Assembly: GCA_021496505.1 (NCBI GenBank)
Contig: CP053031.1
Coordinates: 3,340,001 to 3,404,000, forward strand
Source of the DNA: Thermoleophilia bacterium SCSIO 60948
Lineage (GTDB): Bacteria; Actinomycetota; Thermoleophilia; Solirubrobacterales; 70-9
Direction: 5' to 3'
Length of the DNA stretch: 64,000 bases
Shown: positions 1-64,000 of the stretch, piece after piece
How the letters are laid out: every line of letters starts with the position of its first letter
Numbering within the stretch: position 1 is the stretch's first letter
The notes under the pieces: generated by a model
What the model saw: the letters and a program-made list of their open reading frames with translations, nothing else
What the model was told of the DNA's origin: nothing
Databases searched by the model: none
Position numbers and translations under genes: made by a program

Positions 1-426
1 CGCGAGCGAGTCCAGCGAACAACGCTGAAGCTCCTCGCGGTCGTTGTCGGCGACCAGCGCGACACCCTCGCGCTCGTCGTAGTCGACGACGACGACGTCG
101 TGGCGCCTGTTGTGCATCCGCACGCGCAGGTCCTCGAGGCGGCCGATGTCCGCCCACACCATCGGCGGTGTGCCCGCGTCGACCTGCTCCTTGACCCAGG
201 CCCACGCCCGCCTGTCGTCGCCGGTCCCGCGCACGTCGAGCGGGAGCCCGAGGTGCGAGGCGACGTCGATCTCGAGGTCGGCGGTGCGCCCGACGAGGAA
301 CTCGAGCAGATCACGCAGCGCACCCGAGCCGCAGTGCCCCGCCTTGCGGTGCGGGAACCGGCGGCTCGCGACGGCAGGGTCCGCGTCGCGACGGTCAGCG
401 GGGGCCGCCGGTCTCTCGTCGTTCAT
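1..426 (-). CDS. BtrH N-terminal-like (cysteine peptidase fold) protein, 3' end cut by window
   Basis: Reading the minus strand from an ATG at 426 gives 142 residues that run off the window edge. An N-terminal segment around residues 28-45 reads FPHRKAGHCGSGALRDLLEF, the short form of the FPH...C...ALR signature of butirosin-H (BtrH) N-terminal domains. Residues 85-140 keep the family's later pattern: a Trp-containing strand, then HNRRHDVVVVDYDE and VALVADND. In that family a Cys/His pair moves an acyl group or cleaves a leader peptide. Compared with usual BtrH domains the segment between the Cys region and the VW strand looks about 40 residues short, so the protein may be a reduced form. A perfect palindrome lies 19 bases upstream of the start. 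Family call is moderate; activity is unknown. Confidence 0.55.
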   Translation of the reverse strand, partial: MNDERPAAPADRRDADPAVASRRFPHRKAGHCGSGALRDLLEFLVGRTADLEIDVASHLGLPLDVRGTGDDRRAWAWVKEQVDAGTPPMVWADIGRLEDLRVRMHNRRHDVVVVDYDEREGVALVADNDREELQRCSLDSLA

Positions 427-444
427 CGGCGCGAAGCTAGCAAG

Positions 445-466
445 GCGTTCGCCGATCGGCGAACGC
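445..466. promoter_or_regulatory. Perfect 22-bp palindrome, probable TetR-type operator
   Basis: The arm GCGTTCGCC, centre GATC and arm GGCGAACGC form an exact 22-bp inverted repeat. It lies just upstream of the ATG at 426 of the BtrH-like gene and downstream of the acyl-CoA ligase remnant. There is no loop and no T-tract, so an operator is more likely than a terminator. Sequences sharing its TTCGCCGATCGG core or right half occur before the exporters at 3461-3476 and, more weakly, near 1173-1188. The regulator itself is not identified. Confidence 0.5.
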
Positions 467-489
467 GCGTCTGCCCACTTCGGCGCCGC

Positions 490-1098
490 TCACCGCGACC
501 CGAGCAGGAGACCAGCGCCAGGCCGACGGCCAGACCGACCGACACCCAGCGAAGGACCCACGTCAGCGGCGGCGCCGGGGCAGCGGCCTGCGCCGAGCGT
601 CGCGGTCGCGGTCGGGTGGCGGCGACACGCTCGTAAGCGGCTGGGCGTGTCCTGGGCGATCGCCGCCACGTCGATCTCGCGCTTGACGATCTTGCCGGTC
701 GGGCCCTTCGGCAGCTCGCTCACGCACACGACCTGCCGCGGGTACTTGTAGGCGGCCACGCGATTCTTGGCCCACGCCCGCAGCTCCTCCGCGCCGGTGT
801 CCGCGTCCGGGCGCAGCACCACCATCGCCACCACCTCCTCGCCCAGCTCGGCGTGCGGCACGCCGACCACCGCGGCTTCGAGCACCGCGGGGTGCTCGTA
901 CAGCACCTCCTCGATCTCGCGCGGGTAGACGTTGTAGCCGCCTCGGATGATGAGGTCCTTCTTGCGGTCGACAGTGAAGACGAAGCCGTCCTCGTCCACC
1001 CGCGCCATGTCGCCGGTCCGGAACCAGCCCTGCGGCGAGATGGCCTCCGCGGTCGCGTCGGGACGGCCGTGGTAGCCGCACATGACGTTGTGGCCGCG
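490..1098 (-). pseudogene. Acyl-CoA/fatty-acid AMP ligase, C-terminal domain remnant
   Basis: Similarity to class I adenylate-forming acyl-CoA ligases starts abruptly at RGHNVMCGY (about 1098) and continues through WFRTGDMARVDEDGF, the hinge DRKKDLIIRGG, NVYPREIEE, and the catalytic-lysine signature GPTGKIVKRE ending near 672. The N-terminal domain of about 350 residues, with the P-loop and AMP-binding sites, is absent: upstream of 1100 the frame is non-homologous. After the catalytic Lys region the reading frame continues about 60 residues to 490 as Arg-rich sequence not expected in the family. The remnant could not activate a substrate alone. It looks like a deletion or recombination scar next to the exporter genes. 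Confidence 0.75.
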
Positions 1099-1241
1099 CG
1101 GCGAGGTTGAGTCACAGCGGTTCTCCGGCGGTCGGGAGGCATCCAAGCGGTCCGGCGGCCGCCCGTCCGCAATGTACCGATCGGCGAGTTCGCTGATAGC
1201 GTGTCGGCGCATGAACCGTCACCGCACACACCCCGACTGAC

Positions 1242-3428
1242 GTGTTCTCGCGACTGGGCAGCGCGGTCACCGCGCATCCGTGGCGCGTCATCGCGGTGTG
1301 GATCATCGCGGTTGCGATCACCGTGCCGCTCTCCCCCGGTCTGGGCGCGGTCACGAACGAGGACCAGACGAGCTTCCTGCCCTCGGACTACGAATCGGTC
1401 CGAGCCGACGAGCTGGCCCGGGAGGCGTTTCCGGAGCAGTCCGGGTCGACCGCGCTGTTCGTCGTCCGCCGCCAGGACGGGGCCGCGCTCACCGCCCCCG
1501 ACCGCCGGCAGATCGCCGAGCTCGTCCAAGACCTCGAGGGCAGCCGCATCGAGCGCGTCCGCGGCGTGCAGACAGGACCGGAGCAGCTGTCACCCGACCG
1601 GCGCGTCCAGCTCGTCGCGGTCGCCCTCGAGGGCCTGCCGAGCGACGACCCTGTCGCCGAGGCCGTCGACCGGCTGCGAGCGGCGGGCGATGAGGCGCTC
1701 GCCGGAAGCGGGCTTCAGGCCGGCGTGACCGGCGACGCCGCGATCCTCAAGGACACGCGGGAATCCTACCGCGACGCCGAGGGGATCGTCGGGATCGCGA
1801 CGGTCGTCCTCATCATCGCGCTGCTCGGCGCGATCTACCGCAGTCCGCTCGCCGCCCTCATGCCGATCGTGTCGATCGGACTCGTCTACGCGACGGCGAC
1901 CTCGCTCATCGCCCTCGTCGCCGACGTCGCCGGGTTCGAGGTCAGCCCCGAACTGACGTCGCTGCTCATCGTCGTGCTCTTCGGCATCGGCACCGACTAC
2001 CTGCTGTTCTTCTTCTTCCGCTTCCGCGAGCGACTGCGCGCCGGCGCCGAGGCCGATGAGGCCGTGAGGTTCTCGATCGCCCGCGTCGGCGAGGCGATCG
2101 CATCAGCCGCGCTGGTCGTGATGGTCGCGTTCCTCGCGCTCGTGCTGTCGAAGTTCGAGTCGTTCCAGTCGATGGGGCCGGCGCTCGTCATCGCGATCGG
2201 CGTGATGCTGCTCGCGGCGCTGACGCTCATCCCGGCAGTCGTCGCGCTCCTCGGCACGCGCATCTTCTGGCCGTCGTCGAGCTGGCGCCGACCGCCGCAG
2301 GCGTCGGCGTCCCGGCGGCTGGGCCAGCGCATCGGTCGACGCCCGGGCCCGGTGGCGGCGGCTACGGGCGCCGTGCTCGTCGCGCTCGCCGTCGGCACCG
2401 CCTTCTTCACCGCCGACTACAACACGGTCGCGCAGCTGCCCGACGACACCGAGTCGGCGCGCGCGTTCGAGGACCTGCGCGGCTCGTTCCCGGCCGGTGC
2501 GCTGAATCCCACCCAGGTCTACGTGCGCGGCGAGTCGCTCGACCGCGCGGCGCTCGCCGACCTGACACGCGAGCTCTCGCGCGTCGACGGGGTCGCGTCG
2601 GTGCGAGCCGCGCAGGTCGCGCCGAGCGGCGACGTCGCCTCGATCACGGTCGCGCTCGAGCAGAGCCCGTTCTCCAACGCCGCGCTCGACCTCGTCGAGG
2701 GACCGGTCCGCGACATCGCGCACCGCGCCGAAACGGGCGAAACGGTGCTCGTCGGCGGGCAGACCTCGGCCTTCGTCGACGTTCGATCGGCGATCAACCG
2801 CGACTACCGGGTCGTCTTCCCCGTCGCGGCCGCGCTGATCCTGCTGATCCTCGTGGCGCTGCTGCGCAGCCTCGTCGCTCCGCTGTACCTGCTTGCGTCC
2901 GTGGCGCTCGGGTTCGCCGCCACGCTCGGCGCGACGGTCGCGGTCTTCCAGGGACTCGGCGGCGAGCCCGGGCTGAACTTCGCACTGCCGCTCATCCTCT
3001 ACCTCTTCGTCGTCGCGATCGGGACCGACTACAACATCCTCATGACCGCGCGTCTGCGCGAGGAGTACAAGGAAGGCCTCGATCCGCGACGCGCCGCCGA
3101 CATGTCCGTCGAGCACACCGCGCCCACGGTGTGGGCGGCCGGCGTCATCCTGGCCGGTACCTTCGCCTCGCTCATCCTCACGGGGATCGGCGCGCTCGTC
3201 GAAATGGGCTTCGCGGTGAGCATCGGCATCGTCCTGTCGGCCTTCGTCATGGCGGCCGCCTTCGTGCCCAGCGTCGCGGCACTCGTCGGCCGGCGCATCT
3301 GGTGGCCCGGCCACCAGGGAGACCCGACCGCCCCGGCCGAGCGCGAGGCCCTCGCCGATCGCCCGCCGTCCGTCTCGACGTCCGCCCCGGCCGGGTCCTC
3401 GCGGTCGGGCGCGCCAGATCCGGAGTGA
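1242..3428 (+). CDS. MMPL-family RND transporter
   Basis: A 728-residue inner-membrane transporter of the MmpL/RND superfamily, which exports lipids, drugs or other hydrophobic compounds using the proton gradient. It starts at GTG 1242. A first membrane helix spans about residues 13-35, an extracytoplasmic domain about 40-170, helices 2-6 about 175-345, helix 7 near 378-400, a second outside domain to about 525, then helices 8-12. The repeated proton-relay motif is visible twice, GIGTDY near residue 248 and AIGTDY near residue 592, marking the two internally repeated MMPL halves. The roughly 50-residue Pro/Ala-rich tail is probably cytoplasmic. It opens a same-strand run with two MFS exporters 57 and 28 bases apart. 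Substrate cannot be told from sequence. Confidence 0.9.
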   Translation: MFSRLGSAVTAHPWRVIAVWIIAVAITVPLSPGLGAVTNEDQTSFLPSDYESVRADELAREAFPEQSGSTALFVVRRQDGAALTAPDRRQIAELVQDLEGSRIERVRGVQTGPEQLSPDRRVQLVAVALEGLPSDDPVAEAVDRLRAAGDEALAGSGLQAGVTGDAAILKDTRESYRDAEGIVGIATVVLIIALLGAIYRSPLAALMPIVSIGLVYATATSLIALVADVAGFEVSPELTSLLIVVLFGIGTDYLLFFFFRFRERLRAGAEADEAVRFSIARVGEAIASAALVVMVAFLALVLSKFESFQSMGPALVIAIGVMLLAALTLIPAVVALLGTRIFWPSSSWRRPPQASASRRLGQRIGRRPGPVAAATGAVLVALAVGTAFFTADYNTVAQLPDDTESARAFEDLRGSFPAGALNPTQVYVRGESLDRAALADLTRELSRVDGVASVRAAQVAPSGDVASITVALEQSPFSNAALDLVEGPVRDIAHRAETGETVLVGGQTSAFVDVRSAINRDYRVVFPVAAALILLILVALLRSLVAPLYLLASVALGFAATLGATVAVFQGLGGEPGLNFALPLILYLFVVAIGTDYNILMTARLREEYKEGLDPRRAADMSVEHTAPTVWAAGVILAGTFASLILTGIGALVEMGFAVSIGIVLSAFVMAAAFVPSVAALVGRRIWWPGHQGDPTAPAEREALADRPPSVSTSAPAGSSRSGAPDPE

Positions 3429-3460
3429 ACCCGCGCCGGACGGGGAAAGGACGGCGGATG

Positions 3461-3476
3461 TTCGCCGATCGGTTGC
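3461..3476. promoter_or_regulatory. Possible operator half-site before the first MFS exporter
   Basis: The bases TTCGCCGATCGG match the left arm and centre of the 22-bp palindrome at 445-466 exactly for 12 bases, followed by TTGC instead of CGAA. The site ends nine bases before the MFS start codon at 3486, where a repressor would block transcription or translation. CGATCG-type words are frequent in this DNA, so a chance match is possible. Confidence 0.25.
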
Positions 3477-3485
3477 TTTCCGTCG

Positions 3486-4934
3486 ATGACCGCTGACCGC
3501 CCCGACCGTCGCTGGGCCGCGCTGGTGCTGCTGTGCGCCGCGCAGTTCCTGGTGGTGCTGGACGCCTCGATCGTCAACGTCGCCCTGCCCTCGATCAAGG
3601 AGGACCTGGGCTTCGCCCAGAACGACCTGGCCTGGGTCGTCAACGCCTACGTCCTCGTGTTCGGCGGCTTCCTGCTGCTCGGCGGCCGGCTCGCCGACAT
3701 CGTGGGCCGGCGCAAGATCTTCATGGCTGGCCTGGTCGTGTTTGCGGTGGGGTCGCTGCTCGGCGGGCTGTCGTCGAGCACCGGGACGCTGCTCGCCGCG
3801 CGCGCGTTGCAGGGTCTAGGCGGGGCGCTGTTCTCCCCTGCCGCGCTGGCGATCATCACCGACCTGTTCCGCGAGGGCGCCGAGCGCAACCGGGCGCTCA
3901 GCGCGTGGGGCGCGGTCGCGGGCAGCGGCGGCGCCGCGGGCGTGCTACTGGGCGGCGTGCTCACCGACAGCCTGGGCTGGGAGTGGGTGTTCTTCGTCAA
4001 CGTCCCGGTGGCGGCGGTCGCCGTCGCCGCCACCCGGACGCTCATCACCGAGAGCACCGCCGATGGCCTCGGCCGATCGTTCGACGTCGCGGGCGCGGTC
4101 ACGGTCACGGCGGGAACCAGTGTGCTCGTCTTCGCGCTGGTCGACGCCTCCGATGCGGGTTGGGGCTCGACGCAGACCATCCTGCTGCTCGCCGCCGCCG
4201 CGGTCCTGCTCGCCGCCTTCGCCGTGATCGAGCTGCGCCGCACGCAGCCGCTCGTCCCCTTCGGGTTCTTCCGCAACCGGACCGCCGCGGGCTCGGACGT
4301 CGTCGCGCTGCTCGTCGGCGCGGCCCTGTTCTCGATGTTCTACTTCGTGTCGCTGTACCTCCAGCAGGTCCTCGGCTACGAGCCGCTGACCGCGGGGCTC
4401 GCCTACCTGCCGCTGGCGGTGACGATCATCATCTCGGCCGGTGCCGCGTCGCGCCTCGTCGCGCGGTTCGGGCTGCGCCCCGTCCTCGGCGCCGGGCTGG
4501 TCGCCGTCGCTGTCGGCCTCGCATGGTTCGCGCAGGTTTCGCCGGACGGGAGTTACGTCGCCGACGTCCTGCCCGCCTCCGTGGTGACCGCGCTGGGACT
4601 CGGGCTGGCGTTCGTGCCGCTGACGATCGGCGCGACGAGCGGCGTTTCCGAGGACGAAGGCGGACTGGCCAGCGGCCTGCTCAACACCGCCCAGCAGGTC
4701 GGCGGTGCCCTCGGCCTCGCGGTGCTCGTCAGCGTCGCCGACAGCCGCAGCACCGAAGCGGCGCGGGCCGCCGGCAACGATCCGGCCGCCGGTCCGCGCA
4801 TCCTGACCGAGGGGTTCCAGTCGGCATTCTGGGTCGGCACGGGCTTCGCCGTCGCCGGCCTGCTCGCGCTCGCGCTGCTGCCACGGTCGGCCGATCGGCC
4901 CGTCGCCGCCGAGGGCGCGCCCGCCGCGATCTGA
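3486..4934 (+). CDS. DHA2-type MFS multidrug efflux transporter (EmrB/QacA-like)
   Basis: A 482-residue major facilitator with about 14 hydrophobic helices, the size and topology of the drug:H+ antiporter-2 family that expels structurally diverse drugs and cations. Helix 1 contains the family-typical LDASIVNVALPSI. Motif A is clear at residues 62-75 (GGRLADIVGRRKIF), and the antiporter motif C region lies at about residues 143-165 (AVAGSGGAAGVLLGG) before WEWVFFVNVP. ATG 3486 is chosen because the upstream frame carries no family sequence. The next gene, another DHA2 exporter, begins 28 bases after the stop, so co-transcription is likely. Substrate is unknown. Confidence 0.9.
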   Translation: MTADRPDRRWAALVLLCAAQFLVVLDASIVNVALPSIKEDLGFAQNDLAWVVNAYVLVFGGFLLLGGRLADIVGRRKIFMAGLVVFAVGSLLGGLSSSTGTLLAARALQGLGGALFSPAALAIITDLFREGAERNRALSAWGAVAGSGGAAGVLLGGVLTDSLGWEWVFFVNVPVAAVAVAATRTLITESTADGLGRSFDVAGAVTVTAGTSVLVFALVDASDAGWGSTQTILLLAAAAVLLAAFAVIELRRTQPLVPFGFFRNRTAAGSDVVALLVGAALFSMFYFVSLYLQQVLGYEPLTAGLAYLPLAVTIIISAGAASRLVARFGLRPVLGAGLVAVAVGLAWFAQVSPDGSYVADVLPASVVTALGLGLAFVPLTIGATSGVSEDEGGLASGLLNTAQQVGGALGLAVLVSVADSRSTEAARAAGNDPAAGPRILTEGFQSAFWVGTGFAVAGLLALALLPRSADRPVAAEGAPAAI

Positions 4935-4962
4935 GCCACCCAGCCACGGTTCGCGAGCAGCC

Positions 4963-6375
4963 ATGACCGACCACGAAGCGCCGCGTCAGCACTACGGACT
5001 CACCCTGGCGGTGCTGGCGCTCGCCGCGCTGGCGTTCGCGCTGTCGCAGACCATGGTCGCGCCGGCGCTGCCCGAGATCCAGCGCGAGCTCGACGCCTCG
5101 ACCGCGCACGTGACGTGGGTGCTGACCGTCTACCTGCTGACCGCCTCGGTCGCCACGCCGGTACTCGGCCGGCTCGGCGACATCTTCGGCAAGGAGCGCG
5201 TGCTGGTGCTGGTCCTCGCCGTGTTTGCCGTCGGGTCGCTCATCGCGGCGCTGTCGCACAGCATCGAGGTGCTCATCCTGGGCCGCGCCGTCCAGGGGGC
5301 GGGCGGCGCCGTCTTCCCGCTCGCCTTCGGGATCATCCGCGACGAGTTCCCCCGCGAGCGCGTCGCCACCGGCATCGGGCTGATCTCCGCGACGTTCGGC
5401 ATCGGCGGCGGCGGGGGGCTCGTCCTCAGCGGCGTGATCGTCGACAACCTCAGCTACGAGTGGTTGTTCTGGCTCGGCCTCATCGTGGTCGCCATCGCGC
5501 TCGTCGCCACGCATCTGTTCGTGCCCGAGTCGCCGGTCAAGACCCCGGCCAGGATCGACTGGAGCGGCGCGGCGTTGCTCTCCGCGGGCCTGACGTGCCT
5601 GCTCATCGGCGTCAGCTACGGCAACGACTGGGGCTGGGGCTCGCTGCGCGTGCTCGCGCTGTTCCTCGCCGCGGCCGTCGTGCTGGCCGCGTGGACGCGC
5701 TTCGAGCTCACCACCCCTGAGCCGCTCGTCGACATGCAGATGATGCGCCTGCGCGGCGTGTGGACGACGAACCTGACCGGCCTGCTCATCGGCTTCGGCA
5801 TGTTCGGCTCGTTCATCCTCATCCCCCAGTTCGTCCAGATGCCCGAGGAGACCGGCTACGGGTTCGGCGCCACGGTCACCGAGGCGGGCCTGTTCCTGCT
5901 GCCGTCGGCCGCCGTGATGCTCATCGCGGGGCCCGTGGCCGGTGTGCTCGCGAACCGCTTCGGCTCGCGCCTGCCGCTGCTCGTGGGCACGCTGCTGGCC
6001 GCGGCGAGCTTCGCGCTGCTGGCGGCCGCCCACGAGGAGCGCTGGCACATCTACCTCACCGGCGTCCTGCTCGGCGTCGGCCTCGGCTTCTCCTTCGCCT
6101 CCATGGCCAACCTCATCGTCGAGGCCGTACCGGCCACGCAGACGGGCGTGGCCACCGCGATGAACACGATCATGCGCACCATCGGCGGATCGCTCGGCGG
6201 GCAGATCGCCGCGAGCATCGTCGCGGGGCATCTCATCGCCGGCACGGGACTGCCCGCCGAGTCGGGCTTCACCGAGGCGTTCGTCGTGTCCGCGATCGCG
6301 GTGCTCGTCGCGTTCGCCGCCGCCCTGGCCATCCCGCGCCACCGCCCGGTTGAGCCCGCGGTGGTCACCGCCTGA
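4963..6375 (+). CDS. DHA2-type MFS efflux transporter
   Basis: A second 14-helix major facilitator of 470 residues. It has LSQTMVAPALPEIQ in helix 1, motif A as GRLGDIFGKERVL near residue 68, and a glycine-rich motif C region (FGIGGGGGLVLSGV) near residue 145 followed by YEWLFWLGL. It is clearly diverged from the preceding exporter, so the pair is not a recent duplication. Together with the MmpL-like protein it makes a three-exporter run. The gene ends at 6375; the 281 bases to the next gene show only a weak imperfect GC-rich hairpin just after the stop. No regulator gene is adjacent on the same strand. Confidence 0.9.
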   Translation: MTDHEAPRQHYGLTLAVLALAALAFALSQTMVAPALPEIQRELDASTAHVTWVLTVYLLTASVATPVLGRLGDIFGKERVLVLVLAVFAVGSLIAALSHSIEVLILGRAVQGAGGAVFPLAFGIIRDEFPRERVATGIGLISATFGIGGGGGLVLSGVIVDNLSYEWLFWLGLIVVAIALVATHLFVPESPVKTPARIDWSGAALLSAGLTCLLIGVSYGNDWGWGSLRVLALFLAAAVVLAAWTRFELTTPEPLVDMQMMRLRGVWTTNLTGLLIGFGMFGSFILIPQFVQMPEETGYGFGATVTEAGLFLLPSAAVMLIAGPVAGVLANRFGSRLPLLVGTLLAAASFALLAAAHEERWHIYLTGVLLGVGLGFSFASMANLIVEAVPATQTGVATAMNTIMRTIGGSLGGQIAASIVAGHLIAGTGLPAESGFTEAFVVSAIAVLVAFAAALAIPRHRPVEPAVVTA

Positions 6376-6656
6376 CCAGCGCGGCGGCCACGTCGAGGGC
6401 CGCGCGGTCGACTCACTGGACGGCCCGCGCTCGGCCGTGGTCCGCGCGCTCGGCGGCGGGCGCCGCGTCTCGCCGTCTGCATGACCGAGAGCACGATGCT
6501 CGAGCTCGTCGCGGGCCGCAGGGAACACCCGCATGAAGTCGCCACCGCTCTCGCGGAGATCTGGTGGCTCGCTCTTGGCTCACACGCGGGACGTCGGCGC
6601 CGAACCACGAGGCTCGGCTGTCAGCCGGCCGCACCGACCGCGGACGCGACGGATGA

Positions 6657-7652
6657 TTAGCCGGCCAGCGCCGTGACCGCGGCCTCGAGCCGCACACGAT
6701 CGCCGCCGTTCGCCTTCGCCTCGTAGAGCAGGCGATCGGCGCGCGCGATAAGCGACGACACCGCCTCGCCGCCCCGCCACTCGGCGACCCCGATCGAGCA
6801 CGTGCTCTCCGTCGCGCCGGCACGCACGCGCTCGGTGGCGCTGGCCACGTCGTCGAGCTGCCCGGGCATCAGGACCCCGAACTCGTCGCCGCCGAGGCGC
6901 GCGAGCACGTCGCCTCGGCGAAGCACGTCCTGCCACCGTCGAGCGAGCGACACGAGCAGCGCATCACCGGCTGCGTGACCGTTCGCGTCGTTGATGGTCT
7001 TGAACGCGTCGACGTCGATCAGCGCCACACAGAAGCGCTCACCGCTGCGGTCGGCCCGCGCCGCCGCTCGCTCGAGGGCCGTCAACCATGCGCGCCGGTT
7101 CGGAAGACCGATGAGCTCGTCGGTCAGCGCGAGCGCGCTCATGCGCTCGGTCTGGCGACGGAGCTGGGCGCGGAGCTGGAGGATCGCTGCGCCGAGAACC
7201 GCCGAGATGCACACGAACAGCAGCCCGATGCGCCAGCCGGACGCTGGGTACCTGGTGCCCGCACCGGCAAGCAGCAGCGGTGCCCAGTACACGAGTGCCA
7301 CCCCCAGGACGCCGACCGCGAGGGCACGCGCCGACGAGTACATCGCAAGCCCGACGACCGGCACGATCGCCAAGGGCCCGAGACCGGAGACATTGCCCCC
7401 GCCGGCTTCGCGCAAGACGGCCACCGCAAGGAGGTAGCCGAGCGCCGGCCCCAGCAGCCACGAGCCGGGCAACCGCCGCCAGAAGATGATGGCGCTCGCT
7501 GCCGCCACGACGAGAGTCAGACCGGCCGCCGCAGCGGTCAGGGGCAGCTCGAACGCAGGACCGGGGAGCGGCATGACGAGAAACGGCAGGGTCGCGGCGA
7601 CGAGGAACGGCACGAGCTGCTTCATGCGGTCGTTCCGATCGGCGTGCATCAA
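6657..7652 (-). CDS. Membrane-bound diguanylate cyclase (GGDEF)
   Basis: A 331-residue protein that should make the second messenger cyclic di-GMP from two GTP. The first 150 residues hold about six hydrophobic helices with short loops, forming a membrane sensor part. A GGDEF domain follows at about residues 165-325. The active-site sequence LGGDEF is intact at about residue 252, and the product-inhibition site RRGD lies exactly five residues before it, so the enzyme should be active and feedback-controlled. No EAL domain is attached. The gene stands alone and opposite in direction to the exporters, so its signal and output are not evident. Confidence 0.9.
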   Translation of the reverse strand: MMHADRNDRMKQLVPFLVAATLPFLVMPLPGPAFELPLTAAAAGLTLVVAAASAIIFWRRLPGSWLLGPALGYLLAVAVLREAGGGNVSGLGPLAIVPVVGLAMYSSARALAVGVLGVALVYWAPLLLAGAGTRYPASGWRIGLLFVCISAVLGAAILQLRAQLRRQTERMSALALTDELIGLPNRRAWLTALERAAARADRSGERFCVALIDVDAFKTINDANGHAAGDALLVSLARRWQDVLRRGDVLARLGGDEFGVLMPGQLDDVASATERVRAGATESTCSIGVAEWRGGEAVSSLIARADRLLYEAKANGGDRVRLEAAVTALAG

Positions 7653-7811
7653 GCCGATCCTCGGCCGTCACCGGCCGTTTCTCGAGCCCGTGGCAGCGCA
7701 CGACCGCCGGCCCGCTCCCGCCGAGGAGCAGTTGCGACAGTGGTGTAACCCGGAGCCGGGGCGATGAGCTGCAGGCGTGGGTCAGACGATCGCGAACACA
7801 TCCACGTGGTC

Positions 7812-8039
7812 ATGCGCGCTTCAGTCTCGGAGGCCTTCGGCGCCGTCGTCCGAGATCGCCGAGCGGAGCTCCATCTCACCCAGCAGGAGCTCGCCGATGC
7901 GTGCGGACTGCATCGGAACTACATCGGCGGCATCGAGCGTGGCGAGCGCAACCCCAGCCTCACGCAGATCGTCCGCTTGGCCGGCGGCCTGACGCTTCGA
8001 TCTGGCGAGTTGCTGAGCCGCCTCGACGAGCGACTTTGA
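7812..8039 (+). CDS. XRE-family small DNA-binding regulator
   Basis: A 75-residue helix-turn-helix protein of the Cro/C1 (XRE) type. HTH residues read LTQQELADACGLHRNYIGGIERGERNPSL, with the usual Q.ELA...G......I..IE.G.R.P pattern, here split only for quoting. It lacks a sensing domain and is likely a dimeric repressor. ATG 7812 gives a compact domain; an in-frame ATG at 7764 would add 16 residues of unlikely sequence. The isolated position between the diguanylate cyclase and a tRNA gene, with a doubled GTTTGGAAC directly after the stop, is typical of mobile-element cargo. Similar small XRE proteins also serve as restriction-modification controllers, but no such system is adjacent here. Confidence 0.8.
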   Translation: MRASVSEAFGAVVRDRRAELHLTQQELADACGLHRNYIGGIERGERNPSLTQIVRLAGGLTLRSGELLSRLDERL

Positions 8040-8040
8040 C

Positions 8041-8060
8041 GTTTGGAACCCGTTTGGAAC
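8041..8060. repeat. Short tandem direct repeat of GTTTGGAAC
   Basis: GTTTGGAAC occurs at 8041-8049 and again at 8052-8060, an 11-base period immediately after the XRE stop codon. The 280-base non-coding stretch to the tRNA gene contains no gene-like frame. Such iterons can bind a regulator or a recombinase; nothing here decides between these. Confidence 0.4.
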
Positions 8061-8321
8061 GCGAACGCGGCGTCAACGGCTCCGATGACCTCTCATGAGC
8101 CGTGGGCAACCAGCGAGGGCTCCGACACATGCTGGGAATCGGCGTGGTGAGGAGTGCGAATGAGGGCGGCGGGCGGTTTTCGAGACCGCGCGGACCCGCG
8201 GGGTTCTGGACTCCTAATTGGACTCCGCGGCTCGAATCCGCGGATAGCGCGCGTAACCGCAACGGGACGGTCACATGCGGGAAGCCGGCACTGTGCAGGG
8301 ACTTCTCATGTGCGGTTCGAG

Positions 8322-8394
8322 TGGCGAGGGCCGGAATCGAACCGGCGACACCACGATTTTCAGTCGTGTGCTCTACCAACTGAGCTACCTCGCC
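8322..8394 (-). tRNA. tRNA-Phe(GAA)
   Basis: The minus strand folds as a complete 73-base cloverleaf. The acceptor stem is GGCGAGG/CCTCGCC with discriminator A, and the D arm is GCTC...GAGC. The anticodon loop TGAAAAT carries GAA (phenylalanine), and the T arm carries the TTCGATT loop. The 3' CCA is not encoded. It bounds the exporter-rich block on its right, a common position for integrated elements. Confidence 0.95.
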
Positions 8395-8672
8395 GCGGGC
8401 CGCAAGGCTAGCGCCGACGCCGCTTCGGACGTCGGCGCGGGATGCCGTCAGGAGGGTCGGCTAGCTTGGCGACATCGGTTCTCGGCTCGAGTCCAAAGCA
8501 CCGCTTGCGCCCCTGGCCTGAACGCCGGCGCGGCCGGCTGGCCTCGGTGCTGCGGATCGGCGCGCCCCCACGCCGGTCCGGATCGGCCGGTGCGAGGGTC
8601 GGCGCCAACGGGCCGGCTCGGGCGCGGATCAGCCCGACGCGCTCCTGACCGCCGGGTCGGGCCGGCGGGCAC

Positions 8673-10064
8673 TCAGTTCGCGCCGACGGCCTCGCCCGAC
8701 TCGGCCAGGCTCATGCCCTCCGTGTTCGGCGCCCAGAGCCAGGTGACCCAGAGCCCGAGCGCGACGAAAGCCGCGCAGATCAAGAAGGTCGGCCCGATGC
8801 CGATCCCGGCGATGCCGATCGGCAGCAGGAAGGTCCCGCCGGCCGCCGCGACGCGGCTCATCGCCGAGGAGAACCCGACGCCGCTCCCGCGCAGCTCGGC
8901 CGGGAAGACCTCGGGCGGATAGACGCCGACGAGATCGCCGGAGATCGCGTTGAAGAACGCGAACGCGACGAGGCAGCCCAGCAGGACCGCCGCGGGCCCG
9001 CCGCTCCACACGCCGATCACCGTGATCGAGACGAGCATCACCCAGAACGACGTCAGCAGGATCTTCCGCCGGCCGATCCGTTCGATGACGAACATCCCGA
9101 CGAGCGCGCCCGCGAAGGCGATCGCGTTCGTCGCGATGATGCTGATCTTCGCGCCCTCGAACCCGAGCGAGGAGAAGACCTCCGGGGCGAAGGTGAAGAT
9201 CGCGAAGTAGGGGCCGACGAAGCACGCGAAGAAGATCGAGGCGAAGGCCGTCGTCCGCCACATGTCCTTCCTGAACAGGTCGCGGAAGGGAGCGGGCTCG
9301 GCGACGGCGTCGTCGAGGTCCTCGTCCTCGTAGTAGTCCTCGCCGAGGTTCTCGTCGACGATCTCCCTCGCCTCCTTCTCGCGCCCCTGGCTCGCGAGCC
9401 AGTGCGGTGATTCCGGCAGACCGCGACGCATGAGCAGCGTGATCAGCGCCGGCAGCGCGCCCGAGGCGAGGATCCACCGCCAATCGACGCCGATCGCGTC
9501 GAGTGAGTAGCCGACGATCACCGCCAGCAGGAAACCTCCGTACCACGAGGTCTGGAGCGAGGCGAGTCGCCTGCCGCGGCCCTTGCTCGGAACGAGCTCG
9601 GCGAGCATCGGCTGGCCGATCGCGTACTCGGCTCCGATCGCCAGGCCGAGGCCGAAGCGCAGCGCGATCAGCAGCGCGACCTCCTGGACGAAGAGCTGCG
9701 CGGCTCCGAGCAACATCAGCGCGATCAGGTCGAAGATGAAGATCTTGCGGCGCCCGATCCGGTCGGTCAGCCAGCCGAAGATCGGCGCGCCGAAGAAGAT
9801 CCCGGCGAGTGAGGAGGCGCCGAGCAGGCCCTCCTCGACGGTGCTCATCCCGAGCGCGCCCGAGGCGATCGGGATGACGACGCTGATGACTCCGAGGTCG
9901 TAGCCGTCGAGGCCTTCGCCGAACGCCGTCGCCGCGGTGACCCTACGCAGGAACCCCGGCTTGGCCGAACTGCCGCCGGCGCCCGACGCCGACTTGGCCG
10001 GTGACGCGCTCTGATCGCTGATGGGGTCTCCAGACGTCGTTTGCCGTACTGGCGCACAGCCCAT
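8673..10064 (-). CDS. MFS metabolite:H+ symporter, sugar-porter type
   Basis: A roughly 463-residue, 12-helix major facilitator. The loop 2-3 motif reads GWLTDRIGRRKIFI, and the segment before helix 11 reads YPPEVFPAELRGSG, the PAELRG signature of sugar, aromatic-acid and inositol importers. A central cytoplasmic loop of about 60 residues is strongly acidic (GEDYYEDEDLDD). The ATG at 10064 is preferred: longer versions reach into sequence upstream that lacks family features. The ORF remains open upstream, so the start is not certain. It is transcribed away from the LigD-type polymerase gene, sharing a 203-base divergent intergenic region. Substrate is unknown. Confidence 0.85.
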   Translation of the reverse strand: MGCAPVRQTTSGDPISDQSASPAKSASGAGGSSAKPGFLRRVTAATAFGEGLDGYDLGVISVVIPIASGALGMSTVEEGLLGASSLAGIFFGAPIFGWLTDRIGRRKIFIFDLIALMLLGAAQLFVQEVALLIALRFGLGLAIGAEYAIGQPMLAELVPSKGRGRRLASLQTSWYGGFLLAVIVGYSLDAIGVDWRWILASGALPALITLLMRRGLPESPHWLASQGREKEAREIVDENLGEDYYEDEDLDDAVAEPAPFRDLFRKDMWRTTAFASIFFACFVGPYFAIFTFAPEVFSSLGFEGAKISIIATNAIAFAGALVGMFVIERIGRRKILLTSFWVMLVSITVIGVWSGGPAAVLLGCLVAFAFFNAISGDLVGVYPPEVFPAELRGSGVGFSSAMSRVAAAGGTFLLPIGIAGIGIGPTFLICAAFVALGLWVTWLWAPNTEGMSLAESGEAVGAN

Positions 10065-10267
10065 CCCGCCGCAAGCCGGATCTCGTTTGACCGCGATAAA
10101 GACGCCGTAAACGTTCTCGGAGTCTCGATTCCGCCCTTGGCGGGCGCTTGGCGGAGCGATCGGCTCGGTCGCCGGGACGCTCCCGGGTGCCCCGAGCCGG
10201 ACGAAGCGCGACAATGCACGCCAATGCGCGCGATGCACGCACGGGCCGACGGGCGGGAGCGGGGCTG

Positions 10268-11347
10268 ATGGCCGGCGCGTCCGCGAGCGTCGAGGCGGGC
10301 GGGCGCGAGGTCAGGATCTCGAGCCCCGATCGCGTCATCTTCCCCGCGACCGGGCGAACGCCCGAGGTGACCAAGCTCGACGTCGCCGAGTACTACGTCT
10401 CCGTCGGCGATGGGATCCTGCGGGCTCTCTTCGAGCGACCGACGACCCTCGAGCGCTGGCCGAAGGGGGTCCACGAGGGGATGACGCTCTCGACCCGCGA
10501 GGGCCACAAGGGCGAGGCCTTCTACCAGAAGCGCGTTCCGAAGGGCGCTCCCGAGTACCTCGAGACGGCGCGGATCGAGTTTCCCTCCGGGCGCCACGCC
10601 GACGAGATCTGCCCGACCGAGCTCGCGGTGATCGCGTGGTGCGCGCATATGGGCACGATCACGTTCCACCCGTGGCCGGTCCGCAAGGCCGACGTGGACC
10701 ACCCCGACGAGCTGCGGATCGACCTCGACCCCCAAGAGGGAACCGACTTCTCCGACGCGCAGACCGCCGCGGCCGAGGCGCGCAACCTGCTCGGCGAGCT
10801 CGGACTGCGCGGATTCCCGAAGACCTCGGGCGGTCGCGGCATCCACATCTACGTGCGGATCGAGCCGCGCTGGACGTTCACCGAGGTCCGCCACTCAGCG
10901 ATCGCGTTCGGCCGCGAGCTGTCGCGGCGGATGCCTGAGCTCGTGACGACGAAGTGGTGGAAGGAGGAGCGCGGCGAGAAGGTGTTCGTCGACTACAACC
11001 AGAACGCCCGCGACCGCACGATCGCCTCGCCCTACTCGATCCGCGCGAAGCCCGGAGCGCCGGTCTCGGCGCCGCTCGACTGGGACGAGGTCGCCGAATG
11101 CGCCCCCGAGGACTTCACCGTCGCCTCGATGCCGGCGCGCTTCGCGGAGATCGGCGACCGCTTCGCCGAGATCGACGACGTCCGCCACTCGCTCGAGCCG
11201 CTGCTCGAGATGTACGAACGAGACGAAGAGGGCGACATGCCCTATCCGCCCGACTATCCGAAGATGCCCGGCGAGCCGCCACGGGTCCAGCCGAGCCGCA
11301 AGGTGGCCGCGAACTGGGACGACGACCGGGGCGAGCGGCCGAGCTGA
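10268..11347 (+). CDS. LigD-type DNA polymerase/primase domain protein
   Basis: A 359-residue archaeo-eukaryotic-primase-fold polymerase, the PolDom of bacterial non-homologous end-joining ligase D. It fills gaps with ribonucleotides at double-strand breaks. Family marks are EVRISSPDRVIFP at the N-terminus, ERWPKGVHEG, and FYQKRVPKGAPE. The metal-binding Asp pair sits in RIDLDPQEG near residue 152, followed by FPKTSGGRGIHIYV and DYNQNARDRTIASPYSIR. No ligase or nuclease domain is fused and neither Ku nor an ATP ligase is in the window, so partners must be elsewhere. ATG 10268 is preceded by GGGAGCGGGG, a good ribosome site. Confidence 0.92.
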   Translation: MAGASASVEAGGREVRISSPDRVIFPATGRTPEVTKLDVAEYYVSVGDGILRALFERPTTLERWPKGVHEGMTLSTREGHKGEAFYQKRVPKGAPEYLETARIEFPSGRHADEICPTELAVIAWCAHMGTITFHPWPVRKADVDHPDELRIDLDPQEGTDFSDAQTAAAEARNLLGELGLRGFPKTSGGRGIHIYVRIEPRWTFTEVRHSAIAFGRELSRRMPELVTTKWWKEERGEKVFVDYNQNARDRTIASPYSIRAKPGAPVSAPLDWDEVAECAPEDFTVASMPARFAEIGDRFAEIDDVRHSLEPLLEMYERDEEGDMPYPPDYPKMPGEPPRVQPSRKVAANWDDDRGERPS

Positions 11348-11455
11348 CGGGCTGACCGACGCGCGCTTCATCGCGACGCGGCCGCAGGCGCGGTTCACCG
11401 CACGCCTGTTCGGCGGTCGGTGAGGAGCCCTGGACCGAGGGTCTAGCCTGGAGCG

Positions 11456-12673
11456 GTGCGGGTCCTGTTCACCACCCGTGGAAGCTCCGGGCACCTCGGT
11501 CCGCTGGTGCCGTTCGCGCGGGCGTGTCAGCGAGCCGGCCACGACGTGACCGTCGCGGCGCAAGAAGGGTTTGCGGCGAATGTCGAGCGGGCCGGGCTCC
11601 CGTTCGAGCCCTTCGACGCCCCCGACCCGGAAGCCTGGATGCCGCTGATGGGCGACTTCGGCGGGCTCGACTTCGAGTCGGCGCACAGGGCGATGATCGG
11701 CGAGTTCTTCGCCCACCTCGACCTCGATGCGGAGCTGCCTGGGCTCGAAGCGCTGGTAGAGCGACTGCGGCCCGACGTGATCGTCCGCGAAACCTGGGAA
11801 TTCGGCTCGACCCTGGTCGCGGAGCAGAAGGGAGTGCCGATCGCGCGGGTCGCGCTGACGACAGCCGCCGTCGAGGAGGAGTCCGCAGCGATCGCCGCCC
11901 CGCGCGTGGACGCGGCGCGGCGGGCTCGCGGACTGCCCGCCGACCCGGACGGCGAGCGGCTGCGTCGCGGCCTGCGGCTGAGCGTGGTGCCCGAGGCCAT
12001 GGAGGGCTCGGAGGCGCCGTTCGCGGACGCGACCCATCGGTTCCGGTTCACCGCGGGCGAGACCTCGGCGCTGCCCGACTGGTGGCCGGGTAACGCGGAT
12101 CCACTCGTCTACCTGACGTTCGGGTCGGTGGCTGCGGGCGCCCATCTGCCGTTCTACCCGCGCCTCTACCGGGCCGCCATCGATGCGCTCGGCCCGCTTC
12201 CCCTGCGGCTCTTGGTGACCGTCGGCGACGCTGAGCGGGACATCGCCGAGCTCGGCGAGCGGTTCGCCAACGTCCACGTCGAAACGTGGGTCGATCACGA
12301 TGCGGTGTCCGCCGCGGCCGCGGCGGTCGTCTGCCATGGGGGCTTCGGATCGACGCTCGGGACGCTCGCTCATGGGAAGCCGCTCGTGATCGTGCCCGTC
12401 TTCAGCGCCGATCAGTGGGCGAACGGCGAGGCCGTGGCGCGCGCCGGGGCCGGCGAGATCCTCGCCGACGACCCGGGCTCCCGCGGCGCCCTCGACCTGC
12501 CGAGCTCCGCGGTGCTCGGCGCCCTGGCGGGCGCGGTCCGCCGTGTTCTCGAGGGGCCCGCGCGCGAGCGAGCGGAGGCCGTCGCCACCGAGATGCGCGC
12601 GCTTCCGCCCGTCGACACGGCGGCGCCACTGCTGGCGTCTCTGGCGGCCGACGACCCATCGCCCGCTCTCTGA
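11456..12673 (+). CDS. GT1-family (UGT/MGT-like) glycosyltransferase
   Basis: A 405-residue GT-B glycosyltransferase with the N-terminal signature of macrolide/flavonoid glycosyltransferases (VLFTTRGSSGHLGPLVP). It has the C-terminal nucleotide-sugar site CHGGFGSTLGTLAHGKPLV followed by DQWANGEAVARAGAG. It would transfer a sugar from a UDP- or dTDP-sugar to a small hydrophobic acceptor in the cytoplasm. The start is GTG at 11456, 108 bases after the polymerase gene, so it may have its own promoter. No polyketide or other acceptor-producing genes are nearby, leaving the substrate open (self-protection by drug glycosylation is one possibility). Confidence 0.87.
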   Translation: MRVLFTTRGSSGHLGPLVPFARACQRAGHDVTVAAQEGFAANVERAGLPFEPFDAPDPEAWMPLMGDFGGLDFESAHRAMIGEFFAHLDLDAELPGLEALVERLRPDVIVRETWEFGSTLVAEQKGVPIARVALTTAAVEEESAAIAAPRVDAARRARGLPADPDGERLRRGLRLSVVPEAMEGSEAPFADATHRFRFTAGETSALPDWWPGNADPLVYLTFGSVAAGAHLPFYPRLYRAAIDALGPLPLRLLVTVGDAERDIAELGERFANVHVETWVDHDAVSAAAAAVVCHGGFGSTLGTLAHGKPLVIVPVFSADQWANGEAVARAGAGEILADDPGSRGALDLPSSAVLGALAGAVRRVLEGPARERAEAVATEMRALPPVDTAAPLLASLAADDPSPAL

Positions 12674-12690
12674 CGTCGCGACCAGCGCGA

Positions 12691-12710
12691 CGGTGATCGA
12701 TCGTTCACCG
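12691..12710. promoter_or_regulatory. Inverted repeat upstream of the aldehyde dehydrogenase gene
   Basis: CGGTGA and TCACCG are separated by eight bases that are themselves built around GATCGAT. The repeat sits about 60 bases before the ATG at 12769, with a possible -10-like GATACA closer to the gene. It may be an operator; evidence is only the symmetry and position. Confidence 0.3.
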
Positions 12711-12768
12711 CGCCTGAATCCTGATACACACATCGGAGGAGCGGTCTTAACTCGAGGGAGGCAGAGAG

Positions 12769-14142
12769 ATGAGCAGCTACGCGGTCGTCAATCCGGCGAC
12801 GGGCGAGAAGATCGAGGAGTACCCGGAGATCACCGACGGTGAGCTCTCCGACGCGCTCGGCAAGGCATGGGACACCCATGGGAGCTGGTCGGGGTCGACG
12901 ACCGTCGCCGAGCGGGCCGGGATGATCCGCAAGCTCGCCGACATCCACACGGAGCGGCGCGAGGAGCTCGCCGACATCGCCGTCCGCGAGATGGGCAAGC
13001 CGCGCGCGCAGGCGCTCGACGAGGTCGACTTCTGCGCGGCGATCTACACCTACTACGCCGACAACGCCGAGGACTTCCTCGCCGACGAGCCGATCCCGCT
13101 GCTCGACGGTGAGGGCTCGGCGATGATCCGGCGGACCTCGGTCGGCCCGCTGCTCGGGATCATGCCCTGGAACTTCCCCTACTACCAGGTGTGCCGCTTC
13201 GCGGGCCCGAACCTGATCGTCGGCAACACGATCCTGTTGAAGCCGGCGCCGCAGTGCCCGCAGTCGGGGTCGATCCTCGAGGAGATGTACCTCGCGGCCG
13301 GCTTTCCCGAGGGTGCCTACAAGAACGTCCTCGCGACGAACGACCAGATCGCAGACCTGATCCCGGACTCGCGGATCCGTGGCGTCTCGCTGACGGGCTC
13401 GGAGCGCGCCGGCGCGGCGGTCGCCGAGATCGCGGGGCGCAACCTGAAGAAGGTCGTGCTCGAGCTCGGCGGATCGGACCCGTTCATCCTCCTCGGCACG
13501 GACGACCTCGACGGCGCGGTCGAGGCGGCCGTCGGCGCGCGCGTCGACAACACCGGGCAGTCGTGCAACGCGGCGAAGCGGTTCATCGTCGCCGACGATC
13601 TCTACGACGACTTCGTATCGAAGTTCACGTCCGAGATGTCGGGCATCGAGCCGGGCGACCCGACGCAGGAGGACACGGTCATCGGGCCGCTGTCGTCCGA
13701 GACCGCGACCGATCGCCTCGCCGACCAGCTCAGGCGCGCCGTCGATCAGGGTGCCGAGGTGGCGGCCGGCGGCGGCAAGCCGGACGGGAACTTCTTCCCG
13801 ACGACGGTGCTGACCGGCGTGACCCCCGAGATGGACGCCCACCACGAGGAGTTCTTCGGGCCGGTCGCGAGCATCTACAGGGTCGGCTCGGAGGAGGAGG
13901 CCGTCGAGCTCGCCAACGACACGCCGTTCGGCCTCGGCTCCTACGTGTTCTCCAACGACCCAGATCAGGCGATCCGCGTCGCCAACGGGCTCGACACGGG
14001 CATGGTGTTCATCAACGGGTCCGGGCTCGACAGCCCCGAGCTGCCGTTCGGCGGCGTCAAGCGCTCCGGCTTCGGTCGCGAGCTCGGCCCCTACGGGATG
14101 GACGAGTTCGTCAACAAGAAGCTGATCCGGATCAACGGCTGA
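12769..14142 (+). CDS. NAD(P)-dependent aldehyde dehydrogenase (succinate-semialdehyde type)
   Basis: A 457-residue aldehyde dehydrogenase. The Rossmann pieces PWNFPYYQVCRF and NTILLKPAPQCPQS, the general base in VLELGGSDP (Glu near residue 232) and the nucleophile in NTGQSCNAAKRF (Cys near residue 266) are all present. C-terminal EEFFGPV and LPFGGVKRSGFGRELG complete the family. The CNAAKRF form around the cysteine and the short N-terminus are typical of succinate-semialdehyde dehydrogenases, which feed succinate to the TCA cycle, but specificity is not proven. GGGAGG lies eight bases before the ATG. A strong hairpin follows the gene. Confidence 0.92.
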   Translation: MSSYAVVNPATGEKIEEYPEITDGELSDALGKAWDTHGSWSGSTTVAERAGMIRKLADIHTERREELADIAVREMGKPRAQALDEVDFCAAIYTYYADNAEDFLADEPIPLLDGEGSAMIRRTSVGPLLGIMPWNFPYYQVCRFAGPNLIVGNTILLKPAPQCPQSGSILEEMYLAAGFPEGAYKNVLATNDQIADLIPDSRIRGVSLTGSERAGAAVAEIAGRNLKKVVLELGGSDPFILLGTDDLDGAVEAAVGARVDNTGQSCNAAKRFIVADDLYDDFVSKFTSEMSGIEPGDPTQEDTVIGPLSSETATDRLADQLRRAVDQGAEVAAGGGKPDGNFFPTTVLTGVTPEMDAHHEEFFGPVASIYRVGSEEEAVELANDTPFGLGSYVFSNDPDQAIRVANGLDTGMVFINGSGLDSPELPFGGVKRSGFGRELGPYGMDEFVNKKLIRING

Positions 14143-14151
14143 GCTTCGGCG

Positions 14152-14185
14152 CGGAGGCGCGGCGGCGGCGAGCGCCGCGCCTCCG
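14152..14185. terminator. Strong bidirectional hairpin between convergent genes
   Basis: A perfect 13-bp stem (CGGAGGCGCGGCG paired with its complement at 14173-14185) closes an eight-base loop. It lies 10 bases after the aldehyde dehydrogenase stop and 36 bases before the end of the convergent cupin gene. No U-tract follows, as is common for terminators in high-GC actinobacteria. Confidence 0.6.
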
Positions 14186-14220
14186 ACAGCCGCTCACGGC
14201 ACGAAACGAGACCGACCCGC

Positions 14221-14784
14221 TCAGCGGGGTTCGGCGCGAACCGGCTCGGGCGCGGCATCGAATCGCCGGGCCCTGCCGACGGCCTGACCCAGCCGCGCGA
14301 TCAGCGGCAGGACGAAGCGCTTCACCGGCGCTGGGATCTCGGCCATGTCGAACTCCGAGCGGTACCGGGTCAGCAGCCACGCCGAGTCGAACAATCCGGG
14401 ACGCTTGCCTCCGTTCCTCCTCGTCGAGGCGAAGATCTCGCCGAGGAAGAACTCGAGGTTGTGGGGCGGGCGGACGTAGCCGGTGCATCGCAGCTCCTCG
14501 CCCGCCCCGGCGTGGAAGCGATGGGCCACGCCGGGCGCGAAGCTGACGGTCTCACCGGGACCGGCCGTCCGCGGCTCCTCGCCCTGGATCTCGTAGACGA
14601 GCGTGCCGGAGGTGACCGTCAGCGCCTCCTCCTGGAGGTGGTGCACGTGCATCGGAGGGCCGGACCCGGCCGCAACGACGTTCGTGACCTCGAGGTACTC
14701 GCCCTTCTCGTCGTGCCGGCGGGCCTCGAACGTCAGCCGCTCGCCGCCGCCGCTCTCGATCGAGTGTGGATACGTGAAGTCCAC
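14221..14784 (-). CDS. Cupin-domain protein
   Basis: About 187 residues with a single cupin beta-barrel. The metal-site motif 1 appears as GPPMHVHHLQEEALTVTSG and the second motif as GETVSFAPGVAHRFHAG, together giving the usual His/His/Glu/His ligands. The C-terminal 90 residues (after GYVRPPHN) are helical and not typical of the minimal cupin. GTG 14784 is chosen because it starts just after the preceding gene's stop at 14792 and begins directly with VDFTYPHSIES. A longer in-frame start would overlap that gene by about 60 bases. Function (enzyme or sugar/ligand binder) cannot be assigned. Confidence 0.75.
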   Translation of the reverse strand: MDFTYPHSIESGGGERLTFEARRHDEKGEYLEVTNVVAAGSGPPMHVHHLQEEALTVTSGTLVYEIQGEEPRTAGPGETVSFAPGVAHRFHAGAGEELRCTGYVRPPHNLEFFLGEIFASTRRNGGKRPGLFDSAWLLTRYRSEFDMAEIPAPVKRFVLPLIARLGQAVGRARRFDAAPEPVRAEPR

Positions 14785-14791
14785 GACCGGC

Positions 14792-15343
14792 CTAGTCGCG
14801 GGGGCGAGCGGCGCGGAACGTGAAAGCGCCGTAGCCGCTGTCGGGGCCGCATCCATCCGTGTCGGGATAGCGAACGTAGAACTCCCCGCGGAGGAGGTCC
14901 CCTGGCTTCAGTCGCTGTGAGAAGACGATCCGCCAGGCGGGACGGTCGCGGCGATCGCGGAAGCGGCGGAGGTCGAAGTTCGGCTGCGCTCGCCCCGCGT
15001 ACTCGCCCGGTCCGGTCTTGCGCGAGTAGGTCGCGAGTCGCACCTTCGCGGGCCTGAGGGCGCGAAAGAACGACAGTCTCACGTGCCTCCTGCCAGGCGC
15101 GACGGCCTTCGCGCGGTCGCCCGGTATCCCGTCCGAGTTGGCGGTGACGCAGAAGCCCCGGCCCGCCGACGAGCTCCACGTCGACGTGTGCAGGCCCGTC
15201 CTCTGGACGGTCTCGCCGACCTGGGCCAGCAGCTTCGGGGGCGAGTCGGGGTCCCGACCGCGGTCGCGATCGGCGGCGATCGCCGGCGCCGAGGCGCAGA
15301 GCACCGCGGTCACGAGTGTGCAGATGCTCGCGAGCCTTCTCAT
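14792..15343 (-). CDS. Secreted protein of unknown function
   Basis: About 183 residues with a clear Sec signal peptide: MRRLAS, a hydrophobic run through about residue 20, then cleavage after APAIA. ATG 15343 is favoured because GGGAGG sits four bases upstream; an ATG at 15355 is also in frame. The mature part is basic, rich in Arg, Gly and aromatic residues, and has two Cys (GFCVTAN and TDGCGPD) that could form a disulfide. I do not recognise a family. It lies seven bases before the cupin gene and may be co-transcribed with it. Confidence 0.65.
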   Translation of the reverse strand: MRRLASICTLVTAVLCASAPAIAADRDRGRDPDSPPKLLAQVGETVQRTGLHTSTWSSSAGRGFCVTANSDGIPGDRAKAVAPGRRHVRLSFFRALRPAKVRLATYSRKTGPGEYAGRAQPNFDLRRFRDRRDRPAWRIVFSQRLKPGDLLRGEFYVRYPDTDGCGPDSGYGAFTFRAARPRD

Positions 15344-15443
15344 CCGACCTCCCATTCGCTCAGGCGAACTCGATCATTTCACGACGGCCGGGACGGCGCG
15401 AAGCTCCCGGCGCCGAGCGGGCGGCGCGAATACCCTGATCGGC

Positions 15444-16412
15444 GTGCTGGATCCGGGGAGGAGGTGGCGCGCGTACGGGGAGAAGCCGGACTTCGCCGGG
15501 CTCCTGAGCTGGTCCGGCGTGCCCTACGGCGAGGATCCGAGCGACCTCGAGGGGATGGACGCCGTCGTCTTCGGAGCCCCGACCGACGACCTCGTCTCCG
15601 ACGAGCCCGGGGCGCGGCTCGGCCCGCGGGGCATCAGGGCCGCGAGCGGGATCGTCGGCCCGCGGCTCGGCTCGAGCGTCGATCCGTTCGAGTCGCTGCG
15701 TCTGCTCGACTACGGCGACGCCGCCGTGACCCCCGGCGATGCGGCGTCCTCGCTAGCCGCGATCCGGTCGATCGCGGATGAGATCGTCGCGGCGGGCGCG
15801 ATCCCGCTGATGCTCGGCGGCGATCACTCGGTGACCGGACCCGCCCTCAGGGCGCTCGCCGAACGCCACGGAGCCCTCGGCCTGATCCACTTCGACACGC
15901 ACACGGACACCGGCGAGGAGGTCTTCGGCGTCCGCCCCTCGCACGGCACGGTCATGCACGAGCTGGTCGTGGAAGGCACCGTCGATCCACGCCGTTACGT
16001 GCAGATCGGACTGCGCGGCTACTGGCCGGGCCCCGACGAGTTCGCGTGGCAGCGCGAACTCGGGATCACGAGCCTGACGATGGACGACATCGAAGAGCTC
16101 GGGCTCGGCGCCGTCGTCGGTCGGGCCGTCGAGATCGCGGGTACGGGGCCTGTCTACGTCTCGGTCGACATCGACGTCGTCGACCCGTCGAGCGCGCCCG
16201 GGACCGGCACGCCGGAGCCCGGCGGGATGCTGCCCCGCGAGCTCCTTCGGGCGGTCACGCGGATCGGTCGCGAGGTCGAGCTCGCGGGCGCCGACATCGT
16301 CGAGGTGATCCCGCGCGAGGTCGGTTCGGCCGACCCGACCGCGCTGCTCGGCGATCGCGTGATCCGCGAGCTCGTCCAGGGGATCGCCGAGCGCCGGACG
16401 GCGAGCCGGTAG
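15444..16412 (+). CDS. Agmatinase/arginase-family ureohydrolase
   Basis: A 322-residue binuclear-manganese hydrolase that removes urea (or a similar group) from a guanidino substrate such as agmatine. All metal-ligand motifs are visible: LGGDHSVTGP, HFDTHTDTGEE and SVDIDVVDPSSAPGTGTPEPGG, the last being the agmatinase signature. GTG 15444 matches the start of family homology; longer frames to 15138 run across the divergent upstream region. The gene is divergent from the secreted-protein gene and its stop lies one base from that of the convergent helicase gene. Exact substrate (agmatine, guanidinobutyrate, formiminoglutamate) is not determined. Confidence 0.88.
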   Translation: MLDPGRRWRAYGEKPDFAGLLSWSGVPYGEDPSDLEGMDAVVFGAPTDDLVSDEPGARLGPRGIRAASGIVGPRLGSSVDPFESLRLLDYGDAAVTPGDAASSLAAIRSIADEIVAAGAIPLMLGGDHSVTGPALRALAERHGALGLIHFDTHTDTGEEVFGVRPSHGTVMHELVVEGTVDPRRYVQIGLRGYWPGPDEFAWQRELGITSLTMDDIEELGLGAVVGRAVEIAGTGPVYVSVDIDVVDPSSAPGTGTPEPGGMLPRELLRAVTRIGREVELAGADIVEVIPREVGSADPTALLGDRVIRELVQGIAERRTASR

Positions 16413-16413
16413 C

Positions 16414-18747
16414 TCAGCCGGTGCGCCGCACCGGGCGCGCCTCGGCGCCGATCGCGGTCAGCATCCGGTCCATCAGCTCGAGCGCGCCGCGCTTGTGGAG
16501 CGGCTCGTTGAGGTTGCCGCACTTCGGGCTCTGAACGCACGATGGGCAGCCGAACTCGCACGGGCACTCGGCGATCAGCCGCGAGGCGTCGGTCGTCAGC
16601 GTGTCGAACGCGTCGAAGCCGCGCTTGGCGATGCCGACCCCGCCGGGGTGCCCGTCGTAGACGAAGATCGTCGCCGCCCCGGTCTGGAAGTGGACGTTGG
16701 TCGACAGGCCGCCGATGTCCCAGCGATCGCACATCGCGAGCAGCGGAAGGACCGCGATCTGCGAGTGCTCCGTCGCGTGCAGCGCGCCGAGCAGGAGGTC
16801 CGTCGGGAACGCCCCCGGCCCCGCCATGTCGCGCGGCAGCGTGTACCAGAGCGCCTGGGTCGGGAAGTTCGTCTCCGGCAGCTCGAGGCCGCGCAGGTCG
16901 ATCACCTCGTGGTCGGAGAGCCGCTTTCGCTGGTAGCCGATCACCTGCTCGACGACCGAGACCTCGCCGAAGTTGAGCTCGAGCCCGCCGAACGCGCGGC
17001 GCTCGAGCTGCGACTCGATCACGACCGACGTCTCCTTGCGCGGCTGCGTGTACCAGTCGCCCTCGAACGGCTCGGCGAGGACGCGGCCGCCGTCGAGGTC
17101 GAGCTGCAGGACCTCATACGAGCGGCCCAGGTGGATGTAGACGGCGCCGGGGTGCGTGGTCGAGAGCGCGCGCTCGGTCTCGACGCTGCCGATCACCTCG
17201 CCCGAGCTCGTGTCGATCACGGCCAGCGACTCCGCCGATGCGGAGCGCAGCGAGATCTCGCCGGCCGGGAACCCGTGCCCGAGGTTGAAGTAGCGCCCGT
17301 CGCGCGAGCGGCGCAGCAGCCCGCGGCCGACGAGCGAGTCGGCGCGCTCGCGCCAGCGCTCGCCGAGTACGACATCGTCGTTCGCGCCCGCACCGGCGCT
17401 GCCGCCGAGCGGCGCCTCGTAGGCGGCGGCGAGGACGTGCGAGGTCTGGATCCGCTCGTTCGTGTGGTCGAGGATCGCCGCCTCGACGTCGCGGTCGAGG
17501 AACTCCTCGGGATGGCGGCAGAAGAACTGGTCGAGCGCGTCCTCGCCGGCCATGTAGACGGCGATGCCGTCGGTCCGCCGGCCGGCCCGGCCCCACATCT
17601 GCCGCAGGCTCGCGACGGTGCCGGGGAACGTCACGCAGACGGCCGCGTCGAGGTCGCCGATGTCGATCCCGAGCTCGAGCGCGTCGGTGGTGATGACCGC
17701 CAGCAGGTCGCCTTCGGCCAGCCGGCGCTCGATGTCGCGGCGCTGCTGCGCCGTGTAGCCCGAGCGATAGGGCGCGACGCGGTCGGCGAGCATCGGGCGG
17801 CCGAGCTCGCGCAGGCGCTCGGCGACGAAGCGCCCGATCAGCTCGATCCCGCGGCGGCTGCGCAGGAAGCAGATCGTCCGCGCGCCGGAGACGACGAGGT
17901 CGGCCACCACCTCGGCGGCCTCCGAGAGCGTCGACTTGCGGCGCATCGTCTTCGGGTCGAGGACCGGCGGGTTCCACATCGCGATCCGCCGCCGCGCCTT
18001 CGGAGCGCCGTCGCCGTCGACGAGCGCGAACGGCTCGCCGACCAGCGACTCGGCGAGCTCGACGGGATTCGCGATCGTCGCCGAGGCGCAGATGAATCGC
18101 GGCTCGGCGCCGTAGATCGCCGCGACTCGGCGCAGCCGGCGCAGGACGTTGGCGACGTGGGAGCCGAAGACGCCGCGGTAGGTGTGGGCCTCGTCGACGA
18201 CGACCCAGCGCAGCTGGGAGAGGAAGCGGTCCCAGCGCTTGTGGTGCGGGATCACCCCGAAGTGCAGCATGTCGGGGTTGGTCAGGATCAGGTTCGAGCG
18301 CTGGCGCAGCGCCGAGCGATCCTCGCGCGGCGTGTCGCCGTCGTAGATCGCCGGCGCGAGCTCCGAGCCGAGGCCGAGCTCGGCGAGCTTTCGTGCCTGG
18401 TCCTGGGCCAGCGCCTTCGTCGGATAGAGGTAGAGCGCCCTCGCGCGGGGGTCCGAGACGAGCCCGTCGAGGACCGGCAGGTTGAACGACATCGACTTGC
18501 CCGACGCCGTCCCGGACGTGACGATGACGTTGCCCTCGCGCGCCGCGGCGAGCGCTTCGGCCTGGTGGGAGTAGAGACCGCGGACGCCGGTCGAGGCGAG
18601 TGCGGCCGCGAACCTCGGGTCGAGCTCGCTCGGCAGCTCGAGGACCTGCGCCGGGCGCGGATCCTCGGTCCGTGTGGCGACGAGGCGCTCGTCGCGCTCG
18701 CCGGCGGACTCGAGCTCCTGCCATGCCGCTCCGACCGGGCTAGCCAC
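16414..18747 (-). CDS. mrfA: MrfA/YprA-type DEAH superfamily 2 helicase with DUF1998 domain
   Basis: A 777-residue DNA helicase related to Bacillus MrfA, which repairs mitomycin C cross-links. The Q-motif region (LYSHQAEAL) precedes Walker A TSGTASGKS, motif II VVDEAHTYRG, motif III CASATIAN, and motif VI QMWGRAGRRTDG, covering about residues 55-400. The C-terminal DUF1998 region carries the four-cysteine cluster CPCEFGCPSCVQSPKC near residue 740, a zinc or iron-sulfur site. The MrfB exonuclease partner is not adjacent. Instead the first eight bases overlap the end of the dihydropteroate synthase-like gene, so the two are translationally coupled. Confidence 0.9.
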   Translation of the reverse strand: MASPVGAAWQELESAGERDERLVATRTEDPRPAQVLELPSELDPRFAAALASTGVRGLYSHQAEALAAAREGNVIVTSGTASGKSMSFNLPVLDGLVSDPRARALYLYPTKALAQDQARKLAELGLGSELAPAIYDGDTPREDRSALRQRSNLILTNPDMLHFGVIPHHKRWDRFLSQLRWVVVDEAHTYRGVFGSHVANVLRRLRRVAAIYGAEPRFICASATIANPVELAESLVGEPFALVDGDGAPKARRRIAMWNPPVLDPKTMRRKSTLSEAAEVVADLVVSGARTICFLRSRRGIELIGRFVAERLRELGRPMLADRVAPYRSGYTAQQRRDIERRLAEGDLLAVITTDALELGIDIGDLDAAVCVTFPGTVASLRQMWGRAGRRTDGIAVYMAGEDALDQFFCRHPEEFLDRDVEAAILDHTNERIQTSHVLAAAYEAPLGGSAGAGANDDVVLGERWRERADSLVGRGLLRRSRDGRYFNLGHGFPAGEISLRSASAESLAVIDTSSGEVIGSVETERALSTTHPGAVYIHLGRSYEVLQLDLDGGRVLAEPFEGDWYTQPRKETSVVIESQLERRAFGGLELNFGEVSVVEQVIGYQRKRLSDHEVIDLRGLELPETNFPTQALWYTLPRDMAGPGAFPTDLLLGALHATEHSQIAVLPLLAMCDRWDIGGLSTNVHFQTGAATIFVYDGHPGGVGIAKRGFDAFDTLTTDASRLIAECPCEFGCPSCVQSPKCGNLNEPLHKRGALELMDRMLTAIGAEARPVRRTG

Positions 18748-19624
18748 GGGCGATCCGATCGGCGACGCGCGTCGCGTCGAGCGCGCTGCGGTCGTGAAGC
18801 CGAAGCACGTCGGCGCCGCCGAGCACCGCGATCGTCGTCGCGGCGAGCGTCTCGGCCTCGCGGGCGTCGGCGCCGCCGCGACCGTCCCAGGAACCGGCGG
18901 CGATCGCGCCGAGAAAGTCCTTGCGAGACAGCGCCACGAACAGCGGCCGCCCGAGCTCGCGCAGTCGCGGAAGCTCGCGCAGGACCCGGACGTCGTCGTC
19001 GACGGTCAGGTCGAAGTCGAAGCCGGGGTCGAGCGTCACCTGCTCCGGCGCGACGCCCGCTGCCTCGAGCTCGTCGAGCCGGCGCTCGAACCAGTCGCGC
19101 ATCTCGCCGACCGGGTCGCGGTGGTCGCGGACCTCACGGTCGACGCGGGGAGCGCCCTCGATGTGCATCAGCACGTAGGCGCAGCCCGACTGCGCGACGA
19201 CGTCAACGAGCGCCGGGTCGCGGCCGCCGGAGATGTCGTTGATCCCGGCCGCACCCGCCTCGAGGACCGCGGAGGCGACCTCGGCCGAGAAGGTGTCGGC
19301 GAGCACGGGAACGCCGGACTCGGCGACGAGCCCGGCGATCGCCGGGACGAGGCGCGCCGCCTCGTCGGCCGCCGGGACGGGCGGCCCGGAGCGCGCCGCC
19401 ACCGCACCGACGTCGAGCATGTCGAAGCCGTCGGCCACGAGGCGCAGGCCGTCACTCACCGCCTGGTCGGGCGTACCGCTGCGCGCGCCGGAGAAGAACG
19501 AGTCCGTGGTCACGTTGACGATCCCGGCGCCGAGCGCGGGCGGGAAGCTGAGGCTGCCCGAGGGCAGGCGCCAGCCGAGCGGTGAGCGGTCGTGGCGCGT
19601 GAGATCGAGTGCGGTTGCGCTCAC
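18740..19624 (-). CDS. folP: Dihydropteroate synthase-like protein with altered substrate loops
   Basis: A 294-residue TIM-barrel protein of the pterin-binding family, whose canonical members condense p-aminobenzoate with pterin diphosphate in folate synthesis. Kept motifs are GIVNVTTDSFFSG, VPVLADT, GINDISGG, MHIEG, TLDPGFDFD and SRKDFLG. However the sulfonamide/pABA loop, normally D.GGESTRPG, reads DVGAVAARSGPP, losing the Ser-Thr-Arg core. The usual PDSFSDGG reads TDSFFSGA. It may therefore be a diverged paralogue rather than the housekeeping enzyme. GTG 19624 follows AGGAGG with almost no spacer, so the start is slightly uncertain. It overlaps mrfA by eight bases. Confidence 0.75.
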   Translation of the reverse strand: MSATALDLTRHDRSPLGWRLPSGSLSFPPALGAGIVNVTTDSFFSGARSGTPDQAVSDGLRLVADGFDMLDVGAVAARSGPPVPAADEAARLVPAIAGLVAESGVPVLADTFSAEVASAVLEAGAAGINDISGGRDPALVDVVAQSGCAYVLMHIEGAPRVDREVRDHRDPVGEMRDWFERRLDELEAAGVAPEQVTLDPGFDFDLTVDDDVRVLRELPRLRELGRPLFVALSRKDFLGAIAAGSWDGRGGADAREAETLAATTIAVLGGADVLRLHDRSALDATRVADRIARG

Positions 19625-19659
19625 CCTCCTAACTTAGTCGCCGTAGGCTCCCTGCGGCG

Positions 19660-20478
19660 ATGGCCCTGCGCTGCGTCTACACCGACCTCGACGGAACCCT
19701 TCTCGGCCGCCGCGGATCGCTCTTCCACGACGCCGATGGCGAGTTCTCGATGCTCCAGGCGCGGGCACTCGAGGCGTGTCACCGCGCCGGTGTAGAGGTC
19801 GTCGTCATGTCGGGCCGCCGCGAGGCGCAGGTGCTCTCGGACTCGCGCCTGATGGGTCAGCGCTCATACATCTACGAGGCCGGCTGCGCGGTCGTGATGG
19901 ACGGGGAGAAGACGCTTCTCACGGGCGAGTGGGGAATCGACGCCGACGGCCGCGAGCCCTACGACCAGATCATCGAGGCCGGCATCCCGGAGCTGCTCTT
20001 CGAGCGCTTCGGACCGGAGCTCGAGTGGCACGAGCCGTGGCACACGGGTCGCCATCTCTCGCTGCTGCTGCGCGGCCGCGCCGACGTCGAGGAGGCCAAC
20101 CGGCTGATCCGCGAGGCCGGACACCGCGACCTGCGCTTCCTCGACAACGGCCGGATCTCGACACCGGTCGCCGCGCTCGGCGACGAGCCCGCGCACGCCT
20201 ACCACCTCGTCCCGGGCGGGGCGAGCAAGGCCAACTCCGTCGCCTACCACCGCCAGGTCCGCGGCTACGACGTCGAGTCGACGATCGCGATCGGCGACTC
20301 GCTCGAGGACCTCGACGTCGCGGCCTCCGTCGGCCACTTCTACCTCGTCGCCAACGGGCTCGACGCGGGCCCGCACGTCGCCCTGGCGGCGAACCGGCTC
20401 GGCAACGTCCGGATAACCGAGGGCAGGATGGGCGACGGCTTCTACGAGGCGGTCGTCCGCACGCTCGCCGAGCGGTAG
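19660..20478 (+). CDS. HAD-superfamily phosphatase (Cof/SPP-like, type IIB)
   Basis: A 272-residue HAD hydrolase. Motif I is YTDLDGTLLG with the nucleophilic and acid Asp near residues 9 and 11, motif II is VVVMSGRR, and motif III/IV is GGASKANSVAY followed by AIGDSLEDLDVA. The C2B-type cap of about 110 residues lies between motifs II and III, as in mannosyl-3-phosphoglycerate and sucrose-phosphate phosphatases. It would dephosphorylate a small sugar phosphate in the cytoplasm. The divergent neighbour is folP-like, 35 bases away, and the downstream gene is convergent, so it appears monocistronic. Confidence 0.85.
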   Translation: MALRCVYTDLDGTLLGRRGSLFHDADGEFSMLQARALEACHRAGVEVVVMSGRREAQVLSDSRLMGQRSYIYEAGCAVVMDGEKTLLTGEWGIDADGREPYDQIIEAGIPELLFERFGPELEWHEPWHTGRHLSLLLRGRADVEEANRLIREAGHRDLRFLDNGRISTPVAALGDEPAHAYHLVPGGASKANSVAYHRQVRGYDVESTIAIGDSLEDLDVAASVGHFYLVANGLDAGPHVALAANRLGNVRITEGRMGDGFYEAVVRTLAER

Positions 20479-20485
20479 CCCGGGT

Positions 20486-21298
20486 TCAGCCGCGGCGCGG
20501 CGCGGCGCTGCGTCCACGCAGCCGGACGAGGATCCGGTCGACGACGCGCGGGGCGATCCCGTTCAGGCCGAGCAGCCTGACCTCGCGCGGCAGGTAGACG
20601 CCGGCCCTGTCGGCCTCGACCGCCGCGGCGATCGCGCTCGCGAGCTCGGCGGGGTCGCGCTCCTCGTCGTTGGAGCGCCAGTCCGGCAACCGCTCGCGCT
20701 CGTGCTCGTGGAGCTCGGACGTGAACTCGCCGGGATAGACGGTCGTGACCGACACCCCGGTCCCGTCGAGCTCGTGGCGAAGCGCCTCGGCGAGTCCCTT
20801 GTCGAAGTGCTTCGTGGCGCCGTAGACGGCGGCCTGCGGGAACGCGCGGAGGCCCGCGCCGGAGGACAGCACCACGACGTGGCCGCGGCCGGCGTCGAGC
20901 ATCGGCCCGAGGGCGGCGTGCACCGAGAGCGCGGTGCCGGTGACGTTGACGCGGATCATCTCCTCGATCTCGGCGACGGGCTGGGAGGCGAACTCGCGGT
21001 AGTGGGCGAGGCCGGCGTTGGCGACGAACAGGTCGAGCCCGCCCGCCTCGGTCACGAAGTCCTCGATCGCGCCGGAGATCGCGACCGCGTCGGAGACGTC
21101 GGCGGGAAGCGCGACGTGAGGGCCGGCGGGCGAGGGCGGCAGCTCGGCGGCCAGCGCCTCGAGTCGCTCCGCCCCGCGGGCGACCACGCCGAGGCGAACG
21201 CCGCGGCCGGCGAGCTCGTCGCAGATCGCGCGTCCGATCCCGGCCGATGCGCCGGTGACGATCGCGCGCGTCTGGCCCCCGAGCTCCATCGGCGCCAT
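20486..21298 (-). CDS. Short-chain dehydrogenase/reductase
   Basis: A 270-residue classical SDR. The cofactor glycine motif is TGASAGIGRAI, the structural NAG motif is VANAGLAHY, and the catalytic Ser and YxxxK appear in VLSSGAGLRAFPQAAVYGATK. An Arg soon after the first strand (ARGAERLEAL) favours NADP(H). The C-terminal 40 residues contain a hydrophobic, basic end typical of membrane-associated family members acting on lipids or steroids. ATG 21298 is the first in frame. Substrate is not deducible. Confidence 0.88.
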   Translation of the reverse strand: MAPMELGGQTRAIVTGASAGIGRAICDELAGRGVRLGVVARGAERLEALAAELPPSPAGPHVALPADVSDAVAISGAIEDFVTEAGGLDLFVANAGLAHYREFASQPVAEIEEMIRVNVTGTALSVHAALGPMLDAGRGHVVVLSSGAGLRAFPQAAVYGATKHFDKGLAEALRHELDGTGVSVTTVYPGEFTSELHEHERERLPDWRSNDEERDPAELASAIAAAVEADRAGVYLPREVRLLGLNGIAPRVVDRILVRLRGRSAAPRRG

Positions 21299-21344
21299 CC
21301 TAGGCGCCGCGAGGCCAGCGCGAGGCGGGGTCTAAGATCGTCAG

Positions 21345-22058
21345 ATGGCTAACGATCACGCAACCGTCGCCGAGGAGGAGTACCTCCAGACCATCATCTG
21401 GCTCGAGGAGGCAGGCCTGCCGATGACGGGTGCGAACGTGGCCCGGGCGATGCGGCTCTCGCCACCGACCGTGCACGAGATGATCGGTCGCCTCGAGCGC
21501 GACGGCTACGTGACGCGTGAGACCGACAAATCGCTTCGGTTCACCGACGAGGGCCGATCGCACGCGGTCGCGATCGTCCGTCGCCACCGGCTGATCGAGC
21601 GCTTCCTCACCGACGTCCTCGGGATCCCGTGGGACGAGGTCCACGAGGAGGCCGAGCGGCTCGAGCACGCGATGTCACCGGTGCTCGAGGAGCGGATGAT
21701 GGCCGCGATCGGCGACGCGAAGACGTGCCCGCACGGGCACCCGATCGTCGAGGGCATCCGCGAGCGCGGGGTCCTGCTCGCCGACGTCGAGGTCGGCGCC
21801 ACGGTCAAGGTGCTGCGGTTCGAGAACGAGGCCGAGGACCTGCTCCACGCGCTGGCCCGCGCCGGGCTCAACCCGGGACTCGACGGCACCGTCTCGAGCT
21901 CGGACGACGACGAGGTCGTCGTCGAATCCGAGAGCGAGGTCCACAAGGTCTCGCGCTCGATCGCCGAGACGGTCTCGGTCCGCGCCGACCCGGCGCCCGA
22001 GCCGCGCTCGGCCCTGCCGGAGGCGCTCGTCCTCAGCTCGGAGCGCTACGGCCGCTAG
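21345..22058 (+). CDS. DtxR/MntR-family metal-dependent repressor
   Basis: A 237-residue regulator with the three-part layout of iron/manganese repressors. A winged helix lies at about residues 1-70 (ANVARAMRLSPPTVHEMIGRLERDGYV), and a dimerisation/metal domain at about 75-150 with VRRHRLIERFL, HEEAERLEHAMS and the Cys/His segment KTCPHGHPI. A C-terminal SH3-like FeoA domain starts at about residue 155. Metal-loaded protein would repress uptake genes or activate storage genes. The length and metal-site pattern fit IdeR/DtxR better than the shorter MntR. It ends in a 4-base convergent overlap with the aminotransferase gene. Confidence 0.9.
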   Translation: MANDHATVAEEEYLQTIIWLEEAGLPMTGANVARAMRLSPPTVHEMIGRLERDGYVTRETDKSLRFTDEGRSHAVAIVRRHRLIERFLTDVLGIPWDEVHEEAERLEHAMSPVLEERMMAAIGDAKTCPHGHPIVEGIRERGVLLADVEVGATVKVLRFENEAEDLLHALARAGLNPGLDGTVSSSDDDEVVVESESEVHKVSRSIAETVSVRADPAPEPRSALPEALVLSSERYGR

Positions 22059-23185
22059 GCCGCGGCCGCGCCGGAGCGGACCCGGTCCAGCGCCTGCGCG
22101 ATCCTGCGCACGCCCTCGTCGGCGTCCTCGGCCGGGACCGGGGCGAAGGAGAGCCGGAAGCTCGAGCGGCCGCCCTCGATCATGAAGTCGGGGCCGGCGA
22201 CGAGCGGGGCTCCGAGCTCCTTCGATGCCTTGCCGAGCGCGACCGCGTCGACGTCCTCGGGCATGTCGACCCAGAGGAAGTAGCCGCCCTCGGGCAGCAC
22301 GAACTCGGCCTCTGGCAGGTGCTCGCGGAGCGCCGCCGCGAGCGCGTCGCGGCGGCCACGGAGGGCCTCGGTGACGAACTGGATGTTCTTCGCCAGCTCG
22401 CCGGACTTCGCCATGTCCCAGACGATCGACTCGGCGAGCATGTTCGGCGAGATGTAGTTCTCCGACGCGCGCTTGGCGAGCCGCGCGATGTCCTCGGCGG
22501 GGCCCATCAGGTAGCCGACGCGGATCCCCGGGCTGACGGTCTTCGAGAACGACGAGGCATAGAGCACGCGGCCGGCGTCGTCGTCGGCGAACATCGCCTG
22601 CGGCGGCGCCGACCCAAAGTGGACGAGCGCGTAGGGATCGTCCTCGAAGATCCGGAAGCCGTTGTCGGCGGCGAGCTCGAGCAACCGGAAGCGCTTCTCG
22701 CGCGAGAGCGTGCAGCCGGCGGGGTTGTGGAAGTTGGGGATGACGTGGGCGAGCTTCGGTGAGTGCCGGTCGCAGATCTCCTCGAGCTCGGCGATCCGGA
22801 GCCCGTCCGCCTCGAGCGACACGCCGAGGCGCTCGGCGCCGTTGCGAGCGAGCAGCAGCAGGGTGCGGTCGTAGCTCGGCTGCTCGACGATCACCTCGTC
22901 GCCGGGGCCGACGAGATCGTCGAAGAGCAGCGCTCCGCCCTCGAGCGAGCCGTTGGTGATCATCACCTGCTCGGGCTCGACGCCCTCGAACTCGGCGATC
23001 CATTCGGCGAGGGCCGGATGACCGCGTCCCGTGCCGTAGGAGAGGGCGCGTGCCCAGTCGTCGCGGAGCGCGCGCTGGGCGGACTCGCGCACCATCTCGA
23101 CCGGCAGGATGTCGGCGCTGGGCGCGCCGCGGGCGAAGGAGATCACGTCTGGGGCCATCGCGGGCCGAGTATAGGTTCGGGCCAC
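22055..23185 (-). CDS. PLP-dependent aminotransferase, fold type I (MocR/2-aminoadipate type)
   Basis: A 376-residue class I/II aminotransferase without the N-terminal GntR domain of MocR regulators. Visible are YGTGRGHPALAEWIA, the PLP-stacking and Asn region NFHNPAGCTLS, and the Schiff-base lysine in YASSFSKTVSPGIRVGYL. The sequence resembles 2-aminoadipate or aromatic/branched amino-acid transaminases, which move amino groups to 2-oxoglutarate. ATG 23185 is the first start and the frame carries family sequence from residue 12 onward. Neighbouring genes give no pathway hint. Confidence 0.87.
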   Translation of the reverse strand: MARTYTRPAMAPDVISFARGAPSADILPVEMVRESAQRALRDDWARALSYGTGRGHPALAEWIAEFEGVEPEQVMITNGSLEGGALLFDDLVGPGDEVIVEQPSYDRTLLLLARNGAERLGVSLEADGLRIAELEEICDRHSPKLAHVIPNFHNPAGCTLSREKRFRLLELAADNGFRIFEDDPYALVHFGSAPPQAMFADDDAGRVLYASSFSKTVSPGIRVGYLMGPAEDIARLAKRASENYISPNMLAESIVWDMAKSGELAKNIQFVTEALRGRRDALAAALREHLPEAEFVLPEGGYFLWVDMPEDVDAVALGKASKELGAPLVAGPDFMIEGGRSSFRLSFAPVPAEDADEGVRRIAQALDRVRSGAAAA

Positions 23186-23206
23186 GGCCCGCTCTGAGGC
23201 GATCGG

Positions 23207-24667
23207 TCAGCCCGTCGCGCACTCGGTGCCGGCGCAGTCGCGGAGCCGGTCGAGCCGCTGCGAGAGCTCCGCCACCCGGGCTCGCTGGTCGGGGTCGCGA
23301 TGCAGACTGCGGGGCTGGCGACGGTCGCTCAGCATGTCGTAGAGCTCGACGTCCCCGTTCTCGTACTCGACGTAGACGTAGCGGCGGGTGCGGATCGCCT
23401 GGTAGTTCGACTCGGGCTTGCCGTCTGTGCGCTCGATCAGGACCGAGCGATCGAAGTCCTCCTCGCCCGCGATCAGGTCGCCGAGGTCCTCGCCGTCGGG
23501 CACCGTCTCGAGCTCGGCGCCGGCGAGGCTCGCGATCGTCGGCGCGAGATCGACGTTCGAGGTCGGTGTGTCGCGAACCGCGCCCGGCTCGATCCCGGGT
23601 CCGGCGATCGCGAGCGGAACGTTGGTCGACGGGTCGTAGACGACGTCCTTGCCGGTCTCGATCCGGTGCTCGCCGTAGATGTAGCCGTTGTCGGAGGTGA
23701 AGATGACGTAGGTGTCGCCGGCCTCGCCCGCGCGCTCGAGAGCATCGAAGACCCGGCCGACTCCGTCATCGACCGAGCGCAGGGCGGCGAGGCCACAGCG
23801 GTACCGGCGGTCGATCCGCTCCCGCGCCGAGCCGTCGAGCGGCGGGCGCTCGCGGATCTGGCGCGGCTTGGTGGAGCCCTCGCGCGGCTCGGAGGCCTTG
23901 TCGCTGGGCGGCTCGGCGTCGCTGAACGCGTTCGCGTAGCGCGGCGGCGGCAGCGCGGCCCGGCGGCAATCGAACGGCGGCTGCGGGCTGCGAGCCGAAC
24001 CCGAGGTGTGGGGCGCGGTGTAGTCGAGTTGCAGGTAGAGCGGATCGCGACCCGCCTCGGACTCGATCACGTCGACGGCACGCCGGGTCAGGACATCCTG
24101 CTTGTAATGGCGCTCCCGGGCTCCGTACTCGACGGTCTGCCCGTCGTCGTTCATCTCGTAGCGGTAGTCGCTCTGGACGGTCGGCCCGACGGCCGAGAAC
24201 CATTCGTCCCATCCTGGCGGGACGTACTCGGGCTCGGTCTCCTCGCCGTAGCCGTTGAGGTACTTGCCGACGTGGGCCGTGAAGTAGCCGCGATCGTCCA
24301 GCGCCGTCGCCAGCGTCCGCGAGTCGTCGAAGCGACGGATCCCGCCCCGAGGCGGGTTGTTGCTCTGCATTCCGTGGTTGTGCGCGTACTGGCCGCTGAA
24401 GAACGTCGCCCGTGAGGGTCCGCAGCTCGGCCAAGCCACGGTCTGATTGGCGAAGCTGGTGCCGCCGTCGAACAGGAGTCGCTGCGTCCGGGGCATGGCG
24501 CGCAGCGACTCGACGGTCTGATCGTCGGTCTGGATCACGACGATGTTCGGCCGCTCGCGCTTCGAAGCGCCGGCGATCACGCCCTTGAGCAGCAGCCCCG
24601 CGGCACCTGCGATGAAGAGCGTGAAGACCGCCGCGATCCCGGCGCGTCGCTGCTGGCGCGATCCCAT
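23207..24667 (-). CDS. Membrane-anchored or secreted sulfatase
   Basis: A 486-residue arylsulfatase-type hydrolase. An N-terminal hydrophobic helix (about residues 10-32) anchors or exports it. The metal-binding start reads PNIVVIQTDDQT, and the formylglycine site is CGPSRATFFSGQYAHNHG with Cys near residue 82. The later Asp/Asn site is IFTSDNGYIYGEH. The Cys must be converted to formylglycine by an FGE enzyme encoded elsewhere. A sulfotransferase gene lies 3 kb away on the other strand, but no link is shown. The reaction would release sulfate from an extracellular sulfate ester. Confidence 0.9.
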   Translation of the reverse strand: MGSRQQRRAGIAAVFTLFIAGAAGLLLKGVIAGASKRERPNIVVIQTDDQTVESLRAMPRTQRLLFDGGTSFANQTVAWPSCGPSRATFFSGQYAHNHGMQSNNPPRGGIRRFDDSRTLATALDDRGYFTAHVGKYLNGYGEETEPEYVPPGWDEWFSAVGPTVQSDYRYEMNDDGQTVEYGARERHYKQDVLTRRAVDVIESEAGRDPLYLQLDYTAPHTSGSARSPQPPFDCRRAALPPPRYANAFSDAEPPSDKASEPREGSTKPRQIRERPPLDGSARERIDRRYRCGLAALRSVDDGVGRVFDALERAGEAGDTYVIFTSDNGYIYGEHRIETGKDVVYDPSTNVPLAIAGPGIEPGAVRDTPTSNVDLAPTIASLAGAELETVPDGEDLGDLIAGEEDFDRSVLIERTDGKPESNYQAIRTRRYVYVEYENGDVELYDMLSDRRQPRSLHRDPDQRARVAELSQRLDRLRDCAGTECATG

Positions 24668-24743
24668 CGACGGGCAACATAGGCCGGGCGCGAGCGGACC
24701 CGAATCGGGTCACGGCCCCATGCGAGGGGCGGGCGTTCGGCGC

Positions 24744-25610
24744 CTAGAGGGCTTCGGCGGCGAGCTTGGCCGTCTCGGTCGGGCTCGTCCCGACCCGCAC
24801 GCCCTTGGCCTCCAGCGCCTCCTTCTTCGCCGCGGCGGTGCCCGACGAGCCGGAGATGATCGCGCCGGCGTGACCCATCTGCTTGCCGGGCGGCGCCGTG
24901 AAGCCGGCGATGTAGGCGACCACCGGCTTCGTCACGTGATCGGCGATGTACTCCGCCGCGCGCTCCTCGGCATCGCCCCCGATCTCGCCGACGAGCACGA
25001 TGCCCTCGGTCTCGGGGTCGTTCTCATAAAGCTCGAGGATGTCGATGAAGTCCGAGCCGACGATCGGGTCACCGCCGATGCCGACGATCGACGAGTTGCC
25101 GAGCCCGGCCTGCTTGAGCTCGTTGCCGATCTGGTAGGTCAGGGTGCCGGACTTCGAGACGACTCCGATCGAGCCCTTCTCGAAGAACTTGTCGGGGATG
25201 ATCCCGACGTTGGCCTTGCCGGGCGAGAGCACGCCGGGGCAGTTCGGTCCGATCAGCCTCGTTCCCGCCGCCTTCGCCTTCCAGTAGACGTTCAGCATGT
25301 CGAGCACGGGGATGCCCTCGGTGATCGCGATGACGGTTTCGATGCCGGCGTCGATCGCCTCCTCGATCGCCGCCGCGGCGAACCGCGCCGGGACGAAGAC
25401 CATCGAGGTGTTCGCGCCCGCTTCCGAGCGCGCCTCGGCGATCGAGTCGAAGATCGGCGTGCCCTCGACGTCCTGGCCGCCCTTGCCGGGCGTGACGCCG
25501 GCGACGAGATCGGTGCCGTAGTCGCGGTTTCTCGAGCCGTGGAAGCTGCCCTCGCGGCCGGTCAGCCCCGAGACGACGAGCTTCGTGTCGGATCCGACGA
25601 TGATGCTCAT
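24744..25610 (-). CDS. sucD: Succinyl-CoA synthetase alpha subunit
   Basis: The 288-residue alpha chain binds CoA and carries the phospho-histidine of succinyl-CoA synthetase, making ATP or GTP in the TCA cycle. The CoA-binding Rossmann fold starts VVSGLTGREGSFH, followed by GVTPGKGGQ, GPNCPGVLSPGK and the second domain SKSGTLTYQIGNEL. The active-site His lies in QMGHAGAIISGSSGTA. ATG 25610 overlaps the sucC stop as ATGA, so translation is coupled. The frame stays open far upstream inside sucC, but that part is an out-of-frame shadow. Confidence 0.96.
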   Translation of the reverse strand: MSIIVGSDTKLVVSGLTGREGSFHGSRNRDYGTDLVAGVTPGKGGQDVEGTPIFDSIAEARSEAGANTSMVFVPARFAAAAIEEAIDAGIETVIAITEGIPVLDMLNVYWKAKAAGTRLIGPNCPGVLSPGKANVGIIPDKFFEKGSIGVVSKSGTLTYQIGNELKQAGLGNSSIVGIGGDPIVGSDFIDILELYENDPETEGIVLVGEIGGDAEERAAEYIADHVTKPVVAYIAGFTAPPGKQMGHAGAIISGSSGTAAAKKEALEAKGVRVGTSPTETAKLAAEAL

Positions 25611-26746
25611 CGGCCGAGCTCCACGACGCGCTCGGCGGCGCCGAGCATCGTCGACTCCACCTCGAGGTTGGGCAGGTCGGCTTCTGAGAGCATCCTCAGC
25701 CCCTCCTCGGAGTTCGTGCCGTCGAGGCGGACGACGAGCGGGACCTTCATGTCGATCCGTCCATAGGCCTCGATGATCCCCTTGGCGATCTCGTCGCAGC
25801 GGGTGATGCCGCCGAAGATGTTGAACAGGATCGCCTTGACGTTGGGATCCGAGCTGATGACCTCGAGCGCGTCGACGATCGCGTCGGCCTTCGAGCCGCC
25901 GCCGGCATCGAGGAAGTTGGCGGGCGTGCCGCCGGCCGCGGCGACGACGTCGAGCGTCGACATGCAGAGCCCGGCGCCGTTGCCGAGGATCCCGATCTCG
26001 CCGCCGAGCTTGACGTAGGTGAGGCCCTTCTCGCGGGCCATCGCCTCCTGCGGGTCGTCGTCGGAGCTCTCGGCGAGCTCGGCGATCTCCGGGTGGCGGA
26101 AGAGCGCGTTGCCGTCGATCGTCGTCTTCGAGTCGAGCGCGACGATCTTGCGGTCGGCGGTGACGATCAGCGGGTTGACCTCGATCAGCGTCGCGTCCTC
26201 GGCGCGGGCGACCGCGATCAGGTCGAGCAGCATCTGGGCGACGTCGTCGCGGACGTCCTCGGCGATGTTCGCGTCGGCGGCCATCTGCTTGCCGTCCTCG
26301 AGAGAGAAATCGCGCTCGGGATCGACGTGGCGGCGGATCAGCGCGTCGGGGTCCTGCTCGGTGACCTCCTCGACGTCCATCCCACCCATCGCGGTGAGCA
26401 GCACGAGCAGCTTCTTCTCGGAGCGATCGAGGATGACCGAGGCGTAGTACTCGGCGGCGATGTCCGAGGCCTCCTCGACCCACAGCTCCTCGACGGTGAA
26501 GTCGCCGATCGTCATCCCGAGGATCGCCGTCGCGTGCTGCGTCGCCTCCTCGGAGCTCTTGGCGATCTTGATCCCGCCGGCCTTGCCGCGCTTGCCGGTG
26601 CGGACCTGGGCCTTGATGACGGCCGGGAAGCCGATCTCCTCCGCCGCGGCGGTCGCTTGGTCGACGGAGGTCGCGTGGCGGCCGTCGGGCACGGCCACCC
26701 CGTGGCCGGCGAACAGCTTCTTGCCTTGATGCTCGAGCAGGTCCAT
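25607..26746 (-). CDS. sucC: Succinyl-CoA synthetase beta subunit
   Basis: The 379-residue beta chain holds the ATP-grasp nucleotide site and the succinate site. It starts MDLLEHQGKKLF, with KAQVRTGKRGKAGG in the ATP-grasp fold, EVNPLI for metal, and the glycine-rich phosphate loop LDAGGGSKAD followed by FNIFGGITRCDEIA. ATG 26746 fits the family N-terminus exactly; the frame extends further upstream without homology. It is first in a two-gene operon with sucD and is divergent from a HAD gene across 127 bases that must hold both promoters. Confidence 0.96.
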   Translation of the reverse strand: MDLLEHQGKKLFAGHGVAVPDGRHATSVDQATAAAEEIGFPAVIKAQVRTGKRGKAGGIKIAKSSEEATQHATAILGMTIGDFTVEELWVEEASDIAAEYYASVILDRSEKKLLVLLTAMGGMDVEEVTEQDPDALIRRHVDPERDFSLEDGKQMAADANIAEDVRDDVAQMLLDLIAVARAEDATLIEVNPLIVTADRKIVALDSKTTIDGNALFRHPEIAELAESSDDDPQEAMAREKGLTYVKLGGEIGILGNGAGLCMSTLDVVAAAGGTPANFLDAGGGSKADAIVDALEVISSDPNVKAILFNIFGGITRCDEIAKGIIEAYGRIDMKVPLVVRLDGTNSEEGLRMLSEADLPNLEVESTMLGAAERVVELGR

Positions 26747-26873
26747 GGCGGCGGCGAGCCTATCGGAGCCACCGCGGTCGGCCGTCGGAGGTCCTCCGGG
26801 GTGCGCGCCGGTGCGGGTGTGACGCATGCGGCGGTGCCGAGCGGCGATCCGCTGCCATAATCCCGCGCTGCTC

Positions 26874-27560
26874 GTGCCGCTACCGAAGCTCAAAGACATC
26901 AAGTGGGTCACCGTCGACTGCTACGGGACCCTGATCGACTGGGAGAAGGGGATCGCCGAGGCCTTCAACAAGGAGGCCTCCAAGGACGGATTCTCGTTCG
27001 ACGACGAGCAGCTCGTCTCGCGCTTCCTCGAGGTCCAGGCGGAGGTCATGGGCGGCTCGTACGAGCTCTACGCCGAGGTGCTGCGCCGCACCGCCGTGCG
27101 CGTCGCGCGTGAGATCGGCTGGGAGCTCGAGCCCTCGCGAGCCCAGTTCGTCCCCGACTCGGTCGCCCGCTGGCTGCCGTTCCGCGAGTCGAACGCCGCG
27201 ATGGACCGGCTCGGCAAGCGCTACGACCTCGGGATCGTCTCGAACATCGACGACAAGCTGCTCGGCATCTCGCGCCGCCATCTGCGGACCGAGCTCGACC
27301 TCGTCGTCACCGCCCAGCAGGTCCGCTCCTACAAGCCGGATCCGGCGCACTTCAAGGAGGCGGCGCGCCGCATCGGAGGCAAGAAGGGCTGGGTGCACAT
27401 CTGCTCCGGCTACACCTCCGACGTCGAGCCGCTGCTGAAGATGAACGTCCCGGTGATCTGGGTCAATCGCCACGGCGAGAAGCTCGCGGGCCGCAAGAAG
27501 CCGACGGCGGAGGTCAAGACCTTCCGCGACGCGGCGAAGAAGCTCGGTGGGGGCTCCTAG
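26874..27560 (+). CDS. HAD-family hydrolase, haloacid dehalogenase type II-like
   Basis: A 228-residue HAD protein. Motif I is VDCYGTLIDWEKG, followed by a helical C1 cap, motif II VSNIDDKLLG, the motif III lysine in SYKPDPAHFKEAARR, and motif IV ICSGYTSDVEPLLKM. The DCYGTLIDW form resembles L-2-haloacid dehalogenases, but many such proteins are phosphatases. GTG 26874 is used since family sequence begins right there (PLPKLKDIKWV). Its last 14 bases overlap the sulfotransferase ORF if that gene starts at 27547, suggesting coupled expression. Confidence 0.82.
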   Translation: MPLPKLKDIKWVTVDCYGTLIDWEKGIAEAFNKEASKDGFSFDDEQLVSRFLEVQAEVMGGSYELYAEVLRRTAVRVAREIGWELEPSRAQFVPDSVARWLPFRESNAAMDRLGKRYDLGIVSNIDDKLLGISRRHLRTELDLVVTAQQVRSYKPDPAHFKEAARRIGGKKGWVHICSGYTSDVEPLLKMNVPVIWVNRHGEKLAGRKKPTAEVKTFRDAAKKLGGGS

Positions 27561-28581
27561 CTCGCCCGCTGAGCCGGAGCACACCTCGGGCGCCGCGGGC
27601 GGCGCCGCCGCGGGCGTCGATCCCGCCGACCGCGCGATGACCGATCGCGCCCGCGAGCGCTTCGACGGCGCTCGCTCGCGCTCCGGGCGGGCGGCGCCCG
27701 GAGCCGGGGCGCTGCCGAACCTGATCGTGATCGGCGGTCTCAAGTGCGGGACGACGAGCGTCCACCACTACCTGAACCTGCACCCCGAGATCGCTATGTC
27801 GCGGCCGAAGGAGCTCAACTTCTTCGTCGAGGAGCTGAACGGGGACCTCGGGATCGACTGGTACCGGGAGCACTTCGATCCCGCGGCTGCCGTCCGGGGC
27901 GAGACCTCGCCGCACTACACGAACCTGCCGCGCTTCGACGGGGTCGCCGGCCGGATGGCCTCGGCGCTCGGCGACGACGTCCGGCTGATCTACATGGTCC
28001 GAGACCCGATCGACCGGATCCTCTCCCATTACGTCCACAACGTCGGCGGCGGGTACGAGAGCCGCCCGATCGAGCAGGCGCTCGCGGCGCCGGGCTGCTC
28101 CTACGTCGAGCGCAGCCGCTATGCGACGCAGCTCGACCCTTACCTCGAGCGCTTCGGATCCGAGCGCGTCAGGGTGATCACCCAGGACGAGCTCCGCGAC
28201 CGGCGCGCCGAGACGATGCGCGGCGCGTTCGGCTTTCTCGGCGTCGATCCGGACTTCAGCTCGGAGCAGTTCGACCGCGAGTGGGAGCGCGGGACGGCCA
28301 AGTCGGGCGGTCGCTTCCAGTTCATGGACCGGGCCGTGCGGCTACCGGGGCTCCGCGCCTTCGATCGCAACTTCGATCGCCTTCCCGAGGGGCTTCGCTG
28401 GCGGGTCGAGCGGCTCGTCCACTCGCCCGAGGCTCCCGCGGCGCCGAAGCCGGAGCTCGCGCCTCAGACCCGGGCCCGCCTCGTCGCCGAACTCGGCGGC
28501 GAGGTCGAGCGGCTCGAGCGGATCGCCGGCCGCCGCTTCGGCTGGCGCGATTTCGACACCGGCGCGGGGGGCGCGGCGTGA
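27547..28581 (+). CDS. PAPS-dependent sulfotransferase
   Basis: Up to 344 residues with the sulfotransferase P-loop-like fold. The 5'-phosphosulfate loop IGGLKCGTTSVHHYL starts near residue 61, and the 3'-phosphate site MVRDPIDRILSHYVHNV is near 150. A typical C-terminal helix pair follows. It would transfer sulfate from PAPS to a hydroxyl group of a carbohydrate or lipid. The first 55 residues are low-complexity Ala/Gly/Arg and may be untranslated; GTG 27547 couples to the HAD gene, while ATG 27637 is an alternative. The stop overlaps the next gene as GTGA. Confidence 0.85.
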   Translation: MGAPSSPAEPEHTSGAAGGAAAGVDPADRAMTDRARERFDGARSRSGRAAPGAGALPNLIVIGGLKCGTTSVHHYLNLHPEIAMSRPKELNFFVEELNGDLGIDWYREHFDPAAAVRGETSPHYTNLPRFDGVAGRMASALGDDVRLIYMVRDPIDRILSHYVHNVGGGYESRPIEQALAAPGCSYVERSRYATQLDPYLERFGSERVRVITQDELRDRRAETMRGAFGFLGVDPDFSSEQFDREWERGTAKSGGRFQFMDRAVRLPGLRAFDRNFDRLPEGLRWRVERLVHSPEAPAAPKPELAPQTRARLVAELGGEVERLERIAGRRFGWRDFDTGAGGAA

Positions 28582-29024
28582 GGATCGCCGTCGCCGCAGA
28601 CGAGCGCATCGGCGTCGCCGAGGCCGTCGTCGAGGCGATCCGCGAGCGCGGCCACCAGCCGATCCCGCACGGCGCGCTCGCCGACTCCGAGCGTGACGAC
28701 TGGGCCTGGGCGTCCGAGCGCGCGGCCCGCGACGTCGCCGACGGCCGCGCCGACCAGGCGATCGTCCTCTGCTGGACCGGCACCGGCGCCTCGATCGCCG
28801 CCAACAAGGTCGATGGCGTGCGGGCGGCCCTGTGCGGCGACGCGGAGACGGCCGGCGGCGCGCGGCGCTGGAACGACGCCAACGCGCTCGCGCTCTCGCT
28901 GAGGACGACGAGCGAGGCGCTGCTCGGCGAGATCCTCGACGCCTGGTTCGCCGGCGAGCCGAGCGCCGAGCCGGGCGACGCCGCGAACGTCGAGCACCTC
29001 GGGGAGATCGAGCGCGGCGCCTGA
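28578..29024 (+). CDS. RpiB/LacAB-family sugar-phosphate isomerase-like protein
   Basis: A 148-residue protein with the ribose-5-phosphate isomerase B fold. The central loop IVLCWTGTGASIAANKVDGVRAALC and the following NDANALALSLRTTS are family hallmarks (quoted in part as they occur). Two positions are odd: the usual active-site CGTG is CWTGTG, with one inserted residue, and the N-terminal DHAG motif reads DERIG, lacking its His. The protein may act on another substrate or be regulatory. GTG 28578 overlaps the sulfotransferase stop as GTGA. Confidence 0.75.
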   Translation: MRIAVAADERIGVAEAVVEAIRERGHQPIPHGALADSERDDWAWASERAARDVADGRADQAIVLCWTGTGASIAANKVDGVRAALCGDAETAGGARRWNDANALALSLRTTSEALLGEILDAWFAGEPSAEPGDAANVEHLGEIERGA

Positions 29025-29056
29025 TCGCCAGGGGTCGTCTGCAAGGCTTGCGGCCG

Positions 29057-29794
29057 ATGCGACGCCTGCTCCCCGACCCTGCCGACACGACTCCGCTCGA
29101 CCTGGTGGCCGGGCTCGACCTCGCGGCCGGCGCGACTGACACGCGGCCGTACGTGATCTCGAACTTCGCGCTCACCGTCGACGGCCGCTCGACGCTCGGC
29201 GGGACCTCGGCGACGATCGGCTCCGAGGTCGACACGCAGATGCTCGTCGCGCTGCGCACGGCGGCCGACGCGATCCTGATCGGCGCCGGGACGATGCGGG
29301 CCGAGCGCTACGGCAACCTGATGGGCGACCCGGCCAAGCGCGAGCTCCGACAGCGCGCCGGGCGCTCCCCGGTGCCGATGCTCGCGATCGTCAGCGGCGG
29401 GCTCGAGCTGCCGTGGGACGCGCCGGCGTTCACCGAGAGCGACGGGGGTGGAGTCGTGATCTTCACCTCGAGCGACGAGCAGGTGCCCGGCACCACGGCG
29501 CCGGTCGAAGTCGTTCGCACGCCGGCCGGAGTCGAACTGAGCGCCGTGCTCGAGCATCTGCGCCGCGAGCACGACGTCCGGTCGCTGCTCTGCGAGGGCG
29601 GCGCCGGGACCCACGGCGGCTTGATCGAGGGCGGACTGATCGACGAGCTGTTCGTGACGACGGGCCCCGTGCTCGGCGGCGGCTCCGGCCCGGGCCTCGT
29701 CTCGGGGATCTCGGAGCGCAACCGGCGACTCGAGCTCGCGTGGCTCTGCGAGCACGACGGCGACCTGTTCCACCGCTACCGCGTGCTCCGCTGA
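29057..29794 (+). CDS. RibD C-terminal/dihydrofolate reductase-fold reductase
   Basis: A 245-residue NADPH-dependent reductase of the RibD C-terminal family, which in riboflavin synthesis reduces the ribosyl side chain of an aminopyrimidine. Marks are ISNFALTVDGRSTLGG, ADAILIGAGTMRAERYG, and LLCEGGAGTHGGLIEGG. The deaminase domain of full RibD is absent and no other rib gene is present, so the specific reaction is open. ATG 29057 follows the RpiB-like gene by 32 bases. The HAD, sulfotransferase, RpiB-like and RibD-like genes form one plus-strand run. Confidence 0.85.
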   Translation: MRRLLPDPADTTPLDLVAGLDLAAGATDTRPYVISNFALTVDGRSTLGGTSATIGSEVDTQMLVALRTAADAILIGAGTMRAERYGNLMGDPAKRELRQRAGRSPVPMLAIVSGGLELPWDAPAFTESDGGGVVIFTSSDEQVPGTTAPVEVVRTPAGVELSAVLEHLRREHDVRSLLCEGGAGTHGGLIEGGLIDELFVTTGPVLGGGSGPGLVSGISERNRRLELAWLCEHDGDLFHRYRVLR

Positions 29795-29799
29795 GCGAC

Positions 29800-30447
29800 T
29801 CAGTCCGCGGCGTCGCCGGGCCGGAGCAGCCCGAGCTCGTAGCCGCGGGCTACAGCGCTGGCGCGGTCGGAGGCGCCGAGCTTCGCGTAGATGTGGAGCA
29901 GGTGGGTCTTGATCGTCGCCTCGCTCACGAACAGCTCGCTCGCAGCCGCCGCGTTCGTCGTCCCGCGGGCGACCAGGCGCAGCACTTCGATCTCGCGATC
30001 GCTCAGCCGCTCGCCGGCCGGCTCGCGAACGCGGCCGATGACGCGCGAGGCGACGCTCGCAGCGAGCACCGACTCGCCGCGCGCCGCCGCCAGCACGCCC
30101 CTGAAGAGCTCGTCGCGCGGCGCGTCCTTGAGCAGATACCCGGTCGCGCCGGCCTCGATCGCCGGCAGGACGTCGGTATCGGTGTCGAACGTCGTCAGCA
30201 CGAGGACCGGCGTCTCGTCGCCCGCCTCGGCTAGCCGCCGGATCGCGCCGACGCCGTCGAGGACGGGCATCCGCAGGTCCATCACGACGACGTCCGGGCG
30301 GCGACGCTCGACCATCCGGATCGCCTCCTCGCCGTCGGCGGCCTCGCCGGCGACGCGAAAGCGGTCGTCCGAGCGCAGCATCCCGGTCAGCCCATCGCGG
30401 ACGACGGCGTGGTCGTCGACGACGAGGACGGACACCGGCTCGCTCAT
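29800..30447 (-). CDS. NarL/LuxR-family response regulator
   Basis: A 215-residue two-component regulator. The receiver domain has the acidic pair VVDDH, the phospho-acceptor in VVVMDLRMP (Asp57), the Thr in LVLTTFD and the Lys in LLKDAPRDE. A LuxR-type helix-turn-helix occupies about residues 148-205 (LSDREIEVLRLVARG, then SEATIKTHLLHIYAKLG). Phosphorylated by the kinase encoded directly upstream, it probably controls this ABC operon or related envelope genes. ATG 30447 overlaps the kinase stop as ATGA. The longer upstream frame is a shadow of the kinase. Confidence 0.93.
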   Translation of the reverse strand: MSEPVSVLVVDDHAVVRDGLTGMLRSDDRFRVAGEAADGEEAIRMVERRRPDVVVMDLRMPVLDGVGAIRRLAEAGDETPVLVLTTFDTDTDVLPAIEAGATGYLLKDAPRDELFRGVLAAARGESVLAASVASRVIGRVREPAGERLSDREIEVLRLVARGTTNAAAASELFVSEATIKTHLLHIYAKLGASDRASAVARGYELGLLRPGDAAD

Positions 30448-31718
30448 GCGCTGCTCCGCGTCGGCAGCGATGCCGAGACCGCGGTCCCGGTTCCGGTGCT
30501 CGATTCGACCGACAGCGTTCCGTCGAGCGACTCGACGCGGTCTCGCATCGCGACGAGACCGAACCCGCCCGCGTTCCCGTTCGCCTCCGGCGCTCGCCTC
30601 GACACCGGGTCGAAGCCGACCCCGTCGTCGCGTACGTCCAGGCTGACGCTCGCGTCCATGTATGAGAGCGTCAATACGACCCGCTCCGCGTCGGCGTGCC
30701 GCGCGACGTTCGCGAGCGCCTCCTGACCCGTGCGCAGCAGCGCCACCTCGACATCGGGATGCATCGAGCGGACCTCCCCGGTGCGCCTGACCGCCGCCGC
30801 CACGCCGTGGCGCTCGGACCACTCTCCCGCCAGCTTCTCCAGCGCCTCGGTCAGGCGCCCGTCCTCGAGCGGCTGCGGGCGCAGCGCCTGGATCGAGCGT
30901 CGCGCCTCGGCGAGGCTGCCCCGCGCGAGGCCGATCGCGGCGTCGTGATGGGCGCCCGCCTCATCGGGACCGGCGGTCCGAGCAGCCTCGAGCTGGGTGA
31001 TGATCCCCGACAGTCCCTGAGCGATCGTGTCGTGGATCTCGCCTGCGAGCCTCGCGCGCTCGTCGGCGACGCCGGCCTCTCGAGCCCCGAGCACGAGCTG
31101 GTGTTGCAGCGCGGCGTTCTCGGCCAGCGTGAGCTCGAGCCGCTCGTTGGCCTCGCGGAGCTGCGCGAGCGTCTGCTCGCGCTCCTCTCGCCGCTCCTCC
31201 TCGAGCGCCCCGGCCCAGAGGAAGAAGCCGGCGACGGTCGTGTTCACGAGGACCAGCCCCACGTAGAGGACGATCTGGCCCGCGCCGCCCCCGAGATCGC
31301 CGCCGATCTGACTGAGCGCCAGCGGCAGCGCGGTCAGGCCCACCCCCGCGAGGATCCACGTGCCGGGAAACGCCCGCAGCGCCAGGACGAACCCCGACCA
31401 GGCGAGAAAGCCGTAGAGCGGTGCGCCGAGGCAGGCGATCCACAGCAGCGTGGTGTAGACCGCGAACCAGGCGACGGGCACCGGTGCGAGCCTGACCGGT
31501 CGGCAGCGCGGCAGGACCACGAACCCGACCGCCAGCCACAGCGCGATCGCCGCGGCCATGCCAGCGACCCAGGTCGCCGAGACGTCACGTGCGCTCGGCA
31601 CCGCGAGCGCCAGGATCGTGGCGACCGCGAGCAGGCACGGCGCGAGCCAGCGGTCGAGGTTCGTGGCGCCGAACGGCCGGATCTCGGTCATGGAACGCCG
31701 TACGCCGATGCCCATCAC
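30444..31718 (-). CDS. Sensor histidine kinase, HisKA_3 type with polytopic membrane sensor
   Basis: A 424-residue kinase. Five or six hydrophobic helices fill about residues 20-165 with almost no extracellular loop, as in intramembrane-sensing kinases. A coiled coil (EEERREEREQTLAQL) links to the dimerisation domain with phospho-acceptor GEIHDTIAQGLSG, His near residue 229. The catalytic domain has DVRDDGVGFDP and GLVAMRDRVESL. Start is GTG 31718 or the adjoining ATG 31715, one or a few bases after the permease stop. This placement suggests it senses the state of the exporter or a membrane-active compound. Confidence 0.92.
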   Translation of the reverse strand: MMGIGVRRSMTEIRPFGATNLDRWLAPCLLAVATILALAVPSARDVSATWVAGMAAAIALWLAVGFVVLPRCRPVRLAPVPVAWFAVYTTLLWIACLGAPLYGFLAWSGFVLALRAFPGTWILAGVGLTALPLALSQIGGDLGGGAGQIVLYVGLVLVNTTVAGFFLWAGALEEERREEREQTLAQLREANERLELTLAENAALQHQLVLGAREAGVADERARLAGEIHDTIAQGLSGIITQLEAARTAGPDEAGAHHDAAIGLARGSLAEARRSIQALRPQPLEDGRLTEALEKLAGEWSERHGVAAAVRRTGEVRSMHPDVEVALLRTGQEALANVARHADAERVVLTLSYMDASVSLDVRDDGVGFDPVSRRAPEANGNAGGFGLVAMRDRVESLDGTLSVESSTGTGTAVSASLPTRSSA

Positions 31719-31719
31719 G

Positions 31720-32451
31720 CTACTCCCAGCGGAAGTTGACGGCGGCGACGATCGTGGCTCCGACGGCCCAGACGGCCATCACCGCGAGCAGTCCGGCGTC
31801 GGGGAACGAGCCCGAGGACGCCTGGCCGATCGCGCCGACGGCGGCGCCGACCGGAGTCAGGTCGCTGATCTGGACGAGGGTGGCGCCCATCTCCTCGCGC
31901 GGGATCCAGAGACCGCCGAGGAACATGAACGGGAACCACAGCAGCGGACCGATCGCCCCGGCGAGCTTCGCCGTCGGCGCCAGCGCCGCGACCAGCATCC
32001 CGACCGCGAGCAGACTGGCCGTGGCGAGTGCGACCGCCGCGACCCAACCCGCCGCCGAGCCGGGCAGCGCCACGCCGAGGGCGAGATTGCCCACGACGGT
32101 CACCGCGACCACGGCCGTCAGGGCGACGACGGCGTTGAGCGCGATCTGCGAGACGACGAGGGCCGACGGGCTGAGCGGGGTGGTCCGGAGCCTGCGCAGG
32201 ATCCCGAGCTCGCGATAGCTCGCGAGGTAGCCCGGCATCACGATCAGCGCCATCGAGGCGATCGCGAACACGCTCAGCGTCGGGACGAAAACGTCGACGG
32301 CGGAGAGTCCTCCGAGGTCGTCGGAGACGTCCCGGGCCTCGGGCATGAACGAGATGCCGATCAGGATCACGACCGGCGCGAGTACCCCGAGCAGCGACGT
32401 CGTCGGGTCGCGGCGCAGCAGCGTCGCCTCGGTTCTCAGCAGTCTGGTCAT
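31720..32451 (-). CDS. ABC-2 type exporter permease
   Basis: A 243-residue membrane protein with six helices in the ABC-2 arrangement: helix 1 near residues 20-38, a second near 55-75, and four more to the C-terminus. The family-conserved cytoplasmic segment ASYRELGILRRLRTTPLSP lies after helix 2, and PFMFLGGLWIPREEM before the last helix. With the ATPase encoded upstream it would export a drug, lipid or peptide as a homodimer. ATG 32451 overlaps the ATPase stop as ATGA. Confidence 0.9.
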   Translation of the reverse strand: MTRLLRTEATLLRRDPTTSLLGVLAPVVILIGISFMPEARDVSDDLGGLSAVDVFVPTLSVFAIASMALIVMPGYLASYRELGILRRLRTTPLSPSALVVSQIALNAVVALTAVVAVTVVGNLALGVALPGSAAGWVAAVALATASLLAVGMLVAALAPTAKLAGAIGPLLWFPFMFLGGLWIPREEMGATLVQISDLTPVGAAVGAIGQASSGSFPDAGLLAVMAVWAVGATIVAAVNFRWE

Positions 32452-33359
32452 CGTGTGGACTCCTCTCGGGTGTCGGTGAGTTCGAGGTAGGCGTCCTCCA
32501 TCGAGCGACGATCGATCCGCAGCTCGCGGGCCTCGGCGCCCTGCTCGGCGAGGGCGGAGATGACGGTCGCCACGCTGTCGGGCTCGAGCTCGATCGCGAG
32601 CTCGCCGGCCTCCGCGCTGACCGCTTCCACGCCGTCGACGCGCTCGAGCGACGCCGGGTCGACCGCGACGCTCGGTCGCAGACGCATCGTCTGTGTGCGC
32701 CCACCGCCGCCGAGCTCGGACGGCGGACCCGCCGCGGCGACGCGACCATCGACGATCACGGCGACGCGATCGCACAGCCGCTCGACCTCTTCCATCCCAT
32801 GACTGACGAGGACGATCGTCGTCCCCGCCTCGCGCGTCTCCTCGATCAGCGCCCAGACGTCGCGGCGCGCCCGCGGGTCGAGTCCCGTCGAGAGCTCGTC
32901 GAGGATCGCCACCTCGGGCCTGCCGACGAGCGCGAGAGCGATCGAGAGCCGCTGGCGCTGGCCGCCCGATAGGGCGCTGAAGCGCGTGCGGCGGACCTCA
33001 CCGAGACCGAGCCGGTCGACGAGATCCATGGTCGCGAGCGGGTCCGGATAGAAGGACGCGTAGAGGTCGATGGCCTCCTCGAGCTTGAGCCGCCCCGGCA
33101 GGGCGGAGTCCTGGAGCTGGATCCCGACCCGGCTGCGGAACGCCTGGGTCGCGGCGGCCGGATCCGTTCCGAGCACGGTCGCGGTGCCGCCGTCGCGCCT
33201 TCGCAGGCCGACGAGGCATTCGACGGTGGTCGTCTTGCCGGCGCCGTTGGGTCCGAGGATGCCGAAGATCTCGCCGCGCTCGACCTCGAACGAGACGTCG
33301 GCCACCGCTGTCTTCTCGCCGTAGCGCTTGCGTAGTCCGCTTGCTTCGATGACTGGCAT
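32448..33359 (-). CDS. ABC exporter ATP-binding protein (DrrA-like)
   Basis: A 303-residue ATPase. Walker A is GPNGAGKTTTVE, the Q-loop is IQLQDSALPG, the ABC signature is LSGGQRQRLSIALAL, Walker B is VAILDELSTGLDP and the switch His lies in VLVSHGMEEVE. The extra C-terminal 85 residues, with VDGVEAVSAEAGELAIEL, match the regulatory domain of DrrA/daunorubicin-type exporters. It is the first gene of a four-gene operon (ATPase, permease, kinase, regulator) in which each junction overlaps or abuts. A 24-bp palindrome lies 75 bases upstream. Confidence 0.93.
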   Translation of the reverse strand: MPVIEASGLRKRYGEKTAVADVSFEVERGEIFGILGPNGAGKTTTVECLVGLRRRDGGTATVLGTDPAAATQAFRSRVGIQLQDSALPGRLKLEEAIDLYASFYPDPLATMDLVDRLGLGEVRRTRFSALSGGQRQRLSIALALVGRPEVAILDELSTGLDPRARRDVWALIEETREAGTTIVLVSHGMEEVERLCDRVAVIVDGRVAAAGPPSELGGGGRTQTMRLRPSVAVDPASLERVDGVEAVSAEAGELAIELEPDSVATVISALAEQGAEARELRIDRRSMEDAYLELTDTREESTR

Positions 33360-33434
33360 GCCCAGAGGCTGCCGCCGGCCGCCCGGTCCGCCATCGGCGG
33401 GGCGGGCGGATGTGGCGCCCGAACCGCCGACCGG

Positions 33435-33458
33435 CGCATCAACCGATCGGTTGATGCG
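33435..33458. promoter_or_regulatory. Perfect 24-bp palindrome, probable operator of the ABC/two-component operon
   Basis: CGCATCAACC, centre GATC and GGTTGATGCG form an exact inverted repeat between the stop of a peptidase gene (33474) and the start of the ABC ATPase gene (33359). The inner part AACCGATCGGTT has the appearance of TetR-family operators. No loop beyond the centre and no T-run follow, so a terminator is less likely. No TetR gene is adjacent. Confidence 0.6.
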
Positions 33459-33473
33459 AGCGGGGGCTCCTCG

Positions 33474-34304
33474 TCAACCCCTGCGGGCGCCGCTCATCCG
33501 GCCGCGCAGCGCTCGGAGCTCGCGGACGTCGTCGCCCGGATCGTCGATCGCCGGTCGCGGGTCGTCGAGGCGCCTGGCGTCGAGGCGGCGCTCGGTGGCG
33601 CCGCCTTCTCCGTCGGGCTCGACCCTGAAGACGTCGGCGCCGTCGACGGCCTGGACCACCTCCGCCGGCTCGCGGCCCCTGAACAGGATCCCGGCCTGGT
33701 CGGAGAGCGCGTAGCCAGGCCCGAGGTCGCCTTCGCCGACCGCGCTCAGGTAGGCCGGGCGACGATCCGGGTCGCGTCCGAGGTGAACGCAGGCGCTGCC
33801 CGGCAGCAGCCCGAGGCCAGGCGCCGGCCCGGCGTCGCCGCGCGAGCGCGTGATCCCGCCCTCGAACCAGCACATCGCGCCGGCGCTGAGCCCCGCGAGG
33901 ACGACCCCGCGCCGCCAGGCCCGGGTCAGGATCTCGTCGAGTCCGTGGGCTCGCCAGATCGCGATCAGGTTGACGAGGCTGCCGCCGCCGACGTAGATCA
34001 GGTCCTGCGCGAGCAGATGCTCGGCGAGCTCGACCGGTTCGGATTCGAGCCGGAACAGCGACAGGTGCGAGAGCTCGCAGCCCGAGGCGCCGAGCGCCGA
34101 GTGGAAGGCACGGATCTGCTCGTCGGGATCGCCGCTGGCGGTCGGGAGCAGGCAGATCCGCGGTCGCTCGGATTCGAGCTGGGCGAGCATGTAGTCGCGA
34201 AGCGCCTCGTTGCCGCGCTTGCGCGAGAACTCGTGCCCTCCCATCGCGAGAATCGTGCGTTCGTTCTCGGCGACCGTCTCCGCATCGCCGCCCCCGGACG
34301 CCAC
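33474..34304 (-). CDS. Peptidase S51 (dipeptidase E/cyanophycinase-like), copy A
   Basis: A 276-residue serine peptidase of the class I glutamine-amidotransferase-like fold. The nucleophile elbow is LAGLSAGAMCWFEGG, and IYVGGGSLVNLIAIW carries the glycine-rich strand. The catalytic His lies in SACVHLGRDP. Family members cleave Asp-X dipeptides or cyanophycin. GTG 34304 directly abuts the stop of the tandem paralogue upstream. Residues 1-12 are low in similarity and a second start at MGGHEFSRKRG, near residue 21, is possible. The pair forms a two-gene operon. Confidence 0.82.
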   Translation of the reverse strand: MASGGGDAETVAENERTILAMGGHEFSRKRGNEALRDYMLAQLESERPRICLLPTASGDPDEQIRAFHSALGASGCELSHLSLFRLESEPVELAEHLLAQDLIYVGGGSLVNLIAIWRAHGLDEILTRAWRRGVVLAGLSAGAMCWFEGGITRSRGDAGPAPGLGLLPGSACVHLGRDPDRRPAYLSAVGEGDLGPGYALSDQAGILFRGREPAEVVQAVDGADVFRVEPDGEGGATERRLDARRLDDPRPAIDDPGDDVRELRALRGRMSGARRG

Positions 34305-35108
34305 CTAGGCGGCCGAGAGCCTGCCCGGCAACTCGGCCGCCGGGAGGCTCGCGCTCGCCTCGCCCTCGGTGACGAGCGGCGGGAGCAGCGGGGTCGCGAG
34401 CGGATCGCCGAGGAACCGCGTCGCGAGGCGGGTCGTGCGGACCTTGCCCTTCATGCAGTCGAGACGATACGCCCGCGCCTGCGGTCGCGAGGCGACGACC
34501 TGCGCGACCTCGGTCCCGGTCCAATGCAATGCGGCGCCGTCGTCGACGGCGTAGCCCGGGGGCATGCCCTCGACGAGCCAGCGGTGGTAGGCCTCGCGGC
34601 GCGTCGGCTCGCTCGAGTAGTGGACCGTGTTCGAGTACGGCAGGAATCCGAGCCCACGGATCCGCTCGATCGGGCCGTGGAAGTTCGAGACCCCCTCCTC
34701 GAACCAACACAGCGAGCCGGCCGAGAGACCACAGATGAGGATGCCGCGCTCCCATGCCTCGCGCAGGATCTCGTCGATCCCGTGCGCCTTCCAGACGCCG
34801 AGCAGGCTCGCGACGCTGCCGCCGCCGACGTAGATCAGGTCCTGGGAGAGCAGGTGCTCACGCGGCTCGGCCGGGCAGCGCTCGCGCCGGAACAGCGACA
34901 GGTGCGAGGCCTCGGCGCGCTCGCCCGAGAAGGCGCGGTAGAAGCGGACGATGTAGTGGTCGGCGTCGCCGGAGGCGTGCGGCAGGAAGCAGACGCGCGG
35001 GCGCGCCTTGCCGGTCAGGTCGAGCACGAACTCGTCGAGCAGGCGGTTGCCCGGCTCCATCGAGAAGCCGCCGCCGCCGAAGGTGACGATCTGGCGCTGA
35101 TCCTCCAT
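34305..35108 (-). CDS. Peptidase S51 (dipeptidase E-like), copy B
   Basis: A 267-residue paralogue of the next gene. It begins RQIVTFGGGGFSMEPGN, the standard start of this family, then IYVGGGSVASLLGVW, nucleophile ICGLSAGSLCWFEEG and His in NTVHYSSEPTRREAYH. It is closer to typical actinobacterial peptidase E than copy A, which has shortened loops. ATG 35108 is divergent from the ZIP transporter gene with 130 bases between. Likely cytoplasmic role: breakdown of acidic dipeptides. Confidence 0.87.
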   Translation of the reverse strand: MEDQRQIVTFGGGGFSMEPGNRLLDEFVLDLTGKARPRVCFLPHASGDADHYIVRFYRAFSGERAEASHLSLFRRERCPAEPREHLLSQDLIYVGGGSVASLLGVWKAHGIDEILREAWERGILICGLSAGSLCWFEEGVSNFHGPIERIRGLGFLPYSNTVHYSSEPTRREAYHRWLVEGMPPGYAVDDGAALHWTGTEVAQVVASRPQARAYRLDCMKGKVRTTRLATRFLGDPLATPLLPPLVTEGEASASLPAAELPGRLSAA

Positions 35109-35238
35109 CGGTCACGGATTGTCCGGCCGTGCGTCGGGATCGTCGTTGTACCGGTGTCCAAAGATCGCCGCCCGCGTACACGACGGCGCGGCGGGCGATC
35201 GCCCGAGCCACCGCCCCGGCCGCGAGTAGGTTCGGGGG

Positions 35239-35964
35239 GTGGGAGCGGCCCTCGGATACGGAGCGCTCGCGGCCTCGTCGCTCGTCATCGGGGCGCTGAT
35301 CGGCGTCGTCTGGAAGCGGCTCGACGACCGTCGTCTGGCGCCGATCCTCGGCTTCGGGGCGGGTGCGCTGATCAGCGCCGTCTCGTTCGAGCTGTTCGGG
35401 GAGGGGATCGATCTCGGCGGCCTGGGCTGGACCGCGGTCGGGCTCGCGATCGGCGCACTCACCTTCTACCTGGCGAACAACCGCGTCTCGCCGGTCGAGG
35501 ACGCGACCTCGCCGAGCCAGCGTGCGAAGGCCGACGACGACGGCAACTCGCTCGCCCTCGGCGCGTTCCTCGACGGGATCCCGGAGCAACTCGTCCTCGG
35601 CATCGGACTCGCGGCCGGCCAGGGCGTCGGCATCAGCCTGCTCGTCGCGATCTTCGTATCGAACCTGCCCGAGGGCGTCGGCTCGGCGGCGCGGATGAGG
35701 CGCTCCCGCGGCCGGCGCGGGACGCTCGTCGTGTGGGTCGGCGTCGCCGTGATCTGCACGCTGGCGACGGGCATCGGCTATCTGGTCGCCGACGCCTCCG
35801 GCCCCGGGCTGCTGTCGGCGATCAACGGGTTCGCGGCCGGCGCCCTGCTGGTCATGCTCAGCGACTCGATGATCCCCGAGGCGCAGGGAGAGGAGAACCG
35901 CAAGGTCGGCCTCTTGGTCGCGCTCGGATTCGCCGTCGCTGCCGCCCTGTCGGCGGCCAACTGA
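35239..35964 (+). CDS. ZIP-family divalent metal transporter
   Basis: A 241-residue membrane protein with eight hydrophobic helices and a variable acidic loop (about residues 88-108). The ZIP helix-4 metal motif is present as GAFLDGIPEQLVLG, with Asp in place of the usual His of HNIPEG, and helix 5 has SNLPEGVGSA. It would move zinc, iron or manganese across the cytoplasmic membrane. GTG 35239 begins directly with the first helix. The replaced His suggests altered ion preference. Confidence 0.82.
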   Translation: MGAALGYGALAASSLVIGALIGVVWKRLDDRRLAPILGFGAGALISAVSFELFGEGIDLGGLGWTAVGLAIGALTFYLANNRVSPVEDATSPSQRAKADDDGNSLALGAFLDGIPEQLVLGIGLAAGQGVGISLLVAIFVSNLPEGVGSAARMRRSRGRRGTLVVWVGVAVICTLATGIGYLVADASGPGLLSAINGFAAGALLVMLSDSMIPEAQGEENRKVGLLVALGFAVAAALSAAN

Positions 35965-35968
35965 CGCG

Positions 35969-36709
35969 CTAGCCGCGCGCGCTGCCCATGATCCGCAGCA
36001 TCAGCAGGAAGAGGTTGATGAAGTTGAGGTAGAGCGAGAGCGCGCCGAGGATCGCGCCCTTGCGACCCTCGTCTCCGGAGATCCCCGAGGCTCCCATCGC
36101 CTTGATCCGCTGCATGTCGTAGGCGGTCAGGCCGAGGAAGATCACGACGCCGGCGTAGGTCAGGACCCAGTAGAGGGTCGAGCTGGCGAGGAAGAGGTTC
36201 ACGATCGAGGCGAGCAGGAACCCGATCAGCCCCATGAACATCAGGGCGCCGAGCTTCGTGAGGTCGCGCTTGGTGACGTAGCCGTAGGTCGCCATCGCGG
36301 CGAACATCCCCGCGGAGACCCCGAACGCACCGGCGATCGACGCGTCGGTGTAGACCTCGATGATCACCGAGATCGTGAAGCCGTTGAGCGCCGCGAAGGC
36401 TGCGAAGGCGAACACGGCGAGCTGCGCCGGCATTCGGTTGAGACCGGCCGACAGCGCGATCACGAGCAGGATCTGGACGCCGAACGCCGCGAAGTAGACG
36501 ATCGGGTTGTCGCTGAAGAAGCGCAGCATGTCCTGCTGCGAGGCGAAATAGACGGCGACTCCCGCCGTCAGCGCGAGGCCGAGGAACATCCAGCCGAAGA
36601 CGCGGGTGATGAACGCCTGCTGGGCGAGCTGGACCGACTGGACGGATGCCGCGCCCCGGGTCTCGATCCCATCGGGGAATCCGGCCCCGCCGCCGCTTCT
36701 CATCTCCAT
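35969..36709 (-). CDS. Bax inhibitor-1/YccA-family membrane protein
   Basis: A 246-residue protein with seven closely packed helices. Family marks are FITRVFGWMFLGLALTAG after a 30-residue Gly-rich N-tail, TYGYVTKRDLTKLG in the middle, and GLTAYDMQRIK. Near the end GALSLYLNFINLFLLMLRIMG holds the conserved acidic-neighbour C-terminal helix. Bacterial homologues form pH-sensitive calcium leak channels or interact with FtsH. The gene is monocistronic between the convergent ZIP gene and a tRNA. Confidence 0.92.
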   Translation of the reverse strand: MEMRSGGGAGFPDGIETRGAASVQSVQLAQQAFITRVFGWMFLGLALTAGVAVYFASQQDMLRFFSDNPIVYFAAFGVQILLVIALSAGLNRMPAQLAVFAFAAFAALNGFTISVIIEVYTDASIAGAFGVSAGMFAAMATYGYVTKRDLTKLGALMFMGLIGFLLASIVNLFLASSTLYWVLTYAGVVIFLGLTAYDMQRIKAMGASGISGDEGRKGAILGALSLYLNFINLFLLMLRIMGSARG

Positions 36710-36785
36710 CGCACTGTCCTCTCCGTCATCGCCGACTCGGCGACTCGTTTCGACGCCCCCGGAGGTACCCCTGCGCGCGGGGTCA

Positions 36786-36858
36786 TGGGCCGTGAAGGAC
36801 TCGAACCTTCAACCTTGAGATTAAGAGTCTCCTGCTCTGCCAGTTGAGCTAACGGCCC
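36786..36858 (-). tRNA. tRNA-Lys(CTT)
   Basis: A 73-base cloverleaf on the minus strand. The acceptor stem is GGGCCGT/ACGGCCC with discriminator A, the anticodon loop CTCTTAA carries CTT (lysine), and the T arm has loop TTCGAGT. The outermost anticodon-stem pair is a G-A mismatch. The 3' CCA is not encoded. Confidence 0.95.
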
Positions 36859-36881
36859 GGGCAGGCCATGCTAGCGATCGC

Positions 36882-37637
36882 TCAGGGAGCGGCGGACGAG
36901 CCCCCGAGGCTGCCGAACGGATTCTCGATCGCGTCCTCGGCCTGCTGGGGAGTGCCCTGTCGTTGCTCGATCTGCCGCTTGATCTTCGGCGCCCGCCGCT
37001 TCAGCTGCGCGAGCTGCTTCTGGAGCTGCTGCTTCATCGACCCGTCGGCGAGCTTCGTCGCCTCGCTCGCGGCCGCGATGACCCCGTCGATGTCGTTGTC
37101 CTGACCGCGATAGTTGGCGAGCGCGATGTAGCTCTCGGTCGTGGGGCGCGCCTCGGCGATCGCCTGCTGGGTCTTGGCCGCGCCCTCGAAATCGTCGACG
37201 GTCACGTAGGCGCCCAGGATCTGGCTCGCCGCGGCCTCGTCGATCCGCTTCGGCTTCAGCTTGAGGTAGCGGTCCCAGGCCGCGAACGCCTGGTCGAACT
37301 GGGCCCGAGCTTCGTCGGTCACGCTTGCTCTCTGCGTCTGCGGATCGACGGGCCCGAGGCCCTGCTGACCGATCAGGTAGTGAGCCGTCGCGAGCTTGAC
37401 GAGCGCCTGCTCGTCACGGGGGTTCTTCGCCAGCGCGGCTTCCGCGTCCTCGATGTCTCCCTCGTAGGCCTCCGTCGACGCATCGCCGCCGTCACCACCG
37501 AACAGGCTCGACGGGTCGATGTTGACGTCGCCGCCGATGCCGAAGCCGATGAAGCTGACGGCGAACAGGACGGCGAGGAATCCGAAGACGACCTGGACGA
37601 CGCGACGGCGCTTGCCGCTGCGGATGTCGAAGAGCAT
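36882..37637 (-). CDS. Membrane-anchored TPR-type protein of unknown function
   Basis: A 251-residue protein. A basic start (RSGKRRRVVQ) precedes one helix at about residues 14-36, with the remainder probably outside. Residues 60-200 form tetratricopeptide-like helix pairs (EDAEAALAKNPRDEQALVKLATAHYL, given here in part, then AFAAWDRYLKLKPKR and FEGAAKTQQAIAEARP). The last 50 residues are Gln/Lys-rich. The TPR fold points to protein-protein contacts, perhaps in the envelope. It lies 45 bases upstream of tatC in the transcription direction reversed, so it ends the run of tatA, tatC and this gene. Confidence 0.75.
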   Translation of the reverse strand: MLFDIRSGKRRRVVQVVFGFLAVLFAVSFIGFGIGGDVNIDPSSLFGGDGGDASTEAYEGDIEDAEAALAKNPRDEQALVKLATAHYLIGQQGLGPVDPQTQRASVTDEARAQFDQAFAAWDRYLKLKPKRIDEAAASQILGAYVTVDDFEGAAKTQQAIAEARPTTESYIALANYRGQDNDIDGVIAAASEATKLADGSMKQQLQKQLAQLKRRAPKIKRQIEQRQGTPQQAEDAIENPFGSLGGSSAAP

Positions 37638-37682
37638 CAGGGCAGCCTAGCCACGGCCGCGTAACGAAGCCTCAAGGTGAAC

Positions 37683-38549
37683 TCAGGCCGTCACGGGCCG
37701 CTCACCGCGCTCGGGTTCGGGCAGCTCGCCCCCGTCACCCGGGCCCCGGGGGAGATCGTCGTCGGGGCCGTCGTCGCCCTCGCCCTCGTCCTCGTCCTCG
37801 TCGTCGAAGTAGCCGCGCGGCTTGCCGAACCGCAGTGCCATCTGGACGGACAGCTCCCAGAGCACGACGAGCGGGAGCATCGAGATCAGCATCGTCACCG
37901 GATCGGTGCCCGGCAGCAGCATCGCCAGGACGGCCATCACGAGGAAGGCGTAGCGGCGGTTCTTTCGCAGCGTCTCGGGCGAGACGATCCCGAGCCGGGT
38001 CACCGAAAGGACGCCGATCGGGATCTGGAACAGGATGCCGACCGCGGCGAGGGTGGTGATGACGAACCCGTAGTAGTCGCTCGCGCGGACCTCGATGTTG
38101 AACTCGCCGGCGTTGAAGTTGAAGAGGAAGTTCGCGGCCGCGGGGATCACGACGAGGTAGGCGAAGACGACCCCGGCGATGAACAGGAACGGGACGCTGA
38201 CCAGGAACGGGAGGACGACGCGCTTCTCGCGCGGGCTGAAGGCCGGAAGCAGGAACGCGTAGGCCTGATAGAGCAGGACCGGCAGCGCGAGCAGGATCCC
38301 CGAGTAGGCCGAGAGCTTGACCGTGGTGAAGAACGGCTCGGTCGGGCTGAGCGTCGTCGGGCCGGCCGCCTGGAGGTCGGCCGGCAGCGGGCGGTTGGCG
38401 AGGTCGAGGAGCAGGTCGTCCTGCCAGAAGCAGATCGCCGTGAGCACCACGACCGCGACGATCGAGATGATGATCCGCGTGCGCAGCTCGTCGAGATGCT
38501 CGACGAGCGTCAGCTGATCGTCGTACTGGGCCGCCTGATAGCGGGCCAT
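37683..38549 (-). CDS. tatC: Twin-arginine translocase subunit TatC
   Basis: A 288-residue, six-helix receptor of the Tat pathway, which exports folded proteins with RR signals. The conserved N-terminus LTLVEHLDELRTRI binds signal peptides, and FSPREKRVVLPF and PIGVLSVTRLG are further family markers. The C-terminal 45 residues are an acidic Asp/Glu run, longer than usual. The gene starts three bases after tatA. The Rieske protein encoded at 43288-43959 carries a Tat-like signal and is a likely client. Confidence 0.95.
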   Translation of the reverse strand: MARYQAAQYDDQLTLVEHLDELRTRIIISIVAVVVLTAICFWQDDLLLDLANRPLPADLQAAGPTTLSPTEPFFTTVKLSAYSGILLALPVLLYQAYAFLLPAFSPREKRVVLPFLVSVPFLFIAGVVFAYLVVIPAAANFLFNFNAGEFNIEVRASDYYGFVITTLAAVGILFQIPIGVLSVTRLGIVSPETLRKNRRYAFLVMAVLAMLLPGTDPVTMLISMLPLVVLWELSVQMALRFGKPRGYFDDEDEDEGEGDDGPDDDLPRGPGDGGELPEPERGERPVTA

Positions 38550-38552
38550 GCG

Positions 38553-38795
38553 CTAGTTGCGGTTCTCGACTACCTCGCCGTCGACCGGCTCCGCCGTGGC
38601 CTCGTCGCTGCGGGTGCGCCTGATCTCAGGACGGTCGTCGTCCTCGTCATCGTTCGAGTTGCCCGTGATCGAGTCCTTGAACTCCCGCATCCCGTTGCCG
38701 AGCGAGCGACCGAGATCGGGGAGCCGCTTCGGACCGAAGATCACGAGGGCGATGATGAGCACGATCGCCAATTCGAGTGGTCCGATATTGGGCAT
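38553..38795 (-). CDS. tatA: Twin-arginine translocase pore subunit TatA
   Basis: An 80-residue protein with an N-terminal helix (LELAIVLIIALVIFGPKRLPDLGRSLG in part), the FGPKRLPDLGR hinge and an amphipathic helix GNGMREFKDSI, followed by a charged tail. This is the pore-forming component working with TatC, encoded three bases downstream. No separate tatB is in the window, as in minimal TatAC systems of Gram-positive bacteria. Upstream, 109 bases separate it from dcd. Confidence 0.95.
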   Translation of the reverse strand: MPNIGPLELAIVLIIALVIFGPKRLPDLGRSLGNGMREFKDSITGNSNDDEDDDRPEIRRTRSDEATAEPVDGEVVENRN

Positions 38796-38904
38796 ACACC
38801 GATCATACGCCGCGCCAGGCGGGCCCGATCACAACAAGATGTAAAGAACGCCGGGCTCTCCGACCCGAAGGGCGCCGCCTCGCGGGTCCCGGCGGCAGGC
38901 GCGG

Positions 38905-39489
38905 CTAGGGCGTCGAGTCCGGATCGCGGCCGAAGTTCAGGTAGAACCGCGACGGCGTGGGCTCGGCCTGCCCCTGGTACTTCGAGCCCACCTCGCCGCT
39001 GCCGTACGGCCGTTCGACCGGAGCGTCCATGCGCATGAACGAGATCTGGCCGATCGGCATCCCGGTGTAGATCGTGATCGGGAGGTTGGCGACGTTCGAG
39101 AGCTCGAGCGTCAGGTTGCCCTCGAACCCAGCGTCGACGAAGCCGGCGGTCGAGTGGATCAGCAGCCCGAGCCGGCCGAGCGAGGACTTGCCCTCGAGCC
39201 GGGCGACGATGTCGTCGGGCAGTCGGACGCGCTCGAGCGTCTGACCGAGGACGAACTCGCCCGGGTGGAGGATGAACGGCTGGTCGCCCTCGACCTCGAC
39301 GAGCTCGGTCAGGTCCTCCATCGGCTGGCGGACGTCGATGTAGGGGTAGCGGGCGTTGTTGAAGACACGGAAGCGCCCGTCGACCCGCATGTCGACCGAC
39401 GAGGGCTGGACGAGGCCCGGGTCGTAGGGGTCGAAGACGATCCTCCCGGCATCGACCTCGCGGCGGATCGTCGCGTCGCTCAGGACCAT
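38905..39489 (-). CDS. dcd: dCTP deaminase
   Basis: A 194-residue trimeric nucleotide deaminase that turns dCTP into dUTP, or directly dUMP in the bifunctional actinobacterial type. Sequence marks are [32 protein letters not shown], and the active-site strand [21 protein letters not shown]. The C-terminal [13 protein letters not shown] closes the neighbouring active site. The length fits the bacterial family. It is divergent from the zinc-ribbon gene. Confidence 0.95.
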
Positions 39490-39581
39490 CGCCGCAGTCT
39501 ATTTCGCGGCGCCGGACGCCCCGCCTGGCCAGACGTCCAGGGTGGCTCAAGCGATCCGGGGCGCGCCGCGATAGGGAGGGC

Positions 39582-39953
39582 ATGGAAGCCCGCGACGCCT
39601 TCGGCGACATCCCCACCGAGGCCGGCATGGCGCTCGACGCCCTCGGCCAGGGCACGCTCGACCTCGAGCTCGACGAGTGCCCGTGCTGTCGCTCGCGCTT
39701 CGTCCAGCCGCTCGACTGGGCGCCGGTCGAGGACGGACGCTGGCGCGTCGAGCGCCACTGCCCGGAGTGCGAGTGGAGCGGAGTCGGGGTCTACGACCAG
39801 GACGTCGTCGATCACTACGACGATGTCCTCGACGCGGGCACTGAGCGTCTCGTGATGGACCTGCGCCTGACCGTCCGGGCGAACATGCTCGAGCGGATGA
39901 ACGGCTTCATCGAGGCGCTCTACGCCGACCGCATCCTGCCCGAGGACTTCTAG
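39582..39953 (+). CDS. Zinc-ribbon protein of unknown function
   Basis: A 123-residue acidic protein. A four-cysteine zinc ribbon is formed by CPCC near residue 33 and HCPECEW near residue 60. The C-terminal half is helical (RANMLERMNGFIEALYADRILPEDF in part). I know no function. It may bind DNA or a protein partner. Its stop overlaps by four bases with the stop of the convergent prenyl synthase gene. Confidence 0.65.
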   Translation: MEARDAFGDIPTEAGMALDALGQGTLDLELDECPCCRSRFVQPLDWAPVEDGRWRVERHCPECEWSGVGVYDQDVVDHYDDVLDAGTERLVMDLRLTVRANMLERMNGFIEALYADRILPEDF

Positions 39954-40945
39954 GCGTAGCGCTCGACGACGCCGTCGGCGACGAGCCCGAGCAGCTCGGC
40001 GCGCTGCGGGTCGAGCGCGATCGGCTCCAGCGAGCGCTTCGCCGCCGCGACACGCTCGCTCGCCTCGGCCCGGACGTCGGCGAGGACCCCGGTTCGCTCG
40101 ATCCGCTCGCAGACCGCGAGCGCGCTGCCGGCGTCGAGGGCGCGCAGGTCGACGTCGCCGAGTCCCGGATCGCGCTCACGAGCGGCGATCAGCGGCAGGG
40201 TCACCGTGCCGTCGAGCAGGTCCGTGCCGCGCGCCTTGCCGGTTCGCTCCTCGGGGCCGGCGACGTCGAGGACGTCGTCGAGCATCTGGAACGCGAGCCC
40301 GATCTCCGCGCCGAAGGCCGCGAGGACGTCGGCCGCGGCGCCGAGCGAGGGGTCGCCGATCGCACACGAGCAGGCGAACAGGCTCGCGGTCTTGAGCCGG
40401 CAGCGCTCGAGGTAGCGCTGCCGCGTCACCCCCGGGTCGAAGGCATCGCGGCGTTGCGCGAGCTCGCCCTGGGCGAGCTCGACCGATGCCGCGCTCAGCA
40501 GCCTCACCCGCGTCATGTCATCGCCGCCCGCGCCGGGCGGGCAGAGCTCCGCGAAGGCCCGCGAGAGCAGCAGGTCCCCGACCGCCGTCGCCCGCTCGCG
40601 CCCGGCGGTCGCGTAGACGGTCGGCGAGCCGCGGCGAAGCGGCGCGTCGTCGAGGACGTCGTCGTGGACGAGGGTCGCGGTGTGGACGAGCTCGACGGCG
40701 CTCGCGGCGCGGATCGCGCCCTCGCCGGCCTCCGGTCCCGCGCAGAGCAGGACGAGCATCGGCCGCAGCCGCTTGCCGCCGGCGCTGAGCGTGGCCGCCG
40801 CGGCGGTCCCGAGCGCCTCGCCGTGCTCGGTGGCGAGGGTGGCCAGCCGGCGCTCGACGTCGCCGAGTCGGCGGGGCAACCAGGAGCTCGCGGCGTCGAG
40901 CACCTGGGTGACGGGAGGTGGGACCTGGGAGGAGCGGCCCGTCAC
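39950..40945 (-). CDS. Polyprenyl diphosphate synthase (trans-isoprenyl, quinone side chain)
   Basis: A 331-residue isoprenyl synthase. The chain-binding GGKRLRPMLVLL, first aspartate motif HDDVLDDAPLRRG and second motif FQMLDDVLD are all intact, so it should be catalytic. It condenses isopentenyl diphosphate units to the C35-C45 tail of menaquinone. GTG 40945 overlaps the menG stop as GTGA. Being last in the long heme/bc-complex run and next to menG makes the menaquinone role very likely. Chain length is not readable. Confidence 0.92.
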   Translation of the reverse strand: MTGRSSQVPPPVTQVLDAASSWLPRRLGDVERRLATLATEHGEALGTAAAATLSAGGKRLRPMLVLLCAGPEAGEGAIRAASAVELVHTATLVHDDVLDDAPLRRGSPTVYATAGRERATAVGDLLLSRAFAELCPPGAGGDDMTRVRLLSAASVELAQGELAQRRDAFDPGVTRQRYLERCRLKTASLFACSCAIGDPSLGAAADVLAAFGAEIGLAFQMLDDVLDVAGPEERTGKARGTDLLDGTVTLPLIAARERDPGLGDVDLRALDAGSALAVCERIERTGVLADVRAEASERVAAAKRSLEPIALDPQRAELLGLVADGVVERYA

Positions 40946-41682
40946 GCGCGGCGACCGGAGTGGATCGCGATGATCCCCCCGGCGAGGACCGTGTAGCGGA
41001 TGTCGTCCAGCCCTCGGTCCGACATCAGCGCCGCGAGATCGTGCGGCGGCGGAAAGCGGCGCACCGAGTCGGGCAGGTAGGAGTAGGCGTCGCGATCGCC
41101 CGCCAGCGTGCCGATCAGCGGCACGAGCCGGTCGAACCACAGCGAGAAGAACGAGGAGAGCGGCGGCCGGGTCGGTGTCGTTATCTCGAGGATCACGACA
41201 CGGCGGCCGGGCTTCACGACGCGGCGCATCTCGGCCACCCCGGCGCCGAGGTCGGCGAGGTTGCGGACCCCGAAGCCGACCGTGACGGCGTCGAAGCTCG
41301 CGTCGTCGTAGGGCAGCGCGAGCGCGTCGGCCCACTCGAAGCGCACCCCGGGCGAGCGCGAGGCCGCCTTCTCGCGCGCGACGTCGAGCATCCGCTCGGA
41401 GAAGTCCGACCCGATCACCGAGCCGGACGGCCCGACACGCTCGGCGAGCTCGAACGCCAGGTCGCCCGTGCCGCAGCACACGTCGAGCACCGAGTCGCCT
41501 GGACCGACCTCGGCGCGATCGACCGCCTTGGCGCGCCACGCGTGGTGGAGGCCGGCGGTCATCGCGCCGTTCATCAGGTCGTAGACGCCGGCGATGCGAT
41601 CGAACATCGAGCGCACCTCGCCGTCGAAGCGCTCCGATTCGCGGGAGGGGCGAGCCCCGAGACCCTCAGCGCTCGAGCTCAT
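40942..41682 (-). CDS. menG: Demethylmenaquinone methyltransferase (UbiE/MenG)
   Basis: A 246-residue SAM-dependent C-methyltransferase making menaquinone from its demethyl precursor. Family marks are MFDRIAGVYDLMNGAMT, SAM motif I VLDVCCGTGDLAFELA, EWADALALPYDDASFD and the UbiE signature GFGVRNLADL. The FFSLWFDRLVPLIG segment is typical of the C-terminal part. The start is 23 bases after qcrC, and the gene is coupled to the prenyl synthase. Confidence 0.95.
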   Translation of the reverse strand: MSSSAEGLGARPSRESERFDGEVRSMFDRIAGVYDLMNGAMTAGLHHAWRAKAVDRAEVGPGDSVLDVCCGTGDLAFELAERVGPSGSVIGSDFSERMLDVAREKAASRSPGVRFEWADALALPYDDASFDAVTVGFGVRNLADLGAGVAEMRRVVKPGRRVVILEITTPTRPPLSSFFSLWFDRLVPLIGTLAGDRDAYSYLPDSVRRFPPPHDLAALMSDRGLDDIRYTVLAGGIIAIHSGRRA

Positions 41683-41704
41683 GACGTCTCACCGGGCCGC
41701 GCCG

Positions 41705-42403
41705 TCAGCGCAACGATGCGAGGAAGTCGACCGCCGCGTTGAACTTCTCGGGCGGCAGGTCGGCGTACGAGGGCATGATCCCCGACGGGTTCTCGAGCGT
41801 TCGCGCGATACCCGCGGCCGGGAGCTTCGCGCCGATCTCGGTCAACTCGGGGCCGATCAGGTTGCCGTTCTCGCCGATCTTGTGGCAGCCCAGACAGCCC
41901 TGGGATGCGACGACCTCGGCGCCCTCCTGGTACTCCTCGGGCACCGGGATGTCGATCTCGGTCGGCGAGCCCGCCGTCGCTCCCAGGACCGTCAGGTAGG
42001 CCATCGCGATGATCACGAGGACTCCGGCCGTGGTCGCGATCGGACGCCGGTCCGGGCGACGCTCCGGGTTGCGGTCGTAGAACGGCAGCAGGAGCAGCAG
42101 CACCATGCAGATCGTCGGGATGCCGATCGTCGCGATCGGGACGAGCTCCGGCGGCTTGATGACGCGCAGCAGCTCGAAGAGGAAGAAGAAGTACCACTCG
42201 GGTCGCGGCGAGTAGGTGGTGGTCGTCGGATCTGCCTTCGGGCCCTGCTCGGCACCGAGGACGATCGACATGACCGCGATCACCAGGACGACGACGAGCG
42301 CCATCACCGAGTCCTTCATGATCGCGTACGGGAAGAAGCCCTTGCCCTTCTTCTTCAAGACCTCGTACTCGCGGAGGTAGGCCTCCTTGTCAGCGGGCTT
42401 CAT
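41705..42403 (-). CDS. qcrC: Menaquinol:cytochrome c reductase subunit IV/cytochrome c fusion
   Basis: A 232-residue fusion. Residues 1-135 match cytochrome b6f subunit IV with three helices, including the quinol-site motif PEWYFF. Residues 145-232 are a one-heme cytochrome c with SQGCLGCHKIG and the axial Met in GIMPSYADLP. This layout is known from Bacillus QcrC and differs from the diheme QcrC of Streptomyces and mycobacteria. It lies three bases after qcrB and passes electrons from the Rieske protein to the terminal oxidase route. Confidence 0.93.
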   Translation of the reverse strand: MKPADKEAYLREYEVLKKKGKGFFPYAIMKDSVMALVVVLVIAVMSIVLGAEQGPKADPTTTTYSPRPEWYFFFLFELLRVIKPPELVPIATIGIPTICMVLLLLLPFYDRNPERRPDRRPIATTAGVLVIIAMAYLTVLGATAGSPTEIDIPVPEEYQEGAEVVASQGCLGCHKIGENGNLIGPELTEIGAKLPAAGIARTLENPSGIMPSYADLPPEKFNAAVDFLASLR

Positions 42404-42406
42404 CGA

Positions 42407-43291
42407 CTAGACCCGCTCTTCGCGCAGCGACTTCGGCTTCGTCTCGGCGCGCACCCACGGTGGCGCCGTCGTGCCGAGCTTGACGACGAGGTACAGGTGG
42501 GCACCGATCAGAGCGATGATCGCTCCGGGGACGAGCAGCATGTGGATCGCGTAGAAGCGCGACAGCGTCGTCGGGCCGATCTCCGCGCCGGCCCGGAGGA
42601 AGTCCGAGAGGTACGGGCCGACGATCGGGCCGGTGCCGTTGATGTTGACGCCGACGATCGTCGCCCAGTAGGAGCGCTGGTCGAACGGCAGCAGGTAGCC
42701 CGTGAAGCCCATGACCATGGTCAGGATCAGCAGGACGACGCCGATCACCCAGTTGAGCTCGCGCGGGTACTTGTAGGCGCCGAAGAAGAACGTTCGCGCC
42801 ATGTGGAGGAAGATCAGGATCGTCATGACCGACGCGCCCCACTTGTGCATCCCGCGGACGAACTCGCCGAGGAAGACGTCGTTGGTCAGGTAGGTGATCG
42901 ACGCGTAGGCCTCGACCGGCGAGGGCGTGTAGTACATCGCCAGGAACACGCCGGTGATCGCCTGGACGATGAACGCGAACATCGTCGCCGAGCCGAGCGT
43001 GTAGAACCAGTTGGTCCCCTTCGGGACCTTGCGGAACAGGACGCCGGTGAGAAACGGCGAGGCGCCAGTGCGCTCGTCGACCCAGCCGACGACGTCGATC
43101 GGGGCCTCCTTGAGCTTCTCGACCGCCGGCAGCGGCGTCTTGACGGCGCCGTTGCCGTTCCCGTTCGCATGACCGTTCTTGCCGTTCTGACCGTGCCCGT
43201 TCTCGTCGGGGCGCGGAAGCGGCGCGGTGCGCTCGCCCGGTTTGGCGGGCTTGCGCAGCGGAGCGGGGATCAGTGACTCGGGAAACTTCAC
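42407..43291 (-). CDS. qcrB: Menaquinol:cytochrome c reductase cytochrome b6 subunit
   Basis: A 294-residue, four-helix cytochrome b6. Heme-ligand His pairs are seen in GMHKWGASVMTILIFLHMARTF and in FYAIHMLLVPGAIIALIGAHLY (quoted by their ends: HKWGAS...HMART and AIHML...GAHLY). The GYLLPFDQRSYWA turn is typical. The first 75 residues are an unusual cytoplasmic extension with a His/Asn/Gly repeat around residues 32-50. ATG at 43291 overlaps the qcrA stop (ATGA). The protein carries both b hemes and, with qcrC, the quinol sites. Confidence 0.94.
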   Translation of the reverse strand: MKFPESLIPAPLRKPAKPGERTAPLPRPDENGHGQNGKNGHANGNGNGAVKTPLPAVEKLKEAPIDVVGWVDERTGASPFLTGVLFRKVPKGTNWFYTLGSATMFAFIVQAITGVFLAMYYTPSPVEAYASITYLTNDVFLGEFVRGMHKWGASVMTILIFLHMARTFFFGAYKYPRELNWVIGVVLLILTMVMGFTGYLLPFDQRSYWATIVGVNINGTGPIVGPYLSDFLRAGAEIGPTTLSRFYAIHMLLVPGAIIALIGAHLYLVVKLGTTAPPWVRAETKPKSLREERV

Positions 43292-43959
43292 GGCGCCGGC
43301 GGGGTCGAGGGACGCGGCGGATACAGATACTCCCAGATCCCACCCGTGAACTCACCAGGATCGCGCGAGCGCACGGGCTCGAGGTCCGAGGTGACGCTGA
43401 AGCGCGGGCCGACCTCGAGCTGATCGCCGTTGACGCGCGTCTGGAAGCGGTCGAGGGGACGGACGGGCGGGCCGCCGACGACCTTGCCCTCGAAGTCGTA
43501 GACCCCGCCGTGGCACGGGCAGATGAAGTTGCCCGCGGCCTTGACGAAGCGGACCGGGCAGCCGAGGTGGGCGCAGCGGTTGGAGACCGCGACGTACTCG
43601 TCGGCGCTCTCGCCGTCGAAGATCTCCGGGTTCCCCTGGCGGACGTAGACGGTCTGCTTGCCAGCCTCGCCGATCCCGTCGACCTCGGTGATCACGGTCT
43701 GGGTGTAGGTGTCGGGGCCGTAGTCCTCGAGCGGGCCGACCGACTGCCAGCGCTCCTCGGGGGTCTCGAAGATCGGCGCCGCGGAGAAACCGAGGACGGC
43801 GAGTCCGGGAATCGCGATCGCGAGTCCGCCGAGCGCCTGGCCGCCGAGCGCGAAGACCTTGCGACGGGTCATCGACTCGCCCTCGAAGTAGCCGGGCGGG
43901 TTGGCGGGCGGAAGCGTGTCCGCGCCGTCGGCTGGGGTGTTCTTGTCTGCCTCTGCCAA
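43288..43959 (-). CDS. qcrA: Rieske iron-sulfur subunit of the bc complex
   Basis: A 223-residue Rieske protein. A Tat-like signal-anchor reads TRRKVFALGGQALGG around residue 31, followed by one helix. The 2Fe-2S cluster ligands sit in CAHLGCPV and CPCHGGVYDF about 16 residues apart. It takes electrons from menaquinol and hands them to the cytochrome c of QcrC. The gene opens the qcrABC part of the operon and its Tat signal links it to tatAC in this window. Confidence 0.95.
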   Translation of the reverse strand: MAEADKNTPADGADTLPPANPPGYFEGESMTRRKVFALGGQALGGLAIAIPGLAVLGFSAAPIFETPEERWQSVGPLEDYGPDTYTQTVITEVDGIGEAGKQTVYVRQGNPEIFDGESADEYVAVSNRCAHLGCPVRFVKAAGNFICPCHGGVYDFEGKVVGGPPVRPLDRFQTRVNGDQLEVGPRFSVTSDLEPVRSRDPGEFTGGIWEYLYPPRPSTPPAP

Positions 43960-43998
43960 GGGTGTGGGTGAAGTTCAGGTGCTGCGAGGAGGTGGGCC

Positions 43999-44637
43999 CT
44001 AGGCGTGGACGCCGCCTTCGTCGCTTTGCTCGTCGAAGTGTATTGCCTCAGCGACCTCGGCTAAAGGCAAGCGCAACGCGAGGTCCTCGGCGAACCTCCT
44101 CGCCGCGCCCTCCGCGAGCGCTCGGACGCCGTCGCCCGAGGCCGCCGAGCGGATCGCCCGCTTGGCCTCGGCGTGGGAATCCGAGCCGCCCGAACCCATC
44201 GCGAGCGCCGAGGCGATCCAGAAGGCGTCGATCGCCGGGCGTCCGGCCACCTCGGCCTCGAGCATGGCGGAGATGCTGATCAGATCGGCGAGCTCGGCGA
44301 CCGCCAGCGGATCGCCGATCGCCGCCAGCCGTCCGAGGCCGAGCGCGTAGAGGTAGTCGCCGGCGAGCAGCGCGAGGTCGGGGTCGACCCCCGCGAAGAT
44401 CCGCGGCCGGCCGTAATGGAGCAGATAGCCCTCGCGCACCGCCTCGATGACGAACGCATAACCGGCGGGATCGGCCGCCGCGCGCTCACCGGCGGCCGCG
44501 AGCGCGCCGAGCGGCGAGTCGGCCCCACTGGGCAGCAGGTGCGGTGCGAGCAGGCTCTCCTCGCCGGCGATGAGGTCGCCGAGCTCGGCGAGGGCCGCCG
44601 CGCCGAGCGAGGTTTCGCGGGCGGGCCGGGCGTCCAC
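43999..44637 (-). CDS. Prenyl-synthase-like helical protein without aspartate-rich motifs
   Basis: A 212-residue, almost entirely helical, Ala-rich protein. Residues 85-130 (DLALLAGDYLYALGLGRLA, then LADLISISAMLEAE) resemble the helix after the first aspartate motif of trans-prenyl diphosphate synthases (LAGDYLLARAFELLA type). Neither DDxxD motif exists: the equivalent place reads YGRPRIFAGVDPD. It could be a non-catalytic partner of the prenyl synthase encoded 3 kb downstream in the same operon, as in two-component heptaprenyl synthases, or an assembly factor for the bc complex. The similarity is judged by eye only. Confidence 0.6.
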   Translation of the reverse strand: MDARPARETSLGAAALAELGDLIAGEESLLAPHLLPSGADSPLGALAAAGERAAADPAGYAFVIEAVREGYLLHYGRPRIFAGVDPDLALLAGDYLYALGLGRLAAIGDPLAVAELADLISISAMLEAEVAGRPAIDAFWIASALAMGSGGSDSHAEAKRAIRSAASGDGVRALAEGAARRFAEDLALRLPLAEVAEAIHFDEQSDEGGVHA

Positions 44638-44649
44638 CGGATCGGTCCT

Positions 44650-45948
44650 CTAACCGAGCGCCTCGGCGAACGCCTCGGAGGCGGCGTCGACGGTGCGCTC
44701 GATCGCGGCCTCGTCGTGGGCGAGCGAGACGAACCAGGCCTCGAACTGCGACGGCGGCGGATAGATGCCCCGGGCGAGCAGCGCGCGGGCGAAGCGACCG
44801 TAGGCGTCGAGGTCCGAGGCGGCGGCGGTCGCGAAGTCGTTCGGCGCCGACGGGTTGAAGAACGGAGTCACGAGGCCCGGCACCGAGACGACCGAGACGT
44901 CGCGGTCGCCCGCCGCGTCACGCAGCCCGCCGGCGAGCATCCACGTCAGCTCGGAGATCCGCCGGTAGGCGTCGGCGTCGAGCTCGGCGAGCGTCGCGAG
45001 ACCGGCGGCGGTGGCGAGCGGGTTACCCGACAGCGTGCCCGCCTGGTAGACGTCGCCGGAGGGCGAGACCCGGCCCATCAGCTCGCGCGAAGCACCGTAG
45101 GCGGCGAGCGGCAGGCCGCCGCCGACGACCTTGCCCATGACGGTCAGGTCGGGCATGACGCCGTACATCTCCTGGGCACCGCCGCGTCCGACCCGGAAGC
45201 CCGTGATCACCTCGTCGAAGACGAGCAGGGCGCCGGTCCGGTCGGCCTCGGCGCGCAAGTGCTCGAGGAAGCCGTCCGCGGGCGGGACGAGTCCCATGTT
45301 CGCGGCGATCGGCTCGGCGAGGATCGCCGCGACCGGCGTCGCCTCGAGCGCCTCGGTGAGCGCGGCGGGGTCGTTCCACGGCACCACGATCGTGTCCTCG
45401 GCGGCGCTCGCCGTGACCCCCGGCGAGGCGGGGATCCCCTGCGTGGCGAGCCCGGACCCGGCTTCGGCCAGCAGGCCGTCGACATGGCCGTGGTAGGCGC
45501 CGGCGAACTTCAGCACCGGGTCGCGGCCGGTGGCCGCCCGCGCGAGGCGCACGGCGCTCATCGCCGCCTCGGTGCCCGAGTTCACGAGCCGCACCATCTC
45601 GACCGACGGCAGGCGGTCGGCGATCTCGGCCGCAAGCTCGACCTCCGCCTCCGTCGGGGCCCCGAAGCTGGTCCCGTCGGCGGCGGCGTCGGTGACCGCG
45701 CCGATCACCGAGGGATGGGCGTGGCCGAGGATCAGCGGGCCCCACGAGCAGACCCAGTCGATGTAGCGATGGCCGTCGACGTCGATCAGCTCGAAGCCCA
45801 TGCCGCGCTCGACGAAGATCGGGTGCGAGCGGCCGATCGACCGCATCGCGCGGACCGGCGAGGAGACGCCGCCGGGCATCAGGCCGGCGGCGCGGTGGTA
45901 GATCGACTCGGACCGGCGCGTGTCCGGCTCGGAGGCGGTGTCGCTCAT
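44650..45948 (-). CDS. hemL: Glutamate-1-semialdehyde 2,1-aminomutase
   Basis: A 432-residue PLP enzyme making 5-aminolevulinate, the first heme precursor in the C5 route. Family marks are MPGGVSSPVRAM, YIDWVCSWGPLILGHAHP, VNSGTEAAMSAVRLAR, FDEVITGFRV, and the PLP lysine in VMGKVVGGGLP. The C-terminal PPSQFEAWFVSLAH is also typical. ATG 45948 is the family N-terminus; the frame remains open upstream only as a shadow. It stands 13 bases after the AhbAB-like gene and 12 bases before the helical protein gene. Confidence 0.95.
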   Translation of the reverse strand: MSDTASEPDTRRSESIYHRAAGLMPGGVSSPVRAMRSIGRSHPIFVERGMGFELIDVDGHRYIDWVCSWGPLILGHAHPSVIGAVTDAAADGTSFGAPTEAEVELAAEIADRLPSVEMVRLVNSGTEAAMSAVRLARAATGRDPVLKFAGAYHGHVDGLLAEAGSGLATQGIPASPGVTASAAEDTIVVPWNDPAALTEALEATPVAAILAEPIAANMGLVPPADGFLEHLRAEADRTGALLVFDEVITGFRVGRGGAQEMYGVMPDLTVMGKVVGGGLPLAAYGASRELMGRVSPSGDVYQAGTLSGNPLATAAGLATLAELDADAYRRISELTWMLAGGLRDAAGDRDVSVVSVPGLVTPFFNPSAPNDFATAAASDLDAYGRFARALLARGIYPPPSQFEAWFVSLAHDEAAIERTVDAASEAFAEALG

Positions 45949-45961
45949 CGCGAGGACCCTC

Positions 45962-47137
45962 TCAGCGCCCGGCCAGGTGGCCGTGCTCGCGCTCCCACTC
46001 GGCGTAGTCCGGCGTGAAATAGCGCAGGCGGATCTTCTTGAACTCGGTCGAGCTGTAGAGGACGGCGCGGTCGGCCCCGTGCAGGCCGTGCTCGTCGGCG
46101 ATCGAGTCGAGGATCGCGTCGCACTCCTCCTTCGAGCGCCCGTGGGCCATCGTGAACACCGAGTAGGGCCAGTCCGCATACGTCGGGCGCTCGTAGCAAT
46201 GCGAGATCCCGCGGACGACCGACATCCGAGCTCCGACGTCGGGGACGCGATCCGGCGGCACGCGCCAGACGCCCATCCCGTTGGCCGAGAAGCCGGCGCG
46301 GCGGTGGAAGAGGATCGCCGCCACGCGGCGCAGCAGCTTGCGGTCGACCATGCCCTCGAGATGGGCGAGAAGCTCGGGCGTCGAGAGCCCGACCTCCGCG
46401 GCCGCCTCGTCGTAGGGGCGCTCGACCGCCGCCATCGGGCCCTGGAGGGCGCGGATCACGGCGATGTCGAAGCTGTCGTAGGGGACGGGCTCGATCTCGC
46501 GCGCGGGGATCGCCTCGACGCGCTTGGCGAGCTCGTCGGTGCCGCCCTCCATCTCGAGGTTCATGTTGATCTTGAACAGCCGTAGCGTCGGCAGCTGGCG
46601 GATCGACTCGGCGCCGGTCAGCGCCTGGATCGCGTCGATCGTGCCCTGGAGACCGAGCTCGGAGTCCGGCGGCGTCGCGAGCGTGAACCAGAGGTTGAAC
46701 TCGTGCGAGCGCAGGTAGTTGTGCGAGACGCCGGGGTGGGAGTTGATCAGCCGCGCCGCGGGGTGCGGGTTGTCGGGATCGACCTTCGCGGCGACGAGCA
46801 TCGACGAGTAGCCGAGCGCGCGGGTGTCGAAGATCGGGGTGATCTCGCGGATGATCCGGCCGTCGAGCAGGCGCTGGGTGCGGGTGAGGACGTCGTCGAG
46901 CTCGAGCCCCGCCTTCTCGGCGATCGCGTCGTAGGGCCGCTCGGCGAGCGGGAACTCGGACTGCAGGAGGTTGGCGAGCCGCTTGTCGTGCTCGTCCATC
47001 GGGATCGCCGAGCCACCCTTTCGCGAGCGCAGCTTCGGCTGCGCGAGCTTGGCGCGCGGCGTGTCGGCGTGGGTCGGGGCCGCGGGCGCCTCGGGCGCGG
47101 CGGTCTCGGTCTCCGAGGTCGGCGTCATCCGAGCCAT
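45962..47137 (-). CDS. Fused AhbA/AhbB-like (NirD/NirL, siroheme decarboxylase-type) Lrp-fold protein
   Basis: A 391-residue protein made of two tandem units, each a winged helix plus an Lrp-type sandwich. Unit 1 (about residues 45-205) contains HNYLRSHEFNLWFTL from residue 139, the AhbA/NirD pattern. Unit 2 (about 220-391) contains ISHCYERPTYADWPYSVFT from residue 311, the AhbB/NirL pattern, so both substrate-site halves are in one chain. In the alternative heme and heme d1 routes such pairs decarboxylate siroheme. The first 44 residues are a disordered Pro/Ala-rich tail. AAGGAGG sits seven bases before ATG 47137, inside the end of hemB. A second ATG at 47128 overlaps the hemB stop. Confidence 0.85.
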   Translation of the reverse strand: MARMTPTSETETAAPEAPAAPTHADTPRAKLAQPKLRSRKGGSAIPMDEHDKRLANLLQSEFPLAERPYDAIAEKAGLELDDVLTRTQRLLDGRIIREITPIFDTRALGYSSMLVAAKVDPDNPHPAARLINSHPGVSHNYLRSHEFNLWFTLATPPDSELGLQGTIDAIQALTGAESIRQLPTLRLFKINMNLEMEGGTDELAKRVEAIPAREIEPVPYDSFDIAVIRALQGPMAAVERPYDEAAAEVGLSTPELLAHLEGMVDRKLLRRVAAILFHRRAGFSANGMGVWRVPPDRVPDVGARMSVVRGISHCYERPTYADWPYSVFTMAHGRSKEECDAILDSIADEHGLHGADRAVLYSSTEFKKIRLRYFTPDYAEWEREHGHLAGR

Positions 47138-48096
47138 CCGGCGGCCTCCTTCGCGTAGTAGGTGAAGATCAGATCGGCGCCGGCGCGACGGATCGACGTC
47201 AGCGTCTCGAGCGCGACGGTGCGCTCGTCGAGCCAGCCGTTCTGCGCCGCGGCCTTGAGCATCGAGTACTCGCCGGAGACGTGGTAGGCGGTGATCGGGA
47301 GGTCGAAGCGCTCGCGGGCGGCCGCGATCAGATCGAGGTAGGCGACGGCCGGCTTGACCATCACCATGTCGGCGCCCTCCTCGACGTCGAGCGCGATCTC
47401 GCGCATCGCCTCGCGCGAGTTGGCGGGGTCCATCTGGTAGCCGCGGCGATCGCCGAACCCGGGCGCCGCGTCGGCGGCCTCGCGGAACGGGCCGTAGAAG
47501 CCGGAGGCGAACTTCGCCGAGTAGGCCATGATCGCGGTCTGCGGATGGCCCTCCTCGTCGAGCTGGTGGCGGACCTGTCCGATCCGGCCGTCCATCATGT
47601 CGCTCGGGGCGACGACGTCGGCGCCGGCCTCGGCGTGCGAGATCGCGGTCTTCGCGATCAGCTCGACGGTGATGTCGTTGTCGACCTCGCCGTCGCGGAC
47701 GAAGCCGCAGTGGCCGTGCGAGGTGTACTCGCACAGACAGACGTCGGTGAAGATCACGAGCTCCGGGTGGGCCTCGCGCAGCGCGCGGACGGCCATCTGG
47801 ACGATGCCCTCGTCGTCGTAGGCGCCCGAGCCGTACTCGTCCTTCGCGCTCGGCAGCCCGAAGAGGATCACCCCGGGCACGCCGGCGGCCTGCAGCTCAC
47901 CGGCCTCGTCGACGAGCTCGTTGATCGACAGCCGCTCGACCCCCGGCATCGATTCGACCGGCTCGCGGACCCCCTCTCCGGGCATGACGAACAGCGGCTG
48001 GACCAGCTGGCGCGGCGAGAGGTCCGTCTCTCTGACCATCTCGCGAATCGCTGAGGTCCGCCGCATACGCCGCATGCGCGTGGCGGGAAAAGTCAC
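47125..48096 (-). CDS. hemB: Porphobilinogen synthase
   Basis: A 323-residue 5-aminolevulinate dehydratase joining two 5-aminolevulinates to porphobilinogen. The cysteine metal site reads DVCLCEYTSHGHCG, the catalytic lysines lie in YSAKFASGFYGPFR and MVMVKPAVAYLD, and SGEYSMLKAAAQNGW is also kept. The three cysteines predict a zinc enzyme. ATG 48096 begins the long heme/respiration run. The upstream 67 bases separate it from a hypothetical gene on the same strand. Confidence 0.95.
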   Translation of the reverse strand: MTFPATRMRRMRRTSAIREMVRETDLSPRQLVQPLFVMPGEGVREPVESMPGVERLSINELVDEAGELQAAGVPGVILFGLPSAKDEYGSGAYDDEGIVQMAVRALREAHPELVIFTDVCLCEYTSHGHCGFVRDGEVDNDITVELIAKTAISHAEAGADVVAPSDMMDGRIGQVRHQLDEEGHPQTAIMAYSAKFASGFYGPFREAADAAPGFGDRRGYQMDPANSREAMREIALDVEEGADMVMVKPAVAYLDLIAAARERFDLPITAYHVSGEYSMLKAAAQNGWLDERTVALETLTSIRRAGADLIFTYYAKEAAGWLG

Positions 48097-48163
48097 GCGC
48101 TTCAGTCTAGGCGGCGGCCCGTCCCGGGCGGTCCCGTGAGGCCCGGGCGATACGCGGCGGGGC

Positions 48164-49144
48164 TCAGCCCTTCTCGTAGCGCGAGTCGATCGGCATCGTC
48201 GCGATGAGCAGCGGCGAGGGGGTCTCGGGCTCGTCCTGGTCGCAGACGAAGGTGAACTCGATCACCCCGGTGTCGACCGCGGCGTGGACGCCCTCGACCT
48301 TCCACCTCTTGTCGATCGTCCGCATCCGCCGGACCTCGCCGGAGCCGTCGATCGTCCCGACGACCGACCCCAGGATGTCGTCCTCGCCCTCCGCGGAGGC
48401 GGTGAAGACGACGAGCTGGTCGAACAGCGGCGTAGCGTCGGAGAACGACAGCTCGACCCCGCCGAGCTCGCCCAGCTCGTAGGTGCGAAGCGCGTCGAGC
48501 TCGTCGGCGTCGATCTCCTCGTCACCGCGCAGCGAGTGGGCGAGGTCGGACATCCGCAGCTCCGCGACGGCGTTCTTGCCGCCCTCGTCGTTGCCGCGGT
48601 TGAACAGCCAGAGGTGGTCGCCGAACACGGCGGCGCCCTCGATGTTGATCGCGCCGAGCTCCTTGCGCAGCAGCTCGTACATCGGGTTGAGGTCGATCAC
48701 GGTCGACTCGCCCTCGAGCGAGCCGTCGGCCGCGAACGGCCAGAAGAACCCACGGTCGCGCTTGCGGTCGTCGTTGGAACCCGAGCCGACGCCGAGGAGG
48801 CCGCCGTAGGCGCCGCCGTCGAACGGCGGCAGCGCGGTCAGCGCCTCGAGGTCGGGCTTGTCCTTCCAGGGGGCGTCCGGGTCGATGTCGCCCGGTAGCG
48901 CGCGCTCGAGCTTGCCGGGCTCGTCCCCGGACAGCCGGAAGATCCCGAGGTCGAGCTCGTCGTCGCCGATCACGTAGGCGAAGTCGCCGCGGCGGACGAT
49001 GCCCGACGCCGAGGCCATGTGCGGCGGGCGCTCGGAGTCCTCGGGACGATCGACGGTCAGGTCGCGGAGGTTGTGGAGCTCGAGCGGCGGCAGCTCCTCG
49101 GGCTCGCAGCGGTGCGGGTCTTGTGACGAGCTGGTCTCGGACAT
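48164..49144 (-). CDS. DUF6929-like hypothetical protein (possible beta-propeller)
   Basis: About 326 residues, acidic, with no signal peptide. Repeating strand-turn units such as FAYVIGDDELDLGIFRL, LLGVGSGSNDDRKR, GAAVFGDHLWLFNRGN and VEGVHAAVDTGVIEFTFVCD suggest a beta-propeller of the kind seen in DUF6929/esterase-like proteins. The start may be ATG 49144 or GTG 49165; neither has a good ribosome site. The gene ends 67 bases before hemB, and co-transcription with the heme genes is possible but not shown. Function unknown. Confidence 0.6.
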   Translation of the reverse strand: MSETSSSQDPHRCEPEELPPLELHNLRDLTVDRPEDSERPPHMASASGIVRRGDFAYVIGDDELDLGIFRLSGDEPGKLERALPGDIDPDAPWKDKPDLEALTALPPFDGGAYGGLLGVGSGSNDDRKRDRGFFWPFAADGSLEGESTVIDLNPMYELLRKELGAINIEGAAVFGDHLWLFNRGNDEGGKNAVAELRMSDLAHSLRGDEEIDADELDALRTYELGELGGVELSFSDATPLFDQLVVFTASAEGEDDILGSVVGTIDGSGEVRRMRTIDKRWKVEGVHAAVDTGVIEFTFVCDQDEPETPSPLLIATMPIDSRYEKG

Positions 49145-49187
49145 GACCTGGTCGATACCCCGCACCGCGTCGGCTATCCAATCCTCG

Positions 49188-50570
49188 CTAGCCGAAGCGC
49201 CGCAGTCCGACGCGCGCGAGAGCTCCGTATACGACGATCAGCGCGGCCAGATTGACGACTGGGCCGGCGAGGCTCCCCGACCCGTCGAGCGCGACGGAGA
49301 CGGCGTCGAGGGTCGCGTCGAACGGAAAGCCGGCGCGGACGATCTCGATCGCCTTGTAGACCCCGGCGCCGACGGTGCCCGATGGAACGAGCGACAGGAA
49401 CGCGATCGGCAGCGAGACCATGAACGCGAGCAGCGAGGAGGCGCGCACGTCCCGGGCGAGCGCGCCCAGTGCGGCCCCGAAGGCGGCGAACGCGGCGCCG
49501 CCGAGCAGGACCGCGGCGACGATCGCGGGCAGGTTCGCGAGCTCGATCGCGACGAAGGCCGACAGCCCCCCCAGCATCAGCCCGGTCACGAGCACGGAGG
49601 CGACGACGCCCAGTGCGATCTTCTCGGCCAACAGCAGCCCGGGCGGAAGCAGTCCGCGAGCCAGCCGGGCGTAGGCGTTCTCCTCGCGTTCGAGCGCCAG
49701 CGAGCCGGCGACGAGGAGCACGGTCACGAACATCAGCGTGATCGTCGCCGCGACGCCGATCGCGAACGAGTCGAGGCTCGTCGCCCCGCCGTTGACGACC
49801 TCGGTGTCGACGGTGATCGGCTCGGCGATCGCGCCGAGCAGCGGCAGCGCGAAGTCGAGGTTCTCGGCCGCGAGCTCGGCGAACCTGATCACGCGGTCGA
49901 GCGCCTCGCCCTCTTCGCTCGAGGGCGGCAGGTCGGCCCGGACCTCGTTCAGGATCTCGGCGGCGTTGTCGAGCCCGAGGATGTCGACCTCCCCGCCGAG
50001 CAGCGGAAGGCTGAACTGCCCGCCGCTGACGATCAGGTCGAGGTAGTTGCCCGCCTGCTCGGAGATCGCCTGCGAGAGGATCAGGTTCGCCTCGGTGACG
50101 AGGCCGCGTATGCGGTCGTTGACGAGTTGGGCCTTGATCGGATCCTCTTCGTTGACGAGCACCTCGACCGTCGGCTGGGTCGGGTTGAGCCCGCCGAGCG
50201 ATCGCAGCTGATCGACGAAGTCCTCGGGAAGGATCAGCGCCGCGATGACCTCGCCGTCGGCGACGAGCCGGCGAGCCTCGTCGGTCGAGGCGGCATCGAC
50301 GCACTCGATCCGCGAGCAGAGCTCGGCCCGGGTCGACTCCTTGTCGAACTCGGTGCCGCCGACGCTCGCCTCCTGCGAAGCCGGGATCTCGTTGACGAAC
50401 GCGACGCGCGGCTTGTCCGGCCCGCGCGAGAGCGCGAAGCCGATCAGCACTGCGATCAGGATCGGATAGATCACGAGCAGCGCCGTCGTCAGCGGCGAGC
50501 GCCGCAACAGCCGCAGGTCCTTGCCGAGGACCCAGCCGGCCGCCCGGGCCCCGCCCCTCAGCCCGCCCAT
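49188..50570 (-). CDS. ABC-2 exporter permease with large extracytoplasmic domain
   Basis: A 460-residue permease. One helix near residues 22-45 (TALLVIYPILIAVLIGFAL) is followed by an outside domain of about 215 residues and five more helices from about residue 265. LEREENAYARLARGLLPP is the conserved cytoplasmic segment after helix 2. This is the YhgE/ABC2_membrane_3 layout used to export drugs, lipids or polymers. ATG 50570 lies two bases after the ATPase stop. The longer upstream frame is a shadow. Confidence 0.88.
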   Translation of the reverse strand: MGGLRGGARAAGWVLGKDLRLLRRSPLTTALLVIYPILIAVLIGFALSRGPDKPRVAFVNEIPASQEASVGGTEFDKESTRAELCSRIECVDAASTDEARRLVADGEVIAALILPEDFVDQLRSLGGLNPTQPTVEVLVNEEDPIKAQLVNDRIRGLVTEANLILSQAISEQAGNYLDLIVSGGQFSLPLLGGEVDILGLDNAAEILNEVRADLPPSSEEGEALDRVIRFAELAAENLDFALPLLGAIAEPITVDTEVVNGGATSLDSFAIGVAATITLMFVTVLLVAGSLALEREENAYARLARGLLPPGLLLAEKIALGVVASVLVTGLMLGGLSAFVAIELANLPAIVAAVLLGGAAFAAFGAALGALARDVRASSLLAFMVSLPIAFLSLVPSGTVGAGVYKAIEIVRAGFPFDATLDAVSVALDGSGSLAGPVVNLAALIVVYGALARVGLRRFG

Positions 50571-50572
50571 CC

Positions 50573-51316
50573 TCAGTGGCCCCGCTCGTGGAGGAAGGCG
50601 ACGAACGCCGCTTCGAAGTCCGACCCGTGGCTGTCGGGAACCGCCGCGCGCAGCTCGGCCTGGGAGCCGTCGAAGACTCGCTCGCCGTCGGCGATGACCA
50701 GCAGGCGGTCGCCGTAGCGCTCGGCCTCCTGGATGTAGTGCGTCGAGAAGATGACGCTCGTCCCGCCCTCGCTCAGGGCGAGCACGAACTGCCACAGGCG
50801 CTCGCGCTGGCGCGGGTCGAGGCCCGAGGACGGCTCGTCGAGCAGCAGCACCGCGGGCCTCGCGAGCAGGCCGATCGCGATGTTGACGCGCTGCTGGTTG
50901 CCGCCCGAGAGCGTTCCGACCTGATCGTCGCGGCGACCCTGGAGCGCGGTCTGCTCGAGCATCTCGGCGACCGTCGCGTCGACGTCCTCGATGCCCTCGA
51001 GGCGGGCGAACAGGCGCAGGTTCTCGGCGACGGTCAGCCGACGGTAGAGCGCGGCCTGCTGCGGCACCCAACCGATCTCCTGGCGGGTGCGAGAGAGCGA
51101 GCCCGAGTCCGGGCGGCGGATCCCGGCGAGGATCGACAGCAGCGTCGTCTTGCCGGCGCCGTTCGGCCCGATGATCGCCAGCAGCTCACCCGCGCGAGCC
51201 TCGAAGGAGACGCCGCGTAGCGCCTCGTGCGAGCCGAAGCTCTTTCGCAGCTCGCGAGCCTCGATCACGACCTCGCCCGCGGTCCGCTGCGGCCTCTGCT
51301 CGGCGGGCTCGGTCAT
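50573..51316 (-). CDS. ABC exporter ATP-binding protein
   Basis: A 247-residue ATPase with Walker A GPNGAGKTTLLS, Q-loop WVPQQAALYRR, signature LSGGNQQRVNIAIGL, Walker B VLLLDEPSSGLDP and switch His in FSTHYIQEAE. It pairs with the permease two bases downstream. ATG 51316 matches the start of the domain (about residue 16 on). There is no linked kinase here, unlike the other exporter in the window. Confidence 0.93.
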   Translation of the reverse strand: MTEPAEQRPQRTAGEVVIEARELRKSFGSHEALRGVSFEARAGELLAIIGPNGAGKTTLLSILAGIRRPDSGSLSRTRQEIGWVPQQAALYRRLTVAENLRLFARLEGIEDVDATVAEMLEQTALQGRRDDQVGTLSGGNQQRVNIAIGLLARPAVLLLDEPSSGLDPRQRERLWQFVLALSEGGTSVIFSTHYIQEAERYGDRLLVIADGERVFDGSQAELRAAVPDSHGSDFEAAFVAFLHERGH

Positions 51317-51401
51317 CCGCGGGCACGCTAGAGACTCCGGGCGCGCGGCGGGGGACCGGCGAGCGCGACCCGTGAGGGGCCGCGCCCCGCCGGTCCGGCG
51401 C

Positions 51402-51668
51402 TCAGCGGTAGAAGCGGATCCGCCCGCTCTCGGCGTCGACCGAGGCGAACGGCTTCGCGCGCTCGGCGCAGAAGATGTTCGCCGAGCCATCCGAGTAGGC
51501 GCGGAACTCGACCGCGCAGCGCTTCGTGTAGGGCGGGGCCGGTGTGCCGCGCGTGGCCTCACCGCGCTCACCGGCCGCGAGCGCGGTGCCCGCGCCCGCG
51601 ATCGCGGCGGCAATCGCGAGGCCGCCGATCGCCGCGCGTGCCCGCCTCGGGGTGCTCCGTGGGTCCAT
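51402..51668 (-). CDS. Small secreted protein
   Basis: An 88-residue protein with a signal peptide (RRARAAIGGLAIAAAIAGAGTALA) and a 55-residue mature part containing two Cys (KRCAVEF and IFCAERA) likely to be disulfide-bonded. ATG 51668 starts the signal peptide; the reading frame extends upstream without a reason to use it. No family recognised. It is divergent from the YmdB-family gene. Confidence 0.55.
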   Translation of the reverse strand: MDPRSTPRRARAAIGGLAIAAAIAGAGTALAAGERGEATRGTPAPPYTKRCAVEFRAYSDGSANIFCAERAKPFASVDAESGRIRFYR

Positions 51669-51753
51669 GGGTCCTCTTCTCTTCTCGGGTTGCGCCTGCG
51701 AGCCCCACAACCCCGGCATGCCGGCTCCCGCCCCCGCGAGTAGCCTCGGCGCC

Positions 51754-52536
51754 GTGAAGGTCCTGTTCATCGGCGACGTCGTCGGCCGTCCGGGCCGGGA
51801 CGGCTTCGCCGCCGCGATGCCGCGCCTGCGCGCGCGCCTCGAGCCGGACCTGGTGATCGTCAACGGCGAGAACTCGGCCGGCGGGATCGGGATCACCCGA
51901 GCCACCGCGGAGGACCTGTTCGACGCCGGCGCCGACGTGATCACGAACGGCAACCACACGTATCGCCACCGCGAGGTCTACGCCTACCTCGACGACCACG
52001 ACCGCGTCATCCGCCCGGCCAACTTCCGCACCTCCAACCCCGGCCGCGGACACTGCGTGGTCGAGGCCCGTGGCGTGCGGGTGGGCGTGCTCAACCTGAT
52101 CGGCGACGTCGGCCTCGACGCCGCGCGGCCACCGTTCCTCGAGGCGGACTCACGGCTCGACCGGCTCGAGCGCGAGGGCGCCGAGGCGGTGATCGTCGAC
52201 TTCCACGCCGAGGTGACGAGCGAGAAGGTCGCGATGGGCTGGTACCTCGACGGGCGGGTCGGCGCCGTTCTCGGCACCCACACCCACGTCCCGACCGCCG
52301 ACGGCCGGATCCTGCCGGGCGGCACCGCGTTCATCTCCGACGTCGGCATGACAGCGGCGCGGACCAGCGTGCTCGGCGTGAAGCCGGACGGGCCGATCGA
52401 GCGCTTTCGCACCGGGATGCCGGTCCGCTTCGAGACCGCCGACGAGGACGTCTGGATCAACGGCGCCCTGGTCGAACTGGGCGCCGACGGGCTGGCGGTG
52501 CGCTTCGAGCAGGTGCTCGAGCCGGCCGCCGGCTGA
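51754..52536 (+). CDS. YmdB-family metallophosphoesterase
   Basis: A 260-residue di-metal phosphodiesterase; Bacillus YmdB hydrolyses 2',3'-cyclic nucleotides and affects biofilm choice. All blocks are present: LFIGDVVGRPGRDG, IVNGENSAGGIGIT, TNGNHTYRHREV, VDFHAEVTSEK and LGTHTHVPTADGRILP followed by ISDVGMT. GTG 51754 gives the exact family N-terminus. Interesting beside a diguanylate cyclase elsewhere in the window, but not linked. Confidence 0.93.
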   Translation: MKVLFIGDVVGRPGRDGFAAAMPRLRARLEPDLVIVNGENSAGGIGITRATAEDLFDAGADVITNGNHTYRHREVYAYLDDHDRVIRPANFRTSNPGRGHCVVEARGVRVGVLNLIGDVGLDAARPPFLEADSRLDRLEREGAEAVIVDFHAEVTSEKVAMGWYLDGRVGAVLGTHTHVPTADGRILPGGTAFISDVGMTAARTSVLGVKPDGPIERFRTGMPVRFETADEDVWINGALVELGADGLAVRFEQVLEPAAG

Positions 52537-52538
52537 GC

Positions 52539-52979
52539 TCAGCCCTCGAGCAGCGCCTTCAGGTTCTTGAGCGACTTGCGCGCCGCGCGGCCGGCCGGCG
52601 GGCCGCCGACGAGGCTCGCCGCGACGTTCAGCTTGCCGCCGGGCGGGTGGAACTCGTTGATGTAGTCGAAGCGGGTCCCGTCGCCCGACTCCTCGAAGCG
52701 ATAGGTCACCTTCGCAGTCGAGCGCGCCGGGCCCTTCGCGGTCCAATCGGCGAGGTTCGGCTCGTCGGCCGACTCGAGGTGCCAGGTGATCTTGAACTTC
52801 TGTCCCGCGACCTTGAGGCGCTGGGTGAACTCGTCGCCCGGCCCGACCTCGCTCGAGGGCGGATCGATGAGGTCCTCGTGGGCGCTGACCCAGTCACCGA
52901 GCCTCGACGGGTCCATGACGACGTCCCACACGGCCTGCGGCGAGGCGTCGATCTCGATCGATTCGCGAACGGTTCCCAT
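52539..52979 (-). CDS. SRPBCC (START-like) domain protein
   Basis: A 146-residue helix-grip protein of the polyketide cyclase/dehydrase type. It starts VRESIEIDASPQAVWDVVMD, followed by GDWVSAHEDL and WHLESADEPNLADW. Members bind hydrophobic ligands or act as small cyclases; many are of unknown role. The stop is two bases from the convergent YmdB-family gene. It is 14 bases downstream of the NAD-binding protein gene and likely in one operon with it. Confidence 0.82.
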   Translation of the reverse strand: MGTVRESIEIDASPQAVWDVVMDPSRLGDWVSAHEDLIDPPSSEVGPGDEFTQRLKVAGQKFKITWHLESADEPNLADWTAKGPARSTAKVTYRFEESGDGTRFDYINEFHPPGGKLNVAASLVGGPPAGRAARKSLKNLKALLEG

Positions 52980-52993
52980 CGCCGGGACGCTAC

Positions 52994-53911
52994 TCAGCCG
53001 CGCTCGTCGGCTTCGATCGCGCGTTGGAGCGCGACGGCGAGCGGCTCCGGCCTGACGGGGTAGCGCCGTGCCGGCGCCGGGTCCTCGACGACGGTGCGAA
53101 TCGGGAGGCTGAGGATCAGCTCGGCGGCGACGGCCGGGTCGCCCTTGGTGAGCGAACGGGCGGCGGCGCTCATCACCTCCGGGGTCACGAGCGGCGCCGG
53201 CACCCGGCGCGGGGGGCGACGGCCGAGCGCCCGCGCCGTGGCGTCGAGCATGTCGAGGTGCTCGATCACATCCGGCCCGCCGAGCTCGACCTCACCGGCG
53301 ACACCGATCTCGGGGTCGACGGCGAGCCTGAGGTAGGCGACGAGGTCGCGGATCCCGATCGGCTGACTCTCCGTGTGCAGCCAGCCCGCGTCCGGGACGG
53401 CGACGAGGCGCTCGATCGCGCTCCGCACGAGCACGTATGAGTCGCTGCCCGAGCCGATCGCCATCCCGGCGCGCATGTAGACGAGCGGTGGTCCGCTCTC
53501 CTCGAGCGCGAGCGCCGTCGCATGGCGGCTCGACAGATGCGGCGAGGAGGGATCCGATCCGAGGCCACCGAGGTAGATCACACGCTCGACGCCGGCCTTC
53601 TTCGCCGCCTCGGCGAAGCGCCGCGCGGCGGCGACCTCGGCATGCTCGTATCCGTCGGCCCCGGCGCCGCCCGAGGAGCCCATCAGGTGGACGAGGAAAT
53701 AGGCGACCTCGATGTCCCCGAGCGCGGGCCCGAGATCGCCGCCTCCCGTCAGATCGCCGCGGGTCAGCTCGGCACCCTGCGAGGCGAGGGCACGGGCGCG
53801 ATCGGAATCCGGATCGCGGACGAGACAACGGACCTCGTGGCCATCGGACAGCAACGCCGGGACGAGATTGCGCCCGACGAAGCCGGTCGCGCCTGTGACG
53901 AGGATGCGCAT
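52994..53911 (-). CDS. Atypical SDR, NAD(P)H-binding (complex I NDUFA9-like) protein
   Basis: A 305-residue Rossmann protein. The nucleotide loop is VTGATGFVGRNLVPALL, followed by CLVRDP, TRGDLTGGG and the strand VAYFLVHLM. YLGGLG stands in for the usual catalytic Ser/Tyr region; the YxxxK dyad is missing. Such proteins are nucleotide-sugar epimerase relatives, often involved in quinone or lipid metabolism or serving as chaperone-like subunits. Divergent from the HD-domain gene with 67 bases between. Confidence 0.82.
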   Translation of the reverse strand: MRILVTGATGFVGRNLVPALLSDGHEVRCLVRDPDSDRARALASQGAELTRGDLTGGGDLGPALGDIEVAYFLVHLMGSSGGAGADGYEHAEVAAARRFAEAAKKAGVERVIYLGGLGSDPSSPHLSSRHATALALEESGPPLVYMRAGMAIGSGSDSYVLVRSAIERLVAVPDAGWLHTESQPIGIRDLVAYLRLAVDPEIGVAGEVELGGPDVIEHLDMLDATARALGRRPPRRVPAPLVTPEVMSAAARSLTKGDPAVAAELILSLPIRTVVEDPAPARRYPVRPEPLAVALQRAIEADERG

Positions 53912-53978
53912 CGAGTGCTCCCGGTTCCCGGATTCGCGGCCGGTGAAAACGAGCGGCCGCGGGTAGATTCGCCGGACG

Positions 53979-54602
53979 ATGGCCGACGACGGACCCGACC
54001 CGCGGCTCGGCGACCGATTCGCCGATGCGCTCGCCCTGACCTCCGAGCTCCACCGCGGTCAGGCGCGCAAGACGGCTCGGGGCGAGGGACCGGGCGTCTC
54101 CTACCTGGGTCACCTGCTCGGCGTGACCTCGATCGTGATCGACGCGGGCGGCAGCGAGGACCAGGCGATCGCCGCGCTGCTCCACGACGCCGCAGAGGAC
54201 CAGGGCGGTGAATCGGTCCTGAAGCGGATCGAGGAGCGCTTCGGACCCACGGTGGAGGGCATCGTCCGCGATTGCTCGGACTGGCTCGGCGACGGCGAGA
54301 AGCCGGCCTGGCTCGAGCGCAAGAAGCGCTACCTCGAGCACCTCGAGGACCCCGATGCCGTCGGTGAGGATTCGCTGCTCGTGTCGCTGGCCGACAAGCT
54401 CTACAACGCCCGTGCGATCGAGCTCGACCGGCGGCGCGACGGCGAAGCCGTCTGGGATCGCTTCAACGCCGACCGCGACTCGGTGCTCTGGTACTACCGC
54501 AGCCTCGCCGACGTGTTCGCGCGGCGGCGGCCCGGGCCGCTGACCGATGAGCTCGCCCTGGTCGTCGACGCGCTCGAAGCCGAGCCGGCGGCGACCTCCT
54601 GA
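53979..54602 (+). CDS. HD-domain hydrolase (small RelA/SpoT-hydrolase-like)
   Basis: A 207-residue metal-dependent phosphohydrolase. The HD motif order is H near residue 26 (LHRGQ), YLGHLLGV, then AALLHDAAEDQGG, and finally LLVSLADKLYNARAI. This matches the hydrolase domain of (p)ppGpp enzymes and their short relatives. No synthetase domain is attached. The substrate could be an alarmone or another nucleotide. The stop TGA overlaps the probable CTG start of the DUF429 gene (CTGA). Confidence 0.85.
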   Translation: MADDGPDPRLGDRFADALALTSELHRGQARKTARGEGPGVSYLGHLLGVTSIVIDAGGSEDQAIAALLHDAAEDQGGESVLKRIEERFGPTVEGIVRDCSDWLGDGEKPAWLERKKRYLEHLEDPDAVGEDSLLVSLADKLYNARAIELDRRRDGEAVWDRFNADRDSVLWYYRSLADVFARRRPGPLTDELALVVDALEAEPAATS

Positions 54603-55360
54603 ACGATCCCTCGACGCTCGGGATCGACCTCGCGGCCGAGCCCGCAGGGACGGCGGCCTGCGTCATGTCGTGGCGCGGCGGCCGTCCGGCCGTCGAACAC
54701 CTGATCGTCGGCTGCAACGACGCGGAGCTCGTCGCGCTCGCGCGCGGTCGGCGGAAGGTCGGCATCGACGCGCCGCTCGGCTGGCCGCTCGAGCTCCACG
54801 AGGCGCTGGCCGACCACGCGGCGGGACGGGCCTGGAGCCGGCCGACGTCGACCCGGGCCGATCGCAACCGCCTGGCGATGCGCAACACGGACTTCGAGGT
54901 GCAGCGCCGGACGGGCAGGAAGCCGCTGATGGTCGGCGCGGACTGGATCGCCCTCGTCGCGTTCCGGGCGGCCGCCCTGTGCCGGCGACTCGGCGAGGAG
55001 ACCGGCCGAGACATCGATCGCTCGGGCATGCGCGGGCTCGTCTGCGAGACCTACCCGGCCGGCCTCCTCCATCTGTCGGGCGAGCACCCGGGCGGCTACG
55101 GCCACGCCGTCGCCGCCGGTGCGCGTCGCGAACGCCGCGAACTTATCCTCGGGGCGCTCGAACGCCGCGAGGGACTCGTGGTCGGCGCGGCCGGACGCGA
55201 AGAGGTGGTCGCGGCCGACCGCTCGGACCGACTCGATGCCGTGATCTGCGCGCTGCTCGCCGGGATGGTCGCCGAGGGCCGGACCGTGGGGCCACCGGAC
55301 GAACTGGCCGCTGCGGCCGAGGTCGAGGGCTGGATCCACCTACCCCGCGATGCCGGCTGA
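54599..55360 (+). CDS. DUF429 protein, probable CTG start
   Basis: About 253 residues of the DUF429 family (RNase H-like fold, function unknown). The conserved first strand LGIDLAAEPAGTAACVMSW lies upstream of the only ATG (54665). No ATG, GTG or TTG precedes it in frame, but CTG 54599 overlaps the upstream stop as CTGA, just like ATGA couplings elsewhere here. Other marks are KVGIDAPLGWP, MRNTDFEVQRRTG, ETYPAG and SDRLDAVICALLA. Starting at 54665 would delete the catalytic-looking Asp of the first strand. The end overlaps the convergent membrane gene by 21 bases. Confidence 0.75.
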   Translation: MNDPSTLGIDLAAEPAGTAACVMSWRGGRPAVEHLIVGCNDAELVALARGRRKVGIDAPLGWPLELHEALADHAAGRAWSRPTSTRADRNRLAMRNTDFEVQRRTGRKPLMVGADWIALVAFRAAALCRRLGEETGRDIDRSGMRGLVCETYPAGLLHLSGEHPGGYGHAVAAGARRERRELILGALERREGLVVGAAGREEVVAADRSDRLDAVICALLAGMVAEGRTVGPPDELAAAAEVEGWIHLPRDAG

Positions 55361-57172
55361 GCGCGGGGCTGGCACGGGGTCGGCGGGCGGCTCGTCGGAA
55401 CCGGCGATCTGACCGGCAGGGTCGGCGGACGCCTCGGGCTCGGGCTCATCGTGGGAGATCGCGGCGAAGATGCCGACGAGGAACCACGGGATGTAGAGGT
55501 AGAACCAGTGATCGAGGGCCACCTGGCTCGTGATCAGGACCGCTGCCGACAACGCGGCGACACGGCGGGCCGAGCGGCGGCGCGGTACGAACGCGACGAG
55601 GACAGCGATCGCGACGGCGGCGGCCTGGACGACGTGCTGGACCGGAGCCAGCGACGGCGTCAGGCCCCAGATGCTGAACGGGCTCTCGCGATCGAGCTGC
55701 GTCGCGATCGCGCGCTCGTAGAAAGTCCCGAGACCCTCGCCGATCGCCGGGATGAGGAGCAGCCCACCGACGACGGCGCCGAACGCGACGCTGAACATCA
55801 CGGGCTCCGGCCAGCCGCCGCGGCGCAGCGGGCGAAGCGGCCGCAGCCGGTCGAGGAGCCCACGCTCGCCGACCGCGAACAGCGGCGCCAGGGGCAGCGG
55901 TGCGAACTTGACCATCGTCGCGAGGCCGAGGAACGCGCCGCGACCGGCCGGAGAGGCGAATGCGGCGAGCGTCCAGGCGAGCGCCGCGGCGACGAGAGCG
56001 TCGTTGGAGTTCGACTGCAACGCGTACATCGAGTACGGGTAGGCCGCCCAGGCGAAGGCCATGATCACGCCGATCCGCGTGCCGCGAGCTCGGTCTGCCT
56101 CGTGCTCCTCGGCGCTGCGCCTCACGCCCGGCGGGCCCCGGCGGCGCGCCCCCAGCGCCCTGCCGGCGAAGAACAGGCCGAGCAGCGCGAGCAGGTCGAA
56201 CCCGATCGCGGCCGCGTGCGCCGAGGGCAGTGAGTCCCACTCGCCGCTCCACGGCAGCGCGAGCTCGAATGGGACGTAGAAGAGGTAGTTGGCGGGACCG
56301 TAGGTGTCGCCGAACCCGTTCTCGTCCGGGTAGCTCCCCTCGCCCCAGATCCGTTCGCCGTGGGTGATCTTGTCGGCGCCGATCGTGCCCGCGTAGCCGA
56401 CATCGATCACGCCCGAGTCGACGACGTTGAAGGCCAGCCGGAAGCCGACGAGGAACAGGATCGCGATCGCGAGCGCGGTCGTCGACACCCATGGCCTCAG
56501 GCCGGTCGTCCGGCCGCGGAAACCGATCCACAGCATCCGCGCCAGCAGATAGAGCAGCGGGGGATAGGCGAGCGGGACGCTGAGGTCGATCCGGCCCTCG
56601 TTGAAGAAGAAGTTCGAGACCCCGAAGGAGAGCAGGACGAGCAGGTCGAGGTGGGCGATCCGAAACGGGCGCCGTGGGTCGAAGAGGGCGAAGAAGAAGG
56701 CGAGCGCGAGCGGGATCCAGACGTAGGGCGCGTTCAGCTTGTGGCCGAACTGCTCGTCGTAGCCGCGGGCCATGCGCCAGGCGACCTGATAACCGTCCCA
56801 TGCTTCCCGGACCTCGCCCGAAACCGCGTCGAGCGTCACCTGGGCGACCTCCTCGTCGCCGTCGAAGAAACCGACCTCCCAGGCGATGTTGGCCGCGACC
56901 CGGGGTTGCGCGACGAGCTCTCCGCGCTCGGCCGCCTGCTCGCGGACGACGTCGACGCTGTCGGCGATCCGCACGGCCCGCCGACCCGATACCTGGTAGG
57001 TCTCGGGCGTCTGCGGGATGTCGGCCGAGGGGACCGACGGCGGCGCCGGCGCGTCGGTCTGAGCGAGTGCCGCGGCGGGCGAGGCGAGGACCGCGGCGGC
57101 GAGGACGACGAGCATCGTCGCCAGCCGGCGTGCAGCTTCGAGCCGCGGGAGCATCGGGCGGACGCTAGCCAT
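55340..57172 (-). CDS. Polytopic envelope membrane protein, GT87/GT-C-like
   Basis: About 610 residues. A signal-like N-terminus (LATMLVVLAAAVLASPAAALAQ) leads to an outside region of about 110 residues, then some 12 helices between residues 140 and 590. DPRRPFRIAHLDLLVL, NSNDALVAAALAW and TMVKFAPLPLAPL resemble polyprenol-phosphate-sugar mannosyltransferases (GT87), but I cannot identify the catalytic Asp with certainty. The tail is acidic and Pro-rich. ATG 57172 lies 14 bases after the GtrA gene, indicating one operon for cell-wall glycan work. Confidence 0.65.
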   Translation of the reverse strand: MASVRPMLPRLEAARRLATMLVVLAAAVLASPAAALAQTDAPAPPSVPSADIPQTPETYQVSGRRAVRIADSVDVVREQAAERGELVAQPRVAANIAWEVGFFDGDEEVAQVTLDAVSGEVREAWDGYQVAWRMARGYDEQFGHKLNAPYVWIPLALAFFFALFDPRRPFRIAHLDLLVLLSFGVSNFFFNEGRIDLSVPLAYPPLLYLLARMLWIGFRGRTTGLRPWVSTTALAIAILFLVGFRLAFNVVDSGVIDVGYAGTIGADKITHGERIWGEGSYPDENGFGDTYGPANYLFYVPFELALPWSGEWDSLPSAHAAAIGFDLLALLGLFFAGRALGARRRGPPGVRRSAEEHEADRARGTRIGVIMAFAWAAYPYSMYALQSNSNDALVAAALAWTLAAFASPAGRGAFLGLATMVKFAPLPLAPLFAVGERGLLDRLRPLRPLRRGGWPEPVMFSVAFGAVVGGLLLIPAIGEGLGTFYERAIATQLDRESPFSIWGLTPSLAPVQHVVQAAAVAIAVLVAFVPRRRSARRVAALSAAVLITSQVALDHWFYLYIPWFLVGIFAAISHDEPEPEASADPAGQIAGSDEPPADPVPAPRSAGIAG

Positions 57173-57186
57173 CGGTCGACGCCGGG

Positions 57187-57684
57187 CTAGCCGTGCTTCG
57201 GCGCGAAAGTCCACAGGCGGTTGCCGAGGAAGTTGACCGGCAGCGCCAGTGCGACGGCCGCCGCCTGCGACGGGATCTCCGGCAACCCCGCGAGATCGAC
57301 CATCAGGCCGAGCGCGGCGAGGTTGACCGCCAGCCCGGCGAGGCTGACCGCGAGGAATCGCGGCGCCTGCTCGCCGGGACGGCCGGTGGCGGCGGCGGCG
57401 CGAAAGGTCCAGAGCCGGTTCCAGGTGAAGTTGTTGCTCACGGCCACCAGGAAGGCGATCACCGAGGCGACGAAGTGGTTCAGGCCGCCGAGGCCGAAAG
57501 CGAGGCTGAACACCGCGAGGTTGACCACGTAGCCCGACCCGCCGACCGCCATGAACCGGACGATCTGCGCCTGATTGGCACGAACCCCGAGTGCCGCCGC
57601 GACGCGTCGGGTCAGCGAGCCTTCACCTGCACCTGTCGCCGCGCGGGTCTCGGGGCCGGTGCCGCTCGCCCGGCCGGGACTCAC
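57187..57684 (-). CDS. GtrA-family membrane protein
   Basis: A 165-residue protein with four helices of the GtrA type (FMAVGGSGYVVNLAVFSLAF, then NNFTWNRLWTFR and FLGNRLWTFAPKHG). Family members are thought to flip or present lipid-linked sugars for glycosyltransferases. GTG 57684 overlaps the upstream gene's stop (GTGA); a longer frame begins in that gene. It lies directly before the GT87-like gene, consistent with lipid-linked sugar handling. Confidence 0.88.
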   Translation of the reverse strand: MSPGRASGTGPETRAATGAGEGSLTRRVAAALGVRANQAQIVRFMAVGGSGYVVNLAVFSLAFGLGGLNHFVASVIAFLVAVSNNFTWNRLWTFRAAAATGRPGEQAPRFLAVSLAGLAVNLAALGLMVDLAGLPEIPSQAAAVALALPVNFLGNRLWTFAPKHG

Positions 57685-58115
57685 CGCAGCGTCCGCAGGC
57701 CTTCGTACTTGCGCTGACCGCGGCGGCGGCGGGCGATCGCGAGCCACACCAGCGCGATCAGCGCGACGAGCGCGAACGGGGGTACGAAATAGGAGAGCGC
57801 ACCGACGAGCAGGGCCGCGCCGGCGATCATCGCCGAGACGACCCCGGCGTCCGCCCCCGAACGCGAGCCGGCGCCGGCGGCGACCTCGCGCCCGACGTAG
57901 AAGCCGAGTGCGGCGGCGAGCGCTCCGATCGGCCAGCCGGGCCAGGCGGGATGGTCCTCGGTCGTCAGCATCAAGCCGTCGAGGGCGGCGCCGGCGACGA
58001 TCGCGATCACGAGCAGCACGGTTCCGGCGGTGCCGCGACGACCCGGAGCGCCGAGCGCCATCCCCGCGGCGAGCGCGAGGCCGAGTCCCTGAAAGCCGGC
58101 GAAGAGTAGGTCCAT
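57681..58115 (-). CDS. Small polytopic membrane protein of unknown function
   Basis: A 144-residue protein with four or five helices (residues 5-22, 30-48, 60-80, 90-125) and a basic C-terminus (RRRRGQRKYEGLRTLR). The loop TTEDHPAWPGWPIG is the only polar part. No family recognised. It is the first gene of the three-gene run with the GtrA and GT87-like genes, and divergent from fabI. Confidence 0.6.
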   Translation of the reverse strand: MDLLFAGFQGLGLALAAGMALGAPGRRGTAGTVLLVIAIVAGAALDGLMLTTEDHPAWPGWPIGALAAALGFYVGREVAAGAGSRSGADAGVVSAMIAGAALLVGALSYFVPPFALVALIALVWLAIARRRRGQRKYEGLRTLR

Positions 58116-58218
58116 GGACCCCGGCAGGCTAGAGGCTCGGAGACGCTTCCACCTGACGGCGGGGGCTTCGCCGTCGAACCTCGAGCCGGAAGACCCCGGG
58201 GGATGTCAGGCTGACCGC

Positions 58219-59013
58219 ATGCTCGCCGGCAAGAAGCTCCTGATCACGGGCGTCCTGACGCCGGCGTCGATCGGCTACGCCGTCGCCGAGCGTGCGATCG
58301 ACTCCGGCGCCGAGGTCGTGCTGAGCGGCTTCGGGCGTGGACTGCGGATCACGCAGCGAGTGGCGAAGCGGCTGCCGGGTGAGCCCGACGTCCTCGAGCT
58401 CGACGTCAACGACGCCGAGCAGATCGAGGCGGTACGCGCGGCGCTCGACGAGCGCTGGGGCAGCCTCGACGGGGTCCTGCATGCGATCGCCTTCGCGCCG
58501 CCGGAGGCGCTCGGTGGCAACTTCATGCACACGACGCCCGAGGAGGCGACCGTCGCCTTCCAGACCAGCGCCTTCTCGCTCAAAGCGCTCGCCGGCGGGC
58601 TCGCGGACCTGCTCGAGCGCTCGGGCTCGGGCTCGGTCGTCGGTCTCGACTTCGACGCCACCGTCGCCTGGCCGGTCTACGACTGGATGGGGGTCGCGAA
58701 GGCGGCGCTCGAGTCCGTCTCGCGCTACGTGGCCCGCGATCTCGGGCCGCGCGGGATCCGCTGCAACCTCGTCTCTGCGGGCCCGCTCTCGACGACGGCC
58801 GCGCGAGGGATCTCGGGCTTCTCGCAGCTCTCGGAGATCTGGCAGACGGGGGCGCCGCTCGGCTGGGACCCGAAGGACTCGGGACCGGTCGCCGACGCGA
58901 CCGCGTTCCTGCTCTCCGATGCCTCGCGCGCGATCAGCGGCGAGATCCTCCACGTCGACGGTGGCTTCCACGCGATGGGAGCGCCGATTAGGAGCGAGGG
59001 GGCGAGTAGCTAG
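58219..59013 (+). CDS. fabI: Enoyl-ACP reductase
   Basis: A 264-residue NADH-dependent enoyl-[acyl-carrier-protein] reductase of type II fatty acid synthesis. It starts LAGKKLLITGVLTPASIGYAVA, with HAIAFAPPEALGG and the active-site pair Tyr-x6-Lys in YDWMGVAK. RGIRCNLVSAGPLSTTAARGI and LHVDGGFHAMG complete the family. The motif form is close to mycobacterial InhA as well as FabI. ATG 58219 fits; the frame is open to 58114 without homology. Its stop overlaps by four bases the convergent reading frame that begins the low-GC island. Confidence 0.93.
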   Translation: MLAGKKLLITGVLTPASIGYAVAERAIDSGAEVVLSGFGRGLRITQRVAKRLPGEPDVLELDVNDAEQIEAVRAALDERWGSLDGVLHAIAFAPPEALGGNFMHTTPEEATVAFQTSAFSLKALAGGLADLLERSGSGSVVGLDFDATVAWPVYDWMGVAKAALESVSRYVARDLGPRGIRCNLVSAGPLSTTAARGISGFSQLSEIWQTGAPLGWDPKDSGPVADATAFLLSDASRAISGEILHVDGGFHAMGAPIRSEGASS

Positions 59014-59462
59014 GCGCTCGCGCCGGAGCAGCCAGGCCTTCGGAGCTTCTGTCGCGCCAGCCCAATGCACGTCGCTGAAGCCGGTGATCGGTTCCGTTCA
59101 CGTACCAAGGCCCACTCTTGGATCTCGCCATGTTCCGCGAGCTCGGCACAGATTCGGTCTCTCTCCGGCCTCGTCTCGTAGATCACCGACAGAAGCAGAT
59201 CGTTTCCGCGCTCGAAGGCAGCTACTTCCGTGACGCCGACCACGCGCCCCACATTCTCAACGAGCAAGGCATGAGCATCCGGCGTTGAGAGACGAACCAG
59301 GGCTTCGAAGTAACCAAGCGTGGCGATCGAGAGGTCAATCGAGTCGCGGAAGAGTGGTCCCGGAGCTTTGGACGCCTCGAGGAGTCGACGAGATCGGGAC
59401 GGCGCCGCGCGAAGACTGCGGCCCGACAGGTGTAAGCCGACGGCTTGAGCCGCCGCCTCCAA
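59010..59462 (-). CDS. Unidentified protein at the edge of the R-M island, start unclear
   Basis: The frame reads 150 residues from TTG 59462, but coherent protein sequence (DIAGDAALLVYLSARLRGER) continues upstream to a stop at 59561 with no ATG, GTG or TTG. It may start at CTG 59513 or be 5'-truncated. The sequence is well mixed in hydrophobic and charged residues (LGYFEALVRLSTPDAHALLV, VIYETRPERDRICAELAEHG), unlike a shadow frame. The last part resembles a small ligand-binding sandwich, but no family is recognised. The last nine residues may be host DNA, as the stop lies in fabI. DNA is visibly less GC-rich than flanks. Confidence 0.45.
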   Translation of the reverse strand: MEAAAQAVGLHLSGRSLRAAPSRSRRLLEASKAPGPLFRDSIDLSIATLGYFEALVRLSTPDAHALLVENVGRVVGVTEVAAFERGNDLLLSVIYETRPERDRICAELAEHGEIQEWALVRERNRSPASATCIGLARQKLRRPGCSGASA

Positions 59463-59656
59463 GGAGGCTTCGTTTCGTTCACCGCGAAGGCGGGCCGATA
59501 GGTAGACGAGCAGAGCTGCATCGCCAGCGATGTCACGTGTGGCGTCTATCGGCCTATTCTATGCCGGAGTAGGCACAGTCTGCGCGCAAATGCGTCGTTC
59601 TTGGCATATACGATGCAGCCATGCGGATTGCGGCGCGCGACGCTTCGAGCTCGGGG

Positions 59657-60679
59657 TCAGGATCCCAGGCTTTCGACAAACTTCTCCGGCCAAGTCAACA
59701 AGACTCCGAGCTCGGCGCAGGTCGGTACCCAAGTCCCATCGCTCGGCGCCCTTTCAGAGCAAATCACAGGCTGGACTGGCCCAAGACCGTTACTGCGAAG
59801 GGCGTGGCAGTAGCGCAAGACCTGCCCGAGCGCGAGTCGCAGCTGCTTCTCCTCGTTCGCATGGGTCAGGGACTTGACCTCAGCTACGAAGAGCACGCCA
59901 TCCCTTTCCCAAGCGAGATCGTAGGGCGGCGTTTCTTCAGTAGGCGAGAGGGGGGAAAGGTCCGACGCGATGACGTGTTCAGCCAAAGCTTCCTGCGTCG
60001 CCGCGTGCGCTTGTGTCCCGCGATCGACGATGTCAGGGTCGACCTCGAACGGCTTCGCGGTCGCCCCCTGGACCTTCTCGGGCGAGACGTGGTTGTAGGG
60101 CTTTCCCGGGGATGTGGTCTTGGCGGGAGGTTCCAGGTCCAGCGTGCTGCCGCCAGGCGGCGGAGCCTCGATCGCTGTAAGCGCGGCGATCGCACCGAAC
60201 TCCTCCGGTTCAAGTACTCGAGTTCCAGTCCCCGATTTCATCGCGGTCCTGAGTCCCTCGGGCAGCTCCCCGAGCTCCGACAGGTTCAACCACCGTGCAT
60301 GGAACCGCTTGTTGGAGTCTCGGATCAGGACCAAAGCGTCATCGCCGGGTCTAGTCTCCGCTGTCGGCCCAACGCCCGGGCGCCAAAGGGGGTACGCCTC
60401 CTCCGGTCGTTGACTCGCAATGCGCCACTCTTTTCGCGAGGCTTCCCAACCGTTGAAGTAGACGAGGATCGTCTGGGCGGGAATGTCCCCCGCCGGCTCC
60501 AGCGGGACCTCGACGGAGTAGCCAGCGAGATCTTTCGGGCTCTGCGGGAGGCCAGCGAAGAACTCGTCGATTCCCGGCGGTCTAGCCAGAGCGATGTGGT
60601 ACTGGCCCGGCGAGAGACCTCGAAGCGAGTCGAGGGTCGCTTTCATTGCCACACGCCACAGGATTCTCGGCGTAGCCAT
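59657..60679 (-). CDS. Putative restriction endonuclease, PD-(D/E)XK fold
   Basis: A 340-residue protein with a C-terminal nuclease core. Asp254 (PYDLAW), then 12 residues on Glu267-Val-Lys269 (VAEVKS), and Gln286-x3-Tyr290 (GQVLRYCHAL) fit the PD-(D/E)XK superfamily of restriction enzymes. Residues 20-165 form a separate domain with NGWEASRKEWRI and DDALVLIRDSNKRFHARWL. It could be a B3/EcoRII-N-like DNA-reading domain, but that is a guess. A Pro/Lys-rich linker (165-215) joins the two. ATG 60679 or 60646 are both possible; it is divergent from a methyltransferase gene 32 bases away. Likely cuts DNA not protected by the two neighbouring methylases. Confidence 0.72.
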   Translation of the reverse strand: MATPRILWRVAMKATLDSLRGLSPGQYHIALARPPGIDEFFAGLPQSPKDLAGYSVEVPLEPAGDIPAQTILVYFNGWEASRKEWRIASQRPEEAYPLWRPGVGPTAETRPGDDALVLIRDSNKRFHARWLNLSELGELPEGLRTAMKSGTGTRVLEPEEFGAIAALTAIEAPPPGGSTLDLEPPAKTTSPGKPYNHVSPEKVQGATAKPFEVDPDIVDRGTQAHAATQEALAEHVIASDLSPLSPTEETPPYDLAWERDGVLFVAEVKSLTHANEEKQLRLALGQVLRYCHALRSNGLGPVQPVICSERAPSDGTWVPTCAELGVLLTWPEKFVESLGS

Positions 60680-60711
60680 AGCGCGACCATTATCTCGGCT
60701 GTCCCGTAGCG

Positions 60712-61941
60712 ATGCGCCAGATTGGAAATCTGCGCGAGGCGGCGAGCATCGGATTCGATGACCAGGGCAGTGCCTATTCGGCCGCTCCTACCGACGCTCG
60801 ACTGAACGCTCGAGAGATCGAAGTTGTCGAACGAATCGACGCGCCTGGCGACGGCCCCGAAGGGACGCTCGTTACGGGGGACTCGCTTCCAGTCCTCCGA
60901 AGCTTGCCGCGCGACAGTCAGGTGCGTCTGGCTTATCTGGATCCGCCTTTCAACACGCACGAGCGCTTCCGCGACTATCGCGACTCACTGGATCGGCGCT
61001 CGTGGCTTGCCTTTATGCGTGAGCGGTCTCTAGCGGTGTGGGATCTTCTTAGGGAGGATGGCTCTATATGGGTGCACTGCAACGATCGTGAGCAGGCCTA
61101 CTTGCGAGTCCTCTTGGACGATCTCCTCGGGGAGGAGGCTTTCGTCGGGACGATCGTTTGGCAGCGTCGGTACTCGAGGGAAAACCGGCGCGCCCTTGGG
61201 TCGGTTCACGACTACCTCCATGTGTATGCCCCGATGGGCGCACGTTGGAGGGATTTCCGTAATCGACTACCCCGCAATGACAAGACGGGGACCTGGCAGA
61301 ACCCGGACAATGACCCCAAGGGGCCGTGGAGCACGGTCGCGCTCACCGCGCAGGGTGGACACGGCACGCCGGAGCAGCTCTACACAGTCACGACACCGTC
61401 CGGACGAGAGGTCAGTCCGCCAATTGGCTCGTGCTGGCGCGTGACGCAAGCGCGTCTCGCGGATCTCTATGCATCGGGGCAGATCTGGTTTGGAAAGAAC
61501 GGCAGCAACGTCCCGCGACGGAAGGTCTACCTCTCGGAGGCCAAGGGACTAGTCCCATGGAGTTGGTGGCCCCACTCGGAAGTGGGGCACAACGAGGAGG
61601 CTCGGAGAGAGCTGCGCTCGTTGTTTCCAGATCAGCGCACTTTCGATACGCCGAAGCCCGAGCGGCTAATACAGAGGATCATCTCCATCGCGACCGACCC
61701 GGGGGACAGGGTGCTTGACCCATTCCTGGGATCTGGCACGACAGCCGCGGTGGCACAAAAGCTTGGACGGCCTTGGATCGGATGCGAGCTAAGCGAAGCG
61801 ACGGTTCGAGACTTTGCGATGCCAAGGATCAAGGCGGTGCTAGAAGGGAAGCGGCAGGTCGGGATCGAGTCGATCCATATCGGTGGGTCGGTCACGAGGT
61901 GCCGGCTTGCAAGCGTCGCTCGTGAAGTCGCGGCAGCGTGA
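60712..61941 (+). CDS. Beta-class DNA methyltransferase (N6-adenine or N4-cytosine)
   Basis: A 409-residue SAM-dependent methylase. Motif IV DPPFN is at residues 77-81 after TLVTGDSLPVLRSLP, and motif I DPFLGSGTTAA is near residue 336, an order diagnostic for the beta class. The 250 residues between them, with RNDKTGTWQNPDNDPKG and WFGKNGSNVPRRK, form the target-recognition region and resemble site-specific methylases of type III Mod/type II origin. DPPF favours adenine-N6. It is divergent from the nuclease gene and convergent with the second methylase (four bases between). Confidence 0.88.
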   Translation: MRQIGNLREAASIGFDDQGSAYSAAPTDARLNAREIEVVERIDAPGDGPEGTLVTGDSLPVLRSLPRDSQVRLAYLDPPFNTHERFRDYRDSLDRRSWLAFMRERSLAVWDLLREDGSIWVHCNDREQAYLRVLLDDLLGEEAFVGTIVWQRRYSRENRRALGSVHDYLHVYAPMGARWRDFRNRLPRNDKTGTWQNPDNDPKGPWSTVALTAQGGHGTPEQLYTVTTPSGREVSPPIGSCWRVTQARLADLYASGQIWFGKNGSNVPRRKVYLSEAKGLVPWSWWPHSEVGHNEEARRELRSLFPDQRTFDTPKPERLIQRIISIATDPGDRVLDPFLGSGTTAAVAQKLGRPWIGCELSEATVRDFAMPRIKAVLEGKRQVGIESIHIGGSVTRCRLASVAREVAAA

Positions 61942-61945
61942 CTCG

Positions 61946-62947
61946 CTAGTCCATCTGAAGGTGGTAGAGCCGCTCGGTGAGGTGGCGCCCCTTATGAGGG
62001 CGTGCGCTACTCCGGTAGCGCCGGTACTCGGTTTCGTGCACCGACAGTTCGCCGTATGGCTGCAGAATCTCCATGACGGTCCCATGTGGAATCTGTCCGT
62101 CCTCGTTGTACGAGAAGAAGAGATGACGACATCTCGCCGAAGCAACGAGGCTGTCGAGAGCCGCCGGGGCCCGCGCCTTGTAGCACCACGCAGACGCCTT
62201 CTCCTTCCAGGGCCGGAGTCCGGTCGATCCAACCAGAACGGGCGAGTCGTAAAGGACGATGGTTTCGAGTAGATGGTAGTACGCCGCGTACTGCCGCTTT
62301 GTGTACGGCGGATCGATGTAAAGCAGCTCTGTTTCAGTCGCGGACACGACCGCTTGGGCGTCGTCACAGTGGACCTGATGCGGGCCGGGACCTAGCGCGC
62401 CGCGAGAGCTATTTGCTGGCCGGAGGATCAGCGGATCGAAAGCGCGCTTTTTCCAGTTCTTGAGGTAGCAGCCGAAGGTTCCAGCTGTATTGCTTACCAG
62501 GGCCACTGCGCTAACCAGATCTACAAGCAACTGCGCGCGAAGGCCGCGGCTTAACCAACCTGCCCATTCTTCGATCTGAAGTCGGATCGCATCCACCCGC
62601 CTTGCATTTGCTTCCGTTAAGTAGCCGCGACCGCCGGCCGGTGAGTAGTTCGCATGGATGAAACCGCTGACAGGTGAGACCGCATTCAGTTCGTCAACGA
62701 GCTTCGTGTAGAGAGCGGCTTCGGTACTTTCACTTGGATTGAAGAGCAAGGCGGCCTCTGCGCAGGTGGCGCAAAGGGCAAGGCTGTCGTTGGCGGTAAC
62801 CGACCACCCACGTCGACGGAAGATCGAAGAGAGCGCAGCTGTCCCACAGAAGGGGTCGGCTGCGCGGGCTCCTGGGGGCACCTCCGCTCCATCGATCACT
62901 TCCATGAGGAAGTCGAGAAGGCTGCGTTTTGCGCCCAGGAACTCCAC
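61946..62947 (-). CDS. D12-class DNA adenine methyltransferase
   Basis: A 333-residue methylase of the Dam/D12 type. Motif X FLGAKRSLL opens the protein, motif I DPFCGTAAL is at 31-39 and motif IV DPPYTKRQYAAYYHLLE begins at 212, the X-I-target-IV order of the alpha class. The target domain lies at about 60-200. DPPY is typical of N6-adenine methylation. GTG 62947 fits motif X. Paired with the beta-class enzyme, it could protect the other strand of an asymmetric site. Confidence 0.88.
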   Translation of the reverse strand: MEFLGAKRSLLDFLMEVIDGAEVPPGARAADPFCGTAALSSIFRRRGWSVTANDSLALCATCAEAALLFNPSESTEAALYTKLVDELNAVSPVSGFIHANYSPAGGRGYLTEANARRVDAIRLQIEEWAGWLSRGLRAQLLVDLVSAVALVSNTAGTFGCYLKNWKKRAFDPLILRPANSSRGALGPGPHQVHCDDAQAVVSATETELLYIDPPYTKRQYAAYYHLLETIVLYDSPVLVGSTGLRPWKEKASAWCYKARAPAALDSLVASARCRHLFFSYNEDGQIPHGTVMEILQPYGELSVHETEYRRYRSSARPHKGRHLTERLYHLQMD

Positions 62948-62979
62948 CGGTGGATTCTCCGCTACCGATCGGACGCTGC

Positions 62980-63861
62980 CTAAGGAGCGACGGAGCGGAT
63001 CGCCTCGGCCGCGGAGGCGAGCGCCAGCGCGCGGACCGCGTCGACGTGCGCGTCCACCCGCCCCGTCGCCACGGCGACGAACCCGTCGCCGTCGAAGCGC
63101 GTGTGAGGCGGGTTGAGCGCGCGGCCGAGGCCGTCGTGGGCGCCCTGGGCGGCGATCAGGCAGCCGACCTTGTCGAGCCGGGCGTTGGTCAGCACGACCC
63201 CGATCGTGGTGTGCGCGCGATCGCCGCCGGCGAACCGGAACGGGTCCGAGATCGCCGCGAGAGCCTCCGTCGGCACGGGGCCGGTTCCATCGTCGACGTC
63301 GCCGAGCGCGTTGACCGCGCAGAGCGTGCCGACGACGAGATCGCCGAACCGGTGCTCGGCGTAGCCGAGGCCACCAGGCCTGCGACCGTCCTCTCCGCGC
63401 CAGTGCGAGACATAGGCGCCGGCCCCGGCGCCGACCCGTCCGCTCACCACCTGCTCATCCTGGGCGGCGAGGGCGGCCTCGTAGCCCTGCTCGGGCCCGG
63501 GTCGCACCGAGGCGTCGCCGACCGCGAGATCGAACAGAGCGAGCGTCGGGACCAGCGGCACACGACCGCCCGGCGTCTCGATCCCGCGGCCGAGCTCCTC
63601 GAGCCGGCGCATCACCCCGTCGGCGGCGGCCAGTCCGAACGCCGAGCCACCCGTCAGCACTACGGCGTGGATCTCCTGGACGGACTTGTCGGCGGCGAGC
63701 GCATCCAGCTCGCGACTGGCGGGCGCGCCACCGCGGATCTCGCCCGATGCGACGACGCCGTCCGGCAGCAGCAGGACGGTGCAACCCGTCTCGGCTTCGG
63801 GATCGGTCCAGTGGCCGAGCCGCACGCCGTCGATTCCGATCCCGGCCGGCGGCCCGGTCAT
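62980..63861 (-). CDS. P1-family peptidase (DmpA/S58, N-terminal nucleophile)
   Basis: A 293-residue self-processing hydrolase. It starts GIDGVRLGHWTDPEAETGCTVLL, with VLTGGSAFGLAAADGVM and VPLVPTLALFDLAVG. The catalytic junction lies in GYAEHRFGDLVVGTLCAVNALGDV, a Cys in the VGTL.AVN segment where many members have Ser; cleavage before that residue would free the nucleophile. Members are D-aminopeptidases or amidases. ATG 63861 lies just after the stop of the partial gene. It forms the right border of the low-GC island. Confidence 0.87.
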   Translation of the reverse strand: MTGPPAGIGIDGVRLGHWTDPEAETGCTVLLLPDGVVASGEIRGGAPASRELDALAADKSVQEIHAVVLTGGSAFGLAAADGVMRRLEELGRGIETPGGRVPLVPTLALFDLAVGDASVRPGPEQGYEAALAAQDEQVVSGRVGAGAGAYVSHWRGEDGRRPGGLGYAEHRFGDLVVGTLCAVNALGDVDDGTGPVPTEALAAISDPFRFAGGDRAHTTIGVVLTNARLDKVGCLIAAQGAHDGLGRALNPPHTRFDGDGFVAVATGRVDAHVDAVRALALASAAEAIRSVAP

Positions 63862-63866
63862 AGCGC

Positions 63867-64000
63867 CTAGCTGAGCTCGAAGCCCGTCGGTGCGGCGCTC
63901 GCGTCGGCCGCGGGGGCCGCGCTCACGGGCGCCGGAGGCGCCATCGCTGGGACGTCCGGCCGCGAATAGACGGCGCGCCACCAGAGCTCGGCAAGGATCC
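63867..64000 (-). CDS. C-terminal end of a protein entering from the right edge
   Basis: Reading in from the right edge on the minus strand, an open frame of 43 codons ends at TAG 63869-63867, five bases before the peptidase start. The visible end reads LAELWWRAVYSRPDV, then a Pro/Ala-rich tail ending in TGFELS. Closeness to the peptidase gene suggests an operon. The family cannot be seen from this piece. Confidence 0.6.
   Translation of the reverse strand, partial: ILAELWWRAVYSRPDVPAMAPPAPVSAAPAADASAAPTGFELS

What the first reader, a model, noticed from the sequence alone, without database searches (positions are those of the whole stretch)
29800..33460. Exporter with its own two-component system behind a perfect 24-bp palindrome
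ATPase, permease, kinase and regulator overlap or abut at every junction and sit behind an exact inverted repeat (centre AACCGATCGGTT). Transporter-kinase modules of this kind sense the compound they expel, but they usually use LuxR sites; the TetR-like palindrome suggests a second, unlinked repressor.
Basis: partly seen in the sequence, partly recalled or inferred. Interest (0 to 1): 0.55.

Follow-up and report, generated by a model that had tools for sequence, protein, structure and literature searches.

The report
Exporter operon with its activator site
A bacterium carries a small drug-type export pump together with its own sensor, and the mirror-image DNA word in front of it is most likely the docking site of that sensor's own gene activator, because the same word at the same kind of spacing is kept in front of related sensor operons across the Actinobacteria.

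Summary
In detail: four minus-strand genes (ABC ATPase, ABC-2 permease, histidine kinase, NarL/LuxR-type response regulator) overlap or abut, behind a perfect 24-bp palindrome at 33435-33458. The interpretation (TetR-like operator, second unlinked repressor) is not supported. The core ATCMACCG-NN-CGGTKGAT has NarL-type 7-2-7 geometry. It matches at 14 or more of 16 positions upstream of 68 of 91 related regulators (mostly Actinomycetota) and 0 of 91 downstream; 60 shuffled half-sites reach at most 6 of 91. It is kept in 8 of 11 untruncated loci lacking the ATPase, and absent in 9 of 9 related exporters without the kinase-regulator pair. Of nine exact copies in 232 genomes of the order, seven precede NarL-type regulator genes. 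Where the exporter start looks leaderless (36 of 63 loci), site centres lie about -67, -77, -88 or -110 from the start codon, about 11 bp apart, upstream of the inferred promoter; E. coli NarL activates from -44.5, -67.5 and -77.5. Best reading: the operon's own phosphorylated regulator binds the palindrome and activates its own exporter operon. Binding, promoter and substrate are inferred, not shown. Known kind of system; my open-access searches did not find this operator described.

The parts
33435..33458 (.). Perfect 24-bp palindrome; conserved 18-bp core ATCAACCG-AT-CGGTTGAT at 33438-33455; proposed operator of the operon's own response regulator
33366..33371 (-). Inferred -10-like hexamer CAGCCT at -12 to -7 of the ATPase start codon (leaderless start inferred)
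   Evidence: inference from 36 of 63 aligned loci
32448..33359 (-). ABC exporter ATPase, DrrA-like, 303 aa
31720..32451 (-). ABC-2 type permease, DrrB-like, 243 aa
30444..31718 (-). Histidine kinase (HisKA_3/HATPase_c), hydrophobic segments in the N-terminal 170 residues
29800..30447 (-). NarL/LuxR-type response regulator, 215 aa

Best explanation
The palindrome is the binding site of the operon's own NarL-type response regulator. The membrane kinase senses a signal at or in the membrane (perhaps the exported compound or the damage it does) and phosphorylates the regulator. The regulator dimerises on ATCMACCG-NN-CGGTKGAT and, from a phased position upstream of a leaderless promoter (centre -87.5 from the ATPase ATG here), activates transcription of ATPase, permease, kinase and regulator as one operon. 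Shown by sequence: genes, palindrome, conservation, co-occurrence, spacing. Inferred: that the regulator binds, that it activates, the transcription start, the signal and the substrate.
For: (1) Core at >=14/16 in the 5.5 kb upstream of 70 of 93 regulators, 0 of 93 in the 5.5 kb downstream; without two near-duplicates 68 of 91 and 0 of 91, while 60 shuffled half-sites reach at most 6 of 91, mean 0.58. (2) In the order, 12 of 12 fetched orthologous modules with kinase and regulator score 13-16; 9 of 9 related exporters with no kinase/regulator hit in the fetched stretch score 10-11. (3) In 11 untruncated loci without an ATPase homologue upstream of the regulator, 8 still score >=14; in six opened, the site precedes a 136-281-aa hydrophobic ORF followed by kinase and regulator. 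(4) Site first: 9 of 232 genomes hold the exact core, once each, reversed control 0; five are this module, two lie roughly 30-45 bp before a distant (36% identity) NarL-type regulator gene, two have no regulator hit. (5) Central pair varies (AT in 57 of 78) while C3, C6, C7, G12, G13, G16 are 99-100%; the recognition helix is almost invariant. (6) 36 of 63 loci have A at -11 and T at -7 of the ATPase start (1.1 expected); site centres cluster about 11 bp apart, and at one distance per genus (n=22) phase coherence is 0.83 with 0 of 20000 random draws reaching the observed value. NarL activates from -44.5, -67.5, -77.5 (PMC7419079, passages).
Against: 9 of 93 loci score under 13 and 14 score exactly 13, which 7 of 93 downstream stretches also reach. 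27 of 63 loci do not show the leaderless -10 pattern and 15 of 78 gave no start. The 80 named loci are the nearest hits of a capped scan, so relatedness inflates counts. A TetR-family protein binds the same centre. No binding or expression data exist here.
Confidence: 0.83

Rival explanations
1. The palindrome is the operator of an unlinked TetR-family repressor.
For: 38 TetR_N hits in the genome. The only other near copy of the 24-mer (3 mismatches) lies about 330 bp upstream of a TetR gene and before a sugar-transferase-like gene. The Thermus TetR-family protein TTHB023 binds CTGACCGATCGGTCAG (PMC7022988, passages).
Against: The site follows kinase and regulator across loci, also without the exporter; TetR-like genes lie within 6.5 kb in only 9 of 93 loci, at scattered places; the site is upstream of the inferred promoter, in helical phase; the 347962 site matches the 18-bp core at only 13 of 16, a level also reached in 7 of 93 downstream stretches.
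Confidence: 0.07
2. The own regulator binds the palindrome but represses, or both represses and activates, its operon.
For: NarL-type regulators can repress as well as activate (established knowledge). Conservation of the site does not itself give the sign.
Against: Centres about -66 to -110 from the start, spaced by helical turns, fit activation; a repressor would more often overlap -35, -10 or the start.
Confidence: 0.08
3. The palindrome is a transcription terminator or RNA hairpin of the upstream peptidase S51 gene.
For: It begins 15 bases after the stop codon of the S51 gene (33474-33476) and is an inverted repeat.
Against: No T-run follows on the minus strand; conservation is of letters with a free central pair and is seen at operon heads with other neighbours.
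Confidence: 0.02

Closest known systems
Bacillus subtilis LnrJK-LnrLMN (linearmycin/amphotericin exporter with two-component system; PMC7472640, abstract and passages)
   Same: Kinase and response regulator beside an ABC exporter, regulator dedicated to the exporter promoter (LnrK acts only on lnrLMN in that paper).
   Different: There kinase and regulator come first and the exporter genes follow, with a promoter in front of lnrL; here ATPase, one permease, kinase, regulator behind one site. Substrate here unknown.
Escherichia coli NarL 7-2-7 promoters such as ogt (PMC7419079, abstract and passages)
   Same: REC + LuxR-type HTH regulator; inverted 7-base elements with 2-bp spacer; activates from about -44.5, -67.5, -77.5.
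   Different: Other half-site sequence; nitrate system; not an exporter operon.
DrrAB daunorubicin-type ABC exporters (TIGR01188, TIGR00025)
   Same: Best NCBIfam hits of ATPase and permease.
   Different: Scores below the curated cut-offs (218.8 against 312.45; 44.7 against 146.9); no drug substrate known.
Thermus TTHB023, TetR-family fatty-acid regulator (PMC7022988, abstract and passages)
   Same: Palindromic site with centre ACCGATCGGT.
   Different: Flanks CTG/CAG instead of ATCA/TGAT; its sites typically overlap core promoters; it is a TetR protein, not a response regulator.
Response regulator ChrA (PDB 4yn8, best solved relative of the regulator)
   Same: Same regulator family; recalled, not from a call: a Corynebacterium protein that controls the HrtBA haem exporter.
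   Different: Different exporter type (recalled); its site was not compared here.

Membership tests
NarL/LuxR-type response regulator | Receiver domain plus GerE helix-turn-helix | tested here: met
   Response_reg 98.9 bits (cut-off 30.2), GerE 58.3 (23.5)
NarL/LuxR-type response regulator | Phospho-acceptor Asp and partner residues | tested here: met
   D11-D12, D57, T85, K107
NarL-type 7-2-7 site | Inverted 7-base elements with free 2-bp spacer | tested here: met
   TCMACCG-NN-CGGTKGA, centre pair variable (AT 57 of 78)
NarL-type 7-2-7 site | Bound by the regulator | not testable with these tools
   needs footprint or bandshift
HisKA_3 histidine kinase | HisKA_3 with phospho-His motif and HATPase_c | tested here: met
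ABC-2 exporter | ABC ATPase plus ABC2_membrane permease | tested here: met
   (ABC2_membrane 81.4 bits, cut-off 26.9)
DrrA/DrrB drug-resistance exporter | Scores above the curated NCBIfam cut-offs | tested here: not met
   218.8 < 312.45 and 44.7 < 146.9
MadR/MadS family of NCBIfam | Scores above the curated cut-offs | tested here: not met
   163.6 < 300 and 109.9 < 500
TetR operator | A TetR gene linked to the site | tested here: not met
   9 of 93 loci within 6.5 kb, scattered; none in the 64-kb window by the same home-made model
TetR operator | Site overlaps the core promoter | tested here: inconclusive
   the inferred promoter lies downstream of the site, but no start site was mapped

The most novel reading that the evidence does not exclude
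One lineage of NarL-type kinase-regulator pairs, spread through Actinomycetota and found in at least one Chloroflexi bin (L187, 15 of 16), has kept a single operator word (ATCMACCG-NN-CGGTKGAT) at helically phased distances from leaderless promoters while its cargo was exchanged (exporter or a small membrane protein): a portable sensor cartridge whose targets could be read from DNA across very many genomes.
Probability: 0.55. Interest if true: 0.55.

Novelty: new member of a known kind. Interest (0 to 1): 0.42.

Why it matters
Exporters with their own NarL-type two-component system are common and mostly unstudied in antibiotic-producing Actinobacteria (established knowledge). A conserved operator with fixed geometry gives a direct handle: promoter fusions in laboratory Streptomyces could report the inducing compounds, and the word lets one list operons ruled by the same regulator type. 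It also corrects an easy mistake: a clean palindrome in front of an exporter need not mean a TetR repressor.

Tried and rejected
Rejected: (a) TetR operator, see rivals. (b) Terminator: no T-run, letters conserved. (c) Regulon in the own genome: with <=2 mismatches to the 18-bp core only one further place (1910994, 2 mismatches), and the reversed control also has one, so no regulon is claimed. (d) A third half-site downstream: 29 hits of >=6/8 at offsets 5-7 among 78 loci; suggestive, not used. (e) Literature: core words searched as text (10 papers listed, two of them opened for passages) and by topic; nothing matching this operator was seen in the listings or opened passages. Only open-access papers are held, so this is no proof of absence. 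PMC12623338 (passages) reports a NarL-family regulator, CrsR, with no motif found.

Mistakes corrected: (protein 3) and the permease was given in a wrong frame; one search's tally of 3 of 232 is void and was replaced. In one search one row (L071) was out of frame; one search replaced it. The opening script used the same wrong permease frame.

Rows dropped before counts: near-duplicates L113 and L117 (91 of 93). For the column table and spacing, also L152, L162, L176, L200, whose best match was weak or not at an operon head (78 of the 84 with score >=13). L023 was left out of the control ATPase list; L115 has only about 136 bp upstream and is not counted among the nine exporters without regulator; L103 (contig ends before kinase and regulator; 13/16) is not counted either way. 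The 27 other ATPase loci score 9-11, but I did not check that each lacks a regulator.

Full report
What is there. Searches confirm four minus-strand genes in translational contact: an ABC ATPase (33359-32448), an ABC-2 permease (32451-31720), a HisKA_3 histidine kinase (31718 or 31715 to 30444) and a NarL/LuxR-type response regulator (30447-29800). Two junctions are 4-bp ATGA overlaps; the kinase starts one or four bases after the permease stop. The 24-bp palindrome at 33435-33458 is exact. It is the longest perfect one in the window, where 0.06 are expected, and its centre is unique in the 3.42-Mb genome. It lies between the stop of a peptidase S51 gene and the ATPase start.

Is it conserved. 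Same-family genomes lack a close copy of the module (best permease match about 32% identity), so I used orthologous modules from other families of the order. Their ATPase upstream regions hold the same word. A scan of named genomes with a regulator alignment gave 593 confirmed stretches, of which the best 80 were kept. With 12 order loci and the window this makes 93 loci. The core ATCMACCG-NN-CGGTKGAT reaches 14 or more of 16 in the 5.5 kb upstream of the regulator in 70 of 93 and in the 5.5 kb downstream in 0 of 93. Without two near-duplicates it is 68 of 91 against 0 of 91; sixty shuffled half-sites reach at most 6 of 91. The misses are real: 9 of 93 score below 13, some on truncated contigs and some with altered spacing, as in Micromonospora loci L128 and L130.

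What does it follow, exporter or regulator. Three tests agree on the regulator. First, within the order, 12 of 12 modules with kinase and regulator score 13-16, and 9 of 9 related exporters with no kinase or regulator hit in the fetched stretch score 10-11. Second, of 11 untruncated loci in which no ATPase homologue lies upstream of the regulator, 8 still carry the core at 14 or more. In the six I opened, it precedes a hydrophobic ORF of 136-281 residues followed by kinase and regulator; of these ORFs, the L192 copy matched no Pfam and no NCBIfam family, the L163 copy no Pfam family and the L205 copy no NCBIfam family. Third, searching for the exact word first, 9 of 232 genomes have it, once each, with no hit of the reversed control. 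Five are this module. Two (G203, G205) lie just ahead of a distant NarL-type regulator gene (36% identity). Two (G075, G188) have no such gene in the fetched stretch.

Geometry. Across 78 aligned sites the outer letters are near invariant and the central pair is free (AT in 57 of 78). This is the 7-2-7 arrangement described for NarL (PMC7419079, passages). The regulators' recognition helix is nearly constant, as one word for all would require.

Position. Aligning ATPase starts, 36 of 63 loci have A at -11 and T at -7 from the start codon (1.1 expected from composition), as for a -10 element of a leaderless gene. In these 36 the gap from site to ATG falls into groups at 56-60, 68-70, 77-80 and 101 bases. 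If transcription starts at the ATG, the centres are about -67, -77, -88 and -110. Three Solirubrobacterales-type loci of the order (L112, L116, L153) sit at a gap of 34 (centre -43.5), but their -10 is offset by one base and they are not in the 36. Taking one distance per genus (22 groups), phase coherence at 11 bp averages 0.83, and 0 of 20000 uniform draws reach the observed value. Relatedness between genera is not removed by this. E. coli NarL activates from -44.5, -67.5 and -77.5. In the window the gap is 78 and the centre -87.5, with CAGCCT as the -10-like hexamer.

The TetR reading. The genome has 38 TetR_N hits. The single near copy of the 24-mer (3 mismatches, G000:C1:347962) lies about 330 bp upstream of one of them. 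It matches the 18-bp core at 13 of 16, which 7 of 93 downstream stretches also reach, so it is weak. TetR-like genes are within 6.5 kb of only 9 of 93 regulators. The Thermus TetR-family TTHB023 does bind a word with the same centre (PMC7022988), so only an experiment excludes this reading.

Mechanism proposed. The kinase has several hydrophobic N-terminal segments and no large extracytoplasmic domain by hydropathy, which suggests sensing in or at the membrane. It phosphorylates the regulator, which binds the palindrome as a dimer and activates the whole operon, so that exporter, sensor and regulator rise together. B. subtilis LnrJK-LnrLMN is the nearest studied analogue I read about (PMC7472640, passages): there the regulator's only target is the exporter operon, and the exporter damps the signalling. 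Substrate and signal here are unknown.

Verdict. An ordinary kind of system with a well-supported, testable operator; the second-repressor idea is not needed.

Noticed in passing
33474-34304 and 34305-35108: Two adjacent peptidase S51 (cyanophycinase-like) genes on the minus strand, probably a tandem duplication, just upstream of the exporter operon.
   Followed up: no
445-466: A second long perfect palindrome, GCGTTCGCCGATCGGCGAACGC (22 bp), near the window start.
   Followed up: no
L036 1501-1524 (G000:C1:347962-347985): Near copy of the 24-mer (3 mismatches) between a TetR gene and a sugar-transferase-like gene.
   Followed up: partly
L112 3596-3615, L113 13352-13371; exact sites in G203 and G205 (L238, L239): A related word (TTCATCCGATCGG..GAA or the exact core) just ahead of a second, distant NarL-type regulator, hinting that several regulator lineages of the order share this operator type.
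   Followed up: partly
78 aligned sites: A possible third half-site (ATCMACCG-like) 5-7 bases after the core: 29 hits among 78 loci.
   Followed up: partly
29800-33359: The module is patchy: no close homologue in same-family genomes, best orthologues in another family of the order; gain by transfer or repeated loss.
   Followed up: no
L192 5226-5669, L149 5401-5811, L191 5395-5826 and others: A hydrophobic protein of about 140 residues (no NCBIfam or Pfam match for the L192 copy) stands in place of the exporter between the site and the kinase in several loci.
   Followed up: partly
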